Source of the DNA: a virus
Reading direction: 5' to 3' (one strand)
IMG/VR virus record: IMGVR_UViG_3300009129_001478
Span: 33,632-97,631 of that record
Length of the DNA stretch: 64,000 bases
This document shows, piece by piece, positions 1 to 64,000 of the stretch. The stretch's first letter is position 1. Each line of letters begins with the position of its first letter. The notes under the pieces are model-generated. The model saw only the letters and a program-made list of their open reading frames with translations, was not told the DNA's origin and did no database searches. The translations under genes and the position numbers were made by a program.

Positions 1-2
1 AT

Positions 3-683
3 CTTCTTGAATTCATAGCGGAACATAATCGTTTTCTAGAGCTTTGGGAGAAAGACTTGATAAATATTGTTTCGGCTGAATCATCTTATTTTGTCCCGCA
101 GGCATTGACCAAAATTATGAATGAGGGCTGGGCAGTTCTTATCCACGAAAAAATAGTTAAAAGTTTGGATATGCCAGATGATTACCACTTGGCTTTTATT
201 CGTTTACATAATCAAGTAATTCGCCCCCATTTAGGACGAGTAAACCCCTACCACTTAGGTTATAAAATATTTCGTCACATTGAGGAGAAATATGGGTTTG
301 ATGAATGTTTGCGCGCAAGGGAAACTCACAATGATGAAACTTTTATAAAATCTTATTTTGATCTTGAAATGTGTAAAGATTTGAATTTATTTACCTATTC
401 TATGGATCAGAGAGAGGGAGCAACAAAAATTAGAGATGTATCCGGGGAAGATAGTTGGAGAACTATTCGCGACGAGCTAATTAAGAATGTAGGACTTAAT
501 GCTGTTCCGGTTATCGTCGTAAAGGAATTGTTAAAGGATGGTACACTAATACTTGAACACGAACACGACGGGAGAGATCTGGAGTTGTCAGAAGCTAATA
601 AAGTTTTTGGACATATCAATGAACTCTGGTCCGGTAATATAAAGTTTACTACAATTATTGAAGACGAAACTTGGGAGTTTTGA
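3..683 (+). CDS. spoVR: SpoVR family protein, C-terminal part (5' truncated by window edge)
   Basis: The frame is already open at base 3 and runs to TGA at 681-683, so the gene starts upstream of the window; the TTG at 57 is internal. The visible 226 residues match the C-terminal half of the SpoVR/YcgB family: the NEGWA-type block, then the NPYHLG block, the SFIKSYFDLEM-like segment with LNLFTY, and the RTIRDEL segment of the tail domain. SpoVR is a widespread protein of unclear biochemistry, required for spore cortex formation in Bacillus and usually encoded next to the kinase PrkA and YeaH/YhbH. Here prkA follows after 6 bases, as in bacterial operons. YeaH/YhbH, if present, would lie upstream. 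Family assignment is from recall of the family pattern. Confidence 0.88.
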   Translation, partial: LLEFIAEHNRFLELWEKDLINIVSAESSYFVPQALTKIMNEGWAVLIHEKIVKSLDMPDDYHLAFIRLHNQVIRPHLGRVNPYHLGYKIFRHIEEKYGFDECLRARETHNDETFIKSYFDLEMCKDLNLFTYSMDQREGATKIRDVSGEDSWRTIRDELIKNVGLNAVPVIVVKELLKDGTLILEHEHDGRDLELSEANKVFGHINELWSGNIKFTTIIEDETWEF

Positions 684-689
684 TCCACC

Positions 690-2633
690 ATGGCAAAAGA
701 AAATAAATCTGGAAAGTTTTTGAAGCTGGTTGAAAAACACCGGGAGAAAAAATCAGTTGATAAATTTCAAGGCACTTTAGAGGAATACCTCAAGCTAATT
801 GAAGCAGACCCATCTATACCCATATTATCACACAAAAGGCTATATGATGTTCTTTCTGGAAATGGTATTACTAGAATGTCTAAATCTGATTCACGCTGCA
901 ATAAATTATTCAGTGGCGAGGAAATTAGGACTTATGATTATTTCCAATCAAAATTCTTTGGAATGGAAAGATCGTTAGCTAAAATTATGAGATTTTTACG
1001 GTCAGCTTCCCTGAAGGGAGAAGAGAGCCGCCAGGTATTATTACTTCTAGGTCCTGTTGGTGCCGGCAAATCTGCCCTAATGGAGCACATAAAATCAGCC
1101 CTGGAACAATGTGATCCTATGTATCATATTGAAGGTTGTCCAATCCATGAAGAACCTCTTCATTTGATTCCCCGCTCCTTGAGGGAAGAATTTCAAAGTA
1201 TTTATAATATAAAAATAGAAGGTGATTTATGTCCAGTATGCCGGCATCGCCTAAAAGAAAAATTCAATAATGACTATACAACAATGCCAATAGCCCAGTC
1301 TTCGTTTTCAGTTCGTGGGCGGCGAGGTGTAGGCGTTGTCCCACCGATGGATGCCAATAGTCAGGATGTTACAATTTTAGTTGGTAGTGAGGACATTTCT
1401 AAGTTAGATTTATATTCTGAAGATGATCCGCGAGTTTTATCTCTAAATGGTGCCTTCAATGTTGGTAATCGTGGTATTGTAGAGTTTGTTGAGGTTTTCA
1501 AAAATGAGATTGAATTTCTTCACACTATGATCACAGCAACACAAGAAAAGGCTGTACCATCACCAGGCAAAGGTCCTATGATTTATTTTGATGGCGTTAT
1601 CCTGGCTCACTGTAATGAGGCTGAGTGGAACAAATTCAAGTCGGAAAATACGAATGAAGCCATTCTTGATCGTATTGTTCGTGTAAATGTACCCTATTGT
1701 TTGGAGGTTTCTGAAGAGCAAAAGATTTATGAAAAAATGCTAGGACTGTCTGACTTTGATGGTCATATCGCCCCTCATACACTTGAGATTGCTAGTATGT
1801 TTGCCGTTCTAAGTCGTCTGCATCCATCTAATAAGGTTGACCCACTGACAAAGATGAAGCTTTATGACGGCGAAGAGGTAATTGAAAAAGGACATGTCAA
1901 AAAAATAGATATTAAAGATCTTAGAGATGAAACCAGAGATGAAGGGATGACAGGAATTTCTACAAGATTCATTATGAAAGCTATTGATTCGTCTCTATCA
2001 GATAGTGATAAAAATATGGTAACTCCTATCTCTATCCGAGATGCACTCATTAAGCAAGTCAAGGATCAGATTGTAGTAGAGGATGACAGAAACCGTTATC
2101 TTGATTTTTTAGGTAAGACTTTACATGATGAATATTTGAATATTCTAGAGAAGGAAATAACCAAAGCTTTTGTATCTGCCTATGATGAACAAGCAGAAGC
2201 TCTTTTCAACAATTATTTAGATCATGCAGAGGCATATGTGAATATGACCACGGTCAAAGATGTTGTAACAAATGAAGAAATTTCTCCCGACGAACCATTC
2301 ATGGTTTCTATTGAGGAACAAATCGCAATTGTTGGCACAGCCAAAGAAAACTTCAGAGTTGATATTACTGCCTTCATGTTTTCAAAGCTCCGCCGCGGAG
2401 AAAAAGTAGACTGGAAGAGTTATGCTCCTCTAAAAGAAGCCATTGAGAGTAAATTAACATCCTCAGTAAAAGAAATATCTCGCATTGTTACCAAATCTAA
2501 GAGTCGCGATAAAAAACAACAAGGAAAATATAACGAAATGGTTAAAACTCTGATGGATGAATATGGATATAATGAAGATTCAGCCGAAGAAGTAATCAAG
2601 TTTGCTGCAAATAATCTGTGGAGAGATAGCTAA
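690..2633 (+). CDS. prkA: PrkA-type serine protein kinase (YeaG family)
   Basis: Full length at 647 residues, the usual size of the family (about 640). The N-terminal PrkA AAA+ domain shows a Walker A motif GPVGAGKSA at residues 121-129, and the segment FDGVILAHCNEAEW followed by ILDRIVRVNVPY is typical of the domain. The C-terminal PrkA domain follows, with STRFIMKAIDSSL. Family members are stress and starvation-linked AAA+ proteins reported to phosphorylate Ser/Thr or to show protease activity; they act in the cytoplasm with SpoVR and YeaH partners. The ATG lies 6 bases after the spoVR stop, so the two are probably co-transcribed. No truncation or missing key motif is seen. The role in a phage is inference: modulating the host stress or stationary-phase response. 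Confidence 0.92.
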   Translation: MAKENKSGKFLKLVEKHREKKSVDKFQGTLEEYLKLIEADPSIPILSHKRLYDVLSGNGITRMSKSDSRCNKLFSGEEIRTYDYFQSKFFGMERSLAKIMRFLRSASLKGEESRQVLLLLGPVGAGKSALMEHIKSALEQCDPMYHIEGCPIHEEPLHLIPRSLREEFQSIYNIKIEGDLCPVCRHRLKEKFNNDYTTMPIAQSSFSVRGRRGVGVVPPMDANSQDVTILVGSEDISKLDLYSEDDPRVLSLNGAFNVGNRGIVEFVEVFKNEIEFLHTMITATQEKAVPSPGKGPMIYFDGVILAHCNEAEWNKFKSENTNEAILDRIVRVNVPYCLEVSEEQKIYEKMLGLSDFDGHIAPHTLEIASMFAVLSRLHPSNKVDPLTKMKLYDGEEVIEKGHVKKIDIKDLRDETRDEGMTGISTRFIMKAIDSSLSDSDKNMVTPISIRDALIKQVKDQIVVEDDRNRYLDFLGKTLHDEYLNILEKEITKAFVSAYDEQAEALFNNYLDHAEAYVNMTTVKDVVTNEEISPDEPFMVSIEEQIAIVGTAKENFRVDITAFMFSKLRRGEKVDWKSYAPLKEAIESKLTSSVKEISRIVTKSKSRDKKQQGKYNEMVKTLMDEYGYNEDSAEEVIKFAANNLWRDS

Positions 2634-2642
2634 GGCAACAAG

Positions 2643-3620
2643 ATGTCTAATTTTGCAGACAAGATTAAAACTCTCAGAGATTTTGTCGGGAATACTCCAT
2701 TAATCAAAATTATAGTAGATGTTGCCGGCAAAAATGTAGTAATTTATGCCAAATATGAAGCTTGGAGCTTCTCTGGAAGCATAAAAGACCGCATGGCCTT
2801 ACAAATATTGCAAAGTGCAGAGAATTTATCACAATTTCACGAAGGTGATACCATAATAGAGGCTACGAGTGGCAATACTGGGATTGCTTTTGCTGCGATG
2901 GGAGCTTATTTGGGGAGTGAGGTTCATATTTACATGCCAAATTGGCTTTCTGAAGAGAGAAAATCTCTTTTAAGATTTTACGGGGCAAAATTGCACGAAA
3001 TAAGCGAAAAAGATGGTGGATTTCTTAAATGTATAGAGCTAGCATCCAAAAAAAGTGAAAAAAAGGGCTTTTTCGGACCAAAACAGTTTACTAATGCATG
3101 GAATGTGTTTTCGCACATGAATTCAACAGCACCTGAACTCCATAAATGCCTTAGCGAACAAAACTTGCCTAAACTCGGCGCTTTTGTTGCAGGAGTCGGC
3201 ACTGGGGGTACTATTATGGGTTTTCATCACTATTTCAACGACAGGGATGGTGATTTTACTGCTTTTCCGGTGTTTCCAGAGAATAATATTGACAGGGGAC
3301 ATAGAATTGAGGGTATAGGGGACAGTTTTATTCCCAAGATTTTAAATTTAGATGAATTGGGTAAAATTATAAGAGTAAAAGACTCGGATGCTATAAATGT
3401 TGCAAGACAAATGAATAAACTAGGACTATCAGTAGGTATTTCATCAGGTGCTAATGTATTTGCAGCCGCGCTGAAAGCTTCAGAACTTCAAAATAACCTG
3501 ACCGTCGCGACGGTTCTATGTGATGATAATAAGAAATACCTTTCTACTGATTTGTGTTCTGATAGTGTTGAGGAACTCTCAAGCGAAATAAAAATCAAAG
3601 ATTTTATAAGGATTACTTGA
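2643..3620 (+). CDS. PLP-dependent cysteine synthase / cystathionine beta-synthase family enzyme
   Basis: 325 residues, the normal length of O-acetylserine sulfhydrylase-type enzymes. The PLP lysine is visible in the SGSIKDR motif (K48), the substrate-binding loop TSGNTG is at 75-80, and the glycine-rich phosphate cup GVGTGGT is near residue 180. A C-terminal SSGAN segment matches the PLP ring-contact serine region. Family members make cysteine from O-acetylserine and sulfide, or run related beta-replacement reactions; the exact substrate cannot be told from sequence. The gene follows prkA by 9 bases, probably in the same transcript. A promoter overlaps its stop codon. A metabolic gene of this kind is not a usual phage gene. 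Confidence 0.85.
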   Translation: MSNFADKIKTLRDFVGNTPLIKIIVDVAGKNVVIYAKYEAWSFSGSIKDRMALQILQSAENLSQFHEGDTIIEATSGNTGIAFAAMGAYLGSEVHIYMPNWLSEERKSLLRFYGAKLHEISEKDGGFLKCIELASKKSEKKGFFGPKQFTNAWNVFSHMNSTAPELHKCLSEQNLPKLGAFVAGVGTGGTIMGFHHYFNDRDGDFTAFPVFPENNIDRGHRIEGIGDSFIPKILNLDELGKIIRVKDSDAINVARQMNKLGLSVGISSGANVFAAALKASELQNNLTVATVLCDDNKKYLSTDLCSDSVEELSSEIKIKDFIRIT

Positions 3621-3644
3621 CTTTCTCGGGAATGATGATAATAT
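3617..3644 (+). promoter_or_regulatory. sigma70-like promoter, copy 1 of a repeated set
   Basis: TTGACT at 3617-3622, a 16-base spacer, then TAATAT at 3639-3644. It overlaps the stop codon of the cysteine-synthase gene and lies 23 bases before the TTG start at 3667. The same arrangement recurs at 5231 and 5765, which supports all three. Confidence 0.65.
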
Positions 3645-3666
3645 GTATTAGTAAGAGGGTCTGATA

Positions 3667-4050
3667 TTGTCCAGCACAAGTGAAGATATCTTACAGAAAC
3701 TTAAAGGAGTCTTAGAAGATGCTCTCGGAGACCCCAGGGATTTCCAGTTGGGCGAATATCCCAAAGAGGGGCTCCCTGTTGGTACAATCTCGCGATCAAA
3801 TATTCACAACAGGCTGTGTGTTATTGTAGATGCCTTTTATGGTGACTTGGATGAAGACAATCAAAAAATTATTATCTATACGGTGTTATTGTTTCCCGAG
3901 AGAATCGCCTTTGGTAAAAATAGTTCCCAACTGTCTGAAAATCAATACTACTTATCAAACGAGTATGAATATGATATTATAGGATATCTTATGATCCCTC
4001 CAGTAAACTTAGAAAATTTTTCTCATATATTGGGATCAAGTTTGTTATGA
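3667..4050 (+). CDS. hypothetical protein, 127 aa
   Basis: Starts with TTG, preceded by an AGAGGG Shine-Dalgarno-like element at suitable spacing; no in-frame ATG offers a better start. The protein is soluble and acidic with no motif I recognise. Its stop overlaps the start of the phosphomannomutase gene (ATGA), so the two are translationally coupled and served by the promoter at 3617. Function unknown. Confidence 0.7.
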   Translation: MSSTSEDILQKLKGVLEDALGDPRDFQLGEYPKEGLPVGTISRSNIHNRLCVIVDAFYGDLDEDNQKIIIYTVLLFPERIAFGKNSSQLSENQYYLSNEYEYDIIGYLMIPPVNLENFSHILGSSLL

Positions 4051-4814
4051 AATTAGAACCAAAAGCTCTTTTGTTTGATATGGATGGTACTCTAACTGTC
4101 CCGCGTCAGCGAATAAGTAATGAAGTTTTAGAAGCTCTCTCCAACACCTCCGTTGGACTCAAGAGACATTTAGTTACCGGCTCCGAGATGGATAAAATTG
4201 ATGAGCAAATTCCTAGTGATATTTTGTTAAAATTGTTTGATAGAGTATACGCATGCAATGGAACGCGCGTATATAATTGTTCACTAGATATGGATGATGA
4301 AACAAAAGCTATTGAGCCAGAACTGATTCATAAAGTTTCTCTAGTTGATCATTATTCGCCGGCTGATCTAAATCATATTGTAAATGTTTTACTGAAGATT
4401 GTTACGGATACACACACGAAGGTTAAGACTGGCACCTTTATTGAATGGCGTGAAAGCCAAATAAATTTCTCTGTGGTTGGCAGAAACTGCTCACAACTTC
4501 AGCGTGAAGATTATGTCAAATGGGACAAAAAAAGCGGAGAAAGAAAAAAGATTGTCAATCAGCTTCGCGAAGAATTTAAGGGCTGGGGTCTGGCCTTCCA
4601 ACTTGGTGGTCAAATTTCTATTGATATTACACGAGAAGGTTGGGATAAAAGCTATGCATTTGAAAACATGATTGAGACACCCGATCAGTGCGTATTTTTT
4701 GGCGACAAGATTTGCAAAGATGGTAATGATTTAGATATTGCTATGAAATCAGCAGCCTATCACGATATTCAAGGACCTGCCGAACTAATTTTGGCTCTAC
4801 AGGAGTATAGATGA
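4047..4814 (+). CDS. phosphomannomutase, eukaryotic alpha-PMM (HAD superfamily) type
   Basis: 255 residues. The HAD motif I DMDGTLT holds the nucleophile D11 and the acid/base D13. The family-specific blocks are strikingly like eukaryotic PMM1/PMM2: GTFIEWR, then VVGRNCSQ, DKKSGERKK, LAFQLGGQISIDI, GWDKSYA, and FFGDK with GNDLDIA. Alpha-PMM converts mannose-6-phosphate to mannose-1-phosphate, the precursor of GDP-mannose; most bacteria use an unrelated PMM/PGM fold instead. It overlaps the upstream gene by ATGA. Inference: it supplies activated mannose for the five glycosyltransferases at 23.5-28.8 kb, though no GDP-mannose pyrophosphorylase is visible in this window. A broader HAD sugar phosphatase is possible but less likely. 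Confidence 0.88.
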   Translation: MKLEPKALLFDMDGTLTVPRQRISNEVLEALSNTSVGLKRHLVTGSEMDKIDEQIPSDILLKLFDRVYACNGTRVYNCSLDMDDETKAIEPELIHKVSLVDHYSPADLNHIVNVLLKIVTDTHTKVKTGTFIEWRESQINFSVVGRNCSQLQREDYVKWDKKSGERKKIVNQLREEFKGWGLAFQLGGQISIDITREGWDKSYAFENMIETPDQCVFFGDKICKDGNDLDIAMKSAAYHDIQGPAELILALQEYR

Positions 4815-5042
4815 GTGATCCCATCAATTACGCTACTGGTTGGTATTCTATTAGCCCTGCTTTTGCCTGGTGGAGGTCTAATGTTCATCGCGTGGATCCG
4901 CTCAAAGCGCGCCGAAAAGCAGCGAGAGTTGTTGAAGAAATTAAACAAAAAGAGAAAGCTAACTCTGCAAAAATTGCAGAGGGAACAATTGATATATATG
5001 CGTAGTAAACAAAACAAGCATTCAAGAAGGGATAAAAAATGA
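4815..5042 (+). CDS. small membrane protein, 75 aa
   Basis: GTG start, with an AGGAG element 9 bases upstream. The N-terminus is a clear membrane segment (about residues 3-27, rich in L/I/V/G), followed by a strongly basic Lys/Arg tail, giving a likely N-out C-in topology. Its TGA overlaps the next start by ATGA. A second open frame begins at ATG 4811 (64 codons, to 5005) and would also overlap the upstream stop. I prefer this frame because its hydrophobicity pattern is coherent and its end is coupled to the next gene. Function unknown. Confidence 0.55.
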   Translation: MIPSITLLVGILLALLLPGGGLMFIAWIRSKRAEKQRELLKKLNKKRKLTLQKLQREQLIYMRSKQNKHSRRDKK

Positions 5043-5218
5043 ATTGCTTTCAAATTGAAGTCCGCGGCGTAACCTTTACCATTTGGGCCCCCACTCTGCG
5101 TGAAGCTGTGGAGACCTTTATGATTGATATGGATTTTTTTGAAGTCCCCAAGGATATGGTGACCTGTGCTCCTATTCCTTCGTCTAATATGTTCCCACCA
5201 GAAGTTACTGGTTTTTAA
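5039..5218 (+). CDS. small hypothetical protein, 59 aa
   Basis: Open frame from ATG 5039 to TAA 5216-5218, starting inside the stop of the preceding gene (ATGA). The sequence is compact with no membrane segment; it contains a VRGVTFTIWAP stretch and many Met, Phe and Pro residues. No family recognised. A promoter for the next gene follows directly. Confidence 0.55.
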   Translation: MNCFQIEVRGVTFTIWAPTLREAVETFMIDMDFFEVPKDMVTCAPIPSSNMFPPEVTGF

Positions 5219-5230
5219 TTCATTTTTTTC

Positions 5231-5258
5231 TTGACTTCCCAGCAGACCATGATATTAT
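5231..5258 (+). promoter_or_regulatory. sigma70-like promoter, copy 2
   Basis: TTGACT at 5231-5236, 16-base spacer, TATTAT at 5253-5258; 21 bases before the ATG at 5280, where an AGGGAGA ribosome-binding site sits. Same geometry as the sites at 3617 and 5765. Confidence 0.7.
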
Positions 5259-5279
5259 GGTGTTGTAAGGGAGAGAAAT

Positions 5280-5759
5280 ATGAAGCTTCAAGCTGCCATC
5301 AAAAAGATCAAGAACCGAGCCAAAGTGGTTGGACTAGATGTTGATATCCAAGAGCATAAACGCTCGCACGATTCACTCTTCTCCATTCGCTTTGAGAACT
5401 CTAACCAAGTTATCAGCTTTTATAACCAGCGTAACGGCGCGGACGATGTTAATCTCATCAAAGTTACACGAGACGGCGACTATAGTGACCCGCAGTCGGA
5501 TTACTTTGCCGGGTCCTTTGTAGATAACATTACGCAGGCTCTGAATTGGGTTGCTCCTCTGCCGGCAAAATATCCTGTCGGCTCGCTGGTTCGTTTCAAG
5601 GGCAATAAGCGAAATGACCGTGCCAGGCTCGCCGGCAAAATTGGACTTGTTATAGAAGCTCAATCGGGCGGAACCTACAAAATCAATGTAATAGAAAATA
5701 GGTCATCGCCGCGTTACGATCCTTACTACTCTGAACGAGACCTAGAAAAAGTTTCATAA
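5280..5759 (+). CDS. hypothetical protein, 159 aa, with SH3/KOW-like C-terminus
   Basis: Good ribosome-binding site (AAGGGAGAG) before the ATG. The N-terminal half is basic with a possible helix (residues 1-20). The C-terminal half (about 100-159) reads like a small beta-barrel: YPVGSLVRFKG, then GKIGLVIEA and the closing YSERDLEKV, as in SH3- or KOW-like modules. This suggests nucleic-acid or protein binding, but that is inference. It has its own promoter at 5231. Confidence 0.7.
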   Translation: MKLQAAIKKIKNRAKVVGLDVDIQEHKRSHDSLFSIRFENSNQVISFYNQRNGADDVNLIKVTRDGDYSDPQSDYFAGSFVDNITQALNWVAPLPAKYPVGSLVRFKGNKRNDRARLAGKIGLVIEAQSGGTYKINVIENRSSPRYDPYYSERDLEKVS

Positions 5760-5764
5760 ATAAC

Positions 5765-5792
5765 TTGACCTATCTCGTGTCCGTGTTATTAT
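5765..5792 (+). promoter_or_regulatory. sigma70-like promoter, copy 3, next to a late-promoter-like element
   Basis: TTGACC at 5765-5770, 16-base spacer, TATTAT at 5787-5792, 19 bases before the ATG at 5812. Directly upstream, CATAAATA at 5755-5762 resembles a T4-type late promoter and overlaps the previous stop codon, so this gene may be read both early and late. The late element could be chance. Confidence 0.65.
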
Positions 5793-5811
5793 AGGTTATA
5801 AGGGGCTAGCA

Positions 5812-6129
5812 ATGGCTGAATCAAATCCCGAAGTTGAATTCCACCTTGAAGGTTTTCTAAAGGATTGCCAGCAAATGTTGGAAGAGCACTACTCTGAGAA
5901 GTATGCCAACCTTAAAGTCCCTGAAGTGGATTTCAAAGAGGGTGGAAAGTATTACAAAGTCTTCAAAAATGAAGGTCTCCGAGGAAGTGCTTATGTTTGG
6001 TTCTTCGTCGGCAAAGAGGACGGCTTGATTTGGAAGGCTGCCTCTTGGAAAGCTCCCGCTAAGAACTTCCCTCGTGGAAATATTCTGACAGACAACGCCA
6101 AAGATGTAATTGGCATTTACGGATTATAA
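5812..6129 (+). CDS. conserved phage-type small protein, 105 aa
   Basis: Begins 19 bases after a strong promoter. The C-terminal region carries VWFFVGKEDGLIWKAASWK followed by APAKNFPRGNI, a pattern I recall from many small phage proteins of unknown function (a conserved 'KAA.WKAPAK' signature). An EGGKYYKV stretch precedes it. Likely cytoplasmic. No enzymatic motif seen. The next two small genes follow immediately. Confidence 0.72.
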   Translation: MAESNPEVEFHLEGFLKDCQQMLEEHYSEKYANLKVPEVDFKEGGKYYKVFKNEGLRGSAYVWFFVGKEDGLIWKAASWKAPAKNFPRGNILTDNAKDVIGIYGL

Positions 6130-6246
6130 ATGACTGACAAAGAAAAACAAGACAGAGATGATCTAGTTGACCGAGTAATGGCTATTGCTCGTGATCTAAA
6201 ACTTCAAGCTGATAAAGAAATTGCAGAGGCAGAGGAGGAAAAATGA
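6130..6246 (+). CDS. very small hypothetical protein, 38 aa
   Basis: ATG at 6130 directly abuts the preceding TAA; the stop TGA at 6244-6246 overlaps the next ATG (ATGA). The predicted peptide is one charged amphipathic helix rich in Asp, Glu, Lys and Ala. The tight coupling on both sides supports it as a gene, although short. Function unknown. Confidence 0.45.
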   Translation: MTDKEKQDRDDLVDRVMAIARDLKLQADKEIAEAEEEK

Positions 6247-6455
6247 GAAACATTTTTATTGCAATTATTTTAGTGGCGGGCGTAGGTTGCTCGCATAGTC
6301 AAAATGCTTCCGTTCGCATCCAAAAGGGCGATACCCTCAGTGAACTCGCGGTAAAACATAAGATCAATAGGAAAAAGCTTAGGAAGCTTAACCCTCAGAT
6401 CAAAAACCCCAATGTTATTATCGCCGGGAAAAACCTTAGACTCCGCGCGAAGTAG
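6243..6455 (+). CDS. LysM-domain lipoprotein, 70 aa
   Basis: The N-terminal signal sequence ends in a lipobox-like VAGVGC, so the mature protein should begin at Cys16 and be lipid-anchored. A single LysM domain follows (about residues 25-68), with IQKGDTLSELAVKHKI, then LRKLNPQI and NVIIAGKNLRL. LysM binds peptidoglycan. A phage-encoded LysM lipoprotein could sit at the inner or outer membrane and contact the wall, for lysis, spanin-like or exclusion roles; which one is not visible. ATGA overlap with the upstream gene. Confidence 0.8.
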   Translation: MRNIFIAIILVAGVGCSHSQNASVRIQKGDTLSELAVKHKINRKKLRKLNPQIKNPNVIIAGKNLRLRAK

Positions 6456-6465
6456 GAAAAAGAAA

Positions 6466-6762
6466 ATGACCAATCCAAAGCCAGGCAAGACTGGGTGGTT
6501 GACCTTGCAGGAATTTGACCACGAAACTTTTATCCAGTGGTTTATTTCAGAATCACAAGCCGGCAGAATGTCACCAGAGCGTCTAAATGAAGCAAGTTGG
6601 GGAGTAAGTCCCCAGTTTCTGATCAACGCCTCTTTTGATGCTGAGGCTGCGGAACAGGCAACGTGGATGAAGCCTCTATTGTTCTTGGTTGGTGTTGCTA
6701 CGGGAATGATTGGTGGAGCACTTTTGAGTTTAGAAACACCTATTTATTGGCTAAGTTTTTAG
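6466..6762 (+). CDS. small membrane protein, 98 aa
   Basis: The ATG at 6466 is chosen over an upstream in-frame codon at 6412 because it avoids the overlap with the LysM gene and has an AGGAAA element about 7 bases upstream. The N-terminal two thirds are soluble (LTLQEFDHETFIQWF region); the C-terminus is a membrane segment (about residues 72-96) with Gly-rich packing. It ends in TAG, and the frame beyond stays open for about 106 codons without a start. Possibly part of a lysis or membrane cassette with its neighbours; unproven. Confidence 0.65.
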   Translation: MTNPKPGKTGWLTLQEFDHETFIQWFISESQAGRMSPERLNEASWGVSPQFLINASFDAEAAEQATWMKPLLFLVGVATGMIGGALLSLETPIYWLSF

Positions 6763-6766
6763 AATT

Positions 6767-6904
6767 ATGAATTCATTTTTACACACTCTTTTCGGACTTT
6801 CGTTTGTTGGCGGATCTATGTATTTGCTTTATACAGCGATTATAAGGGAAAGAAAAAGGAGAATCACAATGAAACAGGAGATTGCCAAAACCCGACGACG
6901 ATAA
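6767..6904 (+). CDS. very small membrane protein, 45 aa
   Basis: ATG at 6767, four bases after the previous stop; TAA at 6902-6904. The peptide has one membrane helix (about residues 4-26) and a very basic C-terminal half ending in an Arg triplet. No clear Shine-Dalgarno element. The arrangement resembles the small membrane proteins upstream. Moderate support only. Confidence 0.42.
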   Translation: MNSFLHTLFGLSFVGGSMYLLYTAIIRERKRRITMKQEIAKTRRR

Positions 6905-7073
6905 GTGTCAAGGGTCAACCTAGGCCGATCTGGCAGGCGGCAAGAATAGCCAGCGTCCCTACCTACAGTACCCACATACCTTGGAAGAGTTGCGTGTGGA
7001 AGACGGTTTGTAGGGTTAGATATACTACAAATAGGAATCCCGTAATCGTTCGGGTGAAAACTCTTCAAATTAT
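6905..7073 (+). other. 169-base stretch without a supported gene; possible structured RNA
   Basis: Sequence between the small membrane gene and tRNA-Lys, noticeably richer in G and C than its surroundings. It contains a 7-base inverted repeat (TTTGTAG at 7008-7014, CTACAAA at 7025-7031) and a 4-base pair hairpin of CCCG/CGGG just before the tRNA. A minus-strand open frame covers it, but has no sensible ribosome-binding site or family signature. Could be a leader or processed RNA linked to the tRNA. Confidence 0.3.
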
Positions 7074-7146
7074 AGGGACATAGCTCAGTTGGTAGAGCAA
7101 CAGACTTTTAATCTGATGGTCGTGGGTTCAATCCCCACTGTCCCCA
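7074..7146 (+). tRNA. tRNA-Lys (UUU)
   Basis: Cloverleaf visible: D-arm GCTC...GAGC, anticodon loop CTTTTAA giving anticodon TTT, T-arm GTGGG-TTCAATC-CCCAC. Six good acceptor pairs; the first position is A opposite C, an unusual mismatch. CCA is not encoded (ACA follows the last paired base). The tilS gene starts 14 bases later. Confidence 0.88.
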
Positions 7147-7160
7147 CAACAGGAATGACA

Positions 7161-7769
7161 ATGATTAAAGTACTCGGAAAGTTGCCAAGAGAATTAGCCG
7201 TCGCCGTCAGCGGCGGTCCAGATTCCATGGCTATTCTAGACTTCTTAAGTAATAATCATGATGTGACCGCTGTCTATTTTGACCACGGCACAGACTTCGG
7301 GCGGAAATGTAAAAGATTTGTAAAGAACTTTTGCGATAGTAAAGAAATTCCCGTTATTATCGGCATAAATTATAACGGTCGCGACCGCCAGAAATCACAA
7401 GAAGAACACTGGCGAGATGAGCGCTATAAATTCTTTCACAGCTTTGACATGCCAGTTGTTTCTGGTCACAATTTAGACGATGTGATAGAGTGGTATTTGT
7501 TCTCTTCAATTAACGGACATGGGAAAGTTATCCCCTACAACAATAAAAACGTTATTAGACCGTTTATCTCTACTTCTAAACGAACGCTGGAAAGCTGGTG
7601 TAACAAAAAGGAAATACCATTCTTAGTAGATCCTGCCAACATTGATAGAAAATTTATGAGAAGTATTATCAGACATGATATTATACCACATGCCCGATTA
7701 ATAAACCCAGGAATGGAAAAAACATTCCGTAAGCTTGTAGAGAAGGAATATGAGAATGTGTGTTCATGA
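7161..7769 (+). CDS. tilS: tRNA(Ile)-lysidine synthetase, catalytic domain only
   Basis: The start at ATG 7161 is chosen because AGGA lies 6 bases upstream; ATG 7155 is an alternative. The 202-residue protein shows the PP-loop ATPase motif SGGPDS (residues 17-22), VYFDHGTD, GHNLDDVIEW, the RPFIS element, and the TilS-type FLVDPAN-DRKFMRSIIRHDIIP block. TilS uses ATP and lysine to convert C34 of tRNA-Ile2(CAU) to lysidine, switching it from Met/AUG to Ile/AUA. It is much shorter than E. coli TilS (about 430 aa), lacking the C-terminal domains, like minimal TilS forms. A matching CAU tRNA lies 1.5 kb downstream. Its end overlaps the next gene. Confidence 0.9.
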   Translation: MIKVLGKLPRELAVAVSGGPDSMAILDFLSNNHDVTAVYFDHGTDFGRKCKRFVKNFCDSKEIPVIIGINYNGRDRQKSQEEHWRDERYKFFHSFDMPVVSGHNLDDVIEWYLFSSINGHGKVIPYNNKNVIRPFISTSKRTLESWCNKKEIPFLVDPANIDRKFMRSIIRHDIIPHARLINPGMEKTFRKLVEKEYENVCS

Positions 7770-8367
7770 GAGAATTTTTGAAAATAAGAATCTGAAAGAA
7801 TATATCAACCGCTCGCTTCATAACAATTGGCGAGGCACATATTTTGAAGATTATCCTAGAATGGACCCCAAACAAAAAGGGCACTTTGGTGAAGAATATG
7901 TTGAAGGGTTTATGGAACTGGAATTAGGTGCAGAAGTTGTTGCTCCAACCAACCCTGGGCATGATCGGATTATTGACGGCTACAAAACGGAGATCAAATT
8001 CTCTTTAGCCAATTCAGTTCGGACCAAGGATGGTGATAAACTGATTCAGCCTGATACTTTTACTTTCAATCATATTGCTGCTGAAAAAGATTGGGATCGG
8101 TTTATTTTCTTTGGAATCAACCCATATCACGATCAAGGTAACCAAATCCTTTCAGAAAAAAACAGGATGGAAAAACCCCCACTTATCCGAGCATACTGGA
8201 TGGAAAAGAATGATTTCTTAAACTATATCATTCAAGCTGACCGTAAGCCGTTCCGAAAACAACAAGGCGGAGAGAAATCCAACAACGATGATTATATCGT
8301 CCCAGGGTTGGAAAATTTCTACAAATTGATTGATCTGCCGTTTATCAAAGAGATTAATTCATGGTAG
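7750..8367 (+). CDS. PD-(D/E)XK endonuclease-like protein, probable restriction partner of the next gene
   Basis: 205 residues, overlapping tilS by 20 bases. A conserved-looking core GHFGEEYVEGFMELELGA is followed by PGHDRIIDGYKTEIKFSL, which fits the PD-(D/E)XK pattern: an early Glu (GEEY), an Asp (HDRIID) and the E-x-K pair (TEIKF), about residues 40-85. It lies directly before a DNA methyltransferase, the typical order of a type II restriction-modification pair. No named restriction enzyme family is recognised, so the function is inference from motif plus neighbour. It could also serve as a host-DNA or rival-phage nuclease. It ends in TAG in the same frame as the methyltransferase. Confidence 0.62.
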   Translation: MRMCVHERIFENKNLKEYINRSLHNNWRGTYFEDYPRMDPKQKGHFGEEYVEGFMELELGAEVVAPTNPGHDRIIDGYKTEIKFSLANSVRTKDGDKLIQPDTFTFNHIAAEKDWDRFIFFGINPYHDQGNQILSEKNRMEKPPLIRAYWMEKNDFLNYIIQADRKPFRKQQGGEKSNNDDYIVPGLENFYKLIDLPFIKEINSW

Positions 8368-8388
8368 AATACTACTCATGGAGCAACT

Positions 8389-9282
8389 ATGATTTATCAT
8401 ATTGATGTTGTTGATGGTCTCCGGAAATTAGAGTCTGAGAGTGCTGACTGTATTATTGTTGACCCGCCGTATAACATCGGCAAAGATTACGGCAATAACA
8501 AAACAGAACTAGAGACTTCAGAATATGTTTCCTGGGCTAAACAATGGCTGGCAGAATGCGAACGAGTTCTGAAGCCCGAGGGAACGCTGTATATTTATGG
8601 CTTCTCAGAAATCCTCGCACACCTGTCAGTGAATATCAATATGAATAAGCGTTGGCTAATCTGGCATTATACAAATAAGACAGTTCCCAGCTTAAACTTT
8701 TGGCAAAGAACTCACGAATCTATTTTGTGTTGCTGGAAAGAGCAGAAAACCTTCTTCAGGGATCAAGTAAGAATTCCATATACTGAAACGTTTCTCAAAA
8801 ATGCAGCGGGCAAAAAAAGGAAAAATACAAAAGGACGCTTTGGCAACAAAGAAAGCACCTATACAGCCCACGAAAAGGGAGCACTTCCAAGAGATGTTAT
8901 TTGCTCTCCATCTTTGGCTGGTGGTGCTGGTTTGAAAGAAAGATTCTTTTATTCTCCTTCCCGCGAAAAGCTGTATACCTCTAAGCAGAAAAAAGCTCTC
9001 GTTGTGGATGATACGATTTCACATCCCACTCAGAAGCCGACGAAGGTAACAGAAATTCTTTTGGATGCCTGCATTGAAGAAGGAAGTTCAGCAACGGTTG
9101 TTGTGCCATTTGCTGGCACTGGCAGCGAATGTTATGTTTGTGAGCAGCGTGGTTATGAGTGGACAGCATTTGAAATCAATGAAGAATTTGTAGATATGGG
9201 AAATCTGTTGGTGAAAGATGGGTTTCCAAACAACAAAGAAGAGGAACTGATAGAATACGATTATTGTGGGCCTGTATCATAA
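8389..9282 (+). CDS. DNA adenine-N6/cytosine-N4 methyltransferase (beta-class order)
   Basis: 297 residues. Catalytic motif IV is DPPYNIGKDYG (residues 25-35); motif I, the AdoMet site PFAGTGS, lies near residue 240, so the order IV-to-I marks the beta class. SHPTQKP before motif I is typical of this group. The target-recognition part is in the middle (about 110-200). It should methylate DNA, either pairing with the upstream nuclease or protecting phage DNA from host enzymes. The last 15 bases of the coding sequence are also the first 15 of the following tRNA. Confidence 0.9.
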   Translation: MIYHIDVVDGLRKLESESADCIIVDPPYNIGKDYGNNKTELETSEYVSWAKQWLAECERVLKPEGTLYIYGFSEILAHLSVNINMNKRWLIWHYTNKTVPSLNFWQRTHESILCCWKEQKTFFRDQVRIPYTETFLKNAAGKKRKNTKGRFGNKESTYTAHEKGALPRDVICSPSLAGGAGLKERFFYSPSREKLYTSKQKKALVVDDTISHPTQKPTKVTEILLDACIEEGSSATVVVPFAGTGSECYVCEQRGYEWTAFEINEEFVDMGNLLVKDGFPNNKEEELIEYDYCGPVS

Positions 9283-9344
9283 TTGGTTAATGAAACCGCC
9301 TCATAAGCGGTTATATCGGGGTTCAAGTCCCTGCGGGCCTACCA
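9268..9344 (+). tRNA. tRNA-Ile2 (CAU anticodon, lysidine-type)
   Basis: Acceptor GGGCCTG pairs with CGGGCCT; anticodon stem ACCGC/GCGGT with loop CTCATAA (anticodon CAT); T-arm CGGGG-TTCAAGT-CCCTG; CCA encoded. CAT could mean Met, but C4-G69 and C5-G68, known TilS identity pairs of E. coli tRNA-Ile2, are both present, and the phage encodes TilS. The tRNA begins inside the methyltransferase gene. Confidence 0.88.
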
Positions 9345-9346
9345 AA

Positions 9347-9423
9347 GGACCAGTAGCTCAGTTGGATAGAGCAACAGCCTTCTAAGCTGTCGGTCGCAGG
9401 TTCAAATCCTGCCTGGTTCGCCA
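9347..9423 (+). tRNA. tRNA-Arg (UCU)
   Basis: Seven-base acceptor GGACCAG/CTGGTTC, D-arm GCTC/GAGC, anticodon stem ACAGC/GCTGT with loop CTTCTAA (anticodon TCT), T-arm GCAGG/CCTGC, encoded CCA. Two bases after the preceding tRNA, so processed from one transcript. Confidence 0.94.
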
Positions 9424-9425
9424 TT

Positions 9426-9500
<75 letters not shown>

Positions 9501-9501
<1 letters not shown>

Positions 9502-9530
9502 AGCCTCATCTTCGGGTGGGGCTTTTTTAT
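9501..9530 (+). terminator. Rho-independent terminator after the first tRNA group
   Basis: Ten-pair stem AAGCCTCATC / GGTGGGGCTT (with G-T pairs) closed by a TTCG tetraloop at 9511-9514, followed by a run of T. Ends the tilS-methylase-tRNA transcript. Confidence 0.9.
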
Positions 9531-9532
9531 TT

Positions 9533-9560
9533 TTTACGATCCCTTAAAACTATGTATAAT
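9533..9560 (+). promoter_or_regulatory. probable promoter of the tRNA-Ala/Ser pair
   Basis: Perfect -10 box TATAAT at 9555-9560 with a weak -35 (TTTACG at 9533-9538), 16-base spacing, 10 bases before tRNA-Ala and just after a terminator. Confidence 0.6.
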
Positions 9561-9570
9561 AGAACACGAA

Positions 9571-9646
9571 GGGGAGTTAGCTCATCTGGTAGAGCGCCTG
9601 CTTTGCACGCAGGGGGTGATCGGTTCGACTCCGATACTCTCCACCA
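9571..9646 (+). tRNA. tRNA-Ala (UGC)
   Basis: Acceptor GGGGAGT/ACTCTCC, D-arm GCTC/GAGC, anticodon stem CCTGC/GCAGG with loop TTTGCAC (anticodon TGC), T-arm ATCGG-TTCGACT-CCGAT, encoded CCA. The acceptor holds a G3-T70 pair, the classic alanine identity element. Confidence 0.94.
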
Positions 9647-9699
9647 TAGAGTGCGATTCTAGCACACGACCTGAGCATGTCACAAAACTGCTTATATTT

Positions 9700-9787
9700 G
9701 GAAGGATGACCGAGAGGCCGATGGTGCAGCATTGGAAATGCTGTGTGGGGTAACCCACCGAGGGTTCGAATCCCTCTCCTTCCTCCA
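9700..9787 (+). tRNA. tRNA-Ser (GGA)
   Basis: Acceptor GGAAGGA/TCCTTCC, anticodon stem CAGCA/TGCTG with loop TTGGAAA (anticodon GGA), a long variable arm (TGTGGGG...CCCACC) as expected for serine tRNAs, T-arm GAGGG-TTCGAAT-CCCTC, encoded CCA. Confidence 0.94.
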
Positions 9788-9794
9788 TAATATT

Positions 9795-9819
9795 AAAGCT
9801 CCCGATCGGGGGCTTTTTT
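9795..9819 (+). terminator. Rho-independent terminator after tRNA-Ser
   Basis: Nine-pair stem AAAGCTCCC / GGGGGCTTT with loop GATC, then a T run. About 240 bases of noncoding DNA follow up to the next gene, holding the late-promoter-like element near 10000 and no other feature I can support. Confidence 0.88.
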
Positions 9820-9998
9820 GTTGAATAAGATCGTGGCTTTGCCGTCTATAGGATATCCGAGACTAAAACAAAAAGTTCGGATTTTAGTGGGACAAAAAAA
9901 TAATGAATAAAGATGTTATTTTGAGCGTCCAATTAGACGATCGCAATACTATATAACGCGATCGGTTGATTATAGTTTTCCCAACAGTTACTATAAAT

Positions 9999-10006
9999 CA
10001 TAAATA
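9999..10006 (+). promoter_or_regulatory. T4/cyanophage-type late promoter element
   Basis: CATAAATA fits the NATAAATA late-promoter consensus of T4-like phages. It lies 56 bases before the Ala-rich gene, between a terminator and a very strong ribosome-binding site (GAGGAGG). A gp55-like sigma factor is encoded at 29603. A partly overlapping CTATAAATC lies 8 bases upstream. Confidence 0.55.
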
Positions 10007-10062
10007 CACCTTCTAGTGTTGGGTTCTTTATATATTTTATTTTCCCGAGGAGGAAAATTATT

Positions 10063-10710
10063 ATGGCCATGATTGGTAATACAATTGTTGCAAGAGGTGA
10101 ACACCTCTCTGATAAATCGGTCGCTGACGCGATCGTAGTTTCTGACGCGTCAAGTCAGGCTAGCACTCTTGGTGCTCAGTTGACTGCTTTGCGCGCTTCG
10201 GATGCTTCCGAAGCTTCTGCTCGTGCTGCTGCTGATACTGCTGTTAGCGCTGCATTCGCTGCTGCTGACACTGCCTTGGTTGGTGGTGCATCTGCAAGTC
10301 ACAACACATTGAAGAAGATCGAAGATCTTCTTGATGCTGAGATTGCTGCTCGTGGTGCTGCTGATACTGCTGACGCTGCTGCTTGGGCTGCTGCTGACGT
10401 TGTAGTTAGCAATGCATTCGCTGCTGCTGACACTGCCTTGGTTGGTGGTGCATCTGCAACTCACAACACATTGAAGAAGATCGAAGATCTTCTTGATGCT
10501 GAGATTGCTGCTCGTGGTGCTGCTGATACTGCTGTTAGCGCTGCATTCGCTGCTGCTGACACCGCTCTAGGTGCTCGCATTGATAATCTTAAGTCAGGTG
10601 CTGCCAGTGAGAAATTCGCTCAGATCACCCTTCAGGACGCCGCTGTGTCTACTGATTCATATAGCCTCACTGTTAGTAATGGTGAGATGGTCTTCGCGAA
10701 GATCGCATAA
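10063..10710 (+). CDS. Ala-rich coiled-coil repeat protein, likely virion fibre or decoration protein
   Basis: 215 residues, extremely rich in Ala, Asp and Ser. Long stretches of the type ADTAVSAAFAAADTAL and a repeated block LVGGASA-HNTLKKIEDLL form a helical, coiled-coil pattern; the last 45 residues look beta-like (KFAQITLQDAA, then SYSLTVSNGEMVFAKI). It is a single-gene unit with a late-promoter element, a strong Shine-Dalgarno site and its own terminator, as expected for an abundant late protein. Trimeric fibre or fibritin-like function is inference; no named family recognised. Neighbours are unrelated. Confidence 0.8.
   Translation: MAMIGNTIVARGEHLSDKSVADAIVVSDASSQASTLGAQLTALRASDASEASARAAADTAVSAAFAAADTALVGGASASHNTLKKIEDLLDAEIAARGAADTADAAAWAAADVVVSNAFAAADTALVGGASATHNTLKKIEDLLDAEIAARGAADTAVSAAFAAADTALGARIDNLKSGAASEKFAQITLQDAAVSTDSYSLTVSNGEMVFAKIA
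10252..10534 (+). repeat. two near-identical 121-base direct repeats inside the Ala-rich gene
   Basis: Copies at 10252-10372 and 10414-10534 (offset 162) differ at a single base I could find. A further shared block (about 10228-10270 and 10518-10562) flanks them. Near identity at the base level points to recent duplication or recombination rather than old protein repeats. Confidence 0.88.
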
Positions 10711-10749
10711 TATAAACTAACGTTTGTATTAGGTTGAAATAGTTTTTTG

Positions 10750-10780
10750 AAAAGGGTGGCTTTTGCTGCCCTTTTCTTTT
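10750..10780 (+). terminator. Rho-independent terminator
   Basis: Eleven-pair stem AAAAGGGTGGC / GCTGCCCTTTT with a TTTT loop and a following T-rich run, 40 bases after the Ala-rich gene. Confidence 0.85.
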
Positions 10781-10817
10781 ATTTAAAATGGGTGCCCTTA
10801 AAGTTGCGAGGTAAAAA

Positions 10818-11447
10818 ATGAGCAATAAAGTGAAACTAAAAATGAAAAGGGTAAAACTTGAATATGATTTCAAGAAAGCAGAGTTAGAAGAAGCCAGGGA
10901 TCTAAGAGAAGATAATGTAGAAAAATTCAACAAAGACTTTGAGGCGGAAATGGCTTATATTAACAGAGACGGACCAGAGATAAAAATATCAGAGGAAGAG
11001 AAAGAAAAAAAAGAAGACAATTCCAGAGATCTAAGTGAAGAGGGAATGAAAGCTTTGAAGAATATTTATAGGCAAATTGCCAACATGACTCATCCAGATA
11101 AGACTGGTGATGATTCACTTGTAAATAAGTTCCATAAAGCTGCTGAATATTATAAAACAAAGAATCTTTCCGAGATAGTGTATCTGGCAACAGAGTTAGG
11201 TATTGAGCTTCCTGATGATTTATTAGAAGATGAATTGCTTTATGTTGAACTTGAAAAAGAAATAAAAGACCTATCAGAAAAGGTTTCCCAAATTAAGAAA
11301 TCTATTAGCTGGGCATGGGCCAATGCTAAAACAGAAGAGGAAAAGGAAGTACTTAAAAAAATCATATATAACTTTTGGGGAATTTCCACAGAAGAGGTTT
11401 CTAATTATAGAGATAATCTCACAAAGGAGAATGTAGATAATGAGTGA
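10818..11447 (+). CDS. J-domain-like protein, 209 aa
   Basis: The first 70 residues are a highly charged coiled coil (Lys/Glu-rich). At about residues 85-120, MKALKNIYRQIANMTHPDKTG followed by FHKAAEYYK matches helices II and III of a DnaJ J-domain with the HPD tripeptide intact. The rest is helical and acidic. A J-domain stimulates Hsp70 (DnaK) ATPase, so this protein may recruit host DnaK to a phage process such as assembly or replication; helix I is weak. The start has AGGT upstream. Its end overlaps the next gene by 8 bases. Confidence 0.75.
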   Translation: MSNKVKLKMKRVKLEYDFKKAELEEARDLREDNVEKFNKDFEAEMAYINRDGPEIKISEEEKEKKEDNSRDLSEEGMKALKNIYRQIANMTHPDKTGDDSLVNKFHKAAEYYKTKNLSEIVYLATELGIELPDDLLEDELLYVELEKEIKDLSEKVSQIKKSISWAWANAKTEEEKEVLKKIIYNFWGISTEEVSNYRDNLTKENVDNE

Positions 11448-11727
11448 TTCCGCAAAGAGAGAAATAACCTTCCTAGTTCCAGAAAGTGAAGTATTGGTAA
11501 GTTATCGTTATTTATTGTTGATGACACTGGGCAGGTTTGAAAAGTTGCACAATGAAGATTCAGTTCCAATGCAACAGGACTTATTGGATGGGAATTTGAA
11601 AGCGGCTTTGGAAAAAATAGAAAACTATCAAGCCCAAGCAGCGGATCTAATTGAAAATCTGGATCATGTATTGGAGCTACTCAAGGCAGAACTACCAAAA
11701 AAAGGGGCCAAAAAAACAAAAAAGTAA
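11440..11727 (+). CDS. hypothetical helical protein, 95 aa
   Basis: Overlaps the J-domain gene by 8 bases, indicating coupled translation. Predominantly helical with a long amphipathic stretch (about 30-85) and a basic Lys-rich tail (KKGAKKTKK) that may contact nucleic acid. No family recognised. Possibly a partner of the J-domain protein, by position only. Confidence 0.6.
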   Translation: MSDSAKREITFLVPESEVLVSYRYLLLMTLGRFEKLHNEDSVPMQQDLLDGNLKAALEKIENYQAQAADLIENLDHVLELLKAELPKKGAKKTKK

Positions 11728-11729
11728 AA

Positions 11730-11870
11730 ATGTCGGTGAAGGAATCCCTAGAGAAGACTGGTAAACTTTCATTTGGAAAGATGGGAAAATACGGCGGCAG
11801 ATTTGATCTTAAAACTCAGAAACTTACACCCCATAACATAAAACCAATGAAAATTGATATAAAAGACTGA
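11730..11870 (+). CDS. small basic hypothetical protein, 46 aa
   Basis: ATG at 11730, two bases after the previous stop; TGA at 11868-11870. Basic, with a Gly-rich GKMGKYGGRFDL stretch. No motif. It ends 4 bases before the convergent minus-strand gene. Co-transcription with the two upstream genes is likely. Confidence 0.5.
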   Translation: MSVKESLEKTGKLSFGKMGKYGGRFDLKTQKLTPHNIKPMKIDIKD

Positions 11871-11874
11871 TTAT

Positions 11875-13098
11875 TTATTCGCCAATACAAAGGTCGTTGA
11901 AAATCTGTTTAATTTGTTGGAAAACAGTAGCAGAATTAACGGATGGTGAATAAAGTCTATTTTGTTCCCCTCTTACTAAATGAATGAACATGTTGTGGTG
12001 CTCTGGGAGAGCAAAAACAAATATTTCAAATCCTCCATCCACAGCTATTTGATTAACCTCGGCAACGGGGGTACCCGTCACAGTCTGCGCAATTTCATCA
12101 GTCATTATAATGATAACTTTCTGGCTTCCTGGGTTCCATGAATAAATATAATCTCCATTCATTATCCATTTAGCTACATCAACAGAGGGTTCAATACCGC
12201 CACCCGGAAGAAGTTGAATACCTTCCAAATATTCTAAAAATTCATCAGCCGGAACAAAATCAGTGATCAGCATAGAATATCTTGTAAGGATAGGAGTACC
12301 GCCGCCAGTATTTTGACTCCCGATAACCGACAGTCCAAATCTAAAGTTGCTGGTGATCGGGTCATCTAAGAGTGGGGAAATCCCCTCTATCATAGATTGT
12401 ATTTCATCATCAAATGAGCCGGAAATATCAATAACAAAAACAATATCTACACCACGATTGTCAAAACCTTCATCAACTTCGCCATCGCAGTCATTATCTT
12501 TATTATCGCAGATTTCATCCACAGGGAGAACCTCTCCATCACAAGGACCGTCAAAACCCCCGTCTTGACAATAACGAACTCCCGCTCGGCATTCCCCGAC
12601 AGCCATTGTTCCATGAGGACCATCATAACAGACAATGGCTGTTGAGTTCGCCACTCCCTCATCTATAGATCCGTCACAATTATTATCTAAGCCGTCACAT
12701 AATTCCTCAGAGGGTCCGATATGTCCTTCACAACGAGTGCTCCCGTTATCACACACCATCACCCCAGGGACACATAACCCTACTCCATAGTTAGCCCCCT
12801 CAATAAATCCGCATAACTGATTTTCTTCGGGATAGGTTTCATCAATATACAAATCGCAGTCATTATCCAGACCATCACAGATTTCCTCTACGGGACCTTG
12901 GGCTCCAACACAATCAGACCAGCCGGCACTTGAACAAGTTTGTGTGCCATATTTACACTCACCCACGGGCATGCGTGTACTTTCAGGGTCCCACGAACAT
13001 TCCCTTACATCCCCAGGGGGGCACGGAACTCTGATTAGTTCTTGTTCTTCACAGGCTGTAAAAAATAAAGGCAGTAACAAGAAAACAAAACGTCTCAT
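11875..13098 (-). CDS. VWA-domain lipoprotein with MopE-type metal-binding repeats
   Basis: The start at ATG 13098 (TAATG overlap with the upstream gene's stop) gives 407 residues; an in-frame codon at 13119 exists but would lengthen the signal peptide. Signal peptide with lipobox FFTAC, then at least three repeats of the type EICDGLDNDCD-x-IDE, the putative metal-binding motif of MopE-like proteins, each with flanking Cys pairs. A von Willebrand A domain follows, with MIDAS VFVIDISGS near residue 220 and MTDE later. Such repeats are frequent in secreted proteins of Myxococcota and relatives. The mature protein would sit on the outer surface. Probably a host-derived accessory gene; a role in adhesion or blocking other phages is speculation. 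Confidence 0.85.
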   Translation of the reverse strand: MRRFVFLLLPLFFTACEEQELIRVPCPPGDVRECSWDPESTRMPVGECKYGTQTCSSAGWSDCVGAQGPVEEICDGLDNDCDLYIDETYPEENQLCGFIEGANYGVGLCVPGVMVCDNGSTRCEGHIGPSEELCDGLDNNCDGSIDEGVANSTAIVCYDGPHGTMAVGECRAGVRYCQDGGFDGPCDGEVLPVDEICDNKDNDCDGEVDEGFDNRGVDIVFVIDISGSFDDEIQSMIEGISPLLDDPITSNFRFGLSVIGSQNTGGGTPILTRYSMLITDFVPADEFLEYLEGIQLLPGGGIEPSVDVAKWIMNGDYIYSWNPGSQKVIIIMTDEIAQTVTGTPVAEVNQIAVDGGFEIFVFALPEHHNMFIHLVRGEQNRLYSPSVNSATVFQQIKQIFNDLCIGE

Positions 13099-13565
13099 TA
13101 CATGGTCGCCTCTATACATTGTTCATATGATGAATACATCATCATAGTCAAAGCACTACTATTGGAAACTCTAAACCTTACGCTTTTTAATGGTAATTGT
13201 CCTTTAGTATAATTTGCGATTAATACAATTGGGGGAGTATTTTTATCCTGGGAAGGTATATTAAATGCTAATAAAATAGATTCGCCCGGACCACTTTGGA
13301 TTATGCCGGAAATGTATCCCTCTTCAATTACTTCTGGAATTCCTATTTGTACTGGAGATGTGTCACCTGGGTAAGTTGTAATTTTATTACTTATATGGAT
13401 GACCCATTTACAATTCTTATTTTTTCCAGGGGTATAATATGTGGACTTAGTTGGGACAATGGTTGGATATTGTCGGTTAGCCTGTACTTGATAGTAGAGT
13501 GCTGTGGCTGAAGAGAGTGCCAGTAATCCTAATAGTGTAACTCGTTTTTTGAGGAAATCTAACAT
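13098..13565 (-). CDS. exported hypothetical protein, 155 aa
   Basis: N-terminal basic residues followed by a hydrophobic helix (about 9-25) give a signal peptide or membrane anchor; the rest has a beta-rich, extracytoplasmic look with PSQDKNTPPIVLIANYTKG and two cysteines. Its stop overlaps the start of the VWA gene (TAATG), so both are in one transcript. A pilin-like or anchored surface protein is conceivable. No family recognised. Confidence 0.7.
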   Translation of the reverse strand: MLDFLKKRVTLLGLLALSSATALYYQVQANRQYPTIVPTKSTYYTPGKNKNCKWVIHISNKITTYPGDTSPVQIGIPEVIEEGYISGIIQSGPGESILLAFNIPSQDKNTPPIVLIANYTKGQLPLKSVRFRVSNSSALTMMMYSSYEQCIEATM

Positions 13566-13576
13566 AAAACCTCTCC

Positions 13577-13837
13577 TTATGGGAGGGGGTCTATATTAAC
13601 TACCTCTCCCGTGGGAGATAAAGTAATAAAAGGCATTTTCTTTATCTCTTTATTAAGTATCTGGTTGTTTGAGCTTTTTGTCTTCTTTTCTATCCAGACA
13701 AGAATTTGAGTTTTTTCCTTGACTTTGCCAACATAAGACCATTTGCCCTCAATCTTTTGCCAAACGCTAGGAAAATCAAGATTTAGATTTTGTCCAGAAA
13801 GCAGTAAAAGCCCCGACAACATAATGTTGTTGATCAT
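13577..13837 (-). CDS. small exported hypothetical protein, 86 aa
   Basis: Starts with a short hydrophobic signal (MINNIMLSGLLLLSG), then a mature part with KWSYVGKVKEKTQILVWIEKK and a beta-like end. First gene of the three-gene minus-strand cluster; 11 bases separate it from the next. Function unknown. Confidence 0.62.
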   Translation of the reverse strand: MINNIMLSGLLLLSGQNLNLDFPSVWQKIEGKWSYVGKVKEKTQILVWIEKKTKSSNNQILNKEIKKMPFITLSPTGEVVNIDPLP

Positions 13838-13866
13838 TTTCTAATCCATTCCTTTGGTGAAATCAT

Positions 13867-13885
13867 TCCACAGATTTACTGTGGA
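13867..13885. promoter_or_regulatory. perfect inverted repeat in the divergent intergenic region
   Basis: TCCACAG and CTGTGGA, 7-base arms around ATTTA, located between the minus-strand cluster and the divergently read protease gene. Could be an operator for both directions. It overlaps the late-promoter-like GATAAATA by two bases. No T run, so not a standard terminator. Confidence 0.45.
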
Positions 13886-13891
13886 TAAATA
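13884..13891 (+). promoter_or_regulatory. late-promoter-like element
   Basis: GATAAATA fits NATAAATA, 28 bases before the ATG of the serine-protease gene. Short motif; supported only by position and the presence of a gp55-like factor. Confidence 0.42.
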
Positions 13892-13918
13892 GTATCCTTT
13901 CAATCTAGTTACTATACT

Positions 13919-14809
13919 ATGAAGAAAAAAACACCTTTTTACGTCAAGTTTCTTATAATTTTGTTGTTTTGTTTATCAAGTTGTGTTAGTGGTTGTACCA
14001 CAGTTAATATTAAAGACGGAGAAAAATCCGAGATTTTACCACGCCGAGCGTTTGTACAAATTCAACAATCAGTAGAATTAGAAGGGTGTGGATTAGACCC
14101 CGAAACAAAAAAAAGCAAGTGTCAAAAGGCTGTGATGCGTTATGTATCTTCCGGAGCATTTGTTTTCCATAGTGAAGTAACCGAAGGTGTTTCTTATGTT
14201 TTGACAGCAGGTCATTCGTGCGAATCTACTATTCCAAAAAGACAAAATATTGATGGATTCATTGTGAAAAACCTCGGATCTAAATTCAAAGTTGTAGGAC
14301 TCAACGGTCATCAATATTCCGCCGAGGTTGTCAACATAAACCGGCGATTTGATTTATGTGTTCTGAAGGTGTCCGATGTTTATAATACCCCTCCAATATT
14401 GAAAATAGCTGATAAAGAACCCCGAAAGGGTGAAACAGTAACTAATATGGCTGCTCCGCATGGGTTGTACTGGCCCGGCACTGTGTTAATATTTAAAGGA
14501 GTTTTTTCTGGATACCATACGCGAGGATATTCCATATATACTATCCCGACAAAACCCGGATCCAGCGGATCTCCAATAATCAATAACAGAAACCAATTAG
14601 TTGGAGTGATCTTTGCCGGCTATCCCGTAATAGAGCATGTTGGATTATCTTCTCCTCTGGTAGCGATCAAAATTTTCCTGAAGAAGTCTATAGCCTTGGG
14701 AGAGATGGCTTTGTGGGAAAAATCAAACATTCCCAAAGCAAATACTCAGATTGACAGGTTGTGGATAAAAGAAATGAAGTCAAAACTTGATCAAGCTTTC
14801 GGGCAATGA
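13919..14809 (+). CDS. trypsin-like serine protease lipoprotein
   Basis: 296 residues. Signal peptide ending in a lipobox (LSSC, Cys22). The catalytic triad is visible: His99 in LTAGHS, Asp145 in RRFDLCVLK, Ser216 in PGSSGSP. Later strands (QLVGVIFAGY) match chymotrypsin-fold proteases. No PDZ domain. It should be a membrane-anchored extracytoplasmic protease. Unusual for a phage; with the neighbouring exported proteins it may remodel or protect the infected cell surface, or process virion proteins during assembly or lysis. It probably has its own promoter upstream. Confidence 0.87.
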   Translation: MKKKTPFYVKFLIILLFCLSSCVSGCTTVNIKDGEKSEILPRRAFVQIQQSVELEGCGLDPETKKSKCQKAVMRYVSSGAFVFHSEVTEGVSYVLTAGHSCESTIPKRQNIDGFIVKNLGSKFKVVGLNGHQYSAEVVNINRRFDLCVLKVSDVYNTPPILKIADKEPRKGETVTNMAAPHGLYWPGTVLIFKGVFSGYHTRGYSIYTIPTKPGSSGSPIINNRNQLVGVIFAGYPVIEHVGLSSPLVAIKIFLKKSIALGEMALWEKSNIPKANTQIDRLWIKEMKSKLDQAFGQ

Positions 14810-14842
14810 ATATATAAGGAAAATCCACAGTAGGAAAATCTT

Positions 14843-15292
14843 ATGAGCAATTTATCAAATTCTACAGCCAAGCCAACGATCAATTCTACGGCGTATAAAT
14901 ATAGCCCAGTTACTCACGCTCGTATTAAATTAAGTGGAAACACCACCACAGCCCCCATAAATTTAACAACGGGGGGTGTTCTTATTCATACTTGTGCAGA
15001 TTATTGTGTAGATGAGGTATATTTGTGGGTTTCTAATTATGATTCAACAAATCGTTTGTTGACGGTTGAGGTTGGGGGAGATGGCTCCTTTTCTGATGCA
15101 TCAAAAACATTTGAAATCTCAATCACCAAAGAAGAGGGACTTATTCAAATTTACCCTGGTGTTCCTCATGAGAACCTTACCATTTATGCTAAGGCTGCTG
15201 CCAACAATGCATTAAACATTTTTGGATATGTGCATCGGCATTATAGAATTAGCCTTTCGGATGCTGGACTCGGCTTTGACGGCTCTGAATAG
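14843..15292 (+). CDS. putative virion decoration protein, 149 aa
   Basis: All-beta composition rich in Thr, Asn and Ser; no signal peptide and no enzymatic motif. AGGA upstream of the ATG. Resembles small head-decoration or tail proteins by composition only. It ends in TAG and is in frame with the next gene, 15 bases on, which has its own ribosome-binding site. Confidence 0.6.
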   Translation: MSNLSNSTAKPTINSTAYKYSPVTHARIKLSGNTTTAPINLTTGGVLIHTCADYCVDEVYLWVSNYDSTNRLLTVEVGGDGSFSDASKTFEISITKEEGLIQIYPGVPHENLTIYAKAAANNALNIFGYVHRHYRISLSDAGLGFDGSE

Positions 15293-15307
15293 ATAGAGGA
15301 TTATATT

Positions 15308-15592
15308 ATGGGAAAAAGGCGCTCATTAGGTCATGTTAATAGTAGAATAGGTGACATAAGGTTCAAACAAATACAAATAGCCCTTCAACAGCTACAAATA
15401 GCCAGTGTAGGGTATTTGGGCGAATTCAATATAGATGGAGATACATTGGTCACCAACGATAGAAGCATTCATGTATCTGGTTCGGGAAACTATTTATACA
15501 TTACAGGTACTGATGAATCAGGCGCTCCACAGACCTATTATTTTGATGTGGTCAATGGCGAGTTAAACTTTTTACAGTCAGGTTCTTCGTAA
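15308..15592 (+). CDS. putative small virion protein, 94 aa
   Basis: A basic helical N-terminus (residues 1-35, with RFKQIQIALQQLQIA) is followed by a beta-rich C-terminus (VSGSGNYLYITGT and YYFDVVNGELNFLQ). The layout resembles a trimeric fibre tip or attachment protein but is too short to assign. AGAGGA ribosome-binding site. Function unknown. Confidence 0.58.
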   Translation: MGKRRSLGHVNSRIGDIRFKQIQIALQQLQIASVGYLGEFNIDGDTLVTNDRSIHVSGSGNYLYITGTDESGAPQTYYFDVVNGELNFLQSGSS

Positions 15593-15612
15593 GTTCTTTG
15601 GACTCTAATGAC

Positions 15613-15641
15613 TTAGAGGAAATTTACTAACTATTTATAAT
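15613..15641 (+). promoter_or_regulatory. possible promoter before the basic protein gene
   Basis: Perfect TATAAT at 15636-15641 with a poor -35 (TTAGAG at 15613-15618, 17-base spacer). The -35 is also one arm of a small hairpin (CTCTAA at 15603-15608 / TTAGAG). About 40 bases before the gene. Confidence 0.38.
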
Positions 15642-15679
15642 ACATATTTGTTATATTTTACCTTAAGGAGGAAACAATT

Positions 15680-15868
15680 ATGGCAAGCCCAGGATTAAGA
15701 AAACGTCGTCGTCTCGCTGCACTCGCTGCCGAAGGAAAGGCTCCTGCACCCGCAGCAGCACCCGAAGCTGAAGCACCTGCTGAAGAGGCTCCCGAAGCAA
15801 AAAAGAGCGCCCCGAAAAAGGCAGCGAAAAAAGCAGCGAAGAAGTCCAGTGCTAAAAAAGCTGACTAA
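15680..15868 (+). CDS. histone H1-like Ala/Lys/Pro-rich basic protein, 62 aa
   Basis: The composition is almost entirely Ala, Lys, Pro, Glu and Ser. Three parts are seen: a basic start (GLRKRRRLAALA), an acidic Ala/Pro/Glu linker, and a C-terminal series of KKAAKKAAKK-type repeats like those of histone H1 or AlgP. Likely a non-specific DNA-binding protein, packaged with DNA or active on the host nucleoid. Strong AAGGAGG ribosome-binding site. The next frame overlaps it by 20 bases. Confidence 0.7.
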   Translation: MASPGLRKRRRLAALAAEGKAPAPAAAPEAEAPAEEAPEAKKSAPKKAAKKAAKKSSAKKAD

Positions 15869-16088
15869 GGCTCTTCTTTTAAATGAAGATCTAAGAATAG
15901 ATCCTGCGGCGTCTGTACAGGCGTTGTATGATATTATTACGAGTGTGAGAGTTACAAATAAAAGAGACACGAATCGTCTCTCGGTAGCCAAAGAGCACCT
16001 TCGCTCTATTAAACGCCATGTAAGATCTCTAAACGAGCGTGTAAGTTCTTTAGAAGAACAATTGAAACTTCTGAACGAGGAGAAGTAA
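15849..16088 (+). CDS. coiled-coil hypothetical protein, 79 aa
   Basis: GTG start inside the end of the basic protein gene; AAGAAG upstream. The C-terminal half (about 40-79) is a clear heptad-type coiled coil (HLRSIKRHVRSLNERVSSLEEQ). It ends one base before the next gene, so probably coupled. Function unknown. Confidence 0.55.
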   Translation: MLKKLTKALLLNEDLRIDPAASVQALYDIITSVRVTNKRDTNRLSVAKEHLRSIKRHVRSLNERVSSLEEQLKLLNEEK

Positions 16089-16089
16089 A

Positions 16090-19000
16090 ATGGGTGGTGT
16101 CGCTGGTCACATGGACCATCTCTATGACAACAGAAGTCTAACATTTGGTAAGATGAAGGAGATTATAAAAGCCGCGGCGGATGCCGAGCTTACTGCCGAA
16201 GAAAAGGTAGACGGACAAAATCTCTTTCTTTCTTATTCTATTCCTGATGCTAAAGCCAAAGGAGCCAGAAATAAAGGAAATTTAATGGCCGGAGGTTTAG
16301 ACGCCGTTGGATTAGCCACAAAATTTGCCGGTAGAGGTGGATTAGAAAAAGCTTTTACAGGAGGCTTTGATGCTTTTGAAAGAGCGGTTGAGGCTCTTTC
16401 GGATGAAGAAAAGCTAAAAGTTTTCGGACCAGATACAAATATTTGGTATAACGCAGAAATTATGGATCCTGGCACCGAGGGGGATAAAAATGACCCCGGA
16501 TCAGTTAATGTGATTAAATATGATAACAAAACTTTGAAGATCCACGGTGTTGGTCATTTCCGTTTTGACAGAGAGACAGGGGAAAGGTTGCCCATCCCTG
16601 ATGGTTCATTAGAAACTATTGATAATTCTTTAGACAGAATGCAAAATCAGTTGTCTGGTCATCCTTTTTCTATTGCTCGTAAGGCAATTATCCAATTACA
16701 AAAATTAGAAGATGAAGAGGCTTTAATTAAGACAATCTCCCGAATCAATAAAGAAATATCCGACCACCAATTGAATGATGAGTCCACGATGATAGATTAT
16801 ATGTTTTCTCGTTTATCAAATGGTATGGATACCGACTTGCCTAATAATTTAAAAGATGAAATTGTCAAGTATCTTTTAAAGCTTCCCGGCAATATTGGAC
16901 TGAGGGCTCTCAAAAAAGGATTATCGCCACATGATCTACAAGATTTGAATAATATTATCAATTCTAGAAAATCATTGTTATTACAAGCTATTGAGCCCCT
17001 GGAAATAACTATACATGATTTTGCAGTTGAATTACTAAAAGGTTTGGATAGTGTTTTCATAGCTGACAGAGATGCCGAGGTTATCCGTCTTAGAGATGAG
17101 CTAGCCACAGCAGTTCGCGAATTGACAGCGAGAGGTCCCGAAGATCCCGCGGCAATGGAAGTGATGCAAAGACATTTGAATAAAATCAAAGACTTTTCAC
17201 AAATTACTACTCCTGTTGAGGCTGTGGTTTTTGATTATGATGGTCATACATATAAATTTTCTGGTAATTTTGCGCCGCTGAATCAAATTCTTGGAATGTT
17301 TAAGTTTGGTGGAAGAACCCCTGCTCCTGTACAGAAAGAAAGTGTATCTTATAACAGAACCATTCTAAAAGAAGATGAAGGAAATATTAAGAGAGAAAAA
17401 GCAAAACAATTTGTTCTCTCGCTTCCTAAATTTGTACCAACTGAGGCTTGGGGTGATCCTGCTTCTATGGAAAGAAAACAAATTCAAAAGATATTTGATA
17501 CTGTCGGTGGGGGTGCCACAATACAAGAAAAGCTTGCATTCCTAAACGATAGTATTGAAAATCCTCGCGGTGGTATTCGTTCACCACGAAGAATTATTAG
17601 CACTCTTATCTTATTAGAATCTTTATCAGCAGTCATTAGAAGCTTCAATTCTGCCTCTGCTGGCTTTGTTTTTGAGGGATTCTTATCAGCACTATTTCGT
17701 GGAAGACAAGAAGCTGAAGTGAGTGAAAAAGGAAATCTACCTATTCAAGATCTTATTGCCTTTTCAGAACTTGAGGATGCAAAACCAGTCCCTATTAGTC
17801 TCAAATTATTAAACCAAACAACCAAGATTGAAGGAAGTTATACTAATCTTGTTGATTCTCTAGAAGAGTTTGGACAAATGGTATATATCGTTGCTAGAAA
17901 AGATGGTGATAAAATTGCTTTAGAAAAATTCACTTTTACAAGAGATAATTTTATAAATGCAATTATTGCATCTGCTACTGGAGGCACCACAAAGGAATCT
18001 GACTTATTTACTTTGCCTCCTACGGTTGCGCGCACAACTGAAAATTCCATCAAAAGGCTTAATAAGTTAAAAGGTGATGCCAACTGGGCAGAAAAATATA
18101 AACTCTTACAAATGACAAAGGGCTATAGGAATAGAAAAAAGGTCCCTCCTGTACCAGATGAAACTGTTACAATTTCCGATGAACTGCCGGATGGAACTGA
18201 TATAAAACCTCAACAGCTAGCGGCTCATAGAGTCTACACTGTGGAAGAAAATAAGAGACTTCTCTCGGAGGGATTATTATTAGAGCGCTCCGGTGGTACC
18301 CAGTGGTCTATTAGCCCCCAACAACTTAAGGCTATTTCTAGAAACTTGGATTACGAGACTCTAGGAACACTACCAATCTCCACAGAAAGAGTGGTTGACA
18401 TTGCCGAACAATATATGGAATTCTTATCTGATAATTTACAAAGAGTTTTTGATGCAACCTCTAAGTTGTCTGAAAATATAAGTGACTATTTCACCTATCA
18501 AGATAGAAGTCAGGCTATTGGTGCCGGACAAAAAGCAATTGAAGAATCTAAAATTGTTGCTGACGAGATGACTCAGCAGATTTCTCAGGATACGAGCGTC
18601 CCAGGACAACGCAATGAATCTGTTCAACATCTCGTTGAGGAAAAAGGTAAAAGAATTGCATTGTTTCCCGGCAAGTTCAAGCCACCTCATAAAGGTCACT
18701 ACGAGTTCGTAAATCAAGTGGCTAAAAGATCTGATGTAGATAATGTAATAGTTTTGATTAGCCCTGTGGATAAAGCAGAGGTCTCTGCCGAGGAATCTTT
18801 AGAGATATGGTCTAGGTTTCTATCTTCCCCTGACGCATCACCTAATATAAGCGTAGATATCGCAGATTATAGAAGTCCTGTAACTACGGTATATGAATTT
18901 TTAGCTGATCCTGTAAAGTCAAGACCAAAAGACACTATCCTACTAATCAAGAGCAGTAAGGACGAGGGTGATGCCCGTTTTCAGAATGCTAAAGCATATG

Positions 19001-19392
19001 CCGAAAGACATAACCCAGGAGTTTCCGTAGAAGAAATAGAAGAAGACCCGATCACATCCTCTACCGGTGTAGTATTCAGCGCTGAAGATTTGCGTGAGTT
19101 TATTACCGCAAATAAAAAAGAAGAATTCCTTAGTTATATGCCCGACAGTATTGACGGTGAAGAAATTTGGAGAATATTCAAGCCAATGGATCAGGTTGAT
19201 TCTGAGATTGATAATGCAATAGAGGAAATGTCTAGCATGGCTGGTGGCAGCATAGGTGGCTCTGCCTCTGCGCCGGCCGCTGGCGCGCCACTTGGTTCGC
19301 CAGGTTATGCGCCGGCTTCTTTTCCGAAGAAAAGACGCAAAAAAAGCACGAAACCTAAAGTAAATCGTCCCAAACGTCAAAGACGAAGATAA
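16090..19392 (+). CDS. large protein with ligase-like and HxGH nucleotidyltransferase motifs
   Basis: 1100 residues. Near the N-terminus, EEKVDGQNLFLSY (K39-V-D-G) matches the nucleotide-binding lysine motif KxDG of RNA/DNA ligases and capping enzymes. Near residues 855-870, LFPGKFKPPHKGHYEF carries the HxGH motif of the cytidylyltransferase/NMN adenylyltransferase superfamily, and SSTGVVFSA resembles its ISST loop. The N-terminal MGGVAGHMDHLYDN opening is one I recall from large marine T4-like phage proteins. The middle is unassigned and the C-terminal 50 residues are Gly/Ala/Pro then Lys/Arg-rich. Substrate unknown; possibly RNA repair or NAD-linked chemistry, or a virion-delivered enzyme. 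Confidence 0.72.
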   Translation: MGGVAGHMDHLYDNRSLTFGKMKEIIKAAADAELTAEEKVDGQNLFLSYSIPDAKAKGARNKGNLMAGGLDAVGLATKFAGRGGLEKAFTGGFDAFERAVEALSDEEKLKVFGPDTNIWYNAEIMDPGTEGDKNDPGSVNVIKYDNKTLKIHGVGHFRFDRETGERLPIPDGSLETIDNSLDRMQNQLSGHPFSIARKAIIQLQKLEDEEALIKTISRINKEISDHQLNDESTMIDYMFSRLSNGMDTDLPNNLKDEIVKYLLKLPGNIGLRALKKGLSPHDLQDLNNIINSRKSLLLQAIEPLEITIHDFAVELLKGLDSVFIADRDAEVIRLRDELATAVRELTARGPEDPAAMEVMQRHLNKIKDFSQITTPVEAVVFDYDGHTYKFSGNFAPLNQILGMFKFGGRTPAPVQKESVSYNRTILKEDEGNIKREKAKQFVLSLPKFVPTEAWGDPASMERKQIQKIFDTVGGGATIQEKLAFLNDSIENPRGGIRSPRRIISTLILLESLSAVIRSFNSASAGFVFEGFLSALFRGRQEAEVSEKGNLPIQDLIAFSELEDAKPVPISLKLLNQTTKIEGSYTNLVDSLEEFGQMVYIVARKDGDKIALEKFTFTRDNFINAIIASATGGTTKESDLFTLPPTVARTTENSIKRLNKLKGDANWAEKYKLLQMTKGYRNRKKVPPVPDETVTISDELPDGTDIKPQQLAAHRVYTVEENKRLLSEGLLLERSGGTQWSISPQQLKAISRNLDYETLGTLPISTERVVDIAEQYMEFLSDNLQRVFDATSKLSENISDYFTYQDRSQAIGAGQKAIEESKIVADEMTQQISQDTSVPGQRNESVQHLVEEKGKRIALFPGKFKPPHKGHYEFVNQVAKRSDVDNVIVLISPVDKAEVSAEESLEIWSRFLSSPDASPNISVDIADYRSPVTTVYEFLADPVKSRPKDTILLIKSSKDEGDARFQNAKAYAERHNPGVSVEEIEEDPITSSTGVVFSAEDLREFITANKKEEFLSYMPDSIDGEEIWRIFKPMDQVDSEIDNAIEEMSSMAGGSIGGSASAPAAGAPLGSPGYAPASFPKKRRKKSTKPKVNRPKRQRRR

Positions 19393-19412
19393 TTATAGAG
19401 GATTTTTTAATT

Positions 19413-20207
19413 ATGATCAACAGAAAAACCTTAGTAGCCGAACAGTTGATTCGCGAATATGTGCGCGAAAAACTAAAAGAACGTCTTGGTAACATCCATA
19501 GGCAAGAGGCTCACTTGAGGGCTGCCATCAGAACTTTAATTGTAGAAGCTGAGACAGGAACAGAAGAGCCCAGCACATACACAGGTATTAACGTTTTGGC
19601 AGATTTGTTGAGAAATATTATCCCCACAGTTCAAGATGATTACATGATGCTCACAACATCTAAGGAACAGAGAGATTCTTTTCGTAACCACTTGATCCAT
19701 GCTGTCAAAGATTCCTTGAGACCTATTGAAATAACTACTGATGCTGAAGATCTGGAAGTATCTGAAAATATAGAGTATAAAATTGACAAAACTTTGTTGA
19801 CTGAGAAAGTTGTGGTAGATATTGACGACGGTGAAGAAGAACTAGAGTCTCTAGAGGGCGAATTCATTGATATTGAAGAAGAAGAGGAGGATGAGTTCGT
19901 TCAAATAGAAGATCAGAACGAGACAGGTAGAAACTTTGCCGCCGATTCTTTTAAGAGAGTTGAAAAACAGATCGTAGATGCCTATGACATGCTGGCAGAC
20001 AACCAAGATAGAGACCTGTTTTACGATTATCTCATTACAAACTTACTTCTCTATTTTGATAAGTTTGAAAACGATCTGGCGAACACACTCCCAGATGTAA
20101 CCACTCCCGAATATGAAGCGGAAAAAGAAAAAGAAGATTTAGATCAAATTGAAGATCTTGCTGCCGAAGAGGCAGAGGAAGAATTTGAACTAGATTTAGA
20201 AATTTAA
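19413..20207 (+). CDS. acidic hypothetical protein, 264 aa
   Basis: A basic helical N-terminus (residues 1-45) is followed by long Glu/Asp-rich stretches at about 135-165 and 230-264. It follows the large nucleotidyltransferase gene by 20 bases and is probably co-transcribed. Highly acidic phage proteins often act as DNA mimics or scaffold parts, but nothing here decides. A weak hairpin (TGCTA/TAGCA, then TTTT, near 20258-20277) may end this transcript. Confidence 0.6.
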   Translation: MINRKTLVAEQLIREYVREKLKERLGNIHRQEAHLRAAIRTLIVEAETGTEEPSTYTGINVLADLLRNIIPTVQDDYMMLTTSKEQRDSFRNHLIHAVKDSLRPIEITTDAEDLEVSENIEYKIDKTLLTEKVVVDIDDGEEELESLEGEFIDIEEEEEDEFVQIEDQNETGRNFAADSFKRVEKQIVDAYDMLADNQDRDLFYDYLITNLLLYFDKFENDLANTLPDVTTPEYEAEKEKEDLDQIEDLAAEEAEEEFELDLEI

Positions 20208-20295
20208 CTTAACACTTTCTTTTAAACTATTATACTGCTATTGTCAGCTTTGAAAACCCTGCTAGCATTAATAGCATTTTCTGAAGGTAAATAAG

Positions 20296-20324
20296 TTGAC
20301 AAGTACTGCGTCATATTGTATAGT
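20296..20324 (+). promoter_or_regulatory. promoter of the tmRNA gene
   Basis: TTGACA (perfect -35) at 20296-20301, 17-base spacer, TATAGT at 20319-20324, about 10 bases before the mature 5' end. Confidence 0.85.
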
Positions 20325-20333
20325 CTTATATAC

Positions 20334-20660
20334 GGGGGTAACAGGTATCGATTGATGGGAAAGTAAAAACGGTGCAAGGGTGAGGGAAGCGGGGCTCACT
20401 AAAAACGCTTATCTAATAATCGCAGCTTAAAAACGATTATACAAAAAACATCAGCAGCTTAAAAACCTGACTATGTTTGAGGCGGTGGCAGCCAATAAAC
20501 AGAAAGCTACGCTATGTTTCTAAGTGCTTTTGATTGTTTTGGCCGGAATAAAACGATCTAGTCAAGTGGTCTGTCCGACGAAAAAAACAGCTCTAACCTT
20601 GTGAATGACCTTTTTATGGAACTAGACAAGACGGGAGTTCGAATCTCCCTACCTCCACCA
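20334..20660 (+). ncRNA. ssrA: tmRNA (ssrA)
   Basis: The 5' GGGGGTA pairs with 3' TACCTCC to form a tRNA-like acceptor ending in encoded CCA; the T-arm GGGAG-TTCGAAT-CTCCC is intact. The internal reading frame ends in GCA GCT TAA at 20421-20429, giving a tag that ends in Tyr-Leu-Ile-Ile-Ala-Ala, the usual Ala-Ala degron end. As in other tmRNAs, the stop lies in a hairpin (ATAATCG/CGATTAT). tmRNA rescues stalled ribosomes with SmpB; no smpB is visible here, so host SmpB would be used. A second GCAGCTTAAAAAC motif recurs 38 bases later. Confidence 0.9.
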
Positions 20661-20681
20661 GCCGCCTTCGGGCGGCTTTTT
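20661..20681 (+). terminator. Rho-independent terminator of tmRNA
   Basis: GCCGCC, TTCG tetraloop, GGCGGC, then a T run, starting directly after the CCA end. Confidence 0.93.
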
Positions 20682-20727
20682 CTTTGTTGAATCAACTAGA
20701 TATTAAAGTAGACAAGGAGGTCATAAA

Positions 20728-22029
20728 TTGACCAAAACAGTGTTATTAGATACAAATGTTTTATTAACTGAAGTTCAGTCTATTTTATCGTTCGGAAAAA
20801 ACAACATCGCCATTCCGACAATTGTTTTAGATGAAATAGATAAGCATAAGCACAGACAAGATACACCGGGACTAAATGCCCGCATTACCAACAGATTCCT
20901 AGATGAACTAAGAGAAAAGGGTAGTCTCCTGAGTGGAGTATCTCTGGGACGAAGTAAAGGAAAGATATTTGCCGCGCAGTTTGATAAAGAATATATCCCT
21001 GATGGTATGAATCCAGACGATTCGGATAATAAGATAATTGCCACCGCCCTCAAGCTCATATCAGAAAAACAAGAAGTTACAGTAATTTCTAGGGATATCA
21101 ACATGCGGGTCAAATGTGATTCATTTGGGATTCCATGTCAAGATTACCATCCTGAAAAAGTAATCAGTTCGGTCAAAAACCTTTACGACGGTGCCTCAGT
21201 TATTGAAGTAGACGAAGATCTTATAAACGATTTTTATGCCGGCAAATCTACTTATATGCCGAAAGAATTGGGGCTTTTCCCTAATCAATTTGTTTTACTA
21301 AAAAGCCAGAGTAGTTCTAAATCTGCTGTTTGTGGATATAAAAACCCAAACACGCCCTTGGCAAAAATAAACAAATACAAAAACATATGGGGATTATCGG
21401 CAAAAAATAAAGAACAAGATTTCGCCATGAATCTTTTATTCAATCAAGACATACAAATAGTGTCAATGACCGGTCCTGCCGGAACGGGAAAGACATTACT
21501 GGCAGCGGCTTGTGGATTAGAACAGGTTGTCAATAAATCTAAAACATCCGGAGGGTACGACAAGCTCATTATTACCCGACCAGTACAACCCATGGGAAGA
21601 GACATTGGGTTTCTGCCCGGTACTCTAGAAGAAAAGATGTCCCCATGGATCGCTCCTTTGCGCGATAATTTAGAGCACCTTTACGGCGACCGTATGGCAC
21701 TTGATATGCAGATAGAACAAGGAATTATTGAGATAGAAGCAATGACTTTTATCCGAGGCAGATCTATAGCAAATGCATTCATAATAGTAGATGAAGCGCA
21801 GAATTTAACAGCCCATGAGTTAAAGACTATAATTACACGAGTGGGACATGGGACAAAACTCATTTTGACTGGAGATGTTCAACAGATAGACAATTCTTAT
21901 GTTGATGCTGTCTCAAATGGGCTTACTCATGCTGTGGAAAAATTCAAAAACTATGAAATCTCCGGACATGTTACTCTATACAAAGGCGAACGCTCCAAAT
22001 TGGCAACATTAGCAGCGAAGATATTATGA
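20728..22029 (+). CDS. phoH: PIN-PhoH fusion ATPase
   Basis: 433 residues starting with TTG behind a strong AGGAGGT site. The N-terminal PIN nuclease domain (about 1-130) has VLLDTNVLL, VLDEIDKHK and DSDNKIIATAL acidic residues. The C-terminal PhoH domain has Walker A MTGPAGTGKT near residue 250 and Walker B AFIIVDEAQNL near 352. PhoH proteins are RNA helicase-like ATPases and common phage auxiliary genes; the PIN-PhoH form (PhoH2-like) couples RNase and helicase functions. First gene after the tmRNA terminator; its stop overlaps the next start (ATGA). Confidence 0.92.
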   Translation: MTKTVLLDTNVLLTEVQSILSFGKNNIAIPTIVLDEIDKHKHRQDTPGLNARITNRFLDELREKGSLLSGVSLGRSKGKIFAAQFDKEYIPDGMNPDDSDNKIIATALKLISEKQEVTVISRDINMRVKCDSFGIPCQDYHPEKVISSVKNLYDGASVIEVDEDLINDFYAGKSTYMPKELGLFPNQFVLLKSQSSSKSAVCGYKNPNTPLAKINKYKNIWGLSAKNKEQDFAMNLLFNQDIQIVSMTGPAGTGKTLLAAACGLEQVVNKSKTSGGYDKLIITRPVQPMGRDIGFLPGTLEEKMSPWIAPLRDNLEHLYGDRMALDMQIEQGIIEIEAMTFIRGRSIANAFIIVDEAQNLTAHELKTIITRVGHGTKLILTGDVQQIDNSYVDAVSNGLTHAVEKFKNYEISGHVTLYKGERSKLATLAAKIL

Positions 22030-22673
22030 GAGATTACATTCTAGAGAGTACAAAAAACACAACTCGTCATTTCAAGTTTGGCGGCATTACTGTTAATCAG
22101 GCTGATGGTGTTGATTTTTCTCCTGTCTTCCGGGCAATTGAGGATAAATTTCCTTCTCATTATTTTATGGGACTCAAAGGTGTTGAAATAGCCCACCGTG
22201 AGGAATTTGATGATCGTAAAATCTCAGCACTTTATAGCGATAACTGGCTTTATATTAGTGATAGACAAGACGGAGCGACAGATTTTCTAGATGATCTAGT
22301 TCACGAATTGGCTCATCATGTTGAGACGGTATATCAAGATGAGACTTATGGTGACGGGAAAATAACCGAAGAATTCCTTAAAAAGAGGAAAATGTTGGAA
22401 CAAGAGCTGAAGTCGGAAGGATATTGGACCAATGAATATTCATTCAATAAAATACAGTATGATAAAGATCTAGATGAATTTTTATACGATCGTGTGGGTA
22501 AAAATATGTTAAACATGTCTACGGCTGGCATATTCATTAGACCTTATGCTTCAATATCCCTCAGAGAGTATTTTGCAACGGGTTTTGAAGCTTTTTACAT
22601 GGGAAAGAAAAATTCCCTTTCCAAAATCAGCCCAGTGTTGTATAATAAGATAGAGAACCTACATAATCTCTAA
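22026..22673 (+). CDS. zinc metallopeptidase-like protein (HExxH)
   Basis: 215 residues. DDLVHELAHHVE at about 89-100 carries the zinc-binding HExxH motif (H93, E94, H97). A downstream DEFLYDRVG segment and a C-terminal REYFATGFEAFYMG helix, typical of minigluzincin-like proteins, could supply the third ligand. No signal peptide, so probably cytoplasmic or virion-associated. Coupled to phoH by ATGA. Substrate unknown; head maturation or host-protein cleavage are possible. Confidence 0.78.
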   Translation: MRDYILESTKNTTRHFKFGGITVNQADGVDFSPVFRAIEDKFPSHYFMGLKGVEIAHREEFDDRKISALYSDNWLYISDRQDGATDFLDDLVHELAHHVETVYQDETYGDGKITEEFLKKRKMLEQELKSEGYWTNEYSFNKIQYDKDLDEFLYDRVGKNMLNMSTAGIFIRPYASISLREYFATGFEAFYMGKKNSLSKISPVLYNKIENLHNL

Positions 22674-22687
22674 GAAAGAGAGTTAAA

Positions 22688-23527
22688 ATGGCCGGCAAAC
22701 ACATTTCCTACTCGGAGTGGAAGAATTGGCATATTTGCCCCCACTATCATAAGCTCACTTATATTGACAAGGTTGCTCAATTTGAGGGCAATATTTACAC
22801 AGCTTTCGGAAAGGCTCTTCATACCGTTTGTGAATTTACTTTGACTTCCCCCGAAAAATACAGGGAAGCGGGTGCGATTGATGCGTTAGTTAAAGAGCAA
22901 TTTATTGCGGAACTCAACGCTCTGCCCGAGAGTGAGCAGCAGGTAGCCAAGCGTGATTTTAACCTCAAAGAGTGGCTTGTAAGTGGACTGGAAATCGTTC
23001 CCGACCTTTATCGCTGCCTGACCGAGAAGTTCGGCAAGTTGGGCGAGGACTGGGAAGTATTATCCGCAGAGGAACAACTCTATGAGCCCATCACAGAATT
23101 TACCGAAGCAGAAAAAAACTTTAAAGGTTTTATTGACTTGGTGGTTTTTTCCAAGAAAGATGAAAAGATTCATTTGATTGATTGGAAAACTTGTTCATGG
23201 GGATGGAAGCCCAGGAAGAAGAGTGATACCATCCTTGCTTATCAGTTGGTATTTTATAAGCATTTTTACGCTCGTAAATATGAAGTGAATCCGAAAGAAA
23301 TAGATTGTCATTTTGTTTTACTTAAACGAACAGCCAAGCCCGGCAAGAAAGCGGAATTCGTGCGGGTAACAGCAGCGAAAAAAAGAACAACAGACGCACT
23401 TAACGCCTTGACAAAAGCACTGCATAATATCAATAAGGAAAATTATATCAAAAATCGCAATGCCTGTACAGATTGTAAGGATCGTTTCGGAACGTGCGAA
23501 TTCTATATGACAGAGTATTGTAGTTAG
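22688..23527 (+). CDS. RecB/Cas4-family PD-(D/E)XK exonuclease with Fe-S cysteines
   Basis: 279 residues. The N-terminal SYSEWKNWHICPHYHKL has the first cysteine (C17); GKALHTVCE is the RecB-type motif; FKGFIDLVVF and HLIDWKT supply the catalytic D and D-x-K; the C-terminal CTDC...GTC...EYC adds cysteines for a 4Fe-4S cluster, as in Cas4 and AddB. Likely a phage recombination or DNA-processing exonuclease. No cas1/cas2 or repeats nearby, so not a CRISPR component. Ends in TAG. Confidence 0.87.
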   Translation: MAGKHISYSEWKNWHICPHYHKLTYIDKVAQFEGNIYTAFGKALHTVCEFTLTSPEKYREAGAIDALVKEQFIAELNALPESEQQVAKRDFNLKEWLVSGLEIVPDLYRCLTEKFGKLGEDWEVLSAEEQLYEPITEFTEAEKNFKGFIDLVVFSKKDEKIHLIDWKTCSWGWKPRKKSDTILAYQLVFYKHFYARKYEVNPKEIDCHFVLLKRTAKPGKKAEFVRVTAAKKRTTDALNALTKALHNINKENYIKNRNACTDCKDRFGTCEFYMTEYCS

Positions 23528-23534
23528 GAAAAAT

Positions 23535-24785
23535 ATGTCCGATAAAATAAAGGTTATGACAATCAGCGATCACCCACTTCTGCCATCGGGTGTGGGTACT
23601 CAAACAAAATATATGATTGAGGCGCTTATAAAATCTGGTAAATTTGAAGTTTTTTCATTAGGGGGTGCCATGAAGCATCCCAGTTATAATTTAATGAGAC
23701 ATCAAGAAAATTGGGATATTTTACCTGTAGATGGATATGGTGAAAAAAACCAAGTTTTAGGGTTAATCAACCAAATACGACCAGATATGTTATGGTTTAT
23801 GACAGATCCACGCTATTATGAGTGGTTATGGGATTTTGAAGAAGACATTCGCCACAATATTCCCATGGTTTACTATCATGTTTGGGACAATTATCCGTTC
23901 CCGATGTTCAATAAGCGATATTATGATTCAAATGATGTGGTTGCTACCATCTCAAAAGTAACAAGCGATATTGTTCAAAATGTTTCACCGGACGTTGAGG
24001 AGATTTATATTCCTCATGCAGTCCCGATGAAGATATTCAAAACACCAACAAAATCAAAAGTAAATCAAGTATTCCAGAATAACCCTAAGTTGAAGGATAA
24101 ATTCATCTTTTTCTGGAACAATAGAAATGCGAGAAGAAAACAAAGCGGGACTCTGATATTATGGTTCAGCGAATTTCTGAAACAAGAACATGTAGATGAG
24201 AAAAACACATGTCTTATTATGCATACAAAAACAGATGACCCGCATGGACAGCCTTTGGAATATTTAGCAGAAAGTAACAATCTTGTTTCCGGTGAGATTA
24301 TTTTCTCAAAACAGTCTTTACCGACAGAAGATCTGGCAATGTTATATGGAATTGCCGACTGCACTATCAATATCTCAGATGCCGAAGGCTTTGGTTTGGC
24401 AACTTTGGAATCTCTTTCAAGCGAAACTCCAATTATTGTAACGATGACTGGTGGACTTCAAGAGCAGGTGACTGACGGCGAGAATTGGTTTGGAATAGGC
24501 ATTGAGCCAGCCTCCAAAGCTCTCATCGGCTCTCAGCAGGTTCCCTACATTTTTGAAGACCGGATTTCAAAGGAATCTTTCATTGATGCGCTCAATCAAA
24601 TTTATGCCATGACTCCCAAAGAAAGAGCAGATCTAGGGAAAAAAGGTAGAGAACATGTCATGAAAAACTACAATTTTGAAGATTATGGAACAACCTGGGT
24701 TAAAGTACTCCAAGAAGTCCACGAAAAGTACGGATCGTGGGAAACTCGTAAGAATTATAAGCCATGGAGAATGACGGAAATATGA
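23535..24785 (+). CDS. glycosyltransferase, GT4-like (GT-B fold)
   Basis: 416 residues. The N-terminal Rossmann part has the donor/acceptor entry PSGVGTQTKYMIEAL; the C-terminal donor domain has the E-x7-E type motif SDAEGFGLATLES (about 280-292). Retaining sugar transferase using a nucleotide-sugar donor. First of five consecutive glycosyltransferase genes; its end overlaps the next start by ATGA. Could glycosylate phage DNA, virion proteins or host surface polymer. Confidence 0.85.
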   Translation: MSDKIKVMTISDHPLLPSGVGTQTKYMIEALIKSGKFEVFSLGGAMKHPSYNLMRHQENWDILPVDGYGEKNQVLGLINQIRPDMLWFMTDPRYYEWLWDFEEDIRHNIPMVYYHVWDNYPFPMFNKRYYDSNDVVATISKVTSDIVQNVSPDVEEIYIPHAVPMKIFKTPTKSKVNQVFQNNPKLKDKFIFFWNNRNARRKQSGTLILWFSEFLKQEHVDEKNTCLIMHTKTDDPHGQPLEYLAESNNLVSGEIIFSKQSLPTEDLAMLYGIADCTINISDAEGFGLATLESLSSETPIIVTMTGGLQEQVTDGENWFGIGIEPASKALIGSQQVPYIFEDRISKESFIDALNQIYAMTPKERADLGKKGREHVMKNYNFEDYGTTWVKVLQEVHEKYGSWETRKNYKPWRMTEI

Positions 24786-26056
24786 CGAAACAAAAGAAAA
24801 TCTTAATCATAGGCTCTTTCTGCAATATCAGCGGATATAGTGACCATGCACGACTCATAGCAGATGCTTTCATTCAGCACCCTGGCAACCACACATTACA
24901 TCTCATAGATCTCCAGTGGGCTGAGGCTACGAGAACTCCTGAATACTCCGAGAAGTATTTGCCTTATATTCAACATACTCAAGAATACCTAAAGTTCCTG
25001 AAGTCTACAAACACTTCAATGGCTGCCGGCTTTGACTGCTGTTTTCAGGTGCGCCCTCCTAACGAGTGGCACAGAGTTACCAACTATGATATAGGGGTGA
25101 CAGCCGCTTTAGAAACTGTGGCTGCCCCTGAAGAGTGGATTCCTAATTGCAACATGATGCAGCAGATTCTTGTGGTTTCACAGCATTCTAAGAAAAACCT
25201 TTTGAATGCCGTTCACAGCCAGAGTAAGGAAAAAATTAGGACGCCTATTGAGGTCGTTCCTTTCTATAATAACCTTCCTCTGGAAAGAGAAAAATTTTCC
25301 GGCTACGAGGGGCTCTCAACTAATAAAAATTTCTTGTGCGTGTCTCAATTTGCTCCTCGGAAAAATCTGTTTAGAATGATGCACCTGTTCCTTGATGAAT
25401 TCGGTGATGATGAAGATGTAGGGCTTGTCCTTAAAACATATATGAGAAACAATAGTCACATAGATTATTACAACATCTCTGCGATGTTGAAAAAATTTGT
25501 GAATGATATAAAACCAAACAAGAAGTGTAAAATACATCTTATACACGGCAGTCTTACTCAAAATGAAATGGCATCACTATATGATGCCGAAGTCATAGAT
25601 GCTTATATTTCACTGACCCATGGCGAAGGATTCGGAATACCTATTTTCAATGCTGTTTGTTCAGACATTCCAGTAGTTGCTCCTTCTTGGTCTGGTCATA
25701 TGGATTATCTCAAAGCTCCTGTAATCAATCCAACTAGTGGCAAGGCGAAAACGAAAAACCTCTTTCTCAAAACAGGTTATGACTTGGGAGAGGTGAGAGA
25801 AGAACATCTGATGCCCGACCTTATCACCCAGGGAGCAAAATGGTGTTATCCTAATGAAAAACAATTCCGTAAAAATATTAGAACTGCTATAACATCAACT
25901 TCTTTATGCAAAAAAGAGGCTAAGATTTTAGGGGAACACATTAGAAAAGAATATACACAAGAAAAAATTAACCAGATGTATTATGATGTAATAGATGCTA
26001 TTGGAGAAATAGATGCTGCGGGAGAAACCGACAACGCACAAATATTTGAATTGTAA
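24782..26056 (+). CDS. glycosyltransferase, GT4-like (GT-B fold)
   Basis: The start at ATG 24782 (ATGA overlap) is preferred over the in-frame ATG at 24764; 424 residues. The N-terminus ILIIGSFCNISGYSDHARL and the donor motif THGEGFGIPIFNAV followed by VVAPSWSGH are typical of family-1/4 transferases. Overlaps the next gene by 44 bases. Function probably in the same glycan pathway as its neighbours. Confidence 0.83.
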   Translation: MTKQKKILIIGSFCNISGYSDHARLIADAFIQHPGNHTLHLIDLQWAEATRTPEYSEKYLPYIQHTQEYLKFLKSTNTSMAAGFDCCFQVRPPNEWHRVTNYDIGVTAALETVAAPEEWIPNCNMMQQILVVSQHSKKNLLNAVHSQSKEKIRTPIEVVPFYNNLPLEREKFSGYEGLSTNKNFLCVSQFAPRKNLFRMMHLFLDEFGDDEDVGLVLKTYMRNNSHIDYYNISAMLKKFVNDIKPNKKCKIHLIHGSLTQNEMASLYDAEVIDAYISLTHGEGFGIPIFNAVCSDIPVVAPSWSGHMDYLKAPVINPTSGKAKTKNLFLKTGYDLGEVREEHLMPDLITQGAKWCYPNEKQFRKNIRTAITSTSLCKKEAKILGEHIRKEYTQEKINQMYYDVIDAIGEIDAAGETDNAQIFEL

Positions 26057-27239
26057 CATATTCTCCCAACATGCAGACCTGGCTGCTGAAGATATTTTAA
26101 AATCAAATAAGCTGTGTCTAGAATTTGAACAGGATGAATTATCTATTGTTCACTCACAAATGGACAGGTACCCTCGCGCCGCAGATTATCTTCATATTTT
26201 AGAAACACGCGCTATCACTAACTATCCCTTCTCCTGTAAGAAGATGAGATATACCGCAACCTTTCACAATATTCAATATATTGATCCTCAAAAGCCTGGA
26301 CTTCTTTTGCCAATAAAAGATTCCATAGATCTTTTGGAATTTACTTTATCTAACCTTAAAAAAATGAAGGTGACCGAAGTAGCCAATATCACGATTATTG
26401 ATGATAGGTCTGAGGAAGCAGAAAAAATTCAACAACTAGCAAATCAACATGGGGCAATTTATATCCGAGTTGACTACCCTTCAGAAATATTTAACTTCTC
26501 TATGTTGAATAATATTGCCGCTTTTTTATATCACAAATTAGGACATGAGGATATTATCCTTTGGAATGCTGATTTATGGGCTCCCGATAAAACAACCGTG
26601 CCGAAGCTTTTGAACGCACACAAAAAGAGCAAGCGTGATGGAGTAAAACTCACAGGAACAAAACTCCTTTATCCAGAGTCTGGATTTTGTCCTCTCATAA
26701 ATGAACAGCGGACTGTGAGGGAATTAGCACAAGATTTTACAATGCCTGAGGAGAATTTGAAAAACATGGGACTCTTTGGAAAGACTCAATATGGTGGAGG
26801 ATCTTATGTTGTTACAATACCGTTCCTAAAAAACCTCAGTCATCTGTTTATGTCTCCGGTACATTATGGGAGATTTTTAGAGAGAACTAATTCTGCTGTT
26901 AACATAAACCGGCAGACTAGGTTTGTAACAGGGGCATTTCAAATTATAGACCTTGAATCCTTTATAAAGTTGGGAGGGCTTTGCCCGACCCTATCGTGTA
27001 GCCATCAAGACGCGGACTTTTGTTTGAGATTAGTACATGGCGGCGACAAAGTTCAATATATAGGAAAAGACCTCCACCTATATCACGGAGAGTCTTTGGT
27101 GATTTCCTCAAAATTAGAGGAAGGTGCCGAATCTCTCAAACATGCCCACAGCGATACACGAGATAAACTAATTTCAGACGAAGTGATGTATTCTCTGTTG
27201 TGGAATTATTACTTTTTCACTGGACAGATTGCATCATAA
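26013..27239 (+). CDS. glycosyltransferase, GT2-like (GT-A fold)
   Basis: The start at ATG 26013 has GGAG 6 bases upstream, supporting the long overlap with the previous gene. 408 residues. LLLPIKDSIDLLEFTLSNL followed by ITIIDDRSEE is the GT-A nucleotide-binding start (about 105-140); LWNADLWAPD stands where the DxD motif is expected. A later HQDADFCLRL matches the ED-type acceptor motif of GT2 enzymes. Inverting transferase expected. Confidence 0.78.
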   Translation: MLREKPTTHKYLNCNIFSQHADLAAEDILKSNKLCLEFEQDELSIVHSQMDRYPRAADYLHILETRAITNYPFSCKKMRYTATFHNIQYIDPQKPGLLLPIKDSIDLLEFTLSNLKKMKVTEVANITIIDDRSEEAEKIQQLANQHGAIYIRVDYPSEIFNFSMLNNIAAFLYHKLGHEDIILWNADLWAPDKTTVPKLLNAHKKSKRDGVKLTGTKLLYPESGFCPLINEQRTVRELAQDFTMPEENLKNMGLFGKTQYGGGSYVVTIPFLKNLSHLFMSPVHYGRFLERTNSAVNINRQTRFVTGAFQIIDLESFIKLGGLCPTLSCSHQDADFCLRLVHGGDKVQYIGKDLHLYHGESLVISSKLEEGAESLKHAHSDTRDKLISDEVMYSLLWNYYFFTGQIAS

Positions 27240-27240
27240 C

Positions 27241-28122
27241 ATGAAAAAGATTTTATTGGGACAAAATCACCTGCACACATTGGGAGGTAGTGAAACTTTT
27301 ATTTATACAATGGCTCGCGAACTGGTGCGCCTTGGACATGATGTAGATATTCTCACACTTCAAGAGGGGATAATGTCTCAACTAATCAACCGAGAGTTGG
27401 GGTGTTCTATTAACTCAATATCCAACTCATACGATATTGCGTTCATAAATCACACTACGGTCGTAAATGGAGTTTTGAATCTGTTCCCAGGTAGTAACAT
27501 TATTCAAACATGCCACGGAATATTCCCAGAACTTGAACAGCCGGTACCGGGCGTCCGTCATGTTGCTATTTCAAAAGAGGTCCAAAACTACCTGTCCTCC
27601 AAGGGTCTTAATTCCACCTTAATTCATAATGGCATTGACTGTGATTTATTTTGCCCAAACGGCAAATTTTCAAAAGACCTTAACAAAATATTTAGCCTGT
27701 CTCAATCAGACCAGTTCAATCAAATGCTGACAGAGATCGGTAATGAATTAGGTATAACGGTGGAGTATAATAATAAATTCACCTCACCGCGAGTTGATAT
27801 ACAAAATGTCATAAAAACAGCAGACTTGGTAGTAAGCCTAGGTCGCGGCGCTTATGAGGGAATGGCGTGCGGAAAGCCCGTTCTAATTGCGGACCAAAGA
27901 CCATATCAGCCAGGCTTCATGGATGGGATGGTAACCTCTCAGAACATTGACGACTTTCTAGAAAATAACTGCTCAGGAAGAAAAACTCAAAAGCCGGTCA
28001 CTAAAGAAAATCTTTTATCAGAGATAGAAAAATATGATTTCACACAGGGACCAAGAAATAGGCAATACGCCTTAGAGAATCTTAATATTCAAAAACAAGT
28101 ACAGGAATATTTGAAACTATGA
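27241..28122 (+). CDS. glycosyltransferase, GT4-like, compact
   Basis: ATG at 27241, two bases after the upstream stop; an in-frame upstream codon at 27229 is less likely. 293 residues, shorter than a usual GT-B enzyme. The N-terminus KILLGQNHLHTLGGSETFIYTMA is the family-1 opening; SLGRGAYEGMACGKPVLI is a degenerate donor-binding motif with Glu retained. Stop overlaps the next start (ATGA). Confidence 0.8.
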   Translation: MKKILLGQNHLHTLGGSETFIYTMARELVRLGHDVDILTLQEGIMSQLINRELGCSINSISNSYDIAFINHTTVVNGVLNLFPGSNIIQTCHGIFPELEQPVPGVRHVAISKEVQNYLSSKGLNSTLIHNGIDCDLFCPNGKFSKDLNKIFSLSQSDQFNQMLTEIGNELGITVEYNNKFTSPRVDIQNVIKTADLVVSLGRGAYEGMACGKPVLIADQRPYQPGFMDGMVTSQNIDDFLENNCSGRKTQKPVTKENLLSEIEKYDFTQGPRNRQYALENLNIQKQVQEYLKL

Positions 28123-28832
28123 AATTAGTAGGGTTGACTCGTGTCCGTAATGAATCAGAAATTATGGAAGAAACTTTAGATCATATGTCAGAATTTTGTT
28201 CAGAAGTTTTTGTATATGATGATTGTTCGGAGGACAATACGGTAGAGATTTGTAAAAACCATCCAGTTGTGACTTCGGTGGTTGAGGGGCAACAGTGGGA
28301 TTCTTTCCGTGCCCGAGCAGAATTTGAAAATAGACATGCCGTATATTCCGAGGCAGCTAAACACTTATCCAGCGATGACTGGTTTGTATATATGGATGCC
28401 GACGAGAGAATTGAGTTTGATTGGTCAAAACTTACTAATGATTTAGATGCAGTTAGAATGAGGCTCTTTGACTTTTATATTACACAAGAAGACGTCCAAC
28501 AAAAATACACTGAAAGAAAATGGATAGGACCAGAATACCGTCAAATTCTATTTGCTTTCAGGTTTGGTGCCACGACAGGATATCACGGTCTAGATCAAAG
28601 AGAATGTTCTTTAAAATCATTCAGAATTTTGGATGAAGGATCGGTCAAACATTATGGAAAATCTATTTCTGTAGATCAGTGGGAAGAAACCTGCGATTAT
28701 TATGCAAATCATTTCCCCATGTACGCCGCTAAATGGCTAGCACGCAAAGGAAAAGCGGTTCATACTAAATCAGATTTTGGAAGAGATTTAATTTTATGGG
28801 AAGAAAGATTTAAAAAAGGCTTGCTTCTGTAA
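28119..28832 (+). CDS. glycosyltransferase, GT2-like
   Basis: 237 residues. LTRVRNESEIMEETL followed by VYDDCSEDNT and YMDADERI (the DxD metal motif, near residue 90) define a GT2-type fold, as in phage and LPS-modifying enzymes. Last of the cluster, followed by a likely new promoter. Confidence 0.85.
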   Translation: MKLVGLTRVRNESEIMEETLDHMSEFCSEVFVYDDCSEDNTVEICKNHPVVTSVVEGQQWDSFRARAEFENRHAVYSEAAKHLSSDDWFVYMDADERIEFDWSKLTNDLDAVRMRLFDFYITQEDVQQKYTERKWIGPEYRQILFAFRFGATTGYHGLDQRECSLKSFRILDEGSVKHYGKSISVDQWEETCDYYANHFPMYAAKWLARKGKAVHTKSDFGRDLILWEERFKKGLLL

Positions 28833-28850
28833 TATACTTATGGTACACTA
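28822..28850 (+). promoter_or_regulatory. possible promoter after the glycosyltransferase cluster
   Basis: TTGCTT at 28822-28827, 17-base spacer, TACACT at 28845-28850, followed by AGGAG and the ATG at 28861. The -35 overlaps the end of the previous gene. Confidence 0.45.
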
Positions 28851-28860
28851 GGAGAATAAA

Positions 28861-29052
28861 ATGAAATTATCACCTCAAGCAATCGGCGCACTTTTGATGA
28901 CTTTGCAAAAGTGTTTATCAGAACAAACAGACATAACAGAACTATTGTCCGGCTGGGATTTAGAACTTCGTGATGATCTGATATATGTTTTGAACGCCCC
29001 AACCGTTTCAGTAGAACCAGTACCAGAAGTCAATAAATTTGAAGTAGAATAA
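28861..29052 (+). CDS. small hypothetical protein, 63 aa
   Basis: AGGAG ribosome-binding site 7 bases before ATG. Helical, acidic, no motif. Its stop overlaps the next gene's start. Likely co-transcribed with the next four genes leading to the late sigma factor. Confidence 0.62.
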   Translation: MKLSPQAIGALLMTLQKCLSEQTDITELLSGWDLELRDDLIYVLNAPTVSVEPVPEVNKFEVE

Positions 29053-29321
29053 TGCCACTTTATCATTATTTGTGTAATAGTTGCAATAAGCAATTTGAAA
29101 TACGTCACAAATATCGTGAAGCTGGCATAATTTGTACTCATTGTGATTCTGAGGAAATAAAGAAACACCTAGGTAACACAATCTCCGTTGTGAAACAGAC
29201 CAAGCACAGTAAAACTAAAAAAGTCGGCACAGAAGTTCACGAAGCAATACAAGACGGAAAAGAAGATTTGGCTAAGGCAAAAAAAGAATTAGCCGGGAAA
29301 GCGAGAAAGACCCATGGATGA
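29052..29321 (+). CDS. FmdB-type zinc-ribbon protein, 89 aa
   Basis: The N-terminal MPLYHYLCNSCNKQFEIRH and later ICTHCDSEEI give two Cys pairs (residues 8/11 and 29/32) of a putative regulatory zinc ribbon (FmdB/CxxC-CxxC). A Lys-rich helical tail follows. Function in phages unknown; transcription or protein interaction is typical of such ribbons. It overlaps both neighbours. Confidence 0.78.
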   Translation: MPLYHYLCNSCNKQFEIRHKYREAGIICTHCDSEEIKKHLGNTISVVKQTKHSKTKKVGTEVHEAIQDGKEDLAKAKKELAGKARKTHG

Positions 29322-29610
29322 AATAATCGTTTGGCTAGTGTTGGGAATTTCTGCGCTGAGTAATATTTTCCTTCTATGGTATTGCAGAAATCTTATAAAA
29401 TTTGTAAAATTAACTACGGAGGATGTAACAAATCTTCAGGATTCAATTGATTCCTATAAAGAACATCTGACCCAGGTATATGGGCTTGAGACATTTTATG
29501 GTGATCAGACTCTTCAAGGGCTCTTACAGCACACCAAAGATCTGAGCGGTGCCGTAGATGATTTTGTTGATATAAACACAAAAATGCTTTACGGAGAAGA
29601 AGATGGCTAG
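29314..29610 (+). CDS. small membrane-anchored protein, 98 aa
   Basis: Membrane helix at about residues 5-25, then a soluble helical domain (DDFVDINTKM near the end). Overlaps the zinc-ribbon gene by 8 bases and the sigma gene by 8 bases, so translation is coupled. Ends in TAG. Function unknown. Confidence 0.68.
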   Translation: MDEIIVWLVLGISALSNIFLLWYCRNLIKFVKLTTEDVTNLQDSIDSYKEHLTQVYGLETFYGDQTLQGLLQHTKDLSGAVDDFVDINTKMLYGEEDG

Positions 29611-30292
29611 ACGATCTAAGAAGAAGAATCATTATTTTACAAAAGTCACAGAACAGGCCATTATTGATTATTGTGCCACAGACAGCCTATCCGAGCGCAC
29701 AGACTTATATGTTCAACATATTCAACCGGCTTTTGATGAACTTGTAACAAAGATTGTTTATACTTATAAATTTACCTCTCTAGAAAACATTGATTATTTG
29801 AAAGAGGACTGCAAGGTCTGGTTAACAACTATTTTAGGAAAATTTGACCCGACCCAGGGCACAAAAGCTTTTTCTTATTTTTCCGTCGTCACTAAAAATT
29901 GGTTCACTCACAAAGCTAAACAACAGACCAAAAAGAATCGTCGCGAGATTGAATATGATTCTATGATCCGCGAAATAGAAGCTGTTTCTACTACTGATAG
30001 CGAGGATCTTTTTGATGAACAAGAGGAGAGAGAATTTTGGGAGTTCTTACTTGTGGAAGTAAAAAGCTGGAAAAACCCGAATCTTAAGCCCAATGAAGAA
30101 AAAGTATTGAATGCTATACTAACCCTGATGACCAACGTGGATCAAATAGAAATCTTTAATAAAAAGGCAATATATCTCTACATGAGAGAAATTACAGGAC
30201 TAAACACAAAACAAATAGTTAGTTGCCTCAACAAGATGAGAGAGAAGTTCAGAATTTTCAAGAGCAAGTGGAACGAAGGAGAAATTAAGTGA
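29603..30292 (+). CDS. gp55-like late sigma factor
   Basis: 229 residues. The segment KFDPTQGTKAFSYFSVVTKNWFTHKAKQ (about 75-105, given here by its key parts KFDP, AFSYFS and NWF) matches sigma region 2, as in T4 gp55 and cyanophage late sigma factors; no region 4 helix-turn-helix is clear. A basic start and acidic middle follow the gp55 layout. It would bind host RNA polymerase core and read NATAAATA late promoters such as those near 10000. Lies just before the tail gene block. Confidence 0.7.
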   Translation: MARRSKKKNHYFTKVTEQAIIDYCATDSLSERTDLYVQHIQPAFDELVTKIVYTYKFTSLENIDYLKEDCKVWLTTILGKFDPTQGTKAFSYFSVVTKNWFTHKAKQQTKKNRREIEYDSMIREIEAVSTTDSEDLFDEQEEREFWEFLLVEVKSWKNPNLKPNEEKVLNAILTLMTNVDQIEIFNKKAIYLYMREITGLNTKQIVSCLNKMREKFRIFKSKWNEGEIK

Positions 30293-30307
30293 CTCCCTAT
30301 TTATTGT

Positions 30308-30598
30308 ATGAAAAAGAACCTAGAATCATTAATAGAGCAAGCTCTAGATAATATAAACAAGGATCGTCAAGTCACTGAAGACTTGCTTTCCAGCCTTAAA
30401 GAATATATGGTTGTGTCGGCAGATCGTTATTCTGATAGCGGCCCCGTCGCAGCCAAATTTGTAGAAACACTTCAAAGAAGTAATGAACAACTTGTTAAGT
30501 TGGCAACATTAGTTTATAAAAAAGATACAGCAACAAGACAAGACGGACTGTCAGAAGCGGACAAGAATCAGTTATTTGATATGCTCAATAAGGAGTAA
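30308..30598 (+). CDS. small helical protein, 96 aa
   Basis: All-helical, with ALDNINKDRQVTEDLL and a SADRYSDSGPVAAKFVETL stretch; charged and soluble. In position and composition it could be a small terminase-like or chaperone-like protein, but no motif proves this. Directly precedes the tail peptidase. Confidence 0.55.
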   Translation: MKKNLESLIEQALDNINKDRQVTEDLLSSLKEYMVVSADRYSDSGPVAAKFVETLQRSNEQLVKLATLVYKKDTATRQDGLSEADKNQLFDMLNKE

Positions 30599-30603
30599 TA
30601 AAA

Positions 30604-31776
30604 ATGGCAGATTCTGATAACAAACCAGTTGATTTAACACAAACTGCCTGGCGTCCGCCTGACGGTGTTGTCAATTTGATTAAACAAAACAACCGAAAAC
30701 TTATCGCCAAAAAGAGTACTTACAAAGAAAATCAAGTTGTCACGGCCAAATTACTAACGCCAGGAATTCGCGAACCAAGGTGGTATGAGCGCGTTGGGAA
30801 TTTTCTATTTGGGGAAACTTCGGATTCCAATCCAAAACTAATCAAATACAGAGTAAGGGTTGAGGAAGACCCAAGATCTTATGTGTGTCCGGAACCCCTA
30901 AACGCCGATGATAATGCGATTGATTTACCTCAAATTGTCTGCGACATTGATGAAGGCATTCAACAAGACCTACCAGCAGGTGCCAAAGTACAAATAAGAA
31001 TCAATAATCCTAATACTTGTTTTACTGCGGCAACCGGAGCAACAATTATAAAAATCATTGATGCCTCTCCAGATAACTGGAATGAAACCTCTGAAAACTG
31101 CCAATCACCTTTGCCTAATAGTGGATCAGCACAGAAATCCACAGTAAGAAAGACCTGCACGACCACCAGGGGGGGCAAAGCCGGCGGGCCACTAAGATCA
31201 ACATCTATTCCAAAATCAACGTCAGGTAAATACCCAAGATCTCCTACTACGGCGAGGTCCACCCAGGGGTATACTAAAAATGCTAGCAATGCATCTGTAG
31301 GGACTATTTCATCTCAGTTTGGTAAACGACCACCACCAAGAGGTGGCGGATCTGTAAATCATCATGGAGTTGATATTGCTATAAGTAAAGGGAAAAGCGT
31401 TTATGCAGCACTGGATGGCGAGCTAATTGCCGCAGCACAATCAGGAAATCCAGATAAAGAAGGGGCAGGCTATTATGCTGTTATAAAACACACAGCCTAT
31501 AAAGCAAGCACCCCAGGGAGTACTTTTTATACACTTTATATGCACCTTACAAAGGGCACTGTAATTACTTCCGTAAACACGTTCGGCAATGGACAAAAAG
31601 TCTCAGCAGGGCAATTAATTGCTAAATCTGGTGATTCAGGTTATGGCGGAGCCCACCTTCATTTTGGAGTAGTATATGACAATGGCGACTGGTCCACAGG
31701 AGGACAGGTTTCAGCATATGGATATCATGCTGATCCTGAGACAGATTTTTGGCCAAATCAATTTGAGAAGAAGTAA
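30604..31776 (+). CDS. M23-family peptidase of the tail/baseplate
   Basis: 390 residues. The N-terminal half (about 1-200) is a unique, likely virion-binding region. The C-terminal part is an M23 (lysostaphin-type) domain: SSQFGKR, then HHGVDIAI near 252-259 and GGAHLHFGVVY near 350, containing the zinc-binding H...D and HxH. It cuts peptidoglycan cross-bridges, probably at DNA injection, as a hub-associated enzyme. No signal peptide. Confidence 0.87.
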   Translation: MADSDNKPVDLTQTAWRPPDGVVNLIKQNNRKLIAKKSTYKENQVVTAKLLTPGIREPRWYERVGNFLFGETSDSNPKLIKYRVRVEEDPRSYVCPEPLNADDNAIDLPQIVCDIDEGIQQDLPAGAKVQIRINNPNTCFTAATGATIIKIIDASPDNWNETSENCQSPLPNSGSAQKSTVRKTCTTTRGGKAGGPLRSTSIPKSTSGKYPRSPTTARSTQGYTKNASNASVGTISSQFGKRPPPRGGGSVNHHGVDIAISKGKSVYAALDGELIAAAQSGNPDKEGAGYYAVIKHTAYKASTPGSTFYTLYMHLTKGTVITSVNTFGNGQKVSAGQLIAKSGDSGYGGAHLHFGVVYDNGDWSTGGQVSAYGYHADPETDFWPNQFEKK

Positions 31777-31781
31777 TAGAA

Positions 31782-32702
31782 ATGCCTAGAAGACCAACAA
31801 TAGCAGACACATATTTAAGCGCCACCAAAAAGAGGAAGCTAAGACTTAGCCCAGGCGATGTAGAAAAATATGCTTCTGGTTTCGGCAACGGTCCAATGTT
31901 GGCAGCAAAGCCACAAATAAACACAACCGCTGCTGAAAAAGTAATTACTGGTGAATCTAATGCCGCTATTATTATTGGTCGCGACCGCCCCGGATCCAGA
32001 GGATCAGGACTTGGAGCAGTGGGGCGCTGGACAAATGTGGCAAGAATAGATTTAATTGCCGGCATAAACGGTGTGTGTGCAAAAGAGACAGATGCAGAAG
32101 GTGACCCAATAGCAACCGACCCAAATACCTACATGGATTCCTCAAGAATATATATGACACAACAAGCTGCGAATATTGATTCGGAAGAATATTTCAACGT
32201 TGTTGATGGAAAGGTCGGAATAGTAGAAAATGAGCCGGCAATTGTTATTAAGTCAGACTCGGTTAGAATTATCGGACGACAGGGAATAAAAATTGTAACA
32301 GGCACTGACAAATATTCTGCTGGTGCGGGTTGGTTTATTGGAGAGCAGGTCCGTGGCATTGATCTTATTGCCGGCAATGATGACCGAGACTTGCAACCAT
32401 TGGTCAAGGGCAATGATCTGCACAAATTATTAATAAGACAACAAGACCTGTCCTCTGAACTTATGGGGTTTTTAGATTTCCAACTGAAGCTTCTTTTAAC
32501 TTATATGGCTTCCCAGTCACCTGAACCCAAAACCAGAGCGGCTGGAACAGTAAAATTAGCGGGGATGATGCCATCCTTAGTTACACATATAATTGGAATG
32601 AATGTATGGACTTTGAAAAGTGTGTTTCACAAACTAAATTTTTCAGACGAAAACCCTTTTGCATTCTATAATTTTAAGAGTAAATTTAACAACACGAACT
32701 AA
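31782..32702 (+). CDS. putative baseplate hub/spike-associated protein, 306 aa
   Basis: Central part (about 140-190) has repeated beta-strand pattern IVIKSDSVRIIGRQGIKIVTG, like the beta-prism of tail spikes. The rest is mixed. It sits between the M23 peptidase and the 1824-residue tail protein, so a hub or spike role is inferred from position. No clear family. Confidence 0.58.
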   Translation: MPRRPTIADTYLSATKKRKLRLSPGDVEKYASGFGNGPMLAAKPQINTTAAEKVITGESNAAIIIGRDRPGSRGSGLGAVGRWTNVARIDLIAGINGVCAKETDAEGDPIATDPNTYMDSSRIYMTQQAANIDSEEYFNVVDGKVGIVENEPAIVIKSDSVRIIGRQGIKIVTGTDKYSAGAGWFIGEQVRGIDLIAGNDDRDLQPLVKGNDLHKLLIRQQDLSSELMGFLDFQLKLLLTYMASQSPEPKTRAAGTVKLAGMMPSLVTHIIGMNVWTLKSVFHKLNFSDENPFAFYNFKSKFNNTN

Positions 32703-32707
32703 TAAAC

Positions 32708-35700
32708 ATGACCCTCAATAGCCAACAAAAAAATATTGTCAACCCATTTGCTCAAGAGTCTACATCTTATGTGTTTTCTGATCGCAGAAACAGGTTTGTG
32801 CTGGATGTCATTCATGATTCTTATATCAATTTTCATACGTTTTTGACAGAGGGCCAACAACTTTTGTTGAGCATGGAAGAATTACAGGCTTTACAAATTG
32901 AAAAGGAAACCCCCAACTTGAACGTTTCCGCGGCTGACCTTGCCGCCTATACAATACTCTATCGTCAAAATAGTATTATTGTAGAGATGGAAGGAGACCG
33001 CATAAAACTTGAAGTACCCAGTGGGGAAATCTCCCAAGAAAAACTTTCTAGTTTGGTTTCTCAACTGGAACAACGAGGTGTTATTGATTTATATACTTCT
33101 AATTCAACTCCATCATCTTTGCTCCCTGAAAATGTAAATAATTTAGGACCGGCAGGTCTCGTCTCACGATTGATTGCTATTCCTCCTAATCACTCAAACG
33201 AATATCTCACACTAATGAGAAAATCAGTAAATTTACAAAACGAGATACCTTTAGAATCGTTTGAGAGTATAGAAAACTTTTCTATGTCTCCAGTTGCCAC
33301 ATCGTTTGTCAATAGCGACAATAATGTTGATATTTACGATTGGCGAGAGAATTGTGGACCTGGCACGGATACAAATAAAATTTATTATAACACTGTAGAT
33401 GATAAATTTTATTATACAACAAGAACAGACATTACGGCAACCCAACTATTTGACATGTCCTACTGGGCACAGTCACAAGAAGCTGCCCAGGAAATGCTTA
33501 AGGCTGTAAGAACAGGGCTTTCAGAGATCTTGAAGTTTACGGGAAAATATTCCCCAGAAAATCTTCAGAAACTTTTAGATTATGGTCTCGCCTCGGATAA
33601 TGTAAATTTTGTATCACACCTAGGAGTACGTCCCGGCTCTCGGTGGATACACGCCATAAGGGTCAAGAGGGGTGATATTGATAATTTAGAGCCCGGCGCA
33701 AGCGGGGCCGTAATTTCATATGATGAATTTGAACTGACTCCACTAGAGAAGGCACAAATTCTAGTTGATTCCCAAAAGAATAAAGCGACTAATAAGAAAT
33801 TTATGAATGTTGGAAATCTTATTCGTTACATTCCCAACGTAGTATTTGCATTGAGAGAATATGCCTATCAACTCAAAGATGAAAACATTTCACCAGAGGA
33901 TATTCAAGGAATTGATTTGTCCCGAGAAGCCACCAGAATAGATTCATTTATTGATATGTTATCTTTGGCTTACATTTATAACAAGGTAACCCTAGATGAT
34001 AATGATGTTATTGAATTTGGCTTTACTGATCAATACGAGTTGGAGTATTTTGTAGTAAACGGCTTTCTTATGACGAGAGGCATAGGAAATAAAACATTTT
34101 ATAAAACACCCGAAGATGAGGAGGCTCCAAAGAAGATTTTAGATGCCTTTTCTCTCTTAAGTCCTACAGCATATAGTGCTATTTCTAATAGCTATGGGAT
34201 TTATAGTGATTATTCTTTGCGCGCAGAAGACTCCAAGAAACCATGGACTGTGTTCTTTGACGATTATCTATACCCCCCAGTTAGCCTGTCTCCTGAAAAG
34301 ATTAGAGAGAAGGCAGAAAATTCACTTTTACAATGGAGGCGCTCAAGAAGACAAAAACTTTATACTAAAATTGTAAATCTCAACAAAGAAGGTAAAGAAA
34401 TTGAGGATAATTTTAGAAGAAAAAATAAAAGTCGTAACCCATATTATCAAGTTGCTACAATCTTAGGTACGACCATTGTCGCTGGACAAAGGGACTGTAA
34501 TACTGCTCAATCTGAAGTGTTGAGAAATGTTTTACAATTTTGGCAAAATGTTACAGGGAAGACCAAAATTAGATCTTTAGTTCGTCAAGCTATTATGCTA
34601 ACAAGAGATGAATTGATACAAGATTCTGTAACTAAAGCATATTTGTCAGGGGCTCTTGCCGCAGGTGATAACCCTCGTCTGTTTATTCGCGAAATTGAAC
34701 AGAAAATCAACCAAGAAATATTTTGCGGATTAGATGTTATGGGAAATGTAATTGAAACACAATTTTTAGATGCAAAAAATATGTCACCCGAGAAAACAGC
34801 CGGTGGCAAACCCCCCGGACTCGGCGCGCCCCTCAAAATAGACTTAAACGTTCCCAAGGGCATTCAGGGGTTCACTAAATCAAAACACCAAAGACAGACT
34901 GAACTCTATGAAAAAATGGTAAAGGAGATTATACTAGGGTTTATTAAGAGTATTGCTCTAGGAATTATTAAAGATGTTGTCAAGGCAGTTTTGGGATGTG
35001 GTCCAGATGGACCTAATGAAGATACTCTCAATGATGTTCTTAAAGATTTGAGGTTTGGGTTTTTAGACCTCAATGAATATCTCGGCGATATTGATGTTGT
35101 TGAAATTGCAAAAAAAGCAGACATGTATAATATCCGAGGAGAAGAGAAAATAGACCCCACGCTTGAACAGATAACAACTTTTATCCGAGACGTTTCATAT
35201 ATGTGTACACCGAGCGAGCTTGATCGCTTGACCTATGGTGATGGAGATAATATATTATATGAACTGATTTTGGAGACTATTGAAGACGGAGTAATCACTT
35301 TTCCGGTGGAAAGGAACGCTAACCCCAACGAAGAAATAGAGAGAAGAACAATCAACCCAGAGATATATGGAAGCATAGAATTTTCAGTAGATAAGATTCA
35401 GAACTTCTTTATTTTCCTCGGTGATTCCATGCGTGATGAAAATGCTGAAGAATTGGCTAAATTTACATTTTCTCCCCTAGAGGCTTACTGCGCCGACCGG
35501 GACCCAAGCTTGGATACTTTAGGTTTAGAAATTAGCCAAGAACAATTAGAGGCACAATATTTTAGTCTCGCCGAGGATAAGATAGCTAAAATAAACGCTA
35601 TGTGTGATTTGTTGCGCGGATTAGAGAACATACAAAGGCAGTTAGAAGACCTTATAAATTCTATCCCTATTATGGAGGGATATAATGATCTTCTTCAGAG

Positions 35701-38182
35701 TATTGCAGATTTCTCAAATGCCTTGTGGCAAGCTTTTGCAGATTGGTGGGCTAACCTATTTGAGGAACCGCTAAAAGAAGCACAAAGCCCGCAATTTAAT
35801 TTGTATGTAACAAGCTTTGGTCAAGACCTTTTTTATTCTATTCGTATGTTAATTTCTAGACGCATAATGGTGGCACAACAAAGAACAGTAGATAAATATG
35901 AAGAATTTTCATATTATGCGCCCACTTGGAATAGAAGAACTGGGTACAAGAGATCTCGTGTTGATTTACCCTATCCTCCACCTGACAAGTTGACTGATCC
36001 ATGGTTTTCTGACCCCGTTATAGCAGATACAGATGATAACGAAGCTTCTTATGCCATGAGAACATCACCACTCCCGCTTCGCGAACAACTTTATGCAGTT
36101 AGGAACATGCGGTCTAACTGGAATGAGGCTTTGGATGATTATTACACGCGGCTGCACAACCAATTGCGGAGTTATTGGACAAGACAAAAGCTAGCATATA
36201 CACCAGACCAATGGATAGCTAATTTCCCCGAGTATGCCTCTTGTACAATGTATGTTAACAATCTGAATGATGGCGGCGTCCGAATTTTCAGACGAGTAAA
36301 GACCAGAAAAACTACTTTCGTCACACCCGGCGAAGACCCCTTTGTGATAGAATCAAAATTATTAGCAATGTATATACCCAAAGAAGGAGATTCTGAACCA
36401 GATCAGTCCGGCGTTGATTATTATCGGCTATTATCTGGGATTGGAGATAAACATGTTGGCGGAGAAAACACAGGTGGTCCACTAATTCATGGCGAATTCG
36501 CAGTAGATGAAGAACCTATCCTTCCATCAGCCCGAACATCCCTGATGCCCTCTAGAAACAACCCTAAAGTGACAGAATTGATTAATGATACTATGCAGGG
36601 ATTAATTAGCTGGGAAGTAACAGATTCTATTATTGGTAATCATGAAAAAGCCCCCGTTCCATCAGGCACAGGTCATGACCTTGCAGTTACAGAAGATGAA
36701 CCCGTCGCCCCGTGGATTCAAGAGGAATCCGACCAAGGAGGGGTTATAGATACTTGGTCGGTTGCCAATTGGTCCGAATTTATTGATGAACAAATTAATG
36801 ATTCTTATATCCAGACATACAATAAAGCAAAACTAAGACCATATTTGAAAGCTACTAATATACCTCCATTCGTAGTAAATGATGATAAGTGTGTAACAAA
36901 CGAAGAAGCTCAAATAGCTCAGTCTGTAATCTTATCTATTCAGTCGCGCATCCAGCCTTTCTTTATGAATGTTCTTCCCCTTGCCAGAGTATATCCACAC
37001 TGGAATAGTATAGGTACAGCCCGGCTCGTAACAGATTATTTATCGCGCAAGATATACGAAGATCTTAATAAGAAGGAATTGGTAAATTTGATGTATGATA
37101 AATTGCCAATAGTACAGAAAGTTTTTTCTGATGTTCCGGAGAATGATTTAGATTTGAGTGATTCTCAGACGCCAAAACAATTTATAGCAACATTGGTCGA
37201 GAAAATATACGGAGCAATGCTGCGAAATATATCATCAAAAGTGTATACGTCAATTTCTAGTTCGCCATATTCTCCAAGCATAACAAAAGATCGCTATAGA
37301 GCTATGCTAATAAAGTTCTTTACAGAACTTAGCACTGCGCTCCTAGCAGAAGGAAATGAGGAAGACCAACTCGGATTAACTGGACGGCAATATCGCAACG
37401 CAATTCTGTTTATTGATAATGTTTTGCTGATAGATTTCAACGGAGAAAAACTCCTAACGCCAAAGGGGTATTTGTATGGCACTTATTATTTCCCTATGTC
37501 ATTTTTTATTGGGTTATACCTAATAACATATGACAGCCTGGTAAACATTAGTAGAAATTTTGAGTCAGGATATTTTAAAACTTTAGTAGAAATTGCTGGG
37601 GCTGATGATTCTTTGTTGAGCAACCTTACAGGTCAAAGTATTACAAAGTATCAACAACAATTAGAAATATTTCCTGTAAAAGAAGTCACTTGGGATCGCG
37701 TGGAAATGACTTATTACACCCGAGAACAAGTCTTGGACAGGATTGCTGCCCTCACGGCTTTAGAGGAAAACGAACCACAGGCAATTTTATTGAGAGAGTA
37801 TCCAGACTTCTTCCGCCGTTATGGCAGCCGAGATCTACCAGAACAGATGATCGAGAGCTTGGGAGAGGTTCTTCTTTTTATGTGGACCGAAAACGTTCCC
37901 TTAACAATTGAAACTCTAAGAGAAAGATTAGCGCTCCACACCACCCTCAACGGGGAACCCATCCATCCCCGCCCCGGAGAGCGGGTATACCCATATTATG
38001 CTGCTTTTATGTTATTAGAAGAAATAGAATCAAGAAATTTAAGAACCCTGGAAGATGTATTTGGAGATCTGGAAAATCTAGTAGCAATGTGGAGGACGGA
38101 CCCCGGACTACAGATAATGCACGAACTGAAAAAACAAATACCCGTAGAAAAAAACAAGTTAGAAGCGCTACTTAGAACATGA
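32708..38182 (+). CDS. very large tail/baseplate structural protein, 1824 aa
   Basis: No membrane segment or signal. Mixed alpha/beta with many NPFAQESTSYVF-like virion motifs at the start and long helical stretches later (e.g. LEDLINSIPIMEGYNDLLQ). Its end overlaps the gp25 gene by ATGA. In marine T4-like phages, proteins of similar size lie just before gp25 in the baseplate cluster. Could be a tape-like or wedge component; exact role unknown. Confidence 0.75.
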   Translation: MTLNSQQKNIVNPFAQESTSYVFSDRRNRFVLDVIHDSYINFHTFLTEGQQLLLSMEELQALQIEKETPNLNVSAADLAAYTILYRQNSIIVEMEGDRIKLEVPSGEISQEKLSSLVSQLEQRGVIDLYTSNSTPSSLLPENVNNLGPAGLVSRLIAIPPNHSNEYLTLMRKSVNLQNEIPLESFESIENFSMSPVATSFVNSDNNVDIYDWRENCGPGTDTNKIYYNTVDDKFYYTTRTDITATQLFDMSYWAQSQEAAQEMLKAVRTGLSEILKFTGKYSPENLQKLLDYGLASDNVNFVSHLGVRPGSRWIHAIRVKRGDIDNLEPGASGAVISYDEFELTPLEKAQILVDSQKNKATNKKFMNVGNLIRYIPNVVFALREYAYQLKDENISPEDIQGIDLSREATRIDSFIDMLSLAYIYNKVTLDDNDVIEFGFTDQYELEYFVVNGFLMTRGIGNKTFYKTPEDEEAPKKILDAFSLLSPTAYSAISNSYGIYSDYSLRAEDSKKPWTVFFDDYLYPPVSLSPEKIREKAENSLLQWRRSRRQKLYTKIVNLNKEGKEIEDNFRRKNKSRNPYYQVATILGTTIVAGQRDCNTAQSEVLRNVLQFWQNVTGKTKIRSLVRQAIMLTRDELIQDSVTKAYLSGALAAGDNPRLFIREIEQKINQEIFCGLDVMGNVIETQFLDAKNMSPEKTAGGKPPGLGAPLKIDLNVPKGIQGFTKSKHQRQTELYEKMVKEIILGFIKSIALGIIKDVVKAVLGCGPDGPNEDTLNDVLKDLRFGFLDLNEYLGDIDVVEIAKKADMYNIRGEEKIDPTLEQITTFIRDVSYMCTPSELDRLTYGDGDNILYELILETIEDGVITFPVERNANPNEEIERRTINPEIYGSIEFSVDKIQNFFIFLGDSMRDENAEELAKFTFSPLEAYCADRDPSLDTLGLEISQEQLEAQYFSLAEDKIAKINAMCDLLRGLENIQRQLEDLINSIPIMEGYNDLLQSIADFSNALWQAFADWWANLFEEPLKEAQSPQFNLYVTSFGQDLFYSIRMLISRRIMVAQQRTVDKYEEFSYYAPTWNRRTGYKRSRVDLPYPPPDKLTDPWFSDPVIADTDDNEASYAMRTSPLPLREQLYAVRNMRSNWNEALDDYYTRLHNQLRSYWTRQKLAYTPDQWIANFPEYASCTMYVNNLNDGGVRIFRRVKTRKTTFVTPGEDPFVIESKLLAMYIPKEGDSEPDQSGVDYYRLLSGIGDKHVGGENTGGPLIHGEFAVDEEPILPSARTSLMPSRNNPKVTELINDTMQGLISWEVTDSIIGNHEKAPVPSGTGHDLAVTEDEPVAPWIQEESDQGGVIDTWSVANWSEFIDEQINDSYIQTYNKAKLRPYLKATNIPPFVVNDDKCVTNEEAQIAQSVILSIQSRIQPFFMNVLPLARVYPHWNSIGTARLVTDYLSRKIYEDLNKKELVNLMYDKLPIVQKVFSDVPENDLDLSDSQTPKQFIATLVEKIYGAMLRNISSKVYTSISSSPYSPSITKDRYRAMLIKFFTELSTALLAEGNEEDQLGLTGRQYRNAILFIDNVLLIDFNGEKLLTPKGYLYGTYYFPMSFFIGLYLITYDSLVNISRNFESGYFKTLVEIAGADDSLLSNLTGQSITKYQQQLEIFPVKEVTWDRVEMTYYTREQVLDRIAALTALEENEPQAILLREYPDFFRRYGSRDLPEQMIESLGEVLLFMWTENVPLTIETLRERLALHTTLNGEPIHPRPGERVYPYYAAFMLLEEIESRNLRTLEDVFGDLENLVAMWRTDPGLQIMHELKKQIPVEKNKLEALLRT

Positions 38183-38583
38183 CAAAAAGACAAGGAATAT
38201 CACCGCGCGTCCCTCTAATATATGATAAGACTGATGGACCGTATCGTCTAAATAAAACTCTCAAAGAGGCTATTAAACAGAACTTTAAGAATATTGTTCT
38301 TACATCACCTGGCGAAAGAGTAATGATTCCAAACTTTGGTGTTGGTATTTATAATCTTTTATTTGAAAATGTGGGACCAGCCACATTTGAAGAAATTGCC
38401 TCGCGAGTAGCCGAACAGACCGAGGCGTATGCTCCTGCTGTCAATCTCGTATCTGTCGTTTTTACCACATCGGACGAAGACCCAACAATGGACTTCAACG
38501 AGGTGAGAATTGTAATCACATATAATATACTACCATATGATGAGGAAGATCAGCTAATAATAACATCAACAATGACTAGTTAA
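38179..38583 (+). CDS. gp25-like baseplate wedge protein
   Basis: 134 residues, the family size. NKTLKEAIKQNFKNIVLTSPGER with VMIPNFGVGIYNLLFE is the GPW/gp25 signature (lysozyme-like fold, no catalytic activity). Part of the baseplate wedge joining sheath to baseplate. Overlaps the upstream gene by ATGA and is followed by the gp6-like gene, the normal order. Confidence 0.93.
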   Translation: MTKRQGISPRVPLIYDKTDGPYRLNKTLKEAIKQNFKNIVLTSPGERVMIPNFGVGIYNLLFENVGPATFEEIASRVAEQTEAYAPAVNLVSVVFTTSDEDPTMDFNEVRIVITYNILPYDEEDQLIITSTMTS

Positions 38584-38606
38584 AAGACGAGGCGAGCACA
38601 AATATT

Positions 38607-40400
38607 ATGGCAAAAAGACCGATAAACTACACTAGCAGAGATTTTGAAAGTATCAAGCAAGACTTGGTGAACTATGCTGAAAGGTATTATCCCACAACCT
38701 TTAAGGATTTCAGTGAAGCTTCTTTTGGTGCATTGATGATGGATATGGTAGCCTATGTCGGCGATCAATTGTCTTTTTATGCTGACTTCCAGGCTAATGA
38801 GAGTTTTTTAGATAGTGCCATAACTTATGAGAATGTCAATCGTCTTTCAAACACACTGGGTTATAAAACCCCAGGCGCTGCAAAATCTACAGGACAAGCT
38901 TCTTTTTATGTTATTGTTCCCGCTGATCCCAACTCACGAGGTCCTGATTTAGATTATTTTCCAATTCTGCAAAGAGGGAGTCTAATCTCGTCAAAAAACG
39001 GATCCGCTTTTACGCTAGTGGATAATGTGGATTTTACAAATCCCAACAATGAAGTTACTGTAGCCCGAGTAGATGATTCAACCGGTAATCCTACATTTTT
39101 TGCAGTGAAAGCATATGGGCAAGTTGTGTCCGGACAGATCTACGAACAAATAACGGCTGTTACTGACTACCAAAGATTTTTGAGAATTAATGTCGATCAG
39201 GAAAATATAAGCGAAATACTGTCCGTAAAAGACAGCCAGGGGAATGAGTATTATGAGGTTGACTTTTTAACTCAAGATGTTATTATACAAGAATTTCAAA
39301 ATACAACTTCTGATCGCGAAGTTGTTCCTTATATTATGAAACTCAAGCCTGTTCCGCGCAGGTTCGTGACAGAGTTTGAATCAAATGGAGATACTTATAT
39401 TCAGTTTGGTTATGGTTCACAAGATAATATTACGACAGATGTTGTAGCAGATCCAGCAGATGTTGTTATGAACGTAAATGGTCGCACACATGTGACAGAT
39501 CAAACTTTTGACCCAACAAACCTAATCCAGACTGATAAGTTTGGAGTAGTCCCCACCAATACCACCCTGACCATTGAATACGCAGCCAATACTTCAGATG
39601 AAATAAACATTGCCGTGAATGGCTTGAGTGAAGTAATATCTCCTCGCCTATCTTTCAAGAACCAGGGCACGCTGGACCTCAATTTGGTCAATGGGGTTGT
39701 AACCTCTGTAGAAGTAGAAAATGAAAGCCCAATTCTGGGAGACACAAGCATATTGACGGCTGAAGAAATTAGAGAAAGAGCCTTCGGAACATTTGCATCC
39801 CAAAACCGCGCCGTCACCCGCGTAGATTATATTAACCTTATTTATCGCATGCCTTCAAAGTTTGGTAAAGTCAAGAGAGCTAACGTTGTTCGCGACGTAG
39901 ATTCTTTGAAAAGAAACCTGAATGTATATCTTTTGTCGGAAAATGCTAATGGCGATCTAATTGAGCCAAACGGGAATCTTAAAGAAAATACAAGAGTTTG
40001 GCTAAACAAATATAGAATGATCAATGATACTATTGATGTTCTGAACGGCAAAGTGATCAATATTGGCATCAAATTCAAGGTCCTTCCAGAATTAGACGTC
40101 AACCGCTATGAACTCCTAGATGCTTGCATACAAAAATTGAAAGATGAATATATCAATATCAAGTTCAATATTGGGGAGGCAGTTTATATTTCCCAGATTT
40201 ACAAACTACTAAATGAAGTGCCGGGCGTGGTGGACACGACAGAAGTAGAACTCGTTAATAATGTTGGCGGAGTTTATAGCAATTATAGATTTGATATTGA
40301 TTCTAATCTTTCAGACGATGGAAGATTCTTGGTGTTACCTGAAGATGCCGCTGCTGAGGTGTTGCTGCCAAATACAGATATTATAGGAGCGGTGATCTAA
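38607..40400 (+). CDS. gp6/baseplate-J-like wedge protein
   Basis: 597 residues. The N-terminus YTSRDFESIKQDLVNYAE with FKDFSEASFGALMMDMVAYVGDQLSFY-type segment is typical of T4 gp6/baseplate J proteins. The C-terminus has LNEVPGVVDTTEVEL, another hallmark. Structural dimer in the baseplate inner ring. Followed one base later by the next tail gene. Confidence 0.92.
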   Translation: MAKRPINYTSRDFESIKQDLVNYAERYYPTTFKDFSEASFGALMMDMVAYVGDQLSFYADFQANESFLDSAITYENVNRLSNTLGYKTPGAAKSTGQASFYVIVPADPNSRGPDLDYFPILQRGSLISSKNGSAFTLVDNVDFTNPNNEVTVARVDDSTGNPTFFAVKAYGQVVSGQIYEQITAVTDYQRFLRINVDQENISEILSVKDSQGNEYYEVDFLTQDVIIQEFQNTTSDREVVPYIMKLKPVPRRFVTEFESNGDTYIQFGYGSQDNITTDVVADPADVVMNVNGRTHVTDQTFDPTNLIQTDKFGVVPTNTTLTIEYAANTSDEINIAVNGLSEVISPRLSFKNQGTLDLNLVNGVVTSVEVENESPILGDTSILTAEEIRERAFGTFASQNRAVTRVDYINLIYRMPSKFGKVKRANVVRDVDSLKRNLNVYLLSENANGDLIEPNGNLKENTRVWLNKYRMINDTIDVLNGKVINIGIKFKVLPELDVNRYELLDACIQKLKDEYINIKFNIGEAVYISQIYKLLNEVPGVVDTTEVELVNNVGGVYSNYRFDIDSNLSDDGRFLVLPEDAAAEVLLPNTDIIGAVI

Positions 40401-40401
40401 A

Positions 40402-42357
40402 ATGGCTATCAAAAAATATTACGCCGATAAAGACAATACAATTACAAATGCATACAAGAGTAATTTGATAACTCGTGGCACCGGGTCCAATATGGGCGCA
40501 GCAGATATTCTTGAGGCTTTTGTCATTCACGGACAAACATCAGCATCTGTCACGACTTCTCCTTCTGCGGCTAATGCTACCAATGCAGAACAGAGCCGAT
40601 TTATTATTCAATTTCCGCTAGCGACTATTGCATCTGATATGTCTAGCGGCATTTTGCCGGCAGATACGGGTAGCATTAAGTTCTATTTGAATCTCTACAA
40701 TGCTCCCCATGGTAATACAGCACCTAGAGATTTTTCACTAGATGTTTATATGCTTTCTCAGGAGTGGACAGAGGGTCGCGGATTAGATATGGAAAATTAT
40801 ACAGACCTCGGCGCGTCAAGTTGGGAATCTGCTTCGTCCGGAACAACATGGACCCAGGCTGGCGGAACATATTTGCCGGCAGTCGGTACCGCTACAGCTA
40901 CTGTTTCCTTTATTACGGATAGTACACCTACTGCACTTGATGACGGCAAAACCATCATCATAACAAACTATGATGGCACGATTGCCACCTTTACTTTGAC
41001 AGCCGCTACCCGCTCCTCTACCGAAATTGATCGGTCTGCTATTGGTAATGTTAACGACTTTGCTACTGAGATTAAAGCCTCTATGGACCTGGCAGTTGCT
41101 GCTGGACTTCTCAAGGCTACCGTATCCCCCGTAGAAAACGATATCAACGGAAATCCAAGAATGATCACTCTTACTGCGGGAGCAGCCGGAACAATCGGCA
41201 ATCAATCTGTGGCGGGAACATTTATTACTGGTGGGGGCGGAGAAGTAATTTGCAATGCTACCTGTAATGATCCTTCGGTTGGCAATGGGTCATTGGCATT
41301 TACCGGCGGAGTTGATGCCGGTTCCACTCAAAAAACGTTTTCCTTTGAGACAGGTCTAGAAAATTTATCACTTGATGTTTCTGATCAGGTTTATAAATGG
41401 CTGGATGCTGTGAGTGGCGACCTGAATTGCGGTTTCCTTATAAAATTTCCAGACTCTATAGTATCGGGGTCTCAAAACTTGTACACTAAAAAGTTCTTCT
41501 CCAGAACCAGCGAGTTTTTTCATTACCGACCAACCTTAGAAGCCCGCTGGGATTCTACAAGGAAAGATAATCGTGGAAACTTCTTTGCCAGCAGCAGCGT
41601 TGCCTCAGCCGCCAACAATTTGAATACTCTTTACCTCTATAATATAGTGAGAGGACAACTTCAGAACCTCCCAGGAGTGGTAAACGAAACGTTGACAGTT
41701 GATATCTATTCTGGGAGCACAAGTCCTGCCGGCACTCCGCTAAGCCTTATAAAGTCTGGTGGTACAGCAGCGACAAGCGTTCCAGCCGGCATTTTGCGTG
41801 AAAACGGAGCAACAATTACCGGTGTTTATACAGCATCGTTTGCATCCACTAGTTCTTTGGACACTGTATTTGATGTTTGGCATACTGGCTCGGGTGCTTC
41901 TAGGGTAAATTTCTATACTGCTTCATATGGTCCTAAAACCTTTGGAACCATTGATGGACTTTATCGCGAAGAATATTTAACCTCTATAACAAATTTAGAA
42001 GATTCTTATACACAAGGACAGACCCCAAACCTTCGCGTATTTGCTAGAAAGAAAAATTGGAACCCCAACATTTATACAGTCGCGACAGCGGAAACACTCC
42101 CAGAAATTATAGAAGATTCTTATTACCGCGTTCATAGAGTTGTTGATGGCTTAGAGGTCATCCCTTTTGGTACGGGAAGTACTAACAACTACTTCAGTCG
42201 TCTCTCATACGACGTGAGCGGTAATTATTTTGAATTAGATACTTCCTGTTTAGAGCCTGGTTATGCATATGGAATTACATTTGCATACTATTTACAGGGT
42301 GAGTATGCTGAACAACCCGAGGTGTTCAAGTTCAAAATTAAAGAAGAAGATAAATGA
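40402..42357 (+). CDS. baseplate/tail protein with inserted repeat module A, 651 aa
   Basis: The N-terminal part (about 55-155) reads like a DNRLRE-type beta-sandwich: GSIKFYLNLYN, QEWTEGRG, and, after the insertion, LSLDVSDQVYKWL. Copy A of the repeat module interrupts this sandwich at residues 164-306. The C-terminal part has TASFASTSSL and beta strands. A virion surface protein, likely involved in host contact. ATGA overlap with the next gene. Confidence 0.78.
   Translation: MAIKKYYADKDNTITNAYKSNLITRGTGSNMGAADILEAFVIHGQTSASVTTSPSAANATNAEQSRFIIQFPLATIASDMSSGILPADTGSIKFYLNLYNAPHGNTAPRDFSLDVYMLSQEWTEGRGLDMENYTDLGASSWESASSGTTWTQAGGTYLPAVGTATATVSFITDSTPTALDDGKTIIITNYDGTIATFTLTAATRSSTEIDRSAIGNVNDFATEIKASMDLAVAAGLLKATVSPVENDINGNPRMITLTAGAAGTIGNQSVAGTFITGGGGEVICNATCNDPSVGNGSLAFTGGVDAGSTQKTFSFETGLENLSLDVSDQVYKWLDAVSGDLNCGFLIKFPDSIVSGSQNLYTKKFFSRTSEFFHYRPTLEARWDSTRKDNRGNFFASSSVASAANNLNTLYLYNIVRGQLQNLPGVVNETLTVDIYSGSTSPAGTPLSLIKSGGTAATSVPAGILRENGATITGVYTASFASTSSLDTVFDVWHTGSGASRVNFYTASYGPKTFGTIDGLYREEYLTSITNLEDSYTQGQTPNLRVFARKKNWNPNIYTVATAETLPEIIEDSYYRVHRVVDGLEVIPFGTGSTNNYFSRLSYDVSGNYFELDTSCLEPGYAYGITFAYYLQGEYAEQPEVFKFKIKEEDK
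40891..41320 (+). repeat. repeat module copy A (about 143 codons)
   Basis: Begins with an ATATVSFITD motif and ends at LAFTGGVD. Shares long near-identical DNA with copies B and C, including a 22-base identical run around 41027. Lies inside the 651-residue tail protein. Confidence 0.85.
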
Positions 42358-45300
42358 GTGTAAAAAAGCTATTTGACAATAACAAACAAATCGTTACTGT
42401 TGGAAAATTCCTAAAGCTTAGTGCGCCCGATGCCCTGGGTGATGGAATAGAATCCGACGCTCACTTATCTGCATCCATTCAGAAGCAGGATTATTTTCTC
42501 CCCCCAGTTGATTATTCAAAACCAGAAAATTTTGTAAAGTTTGGTTCTGCCGAACAATATTATTCTAATGCCTTCAATTATATTGCCAACTATTATCCTT
42601 ATGATGGATCAATTTTGGAAAGGGTTAGTTTTTATAATAAAATCAATCCTTTAGAAAAATACATTCTTGAGGATTTATATCCAACTTCTACGGGCTATGT
42701 CACCATCGGTGCGGACTATGGCACCGTGACAACAAATGCAACAGGGTATGACTCCTCGTCGGCAGAATATATTCAGATCAAGGGCGGCCCACACTCCGGA
42801 TCCATTTATAAGGAATCTAAAAATAGAACATCTAATCTTGAATTTGGTGGATCCAGCGGAAGCTCTGTTGAATTCTTTCTAAAAAAGAACTCAGCCAGTG
42901 ACGGGATTTCAAGTTCAGAGAAGCAAGTAATATTTGACCTTTGGAATGGTGCCTCTGATACTAGCGCCACAGCCACTGCCATTATCATTACAGACGGCAC
43001 GCCAATTGCTCCCGATGATGGCAAAACCATTATCATAACAAATTATGATGGCACCACCGCTACTTTTACTTTGACAGCCGGCACTCGTTCTTCTACAGAA
43101 ATTGATCGGTCTGCTATTGGCAATGCCAACGATTTCGCCACTGAGATTAAAGCTTCTATGGATTTAGCAGTTGCTGCCGGACTCATCAAGGGCACTGTAT
43201 CTGCTGTAGAAAACGACGCCAACGGCAATCCAAGAATGATCACGATCACTGCTGGATTAGCCGGCACTATCGGGAATAAAGCTGTTTCAGGAACATTTAT
43301 AACTGGTGGCGGCGGAGAATTAGTTTGTAACCCTGCTGGCAACGATCCTGCGAGCGGAAATGGAACACTAGCATTTACCGGCGGCGTTGACGGCGGCTAT
43401 GGTAGAATGAGAATTGAGTTAAGGTCTCCCACCGAAGATCGCTTCTATGTTACCATGTTATCCGGCGCGACGGGCTTTAGCAGTATTCCTGTTCCCACAA
43501 CAGGTAACATAGACATTACTGATGGGGTTTTCCGGAATTTTGCGTTTGTCTTCAACACCTCCGGCTCTATACCGACTTTAGATTTCTTCGTCAACGGTGC
43601 ATGTATCCAAACGGGCATAACTTCTTCAGCCATCAGCGCAATTGGTTTAGTGACCGGCTCAATGATCGGCAACATTGGCGCACTGCGGACAGACATTGAG
43701 GGATCCCCAGGCGCAGCAGAAGGGTATGGTAAACTTTCAGCGTCTATTGATGAATTCCGATTTTGGAAAACAAGCAGGAACGATGAGCAGATTGGCCGAT
43801 ATTGGTTTGATAATGTCGGCGGCGGCACGGATAAATACGATGCCAATGTGGGACTTGGCGTATATCTTAAGTTTAATGAAGGTATAACTCAAACAGCCAG
43901 TGTTGATAAAATTTGTTTAGATTATTCTGGGCGATTGTCAAATGGTACATTCACGGGCTATAGTAACACCTATAGTAGGAATACTGCTTCTGCAATTGAC
44001 TCCCTTAGTTTAGAGTCAGTCAAAGAAGTTGGCGACCCAATCATTAGAACATCCAATCCGCTCTATATTACAACCAAGGCGGACTATGTTTTGACCGGCA
44101 GCAATTATGATTATAATAATAATTCTCGCTTGCTAAATCATCTTCCTAACTGGATAATTGAAGAAGAAGAAAACGGCGAGAATGAAATTGTAAGTGTCAC
44201 GCAAATTTTATCCAGTTATTTTGACACCCTTTATAATCAACTAACTGCTCTCAAAGAATTACGACATCTAAAATATATTAGTGGCAGCGCCACGGGATCT
44301 ATTAATGAGTATCCCTATAATGATCGTTTGGTTGAATCTATGGGACTAGAAATGCCCGAATTCTTCCAAAATGCCGGCACCTTGCAGCAATTCTTAAAGA
44401 GAGATGAACAAATCAATTTTGAGCAGCGACTTGTAGGGGTCAAAAACTCAATTTATAAAAACATCTACAATAACCTTAGTTTTATTCTAAAGTCTAAGGG
44501 AACTGAAAAATCAATCAGAAACTTCATTCGCTGTTTGGGTGTCAGTGAGGAGGTTATAGCCCTCAACACTTATCCGGATAATTCTGACTATGAAATTAAA
44601 AGTAATTATTATTCTACAACAAGCACCAAACGATTTGCAGATTTTACAGGATTTCTAAATCAAGATGATGTAAAGGCAACGGTTTATCAATATCCGGACT
44701 CTTCCAATATAAATTCAAAAGGCTTCGTAACGGGTTCAGTAAATCTAGAAGAGTTTGCTTTTTCTCTCCAAAGTGAAATAGTTTTCCCAAATAAAGATAA
44801 CCCAGAACTCTTGCCTTACGTTATGCCCAGGGTAGTGACATCTTCTTTGATGGGTTTCCATACTCCATTTGATTCAGATCAGACGTCAACCGATATGACG
44901 TGGCAAACAGCCGGTAATGACTATGGACTTCAGGTTTACGCTATTCGTAGCCCAGGAGAATATCCTAAAGTCTATTCTCCCAATTATCGCGTAAGAGACG
45001 CATATTTTGTAGTTAAGGACCGCGCAGGCACTACACTCCTCACGAGTTCTATTTTTAATGATGTATATGATAATCAAAAGTGGAACTTTACTTTATCATT
45101 GCGTCCGAAAAAATATCCATTCGCTGACGGTATAAACGGAGCATCAGTCTCTACGGACGGATACACGCTAGAATTGTATGGTGTAAATTATGACACTGGT
45201 ATAAAAAGAAACAGCTTTTTAGCCAGTGCTGACATGACTTACAACGCCGCGGCACCTATTGTAGAATCTAATAAGAGAGTCTATGTCGGCGCTCACCGAA

Positions 45301-47195
45301 CAAACTATACAGGCAGTCTTTTAACAAGATCTGATGTCCGCGCATCTAGTGTTAGATATTGGACAGATCATTTCCCCACTGGAACCTTGGATCTCCAAGC
45401 CAAGGAGACGGATACACACGGACGCCTAAGACCTTACAGAAATGCGTATTCTTTCCAATCACAAAATCCAAATGTTTATATCCCCCGCATTCAGACTCTT
45501 GCTCTTAATTGGGATTTTGCCGACATTACTGGAAGCGATACGTCAGGACAGTTTACGGTACAAGACATATCTTCAGGATCGGTAGCTGCCGATTATCCAA
45601 GCCAATACCAAAAGGCAATGTTCAGTAACATCAATTTGCGGCAGCATTCTGGACGAGGTGACTTCTTCGCTGCCAGTGCAACACCAGTTCGCAAGGAATA
45701 TGTTTATACTGAAAAACTACAAGTCCCTGAATATGTTGGCGGCGAAGAAATGGTTCAGGCTCTCAATTCCGATGAGCAGACTTTTGGAATTTATACAAGA
45801 CCTGAGACTTTCTACTTTGCCGTAGAACGAAGCATGTATCGCAGTATCTCCAACAGGATGCTTGAATTATTCGCCAGCATTGAGGATTTCAACAATCTCA
45901 TCGGCGAGCCTGTAAATAAATACCGCTTAAACTATAAGCGCATGGAAAAGGTCCGAGAGATATTCTTCCGGAAGGTAAGAAACGATATTCCAGACCTAGA
46001 GAAATATATTGATTATTATAAGTGGCTAGACACTTCAATGAGTCAGGTGATTGAAGAGTTTTTCCCTGAATCTGCTCGCCACGCATCTGATGTTCGTAAA
46101 ATTGTTGAGAACCACGTTCTTGAGCGTCCAAAAATCCAGCATAAGATTTCAATACTAAGAGACCGACACCCCGGCGGCACCCCCGGTCCATCTGGTTCTA
46201 TTAGGGGATCTGTCTGCCTGGATTATCCTGGCTGGGGCAAAAACCATAGACCAATCTCCGGACTCCAAACTCAGAACTGTTTTTGGTGGCAGACAAGAGC
46301 CGAACGAGATGAGCCACCTCTTGTAGTGACTGCCGGCAACCTGCCATCACGCAATGCTGTTCTCAACGCCGCTCAAAAAGATGCAAACTCTCATTCTCTG
46401 ATTTGTTTATCAGCTAACATCATTCCTCCGTATTACGGCGGCATCAATCAGTATCTTAATAAGAAGCGCCGCTTCCGTGATTTAACCTTTGATAGGTTTG
46501 AGCCACTTGAAGATTGCACAGATGAAGATGTTCCGAACGAAAAGAAGAAGATTGCCTTCAGGGCAACCAAAGACGGCACGCTCTACAAAGGCAGCCAGAT
46601 CACACCGTTCACCGCAGTAAGTTCTAGCATCCTTTCAGGTTATAATGCAGAACTTAACAGTTCAGGCTTGACAGGTATCTCTCTTACTAACCTCCACGAA
46701 GACAGTATCCTTCCATATCGTCACAGTGTTCCTATGCAGGGACCGTTCCCTCAACGCTGGGTCGGTGGTATCCAAGCACGTCACAACGCACCATTTAGAA
46801 CAGTAGATCGCGCTGAAGAATACAGTTTAGAGATTACCACCGGCACTGGCTCCATAACAACCTTAACCATAGAAAACCAACCTAAAGGTCAATACCTAAG
46901 AGGGCTGGCTTCCAAATCACCTGTCAACATATCCAATATCAAAACCGTCATTTCTGAACACACCACTCCCGATGGTGTCCGAGTTGTCGGAAACTATTCA
47001 AAATATTATGAAGTCGTACAGGGCAATGATCGCTCAGAAACCAATATGGACTTTGTGTTCAACAACGATCATTACGCCTACAGTATGCCATCAGCATTTC
47101 TAACCCCTCCCGCGCGCAGAACACTAGGATTAACAGGTTCAGCAGATTACCCAGCACCTCGCCAGCGTCAAGCTGTCGCAGCTACTGCAATCTAG
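42354..47195 (+). CDS. large virion protein with LamG-like domain and repeat module B, ending at an in-frame amber codon
   Basis: 1613 residues. A LamG/concanavalin-like fold starts near residue 165 (SVEFFLKKNSA), is interrupted by module B at 204-347, and resumes with GRMRIELRSP, FAFVFNTSG and DEFRFWKTSRNDEQIGRYW. The remaining 1000 residues are beta-rich virion-like sequence. The gene stops with TAG (47193-47195) inside the first strand of module copy C, and the same frame stays open for another 1985 codons. Inference: either a readthrough product or a recently broken single gene of about 3600 codons. Carbohydrate-binding role for the LamG part is likely. Confidence 0.8.
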   Translation: MSVKKLFDNNKQIVTVGKFLKLSAPDALGDGIESDAHLSASIQKQDYFLPPVDYSKPENFVKFGSAEQYYSNAFNYIANYYPYDGSILERVSFYNKINPLEKYILEDLYPTSTGYVTIGADYGTVTTNATGYDSSSAEYIQIKGGPHSGSIYKESKNRTSNLEFGGSSGSSVEFFLKKNSASDGISSSEKQVIFDLWNGASDTSATATAIIITDGTPIAPDDGKTIIITNYDGTTATFTLTAGTRSSTEIDRSAIGNANDFATEIKASMDLAVAAGLIKGTVSAVENDANGNPRMITITAGLAGTIGNKAVSGTFITGGGGELVCNPAGNDPASGNGTLAFTGGVDGGYGRMRIELRSPTEDRFYVTMLSGATGFSSIPVPTTGNIDITDGVFRNFAFVFNTSGSIPTLDFFVNGACIQTGITSSAISAIGLVTGSMIGNIGALRTDIEGSPGAAEGYGKLSASIDEFRFWKTSRNDEQIGRYWFDNVGGGTDKYDANVGLGVYLKFNEGITQTASVDKICLDYSGRLSNGTFTGYSNTYSRNTASAIDSLSLESVKEVGDPIIRTSNPLYITTKADYVLTGSNYDYNNNSRLLNHLPNWIIEEEENGENEIVSVTQILSSYFDTLYNQLTALKELRHLKYISGSATGSINEYPYNDRLVESMGLEMPEFFQNAGTLQQFLKRDEQINFEQRLVGVKNSIYKNIYNNLSFILKSKGTEKSIRNFIRCLGVSEEVIALNTYPDNSDYEIKSNYYSTTSTKRFADFTGFLNQDDVKATVYQYPDSSNINSKGFVTGSVNLEEFAFSLQSEIVFPNKDNPELLPYVMPRVVTSSLMGFHTPFDSDQTSTDMTWQTAGNDYGLQVYAIRSPGEYPKVYSPNYRVRDAYFVVKDRAGTTLLTSSIFNDVYDNQKWNFTLSLRPKKYPFADGINGASVSTDGYTLELYGVNYDTGIKRNSFLASADMTYNAAAPIVESNKRVYVGAHRTNYTGSLLTRSDVRASSVRYWTDHFPTGTLDLQAKETDTHGRLRPYRNAYSFQSQNPNVYIPRIQTLALNWDFADITGSDTSGQFTVQDISSGSVAADYPSQYQKAMFSNINLRQHSGRGDFFAASATPVRKEYVYTEKLQVPEYVGGEEMVQALNSDEQTFGIYTRPETFYFAVERSMYRSISNRMLELFASIEDFNNLIGEPVNKYRLNYKRMEKVREIFFRKVRNDIPDLEKYIDYYKWLDTSMSQVIEEFFPESARHASDVRKIVENHVLERPKIQHKISILRDRHPGGTPGPSGSIRGSVCLDYPGWGKNHRPISGLQTQNCFWWQTRAERDEPPLVVTAGNLPSRNAVLNAAQKDANSHSLICLSANIIPPYYGGINQYLNKKRRFRDLTFDRFEPLEDCTDEDVPNEKKKIAFRATKDGTLYKGSQITPFTAVSSSILSGYNAELNSSGLTGISLTNLHEDSILPYRHSVPMQGPFPQRWVGGIQARHNAPFRTVDRAEEYSLEITTGTGSITTLTIENQPKGQYLRGLASKSPVNISNIKTVISEHTTPDGVRVVGNYSKYYEVVQGNDRSETNMDFVFNNDHYAYSMPSAFLTPPARRTLGLTGSADYPAPRQRQAVAATAI
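42963..43395 (+). repeat. repeat module copy B
   Basis: Opens with ATATAIIITDGTP and closes with GNGTLAFTGGVDGG; lies in a loop of the LamG-like domain. By eye about 80 percent identical to copies A and C over the core. Confidence 0.87.
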
Positions 47196-47600
47196 ATTAC
47201 AGATGGTACACCGATTGGAGCCGATGACGGTAAGACAATCGTCGTTACAAATGATGATTTAACTGTAGCTACTTTCACTTTGACGGCAGCCACACGCTCT
47301 TCTACACAAATTGATCGGTCTGCTATTGGTAATGCTAATGATTTCGCTACTGAGATTAAAGCTTCTATGGACCTGGCAGTAGCCGCTGGACTTCTCAAGT
47401 GTACAGTATCTGATGTTGAGAATGATGCCAACGGCAATCCAAGAATGATTACGTTGACTTCTGCGATTACTGGACAAAAAGGTAATCAACCTGTGGCAGG
47501 AACGTTTATTACTGGCGGCGGCGGAGAGTTAATTTGCAATCCAGCCGGCAACGACCCTGCTGCCGGCAATGGAACTTTGGCATTCACAGGCGGTGATGAC
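47178..47600 (+). repeat. repeat module copy C, containing the TAG codon
   Basis: Opens AATAI-stop-ITDGTPI and closes LAFTGGDDA. The stop replaces a hydrophobic residue (Ile, Phe or Leu in other copies) near the start of the module, so the module spans the junction of two annotated reading frames. Confidence 0.87.
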
Positions 47601-50600
47601 GCAGTTCGCACGAACCAGACAATCTTTACTGACCGATTTGCTGCACCTGGCTCCAAGCAAGATTCTAAACAACAATTTAGGGATGTGAACTCTGATCAGT
47701 TCTCTCCCAACAATGCGCTGCCCTTCAGAAACATGGCAGTACGTCAACCTTATCACAAGGATTTGACTGAACATTCACTGTTTGGCGGTGTTGTTGGTGT
47801 TGCTACTGGTAGTGCTGTTCTTATTACAGATTCCGCGCCAATTGCTGCCGATGACGGCAAAACAATCGTCCTCACCAATTTTGACGATACAACCGTAACC
47901 CTTACGATGACTGCTGCCACAACCTCTGCTACACAGATCTCGCGCGCAGCGTCAGGTAATGCTGATCTCTTTGCTATTGCCATCAAGGCTTCTCTAGACT
48001 TGGCCTTCGCCGATGGGACTTTGAAATCTAGAGTTTCGGCAGTTGAGAACGATGCCAACGGCAATCCAAGAATGATCACCCTGACTTCAAAAGTCGCGGG
48101 AACAAGAGGAAATAAATCAGTATATGGAACATTAATAACCGGTGGTGGCGGCGAAGTAATTTGCAACCCTGCCGGCAATGATCCAGGGCTAGGCAACGGT
48201 ACACTAACCTTCTTGGGCGGAACAGACAAACCTTCAGTACACAAAACCCCAATGAACCGGGTCAACCAACTTCTGATTGACACAACCTTCCCAACGACAA
48301 CTGTCATCACGGGAAGTACATTTGATAATGGTTATGTGACTAGAGCTTTGCCGGCTGCTGACAGATCTCAGTGGACTTCTTATATTTCCGGCTCAGACAA
48401 CGCTTCGGTTTATGGTCAATATGTTGCTTTGCGTTCTCGCTACCCTGCAAACATCTCTTTTGTAACTCAAAGTCTCAACTCTGTTTCAAGCTGGGATTCT
48501 GCCCTTGTCTTTGATTTAGCATATACAAAAAAATTCAAGTGGTCTAAGAATCGTGATTTTGTACCATGGAAGCAAATAAGCAATGGTACAAGCCCATATG
48601 CTAAATTCTATACACAGAAGAACACCTACAATATTCTCCCGCAAGAAATAGAGACCGTGCAGGATGGAACCGGATTATCAATGATTTCCTATGCTGATGG
48701 TTCTCGTGGGACTTTGCCAACTACTGCGCGACAAGTTACAGATAGGAAGGGAAATACTTCTAATTATTATTATTCTGTTTCCCTCAGAGAAGCGCCAATC
48801 ACCTCTAGGTACAAGCCTTTAATCCACCAAATCAAGACCCCACTGGGAACACCGGCAAAAACGTTGGGCGAGAAAATAACTGTAAGTATGAAATACAGTT
48901 ATGGTAACGAGTTGATGGGTTTTGCAAACAGAGAACTCAATCGCCAATTAGATGGTGGATTGAAGTTTTCTTACGGGAAAATAAAAAGACCTTATGAAAT
49001 ACTAAGAGATCAGTTTGTACCACCAACTCCTCGCGTTGTCAATGGTGCAGATCTTATTAAGGTGTTCTCATATCCTGAAACAATTTATCCTAAAGAGATT
49101 TATACATATTTCTCTGGCTCCAGAGCCCGGCTGTCATTTATCAATGATTTCTGGAGGAGTGATATAGCGGTTGCGAGCTATAATGTGGGTGCTTTCACTT
49201 CCTATGTTAACCTTCGGAGCGAAGAAAACAAGCTAGCTTACAATAGGCAGCTTTCCCGCGTTCAAGGAAATTTTGTAACATCCCAGGGTTACGCAGTCCA
49301 AGCTTCAGAACAAACACCATATAATTCATTGGACGCTTCCCATCCTATTGGGACTGGTAATGGCTCTGGGTCCATGTGGCCACTTGATTCATATCTATAT
49401 TCTGATTCTACAGGATCTTTGGTCACGATTTTGACAGCTTCTGCTCCTGTAGTTTTTGCCGATGCGGCAACAATGCCTTGCGGCGAACTAATGATGACCC
49501 ACTATGGAACGATTAATGATAAGGTGACCAATGTTTCTTTCCGCGACGGGACAGCTTCTTATGTTGCTGCAAACATTAATTCAGCACAATATGTGTATAA
49601 TATCCCTGTAACTACTTTCACCGCATACGCAACTCCAGCCGTGCCGGCAAATGCATCAATTACAGCCGTTGAGACCGTGCCAAGTATTTTGGATGGAAAA
49701 ACAATTATAATTACAACAACCACTACTGCTGTGACATTTACATTTGACCAGACAAAATTACCAAGTTCCGCCTTATTGAGGGTTAATGCAACATCTTATT
49801 TCATAGGGTGTAGCGGCGTTAGTACCACAAACGATGTTATAAATGCTATCTATACTTCTGTTTCTTTATGTAAATCAAATGCAGAGATTGATGTAACACC
49901 AGTAAACCCAGGTGCTGTTGGTGCTGTGATGCAGATTGTGGCAGATGTACCCGGCGTGGCAATGAATGGGCAGGCTATTACAGGTACAGGAATTTCCGGC
50001 GGACAATGTACTCAGATCGCTTTTTCTGGCGGCGCTGCTGGCGGAGTTGCGTTCTCGGGAGAACTACCAGAGCCTCGCGCGCCTGGTGCCGCTTATACTC
50101 GCCCGGCTTGGACTGCTGGTCGCGACCGTCGTTATGTTGACGGACCAAGAAGAGGACAAATTGCACAATCCGTATATCCATTTTATGGGTCATACGAGGA
50201 ATATGTATCAGATATTAGATTGGTTGGTAAAGACCATACAATCTTGCCAGAGTTCCGAATCAGCGAGCATGTTGAACAATACAAGAACGAAGGAGCCCTC
50301 TTTGCAGTCATATCAGCAAGTCTTGAAATAACAGGGTCTAATACCAGTAATTTTGACGGAACCAATCCAAGCTTCTATGAAAGGTTTGCCCAAACTGATG
50401 ATATTGAATTCTTGGAAGATTTTATGCCCACTGACGAAGGTGATCGTAATTTCATATTCAATAATTATCCTCGCCACTTTGAGTTGGAGTCAGAAGCCAT
50501 CGTCAAATTATTGCCCTATAGCGGCTTTTACCCGGTAGACAGAACTCTAGATATTGCCTCTTTATTTAGAACGACATATTCCCCAAATGCTGTGTTTACA

Positions 50601-53153
50601 GGCACTTCAGGCGGAACTACTCCAGCCTGGCGGTCAATTCTTAGACCTTTCTTTGCGCCAGGGATCATGTATAACTCAATCAAATCCGGACTTGCAGTGG
50701 ATTATCCCATCAGGAGGTCTGGAAGAAACGCTGATCAATATTTCCCCCTTGGTGCCGCGACCTTTGACAGTCTTAGGGGTTGTTTAAGCGGAGCTTTAGA
50801 TAGTTCCACTACTGAGGCTGGTACTATTCCCGGCAACTCTAGACGAAATAAGACAGATTTAGAGTGGGCAACCTCAACAGAGGTAGATAAATTCTTCTGG
50901 GCAGACAGGCTGCCATTTGAAACAATTCTTGATCCTGCTGCCGCACTGGAAGATGGGTTTGAAAAGCCTACCGTTCTGTCGGACATTAACCAACTTTTAT
51001 ACCTAGACGTTAGTGGCTCTATTACAACCAAGGGGCTGGATGATACTCTTTATAAAAAGGCAGTCTCCAATTTCTTAGCAAATGTACCCAAATTCTTCCT
51101 GAGCAAAAAAGAAAACAAGTTTGGCTCAGATGGGTACTTGACTAAATTTGTGGCACAGTTTGGAAAACCAGCATCAGCCGAGGGTGAAGTTTCCACCCCG
51201 GTCAGGACAGTGGGTGTCCAAAAAGATGTCGCCTATATGATGGAAATTGGACTGATGAAGACAGATGAATTCAATTTTTATAGCAACCCATATGCTTTTG
51301 GTGTCCCTACTGCTACTGGTTCTGCGGGGTGGGATACTCTGACTGCCAATCAAGTACCAAAGCCCCTGTCGTGGCCACGCCATCGCGGCGAATTTGCTCC
51401 ATTTACACCACCTCATTATTATGGCCCTTCTTTGGTTCGTATCACGTTTATGCCAGAAGGCGACAGAGAGGAATATACACTAGATGAAATTATTAACAAT
51501 GATCGGGGAGAGGTTTTTGTTCAATTCTTGAATGCGAGTGGTAGTTTTTATGATTTCACATCTGGGTCATTTGTTGACCGAGACGGCGCTGCAACCTCCA
51601 CTACGGCTACTCCTGACTATGGCTGGAACCGTGCATGGCAAAACCGAATGGACTTGGATGCCTCTATAAGTATTAACAATGAGTTTCCCACCGATCATGG
51701 AGGATTGTATAAATCTACTGACCCCAATAAGTGGGTCATCATGCCTAAGTGGGAATGCCCAACCTTAGACTTCCCAGACCGGTCAGGACCAGCAGACCAA
51801 TATGCACTTTCATCGTCAGTGTCCACAGGATTATATACTTCTTCGGCGCAGGGGATGTGGCACCAATATGGTGTGATGCCCCAGACTAACCAGGGATCAT
51901 ATTTGTATATTAAAGACATTCCCACTGGAGAACTAGAAGAATATGATTTAGTGGCAATTGCCAGCACAGTGGGCGTGAATACAGAGAGAACATATAAATA
52001 TGTGAAGAAGGTACCTGATTTTGTTTTAGAAACAAATAGATCAGTGCAGTCTTTAGCAGACTTATGTGGCTTTGATCCTGAAGAAATCATCAGATCCGGA
52101 TTTGATATGTCTAAGGCTAAACGCCTAGGAGAACTTGCAGTTGATGACGAAAAGAGTATTTCTGAAGCGATCCTAGCACTGCCTTTCTATATTGATCCAA
52201 AATTAAATAAACCCAGACTAATAACTCTCCAGGCACCTGCTGACAAACTCGGGCCTAAAATTAAGCAGTTTAGGAAGCAATTTACCAAGTTCTCGTTGCC
52301 TCCTGTTTTGGCAAGAAAGCTTTTAGGTATGATCCCACAGGGATATCCCACTATTCCTGATTTTATTAATCCTTTTGGTGGAGATGATTATGATTCCATC
52401 TTGGATGGAGAGGAAATGGCAGAAACCCCTGTGGTTTATCTAATGGAACACAAAGTTTCTTTAACAAGGCAGGATTTATCCGATATTTGGCAAGGGATTA
52501 TGCCGGAACTTTCAACTAATTTCAAACAGAGTGTTTCGGCTATAGACCATTATATGCCCGGCGACAATGTAGAAGAAGATCCCACTCGCTTCCCAGAAGT
52601 AATGAGGGAGCAGCTAAATTTAGATATGCCTCGCGACGGTCATCCAAGATATGATTTATTGGATATTGCAAAACACCCAGATCGTCTAGGGTTCTTTCCC
52701 GATATTAAATGGCTTGTTTTCAAAGTCAAGGAGCGAGGCATTCCCTCTTATACACAAATGGTTGTAGAAGAAGTTGAGGGAGATAAGGCATTTACCTATG
52801 ATAGTGTCCGGCAAATGTTCATAAATGAGGGGATGGACCAGAGAACCGCTTCGCGACTCCTCGCCGATAGGGACAACTTTTCTAAGAGTATTTATATACT
52901 CAAACATCATCTATCTGACCCAACCTATAATTGGCCATATGATTACTGCTCAGTACTTGAATTGGGTAAAATAAACACCAAGATAGGCTTCCGTCCGGAA
53001 CTTAAGACAGAGATGGAGGAATATGAAAACGAAGGAAGGTTTAGGACCAGAGAATTAGAGAGAGCAGTTGAAGAAACAAGAACGGGCTCCGGAGTGATTC
53101 CCTCGCCAGGGTTAGACCTGCGCCAAGGACTGTCACAAAACCGCCCAGAGTGA
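47280..53153 (+). CDS. giant virion protein, in-frame continuation of the upstream frame
   Basis: The frame is open from 47196, right after the TAG; the first possible start is TTG 47280 with no Shine-Dalgarno site, and the first ATG is 47367 inside module C. 1957 residues from 47280. Holds the rest of module C, then a NQTIFTDRFAAPGS segment with NALPFRNM (a pattern I recall from single large virion proteins of marine phages), module D (about 174-317), a divergent module E (about 789-923), and long beta-rich domains. Likely a tail or baseplate-attached protein. Expression probably depends on readthrough, a reversion, or a non-standard start. Confidence 0.7.
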   Translation: MTAATRSSTQIDRSAIGNANDFATEIKASMDLAVAAGLLKCTVSDVENDANGNPRMITLTSAITGQKGNQPVAGTFITGGGGELICNPAGNDPAAGNGTLAFTGGDDAVRTNQTIFTDRFAAPGSKQDSKQQFRDVNSDQFSPNNALPFRNMAVRQPYHKDLTEHSLFGGVVGVATGSAVLITDSAPIAADDGKTIVLTNFDDTTVTLTMTAATTSATQISRAASGNADLFAIAIKASLDLAFADGTLKSRVSAVENDANGNPRMITLTSKVAGTRGNKSVYGTLITGGGGEVICNPAGNDPGLGNGTLTFLGGTDKPSVHKTPMNRVNQLLIDTTFPTTTVITGSTFDNGYVTRALPAADRSQWTSYISGSDNASVYGQYVALRSRYPANISFVTQSLNSVSSWDSALVFDLAYTKKFKWSKNRDFVPWKQISNGTSPYAKFYTQKNTYNILPQEIETVQDGTGLSMISYADGSRGTLPTTARQVTDRKGNTSNYYYSVSLREAPITSRYKPLIHQIKTPLGTPAKTLGEKITVSMKYSYGNELMGFANRELNRQLDGGLKFSYGKIKRPYEILRDQFVPPTPRVVNGADLIKVFSYPETIYPKEIYTYFSGSRARLSFINDFWRSDIAVASYNVGAFTSYVNLRSEENKLAYNRQLSRVQGNFVTSQGYAVQASEQTPYNSLDASHPIGTGNGSGSMWPLDSYLYSDSTGSLVTILTASAPVVFADAATMPCGELMMTHYGTINDKVTNVSFRDGTASYVAANINSAQYVYNIPVTTFTAYATPAVPANASITAVETVPSILDGKTIIITTTTTAVTFTFDQTKLPSSALLRVNATSYFIGCSGVSTTNDVINAIYTSVSLCKSNAEIDVTPVNPGAVGAVMQIVADVPGVAMNGQAITGTGISGGQCTQIAFSGGAAGGVAFSGELPEPRAPGAAYTRPAWTAGRDRRYVDGPRRGQIAQSVYPFYGSYEEYVSDIRLVGKDHTILPEFRISEHVEQYKNEGALFAVISASLEITGSNTSNFDGTNPSFYERFAQTDDIEFLEDFMPTDEGDRNFIFNNYPRHFELESEAIVKLLPYSGFYPVDRTLDIASLFRTTYSPNAVFTGTSGGTTPAWRSILRPFFAPGIMYNSIKSGLAVDYPIRRSGRNADQYFPLGAATFDSLRGCLSGALDSSTTEAGTIPGNSRRNKTDLEWATSTEVDKFFWADRLPFETILDPAAALEDGFEKPTVLSDINQLLYLDVSGSITTKGLDDTLYKKAVSNFLANVPKFFLSKKENKFGSDGYLTKFVAQFGKPASAEGEVSTPVRTVGVQKDVAYMMEIGLMKTDEFNFYSNPYAFGVPTATGSAGWDTLTANQVPKPLSWPRHRGEFAPFTPPHYYGPSLVRITFMPEGDREEYTLDEIINNDRGEVFVQFLNASGSFYDFTSGSFVDRDGAATSTTATPDYGWNRAWQNRMDLDASISINNEFPTDHGGLYKSTDPNKWVIMPKWECPTLDFPDRSGPADQYALSSSVSTGLYTSSAQGMWHQYGVMPQTNQGSYLYIKDIPTGELEEYDLVAIASTVGVNTERTYKYVKKVPDFVLETNRSVQSLADLCGFDPEEIIRSGFDMSKAKRLGELAVDDEKSISEAILALPFYIDPKLNKPRLITLQAPADKLGPKIKQFRKQFTKFSLPPVLARKLLGMIPQGYPTIPDFINPFGGDDYDSILDGEEMAETPVVYLMEHKVSLTRQDLSDIWQGIMPELSTNFKQSVSAIDHYMPGDNVEEDPTRFPEVMREQLNLDMPRDGHPRYDLLDIAKHPDRLGFFPDIKWLVFKVKERGIPSYTQMVVEEVEGDKAFTYDSVRQMFINEGMDQRTASRLLADRDNFSKSIYILKHHLSDPTYNWPYDYCSVLELGKINTKIGFRPELKTEMEEYENEGRFRTRELERAVEETRTGSGVIPSPGLDLRQGLSQNRPE
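47800..48230 (+). repeat. repeat module copy D
   Basis: Opens TGSAVLITDSAPIAADDGKT and closes GNGTLTFLGGTD; more diverged than A-C, with SRAASGNADLFAIAIKASL replacing the core helix. Confidence 0.82.
49645..50048 (+). repeat. divergent repeat module copy E
   Basis: Same order of elements (ILDGKTIIITTTT, a helix with NDVINAIYTSV, then MQIVAD and a Gly-rich end QIAFSGGAAGG), but little base-level identity to copies A-D. Recognised by pattern only. Confidence 0.6.
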
Positions 53154-53163
53154 TACTTAAGAT

Positions 53164-54054
53164 ATGGTTAAGTTTTTTGATCAAAAACAAGAAGTCATCC
53201 AAATAGAGTTGACACCCTATGGAAGACAGAAGCTTTCAGATGGAAAGTTTAGTCCCTCATATTATGCCTTTTATGACACAGGGATCCTATATGACGGCTC
53301 TCATGGCGGTATAACTGAAACACAGAATCAAATAGTTGAAAGGATAAAAAATTCAACTCCAAGGTCGCGACCCGTAACTAAATTTACATCATCTGTGCGC
53401 CCTGTGATCTCTATAGCGAGCGCCAATTATAAAAACTATTTTGACCAACATGAGCCATATTGTGCAACTTATAATAGATTTCTTGGCAAAAATAATCTTT
53501 TTTCCGATTTTGCTCCATCGTGGGATATACGGGTCACAGCCACTAGTGATGTTAGGTTAAATGAACATCCCACATATGAGGCAAATAACACGTTGCCGGT
53601 TGTTTCGGCATCATTGGATATTTCTTATTCGGTTCAGAGGAGTGGGTCTTCTACTCTCTATTCTCTGGAGGAGGACGAACAAATAACCTTAGACGTGCAA
53701 GAACTAAATACAGTTTTTAGTGTCAATGGAAATTATGATCTTGAGGTATTCAAAATAGATGAACAAGGAGAAATGGAAGCCTTATCCTTTATTAATACGA
53801 GGTCTTCCAATGCTGAAAATCTTAGAGACCAAACAACACCAGCAGTTTTGACCCAAACTATTCGGGGCAATAACGAGTCTATACTGGCAGGATTTCCAAC
53901 CTTGGACAACACTTATGTAGAGTATTATTTTGATATTCTTTTAGACCAAGAGGTTCCTGGGGTAGAGATGCCTTCCAACTCAACCATATACAAGGTCAAT
54001 ACCGAGAGAAATCCCGGCAACATTTGTAAGGTTGTTACCAACGAGACTTTGTAA
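53164..54054 (+). CDS. virion structural protein, 296 aa
   Basis: The N-terminus VKFFDQKQEVIQIELTPYG followed by RQKLSDGKFSPSYYAFYD is a pattern I recall from tail-associated proteins of large marine phages. Beta-rich later part. Ten bases after the giant gene. Likely part of the tail fibre or baseplate periphery. Confidence 0.72.
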   Translation: MVKFFDQKQEVIQIELTPYGRQKLSDGKFSPSYYAFYDTGILYDGSHGGITETQNQIVERIKNSTPRSRPVTKFTSSVRPVISIASANYKNYFDQHEPYCATYNRFLGKNNLFSDFAPSWDIRVTATSDVRLNEHPTYEANNTLPVVSASLDISYSVQRSGSSTLYSLEEDEQITLDVQELNTVFSVNGNYDLEVFKIDEQGEMEALSFINTRSSNAENLRDQTTPAVLTQTIRGNNESILAGFPTLDNTYVEYYFDILLDQEVPGVEMPSNSTIYKVNTERNPGNICKVVTNETL

Positions 54055-54068
54055 CCATAGGATAAGAA

Positions 54069-57000
54069 ATGCTATTACGATCAATTAAGAGTTTAGATTT
54101 TGGGTCCATCACTTTAGAGGTGAGCAGAAAAGAAGAAGATCCAAACGCCGTCAAAAGAATGGGTATTGTTAATACTTCTTTTGTGCAGGCTGCCTCTAGA
54201 ATCGCAGAAATGGATCAAGAATTAGAGGATCTAAGGATTAGAGTAGTAGCATCGTATAGTAAAAAATCATCACAACTTATAGATTTCACAACCCAGCGTA
54301 CCAACGAGTACCTACTCATGGACGAGTCAAATAGGGAATTCGGATTAAACTATCCCGCTGACCAATACATCAATTTTTTACGAGACAGTCTGGGTAATGC
54401 CAGCTATGTTCTAAATGAATCACAGCCAGTATCCCCATATTCTACCAAAAGATCACTGGTCCCAGAAATGTTTAGAAATAGATTTTCTAGCTCCAATACT
54501 CTAGACGGAACTGTATATTATGATGTTCCCCTAACACAAATCATGCCCCGAAACGAAGATGGGGAGATTATTCGGCGTTCTGCTGTGGGGACAAATGTGG
54601 CCACTATAGAAGGAGGATCATCTCAGCTTCTCACCAGCAATATAGGTCCGGGTGATGAGCCACCTGTTATGGAGGGACCTCAAGAAAATCGCGAGAACCC
54701 TGGCATGATCCAAGGACGACCGGGCGCACAATTAGAGGATGGGAGAGATTGGAGCGAGGTACATATCGCACTTGTTTCACGAGTAAGCACTCAGAATTTA
54801 CAGCGAGTCTATTTAGAGCCTATCGTTTTTGATTTGTCCGGTCTGACCGAGGGTGATCTAGATCAGCTAACATTCTATATGTTTATCTACGACTCCCAGT
54901 TCGCCGACGAGGGTGACAATTTTGAATTACCTGAGATTTCGTTGGTTACAGGGATGAGCCCTTCGCGAACCGCAACTGTCATTGGGGATAGATATTCCTG
55001 GCCAAGGATTACTCAGGCGCACCCATACAGAGGGCCAGGACCCCATCTTCGAAATGGTAATTATCGCGACGCAACAATCTCAATTGCCCCCCAGGCAACA
55101 ATCTTTCAGCGCATAGACCTAAGTCCCCAAGATGTTGTCATTGAGAGGGTAAATTCTATGTTTGATAGAGTTTATGGCTCTTTGTCCAGAACTATTCTAG
55201 ACGACAAGCCAGAAATAAAGAAGATCATCAAAAAGGACAACTTCTTTTCAGATTTGTGGATTTCTAAGGATAGTGACGAAAATAATCGCTTTATGTTTGC
55301 TTTTGATATAGAATCTTGTTTAGCTAAAAATAGCTATTTCCCATTTTTATACAGAAGTAAGAAAATATCTAACCAGTTGATCAACGGGATAGGTCTGATG
55401 AGAGGTCCAGACTCTGATCCTTCTAGAGTGTTCCAAATGAATGTAATTCGCCGCTTTGTATCCAAAGATGCATCACAGCCCATCAATGATTTGGGAACAT
55501 CGGGTAGAGCAGTAGAAACTGGACCGAATTCAACCTTCCCAGAAAAAGTTGTAGGGGAAGCGACTCCTGTAGAGGATATTTTCCTCACTCCGGAAAGAAC
55601 AGATACAAGAAGCAATAAGATTATATTTTTTGAAGGGAAAGACCAATTTTCAATATTCCAAAAATATGGCGGCAACAAAGGCGCTCAAATAAATGCAAAT
55701 TTCATTTATGGTGCTGAATATGTGGTTTATGATGCCGCTCCAATTTTTATGAGAAATATGATCCTATATCTTATGGAGAGGAAATCTATGGTCGCAGACA
55801 TTTTTGCCACTATCGTAAATTCTGTCCCAACTCCCAGAGGATATACGGGCGGTGTAGTGAATGATGGCAGAGATCTTTACAATCCAAAAAGACGCACCCT
55901 AAACGTACCTCTAAATAACATCAAGGGCAAAGTAGGCGGAAGAGTCCAAATGTTTGACCGGGCCCTTATTGTAGCCGCGGCAGAATACCAGCAACTGCTA
56001 GATGATTTGAATCCTTTCGCATTTGAAAACGCCAGAGTAAATGTTGCTGAGCTTTATCGCGATGAATTTACCAAGAACGGCGGACTTATTGATCCGCTAG
56101 TGATCAAGGACTTAGAGAAGCTAATGGATGTGGGTATTCAACTAATCTATAGAAAGCTGACAGAGATATTCCCAAATGACCCTCTCGGTCGTGGGCTAGC
56201 ACTTGATGAGGACTCAAAACTTCAGCGCAGAGGATTTTGCCAGCGTAAATTACCTTTAATTCAGGATAAAATTTTCTTTAACCAGCCAGTTCCGAAAGGA
56301 AAAGATTTGGGATATGGCACAGATTATGTCTTTGACCGCGAAAACAATAGAGGGCAGTTCGGACTTTCCAGAATTTCCCTAACAGAATATGAAGACCGCG
56401 TAAGATCAGAGTTTTCAAAATATTTCCAATCAGTTAACGAAGCGCCACTGGCACCCGTGGATTCTTATCTCTCTCCTGCCTACGCTTATATGACTTCACG
56501 AGTTATTCGTGTCCCTGAACGTAAGACCATGAATGTTCTTGCTGATTCCGCCAACAACTCTGGCATCACGGTGGTTCGCTATAATTTGAATAGATACGCT
56601 CAATTGTTTGCTGATATAGCAAACATGAGGTTTTTCATAGAAAATCGTCGTGTCAACCCAATGCCGGAAGATGATAATCCACAGCAGCCTAAGAACAATA
56701 TTCTTTATGATTCTGTCTTACAGGCACTAGAAGAACAACATTGTGTAGAGTTTAGTTCAACGCCAACACCTCAGTATAATCCCCCAAAGGTCATGACTGG
56801 AGAGTTTCCTCCCACAACAGAGGATGGCTCTTTTGTAGCGGGGTCATATATTTTTAGGAACGGACCTTTGGCTATTCCAAGCTTGATTGGCGGCGCTAAC
56901 AATACCGATCCCGCTGTTTTAACTTATCTAAGTAGTTCTGATGCATCACTCGCAAATACTTCTGAGGCTCAACAAAAGGGACAAATGGATAAAGATAGAG

Positions 57001-57926
57001 CGAGACGGGCGCTCATTGAGCGTCCAATCAAATTACCATTTGCAATTTTGGGCGAATTGACCGTTGACAGCGATATTGACTTACGGTTTAGGTACGAAGA
57101 TATACGCTTCAACTCTTTAAAAGAATTTCTCCACGCAACACATATTGAAGATAATAGTCTAAGATCTGTTCTCCAAGATACTTTTGTTTCCGGGCTACCT
57201 AATCAGGTCAAGAGTGCGATTATCGTTGCAGCCACCACACACCGGAATCGTTTTGGTAATGAAACAGTGCAGTTTGATGCTTGTCGTCCACTTTTATCAG
57301 ACAAAGATCCCGGCAACTCAACTCGCGAAGAGAATATGCTCATAAGCTTCTCTGAGAACTCACCTGATGAGCCTCCATTTCCATTCACTTACGATCCCAT
57401 GAAGATCTATGCTAAGTTCCTAACTTTCTGGATAAACTATAAACAAATAGCCATGATAGAATATTTGGACGGGTTCAACAACCTAACCCAAGAAGAAGAT
57501 TTTTCAACAGATGTTTTAACGGTGAGTAGTATTGATAATGTTCGGGTAGATAAAACAAAACTACCCGAGTGGCAACTCGTTTCTCAGGAAATCATGGCCG
57601 AGGCAGTCAAAGATGGGCAAAGCTTATTATGTCGTGTTAGACTTATGTCTCCACTTGACTACATTAAAATACTGAGCGGATATAAACAACCAGTCTTAGA
57701 TGTGGTTCAGGAATATTTTGAGCGCAAGGAGTCACTAGAGTTGCCAATGTATAATAAATACTTTTTGCTCGGACCACAAGAAGAAGTGGAACAACCGCGA
57801 GAAGATCCACCAGAAAAATATCCAGACTGGTATTTTGATGAAGCCACGGTACGAGGTGTAGAAACCGTACAGACGGATATCCCACTCTATGGATTTGTTG
57901 GGTCTAGTTATGGGGAGTCCAAGTAG
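54069..57926 (+). CDS. large virion structural protein, 1285 aa
   Basis: ATG after a GGAT element. Starts with LLRSIKSLDFGSITLEVSR. Mixed, beta-rich with several helical segments; no enzymatic motif. Ends in TAG (57924-57926) and is in frame with the next gene two codons later. Part of the tail cluster; function unknown. Confidence 0.75.
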   Translation: MLLRSIKSLDFGSITLEVSRKEEDPNAVKRMGIVNTSFVQAASRIAEMDQELEDLRIRVVASYSKKSSQLIDFTTQRTNEYLLMDESNREFGLNYPADQYINFLRDSLGNASYVLNESQPVSPYSTKRSLVPEMFRNRFSSSNTLDGTVYYDVPLTQIMPRNEDGEIIRRSAVGTNVATIEGGSSQLLTSNIGPGDEPPVMEGPQENRENPGMIQGRPGAQLEDGRDWSEVHIALVSRVSTQNLQRVYLEPIVFDLSGLTEGDLDQLTFYMFIYDSQFADEGDNFELPEISLVTGMSPSRTATVIGDRYSWPRITQAHPYRGPGPHLRNGNYRDATISIAPQATIFQRIDLSPQDVVIERVNSMFDRVYGSLSRTILDDKPEIKKIIKKDNFFSDLWISKDSDENNRFMFAFDIESCLAKNSYFPFLYRSKKISNQLINGIGLMRGPDSDPSRVFQMNVIRRFVSKDASQPINDLGTSGRAVETGPNSTFPEKVVGEATPVEDIFLTPERTDTRSNKIIFFEGKDQFSIFQKYGGNKGAQINANFIYGAEYVVYDAAPIFMRNMILYLMERKSMVADIFATIVNSVPTPRGYTGGVVNDGRDLYNPKRRTLNVPLNNIKGKVGGRVQMFDRALIVAAAEYQQLLDDLNPFAFENARVNVAELYRDEFTKNGGLIDPLVIKDLEKLMDVGIQLIYRKLTEIFPNDPLGRGLALDEDSKLQRRGFCQRKLPLIQDKIFFNQPVPKGKDLGYGTDYVFDRENNRGQFGLSRISLTEYEDRVRSEFSKYFQSVNEAPLAPVDSYLSPAYAYMTSRVIRVPERKTMNVLADSANNSGITVVRYNLNRYAQLFADIANMRFFIENRRVNPMPEDDNPQQPKNNILYDSVLQALEEQHCVEFSSTPTPQYNPPKVMTGEFPPTTEDGSFVAGSYIFRNGPLAIPSLIGGANNTDPAVLTYLSSSDASLANTSEAQQKGQMDKDRARRALIERPIKLPFAILGELTVDSDIDLRFRYEDIRFNSLKEFLHATHIEDNSLRSVLQDTFVSGLPNQVKSAIIVAATTHRNRFGNETVQFDACRPLLSDKDPGNSTREENMLISFSENSPDEPPFPFTYDPMKIYAKFLTFWINYKQIAMIEYLDGFNNLTQEEDFSTDVLTVSSIDNVRVDKTKLPEWQLVSQEIMAEAVKDGQSLLCRVRLMSPLDYIKILSGYKQPVLDVVQEYFERKESLELPMYNKYFLLGPQEEVEQPREDPPEKYPDWYFDEATVRGVETVQTDIPLYGFVGSSYGESK

Positions 57927-57929
57927 AAA

Positions 57930-58841
57930 ATGTCTTTCAAGAGAAAAATAAATGTTGCAACACCTGGCAATGCCCGCGATCCTCTTCGGAGGTTTTATAA
58001 TCGCAAGGGATATATAAAACCCCTTCGCGAAGATCCTTCCCTGGAAGCATCGGCTGAAGATCATGGGAGCAAAGTCCGCTGGTCTTTGGGGGGCTGGGAA
58101 CAAAATTTAGATTTACCTAAACTCGCGACCCAAAAACAAATGGACGATTGGCTTTCTGCCTATAAACAGGACACCACCGCCCAGAGACATGGTTGGCTTG
58201 AAGAGATTCGTTCAAACGATTATCTTTCTGGTGACGGGATGGGAGGAATTATTAGCCTGCCCAATGTTTTTTCCAAGCTGAGGATTGACAGCCTGGATCG
58301 CATATTGAGAGAGTCTGGGGATCTAATTAGTGCCCGACTCTCTTCTATGGACGTGTTTCATGCCGGCGAGCCCACAGAAGAAGCTGTCAGTTTTTATAGC
58401 TCCATTCTTGCCACTGCAAAAATAGACGCGCCCTTGTATGTACATGCTGCCAATATGCTCATGCCCGACCAGAGGAGGTCCGAATTTCAGTCCAATATTA
58501 TAGAGCTTGAAACAGAGGTTGCCGCACAACAGCGTAGACTTGAAGCTGCCCAAGATGATATAGCCGAGTCCCTTGATCGCGACCAGACGGTATCCCAAGC
58601 ACGCTATGATTTTGTCGCAAGTTTAGAGCGCAGAATTACAGAACTAGAGAGAGAAATTGCAGCAAACCGATCGCAAATTGCTGCGATAAACCCCCAAGCT
58701 TTTCCGACTTTGGATGTGTCTTTTAGGTTTGGTACACTTTATTTATATGCTGGATTAGGTGCGGAAATCTTAGCAGACAAAATAGCTCTTTATAATGCAG
58801 TTAGGAACGTTCTAGGCACTGAAACAATCTTGAACTTTTAA
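57930..58841 (+). CDS. virion protein with central coiled coil, 303 aa, ending at an in-frame TAA
   Basis: Starts two codons after the previous TAG, in the same frame, with a weak GGGGAG element 12 bases upstream. A coiled coil at about residues 185-250 (LETEVAAQQRRLEAAQDDIAE, then LERRITELEREIAANRS) is followed by a beta part. The TAA at 58839-58841 is followed immediately by a long open stretch in the same frame. Confidence 0.68.
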   Translation: MSFKRKINVATPGNARDPLRRFYNRKGYIKPLREDPSLEASAEDHGSKVRWSLGGWEQNLDLPKLATQKQMDDWLSAYKQDTTAQRHGWLEEIRSNDYLSGDGMGGIISLPNVFSKLRIDSLDRILRESGDLISARLSSMDVFHAGEPTEEAVSFYSSILATAKIDAPLYVHAANMLMPDQRRSEFQSNIIELETEVAAQQRRLEAAQDDIAESLDRDQTVSQARYDFVASLERRITELEREIAANRSQIAAINPQAFPTLDVSFRFGTLYLYAGLGAEILADKIALYNAVRNVLGTETILNF

Positions 58842-58940
58842 CATTTTACTCCGGAACATAAACGCACAACATATGAAGCCGTCAAATTCACAATAGAAAC
58901 ACCATATGTCACAAGAACCGAGATCTACCCCTTTCTAGAG

Positions 58941-61040
58941 TTGAACGCAGGACTCAAAAATGAACAGGGCATTTCCAGAATAAATCCAGAGTACCTTTTT
59001 TATGATGAGAATTTTGAAAAAGCCATCAGCGGATCTAACCTTCCAGAGAATGTACAGCCCAGCATGTATATTTATGATCTCTCTACCTCTGCCATAACTG
59101 ATAATGAGGGGTTGACAGTCAGTCCGGGCTGGCAAGGCGACCCATCTGTTGGGAATAAACTACAATATTGGTATTCGTGGCTAATGCGCCTCGCGGGAAA
59201 TATCCCCATTAATCAAAATCTTTTGAACGATACGAGTTTGCGAGATTATCTGGATTCTTTTGCTCACGAAGCAACTTGCAACCTTACGGAACAACAAAAA
59301 AGTATAATCAACCGCATGTACCGAACAATAATGGTTCCCGCCACAGAGATGGATACGTTAAATAAGATGGAAGAAAAGAAGCGATTCTTTCCGATGTATT
59401 TGGAAACCTCTTTTGCAACTTCGCCGCAGGGTGATGTTGGGGAGATCATTGAAAAGAATAAAACAAGTTCCCCCGTTTTGGAATACCTACATGCCGGCTC
59501 CGGCAGAGACAAGGTTTATGAAATCCGAGCAGATTATCTTATTGGCGACTTTATAGATTTTCCAGACGACGATATGTTCAAAAATGTTTATCTATCAAAA
59601 CCTCTTAGGGTAACAGAGCTTTATGAAGCTTTGAATTATGGATCCCATAGAGAGGTCATTGATTCTTTGGTTATATCCGCTCATGGACTGGAGCCTGTCA
59701 CGAGAGAAGAACTAACAGTCGCTCAAGATGCGAATCGTGCTCGTGCATTTATAAATGTTCGTTCCGCGCTGTCCTCAAGGGCCAAAAAATACTTCAGCTA
59801 CCTGGGCAGAAAAACTGAATCACCCTCTGAGGCTCTAGGATATAGGCTAACCAAGCGCGACGAGGAAGGGACAAAGATACAAGATATTATCTTTGGAAAT
59901 TCAGGAGAAACAAAAACTATAAATTATGTTGACACTCAAGTCAAATATGATAAAAAATACCAATATGAGTTGAGTGAGTTCCGTCTTGCGGTCGGAACAG
60001 AATATGAATTATTCGTAGTTGACGCTCGCGAGCCACGCGAATTAAGAACACTTAATCGCGACGAGATACCAGACACCTTACCGCCGCAACAGGTTTTTTA
60101 TGATATTGTTTCTATTGAAAAACCCACAACTCAAGTGATAGAAGTTCCAATTTATGGATCATTTTATGAGATACCAGAATTTCCAGGCATGGAAAAAGGA
60201 TCGGATTATCCTCTGGCTAACATCATGTCTCATCCTCCTACAGCCCCAGATCTTCAGGTCCTACCTTTGTTGGATAATTTTCGGGAAATTAAATTAAACA
60301 CACAACTTAGTACCGGGGAATATGTGGGCAGTCAAGCCCTCAAGGTCATAAATGTTGGACAAAATGAAGAAAAACTTCAAGCACTTTATGAATACCAAAA
60401 ACAGTTTGAAAACTATGGACTAAAGCCAGGTCACCTAGAATATAAAAACGAAGGCGTAGAAGAAATACAAAAGGTAATATTACTCAGGTCAACGGGTCTA
60501 AATTTTGCGGCTCCAAGTTATGATGACCTATACGCTTCATTTACCATGGGGGAAGAGAGAGTGTTGTCTTTAAATCCCGTAGGTGATGAGGAAGAGGTTG
60601 TTTCATTTGATGTACTAGACACTTTAGAAACTAACGTGTATTATTATTATACTTGTTATGTGGAAGATGTTCATGGTAACCCATCATTGCCGGCTCCTAT
60701 TTATAGAGTGAGACTGGTATATGAAAAAGGCTTGTTCGTTCCTGAAATTGAACTCTTTCAATATAAGCCTATCTCTACGAAAGCTCCGAGCAGGAGATTT
60801 TCTAGATTTATTCGCATTGGAGCATCCGACATTCAAACTTTCCCTTTCTTTGATCTAGGTCCTGACGGCGATATGCAGGGTACAAAAAACCTAGCATCAG
60901 TACAAGGATCTACTGTTACCGGCAACAGTTTTGTCTTCCGTTTAACGTCGCGAGACACGGGTCGGAAGTTTGATATAAAGCTCACCTTCAATGAAAAAGT
61001 ATTAGAGGAAGACGATGAAAATACATTGTGTAATGAATAA
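58941..61040 (+). CDS. virion protein continuing in frame after the TAA at 58839
   Basis: The frame is open from 58842 without interruption; TTG 58941 is the first possible start but has no Shine-Dalgarno site, and the first ATG (59064) has none either. 699 residues from 58941 (732 from 58842). Residues before 58941 (TPEHKRTTYEAVKFTIETPY-like) look coding. Beta-rich C-terminal half with a fibronectin-like stretch (YYYYTCYVEDVHGNPSLPAP). Possibly one protein with the upstream frame. Confidence 0.65.
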   Translation: MNAGLKNEQGISRINPEYLFYDENFEKAISGSNLPENVQPSMYIYDLSTSAITDNEGLTVSPGWQGDPSVGNKLQYWYSWLMRLAGNIPINQNLLNDTSLRDYLDSFAHEATCNLTEQQKSIINRMYRTIMVPATEMDTLNKMEEKKRFFPMYLETSFATSPQGDVGEIIEKNKTSSPVLEYLHAGSGRDKVYEIRADYLIGDFIDFPDDDMFKNVYLSKPLRVTELYEALNYGSHREVIDSLVISAHGLEPVTREELTVAQDANRARAFINVRSALSSRAKKYFSYLGRKTESPSEALGYRLTKRDEEGTKIQDIIFGNSGETKTINYVDTQVKYDKKYQYELSEFRLAVGTEYELFVVDAREPRELRTLNRDEIPDTLPPQQVFYDIVSIEKPTTQVIEVPIYGSFYEIPEFPGMEKGSDYPLANIMSHPPTAPDLQVLPLLDNFREIKLNTQLSTGEYVGSQALKVINVGQNEEKLQALYEYQKQFENYGLKPGHLEYKNEGVEEIQKVILLRSTGLNFAAPSYDDLYASFTMGEERVLSLNPVGDEEEVVSFDVLDTLETNVYYYYTCYVEDVHGNPSLPAPIYRVRLVYEKGLFVPEIELFQYKPISTKAPSRRFSRFIRIGASDIQTFPFFDLGPDGDMQGTKNLASVQGSTVTGNSFVFRLTSRDTGRKFDIKLTFNEKVLEEDDENTLCNE

Positions 61041-61110
61041 GAAAATTATTTTTGATAAAACGAGACTACTTAAGAAGAACTGCGCATGTGGTTTATAAAG
61101 AGGAAAAGTT

Positions 61111-62073
61111 ATGGCATTTTTAGACAATAGCGGCGATATCATATTAGACGCTGTTTTGACAGACGCAGGCAGAAAGCGGCTTGCAGCCGGCGATGGCAGT
61201 TTCAAAATTTCCAAGTTTGCTTTTGGTGATGATGAGGTTGACTATGCGCTGTATACACCAGTAACGTCTTCCGGGTACGAAGATCTAAGAATTCTTCAGC
61301 TTCCCGTATTTGAAGCATTTACAAATAACACGAGCGTTTTGAAGAATAAGCTTTTGACTTATGCTGACAACTCTCTTTTGTATTTGCCCGTTATTAAGCT
61401 AAATAATCTTCCGGCACTTGGCGCGCCAGACCTTACTGCTGGTGGGTACAATGTTGCCGTAGATGCAACCACCTACGCAGCTATTGACACCCCCAATCCC
61501 GCGGCTTTTAGTTCTGGAGGCTTCAGGGCTGCTCAAGATGGAGCCACTCCGGATAATTCAAAGCTTGTGTTTGATCAGGGTATAGACAGTGCAGATTTGA
61601 CTTTAGCAACTCTCGCAGACACCCAAAGAAACCTAATGGAAACTCAGTATATTATTGAAGTTGACAACCGGCTCCTTAAGTTAGCTACCACTGACGGCAC
61701 TGTAGCTACTCCAACATTTATTGATGACGATAGTGTGGCTAGTTATTATTTCTCAATGAATTCTAATGAAGATTACTTTGAGGACTTTATAATACAACAA
61801 ACAAATGATGGACCACGAAGCCCAGGTAAAGTAATTGGACCAACTGATACGACAGGAAGAATTGGCAGCCGCCTGAGTTTCCGCCTGAAAGCATCACTTG
61901 ACCTACAGGTCAACACTGCTTTATTTACAGAGCTTGGCTCAACCGGATTAGTCAACCCTGGCGCTGGCGATCTCCCTTTTAGAATGATTGATACGGTCAT
62001 TAGGATTACCGGATTCACAACCGGCTACCGTACCGATGTAGCTTTGAAACTACTGAAATCCTATACACCATAA
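61111..62073 (+). CDS. virion protein, 320 aa
   Basis: N-terminus MAFLDNSGDIILDAVLTDAG followed by RKRLAAGDGSFKISKFAFGDDE is one I recall from conserved tail proteins of marine T4-like phages. AGGAAA ribosome-binding site. Likely tail-sheath-associated or fibre protein; function not established. Confidence 0.78.
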   Translation: MAFLDNSGDIILDAVLTDAGRKRLAAGDGSFKISKFAFGDDEVDYALYTPVTSSGYEDLRILQLPVFEAFTNNTSVLKNKLLTYADNSLLYLPVIKLNNLPALGAPDLTAGGYNVAVDATTYAAIDTPNPAAFSSGGFRAAQDGATPDNSKLVFDQGIDSADLTLATLADTQRNLMETQYIIEVDNRLLKLATTDGTVATPTFIDDDSVASYYFSMNSNEDYFEDFIIQQTNDGPRSPGKVIGPTDTTGRIGSRLSFRLKASLDLQVNTALFTELGSTGLVNPGAGDLPFRMIDTVIRITGFTTGYRTDVALKLLKSYTP

Positions 62074-62086
62074 GAAGGAATAACAA

Positions 62087-63163
62087 ATGGCAACGAGTTT
62101 TAAGACATTACTAAGCACAGACGTTCTTCAGAACCGAACAAAGCTTCACGAGGCAATCCCCCTTACGGGAACGATTTTGTCCGGCACTTATGGTACTTTC
62201 GGCGCAGAGAGAAACGTAAAGAACTATTCTCATGGAATGTTCCAATCAGTTTATGACTATCCTTATCTAAGTTCATCCGCAAACCACATTCTAGATTTGA
62301 CTGTTGGTTTATATTCTGGATTGGCTGCCGGTTCGGTGGTGGGGGCCACACAGCTAAACCAGAAAAATGACATTTATAATGAAATGGCTCAAATGCTATG
62401 CGGCTATGACTCAAACGGAAATATCTTGAGGTTTGATGTTTCTGGTGCCTTTGGTACTGCCGATGCATCTACCAGAATGAATGTTGTGTATTTTGTCAAC
62501 TTTGCCAGACTTCTCACAAAAGACGAAATTCAAAAAGTGTCAGGCGGTGGATTCTCGCTAATCTTAAACGCTGGCAGCGGCTTGACTCCCGCTACTGTTG
62601 GTAACGAACTGGTCACACTAACTGATACTAATGCAACCAACGCATTGACAAATTCACCAGCAGGTGAATATAATGTCTTATGGGCTGCCTCTAGTGATGG
62701 CACGCCAACAGGCGTTGCTGCTGGGTTGGTATTCTACCAAGCTGGTATTGCTGTTGTGAGTTCCTCTGTGTTCAGTGCTCCAATTGCTGCCGGCACAAGA
62801 CCCATGAACCCTGCTTCTGATACTGCTGATGAACTCATAGTAACTGGTGCAATCAGTGCAAGTTGCGATGCCTTCCGTCGCAGAGTTCGCAATGTTAGCT
62901 TCAACAACACGACCGAACTAAACTCAACAATTTACTTCTGCCGTGCAGGGTCAAATGAATTCAACTACAGCAGCAACCCAACATATTTGAACGCCAGCAA
63001 AATCCGAGTCAAGGATGTAAGCACAGACGATCCAGTCTCTTATATTACGACTGTCGGTCTCTATGGGGCAAACAACGAGTTGTTGGCTGTCGGCAAATTG
63101 AGTGAACCTCTTAAGAAGACACCCGCAGACGAGTATACACTTAGGGTTAGACTAGACTACTAA
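62087..63163 (+). CDS. virion protein, 358 aa
   Basis: Starts MATSFKTLLSTDVLQNRTKL, then a Gly/Ser-rich beta region; a RVKDVSTDDPVSYITTVGLYG end. GAAGGA site upstream. Composition of an abundant virion protein. No family known to me. Confidence 0.72.
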   Translation: MATSFKTLLSTDVLQNRTKLHEAIPLTGTILSGTYGTFGAERNVKNYSHGMFQSVYDYPYLSSSANHILDLTVGLYSGLAAGSVVGATQLNQKNDIYNEMAQMLCGYDSNGNILRFDVSGAFGTADASTRMNVVYFVNFARLLTKDEIQKVSGGGFSLILNAGSGLTPATVGNELVTLTDTNATNALTNSPAGEYNVLWAASSDGTPTGVAAGLVFYQAGIAVVSSSVFSAPIAAGTRPMNPASDTADELIVTGAISASCDAFRRRVRNVSFNNTTELNSTIYFCRAGSNEFNYSSNPTYLNASKIRVKDVSTDDPVSYITTVGLYGANNELLAVGKLSEPLKKTPADEYTLRVRLDY

Positions 63164-63174
63164 CAGGAGGTTAT

Positions 63175-64000
63175 ATGTCATACCTCCATAAATTCGGTAG
63201 AGACGATATATTCATGAATCGGATGATTGCTCGTCCGGAATATGAGTTTGTTCTTTACAGCGGATCAGCTTATATTAATAATGACCGCAACATGGGGAGA
63301 AACATCCCCACGGGCTCCATTAGTTTATACGAATACAACGTTGACCGAGATGGTACGATTCAGCAGCTAATTTACCCATTTGTTATTAAGGATGGGTTTT
63401 GGCTAGCATTTCCCAATGTAACAACGGCGTCTTATGAGACTAGGGATTTTGGTGAGATGATAACGGGTTCATATCCCCTGACTGCTTCCATCACCCGCCA
63501 GTACTTTCACTCTACAACAGATCCATTTCCAGCGGGAACAGAAGCTGAGAAAGACGCTTTCATCACCAACCGCAAAAAATTAGTAGCTTTGCAAAATACA
63601 ATGAACTATTATCGTTATATCAGCAACAGCTATGAATACAGCCAAACATATGATTACGGCGTTGTCAACATGATTGAGATACCGTCCATATTCTTTGACT
63701 CAGGAATTGAGAAAGGGTCAGTTAGTCTTAAATTCTATTATACTGGCTCGTTGATGGACGAAGCAAAAGACTTACGTCAAAATGGCGAGCTTATTTCAAC
63801 CATGGGCGCTACAAGCGGGTCAATTATTGGCGTGGTTTTGTACAACGAGGGCTTTATCCTATTAACTTCTTCCACAAACATTAACACGACTTCATTTGAT
63901 GATTATCTTGGTACGACAAACTCTACCACTAATGTCAATCCCAGGTGGACATATTTTGGTGGCTATTTGGCAACAAGTAGTGCCGGCGGATTCCCCACTG
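63175..64000 (+). CDS. virion protein, 3' truncated by window edge
   Basis: Strong AGGAGG site 4 bases before ATG 63175. The frame stays open to the last base (275 residues seen). The start MSYLHKFGRDDIFMNRMIARP and beta-rich body with many Tyr, Ser and Gly are like other tail genes here. The end lies outside the window. Confidence 0.75.
   Translation, partial: MSYLHKFGRDDIFMNRMIARPEYEFVLYSGSAYINNDRNMGRNIPTGSISLYEYNVDRDGTIQQLIYPFVIKDGFWLAFPNVTTASYETRDFGEMITGSYPLTASITRQYFHSTTDPFPAGTEAEKDAFITNRKKLVALQNTMNYYRYISNSYEYSQTYDYGVVNMIEIPSIFFDSGIEKGSVSLKFYYTGSLMDEAKDLRQNGELISTMGATSGSIIGVVLYNEGFILLTSSTNINTTSFDDYLGTTNSTTNVNPRWTYFGGYLATSSAGGFPT

Follow-up and report, generated by a model that had tools for sequence, protein, structure and literature searches.

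The window, by which we mean the whole 64,000-nucleotide stretch of DNA analysed here, belongs to a virus record of 97,631 bases and carries a giant gene in a virion region, positioned one gene after an ORF at 38607-40400 that matches baseplate-wedge families. For this wedge protein, the best cultured matches came from a Microcystis phage and Flavobacterium phages (genus Immutovirus), at ~32% identity, and both cultured genomes contain a large ORF, of function not known, three genes after the wedge gene. Judging by its position, the giant protein is probably a tail or baseplate-associated virion protein. The features relevant to its interruption, and to that of a second gene further downstream, are the following.

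40882-41322, plus strand: module A, located in the preceding gene (40402-42357); present only in this contig among the aligned relatives
42354-53153, plus strand: giant virion-region gene with 3,598 sense codons plus an internal TAG; one ORF in relatives
42960-43400, plus strand: module B; present only in this contig among the aligned relatives
47172-47611, plus strand: module C, an in-frame insertion of ~145 aa; present in G001, G003 and G008, lacking in G002 and G006, replaced by another insert in G005
47193-47195, plus strand: in-frame TAG; the codon is TTA in L005, TTG in L007 and TTG in L045, the orthologues that share module C
47796-48236, plus strand: module D; present in G001 and G008, lacking in G002, G003, G005 and G006
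57930-61040, plus strand: second virion-region gene, interrupted in frame; one ORF of ~880-1,230 aa in 12 relatives
58839-58841, plus strand: private in-frame TAA; codons for Leu, Ile or Phe fill this column in the nearest relatives

The ORF starting at 42354 comprises 1613 aa and is terminated by the TAG, after which the frame is open from 47196 to a TGA at 53151-53153, adding 1985 codons in the same frame. On this arrangement, re-reading of the sequence agreed with the preliminary description. Because the 1985 codons are homologous to the second half of the single ORF in those relatives that reach that far, the open stretch is not a product of chance. The first in-frame start candidates 3' of the TAG are TTG 47280 and ATG 47367, and a Shine-Dalgarno sequence is absent at both, which bears out the earlier claim that no start with a ribosome-binding site follows the stop. 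Moreover, the codons between the TAG and the first of these candidates are conserved with L005 and L045.

The TAG had also been placed within repeat module C, at a site where the other copies carry Ile, Phe or Leu, and the module alignment confirmed this: the stop occupies the 10th column, beside an invariant Ile, with Phe in copy A, Ile in copy B and Leu in copy D. A structural model of module B showed a mixed alpha/beta domain (mean pLDDT 73) that had no match in the PDB at E <= 0.001, and according to this model the TAG falls within the first predicted strand of the module. Modules A-D are clean in-frame insertions of ~145 aa that relatives lack at the corresponding sites. Of note, two adjacent virion-region genes carry this domain at fixed positions, its presence and absence varying among relatives, and G005 (L012) carries a different insert at site C. 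The insertion sites look like a hotspot for exchangeable domains. Given that module C lacks the stop in three relatives, the TAG did not arrive with the module insertion itself.

IMG/VR searches with the portion ahead of the stop yielded 37 loci, and those with the portion behind it 8, some of which share contigs; all relatives are metagenome contigs themselves. In 42 of the 42 related loci read, the giant gene is one uninterrupted ORF over the region that each holds, amounting to ~127,000 codons without an internal stop (near-duplicates and contig-end fragments included), and where a contig holds the whole gene the ORF spans ~3,070-4,140 aa. The preliminary description had asked whether relatives share the TAG, or else carry two separate genes, the second with a genuine start of its own beyond the stop. 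Neither was found: none of the 42 loci has a stop at this position, the three relatives with module C having leucine codons instead, and the relatives carry one gene. A pattern scan for near-identical strains found only G001 for the 47193 site and nothing for the 58839 site, a search of cellular genomes found no relatives, and neither half of the giant protein matches anything in 50,697 phage records. Compared with G002, dN/dS was 0.040 for the codons preceding the TAG and 0.053 for those following it, values that are approximate as synonymous sites are near saturation. Purifying selection is thus of similar strength on both sides of the TAG, which means that the downstream part has been kept as one protein together with the upstream part. 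An untranslated downstream half would be expected to have acquired 47-157 further stops (assuming a branch of 0.24-0.8 substitutions per synonymous site), and 0 were seen. Since dozens of stops would be expected and none occurs in 1985 codons, any loss of translation should be recent, covering by a rough estimate at most a few per cent of the age of the lineage. The stop is either private and very young, or not real. The conservation further suggests that the giant protein is essential.

A second interrupted frame, overlooked in the preliminary description, lies in the same contig 11.6 kb downstream of 47193. Here, the TAA at 58839-58841 divides the 57930-61040 gene, the relatives of which were taken from a search of known records. 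In G002, an ORF of 1,022 aa runs through this position and is 59% identical over its whole length, and homology to G002 extends across the stretch from the TAA to the following start candidate (TTG 58941). The nearest relatives have CTG, TTG, TTG, ATT and TTT in the column of the stop, from which we infer that the ancestral codon was a TTR leucine. A wider search for this gene revealed no internal stop in the matched frame, except in the distant record G025. When the contig was scanned for coding potential and compared with G002, 47193 and 58839 were the two stops where a single gene's coding sequence lies on both sides; further high-scoring stops that were inspected each precede the start of the next gene in the same frame.

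Other parts of the record contain features of separate interest. A phage-encoded tmRNA is located at 20334-20660 (Rfam RF00023, 67.5 bits), and its position, before a PhoH-like gene, corresponds in the window and G002. In 15 related phages the tmRNA tag has 11-14 residues and AA at its end. In the window, the codons starting at the resume codon are GCA GCT TAA (Ala-Ala-stop), so that the normal tag frame is lost; there are several changes in the tag region, the rest of the RNA is conserved, and GCAGCTTAA occurs again 32 nt later, out of frame. Judged by its sequence, this tmRNA may release ribosomes without tagging, may be decayed or may use a shifted resume point. tmRNA genes were present in 16 of the 30 records searched of this uncultured phage group, including L055:6109-6431 and L057:11543-11866. 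At 690-2633, the window also harbors a gene for a PrkA-type serine protein kinase (Pfam PF08298, PF06798) within a phage genome. Upstream of the window, at about -7661 to -7183 in window coordinates, the contig has two small overlapping ORFs where G002 has one 131-aa ORF, reflecting a frame change.

In-frame TAG codons in structural genes are known from phages with altered codes: some crAss-like phages have reassigned TAG to glutamine (code 15; PMC9523058), and in phAss-1 TAG is found inside 41 ORFs (PMC10607447). In contrast to these systems, the present contig has just one TAG and one TAA of this kind, both at leucine rather than glutamine sites, TAG serves as a normal stop, and no suppressor tRNA was found. 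Among the 86 genes orthologous to G002, 46 end with TAA, 27 with TGA and 13 with TAG, the corresponding counts in G002 being 42, 30 and 14. With TAG or TAA terminating 59 of these 86 genes, much as they do in G002, and only two internal cases in the contig, we rejected code reassignment. A more restricted form of decoding would be that both stops are real and suppressed by a leucine-inserting ochre-type tRNA, supplied by the host or by a missing part of the phage, such that full-length proteins are made. The TAG and the TAA both lie where relatives have Leu or other hydrophobic residues, a single ochre suppressor would serve for both as such a tRNA reads TAG as well as TAA, the downstream half of the giant gene is still conserved, and the 97.6-kb contig is probably incomplete, given that relatives reach 178-190 kb. 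However, the tRNAs that ARAGORN detected in the window are six ordinary ones; it detected none in the other 33.6 kb of this probably incomplete contig, and no suppressor; none was found in the 178 kb of G002 searched either. The unchanged use of TAA and TAG at the ends of conserved genes and the lack of internal stops in other large genes likewise speak against such a tRNA. We therefore regard suppression as a speculative reading with a slim chance of being correct, and the chance is likewise slim that the two virion proteins depend on it, their stops being read as Leu by a tRNA that the host or unsequenced phage DNA encodes.

Programmed readthrough, by which the virion protein would be made in a 1613-aa version and a longer one, has a precedent in the A1 protein of Q-beta, which arises by readthrough of the coat-protein stop. 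The giant gene resembles this case in that the frame of a virion gene stays open beyond a stop, here for 1985 further codons. Unlike in Q-beta, the stop at 47193 is not kept in relatives, with 0 of 42 loci having an internal stop and leucine codons standing at the site, and a conserved protein would lose more than half its length through termination. Furthermore, the TAG sits in an optional module, and the 120-nt folds following the two stops showed nothing unusual (z = -0.25 after the TAG, z = 0.75 after the TAA), although structure is not required at all readthrough sites. TAG-ATT is not known to be a readthrough context. In light of these data, readthrough is very improbable. The two open stretches with one codon between them could also mean that, in this lineage, the gene has become two working genes, but a restart after the 47193 stop was rejected for lack of a ribosome-binding site. 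Because the relatives have one gene, conservation begins ahead of the first start candidate and the TAG cuts a predicted beta strand, we consider such a split extremely improbable.

In sum, the private TAG at 47193 very probably reflects either a nonsense mutation of recent origin or an erroneous base in the metagenome consensus, rather than a programmed signal. At this site, a private stop is one change away from a sense codon, leucine occurs in relatives, and intact conserved sequence lies on both sides, with coding selection downstream, as would be the case for a spontaneous nonsense mutation or consensus error. From the readthrough, nonsense mutation and assembly error offered in the preliminary description, a nonsense mutation or a base error is thus what the comparison retains, while readthrough finds no counterpart in the relatives. 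According to this interpretation, 42354-53153 would be one very large protein gene adjoining the baseplate genes of an uncultured phage, in which a leucine codon was converted to TAG, most likely via one base change. Translation of the sequence as it stands would end at residue 1613, leaving the conserved remainder of 1985 codons unexpressed. That a second private stop exists in the same contig favours a damaged genome or flawed consensus over a designed signal, and the two private stops, seen in one contig and in none of the relatives, point to a recently damaged genome or consensus error.

Counting against a mutation or error at both sites, two nonsense codons in the ~4,600 codons of the two genes is far above what is seen in relatives. 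A generally error-rich contig was rejected as an explanation: none of 192 otherwise invariant columns was violated in a leave-one-out comparison, which has little power at realistic error rates and is blind to a rate near 0.04%, and no clear frameshifts were detected in the large conserved genes of the contig. Atypical for spontaneous events is also that both stops are compatible with a T-to-A change in TTR leucine codons, a class expected to make up ~9% of nonsense changes and to account for both in ~0.8% of cases, according to a simple, post hoc model. Given their co-occurrence and shared T-to-A pattern, there is a small chance that both go back to one cause, for example a suppressor that inserts leucine.

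These findings mainly advise caution, as the conspicuous stop within a giant phage gene from a metagenome proved to be confined to a single contig, and gene-calling software would predict two false genes at 47193 and two more at 58839. If reads were to confirm the stops, the question would become how such a phage completes two of its virion proteins.
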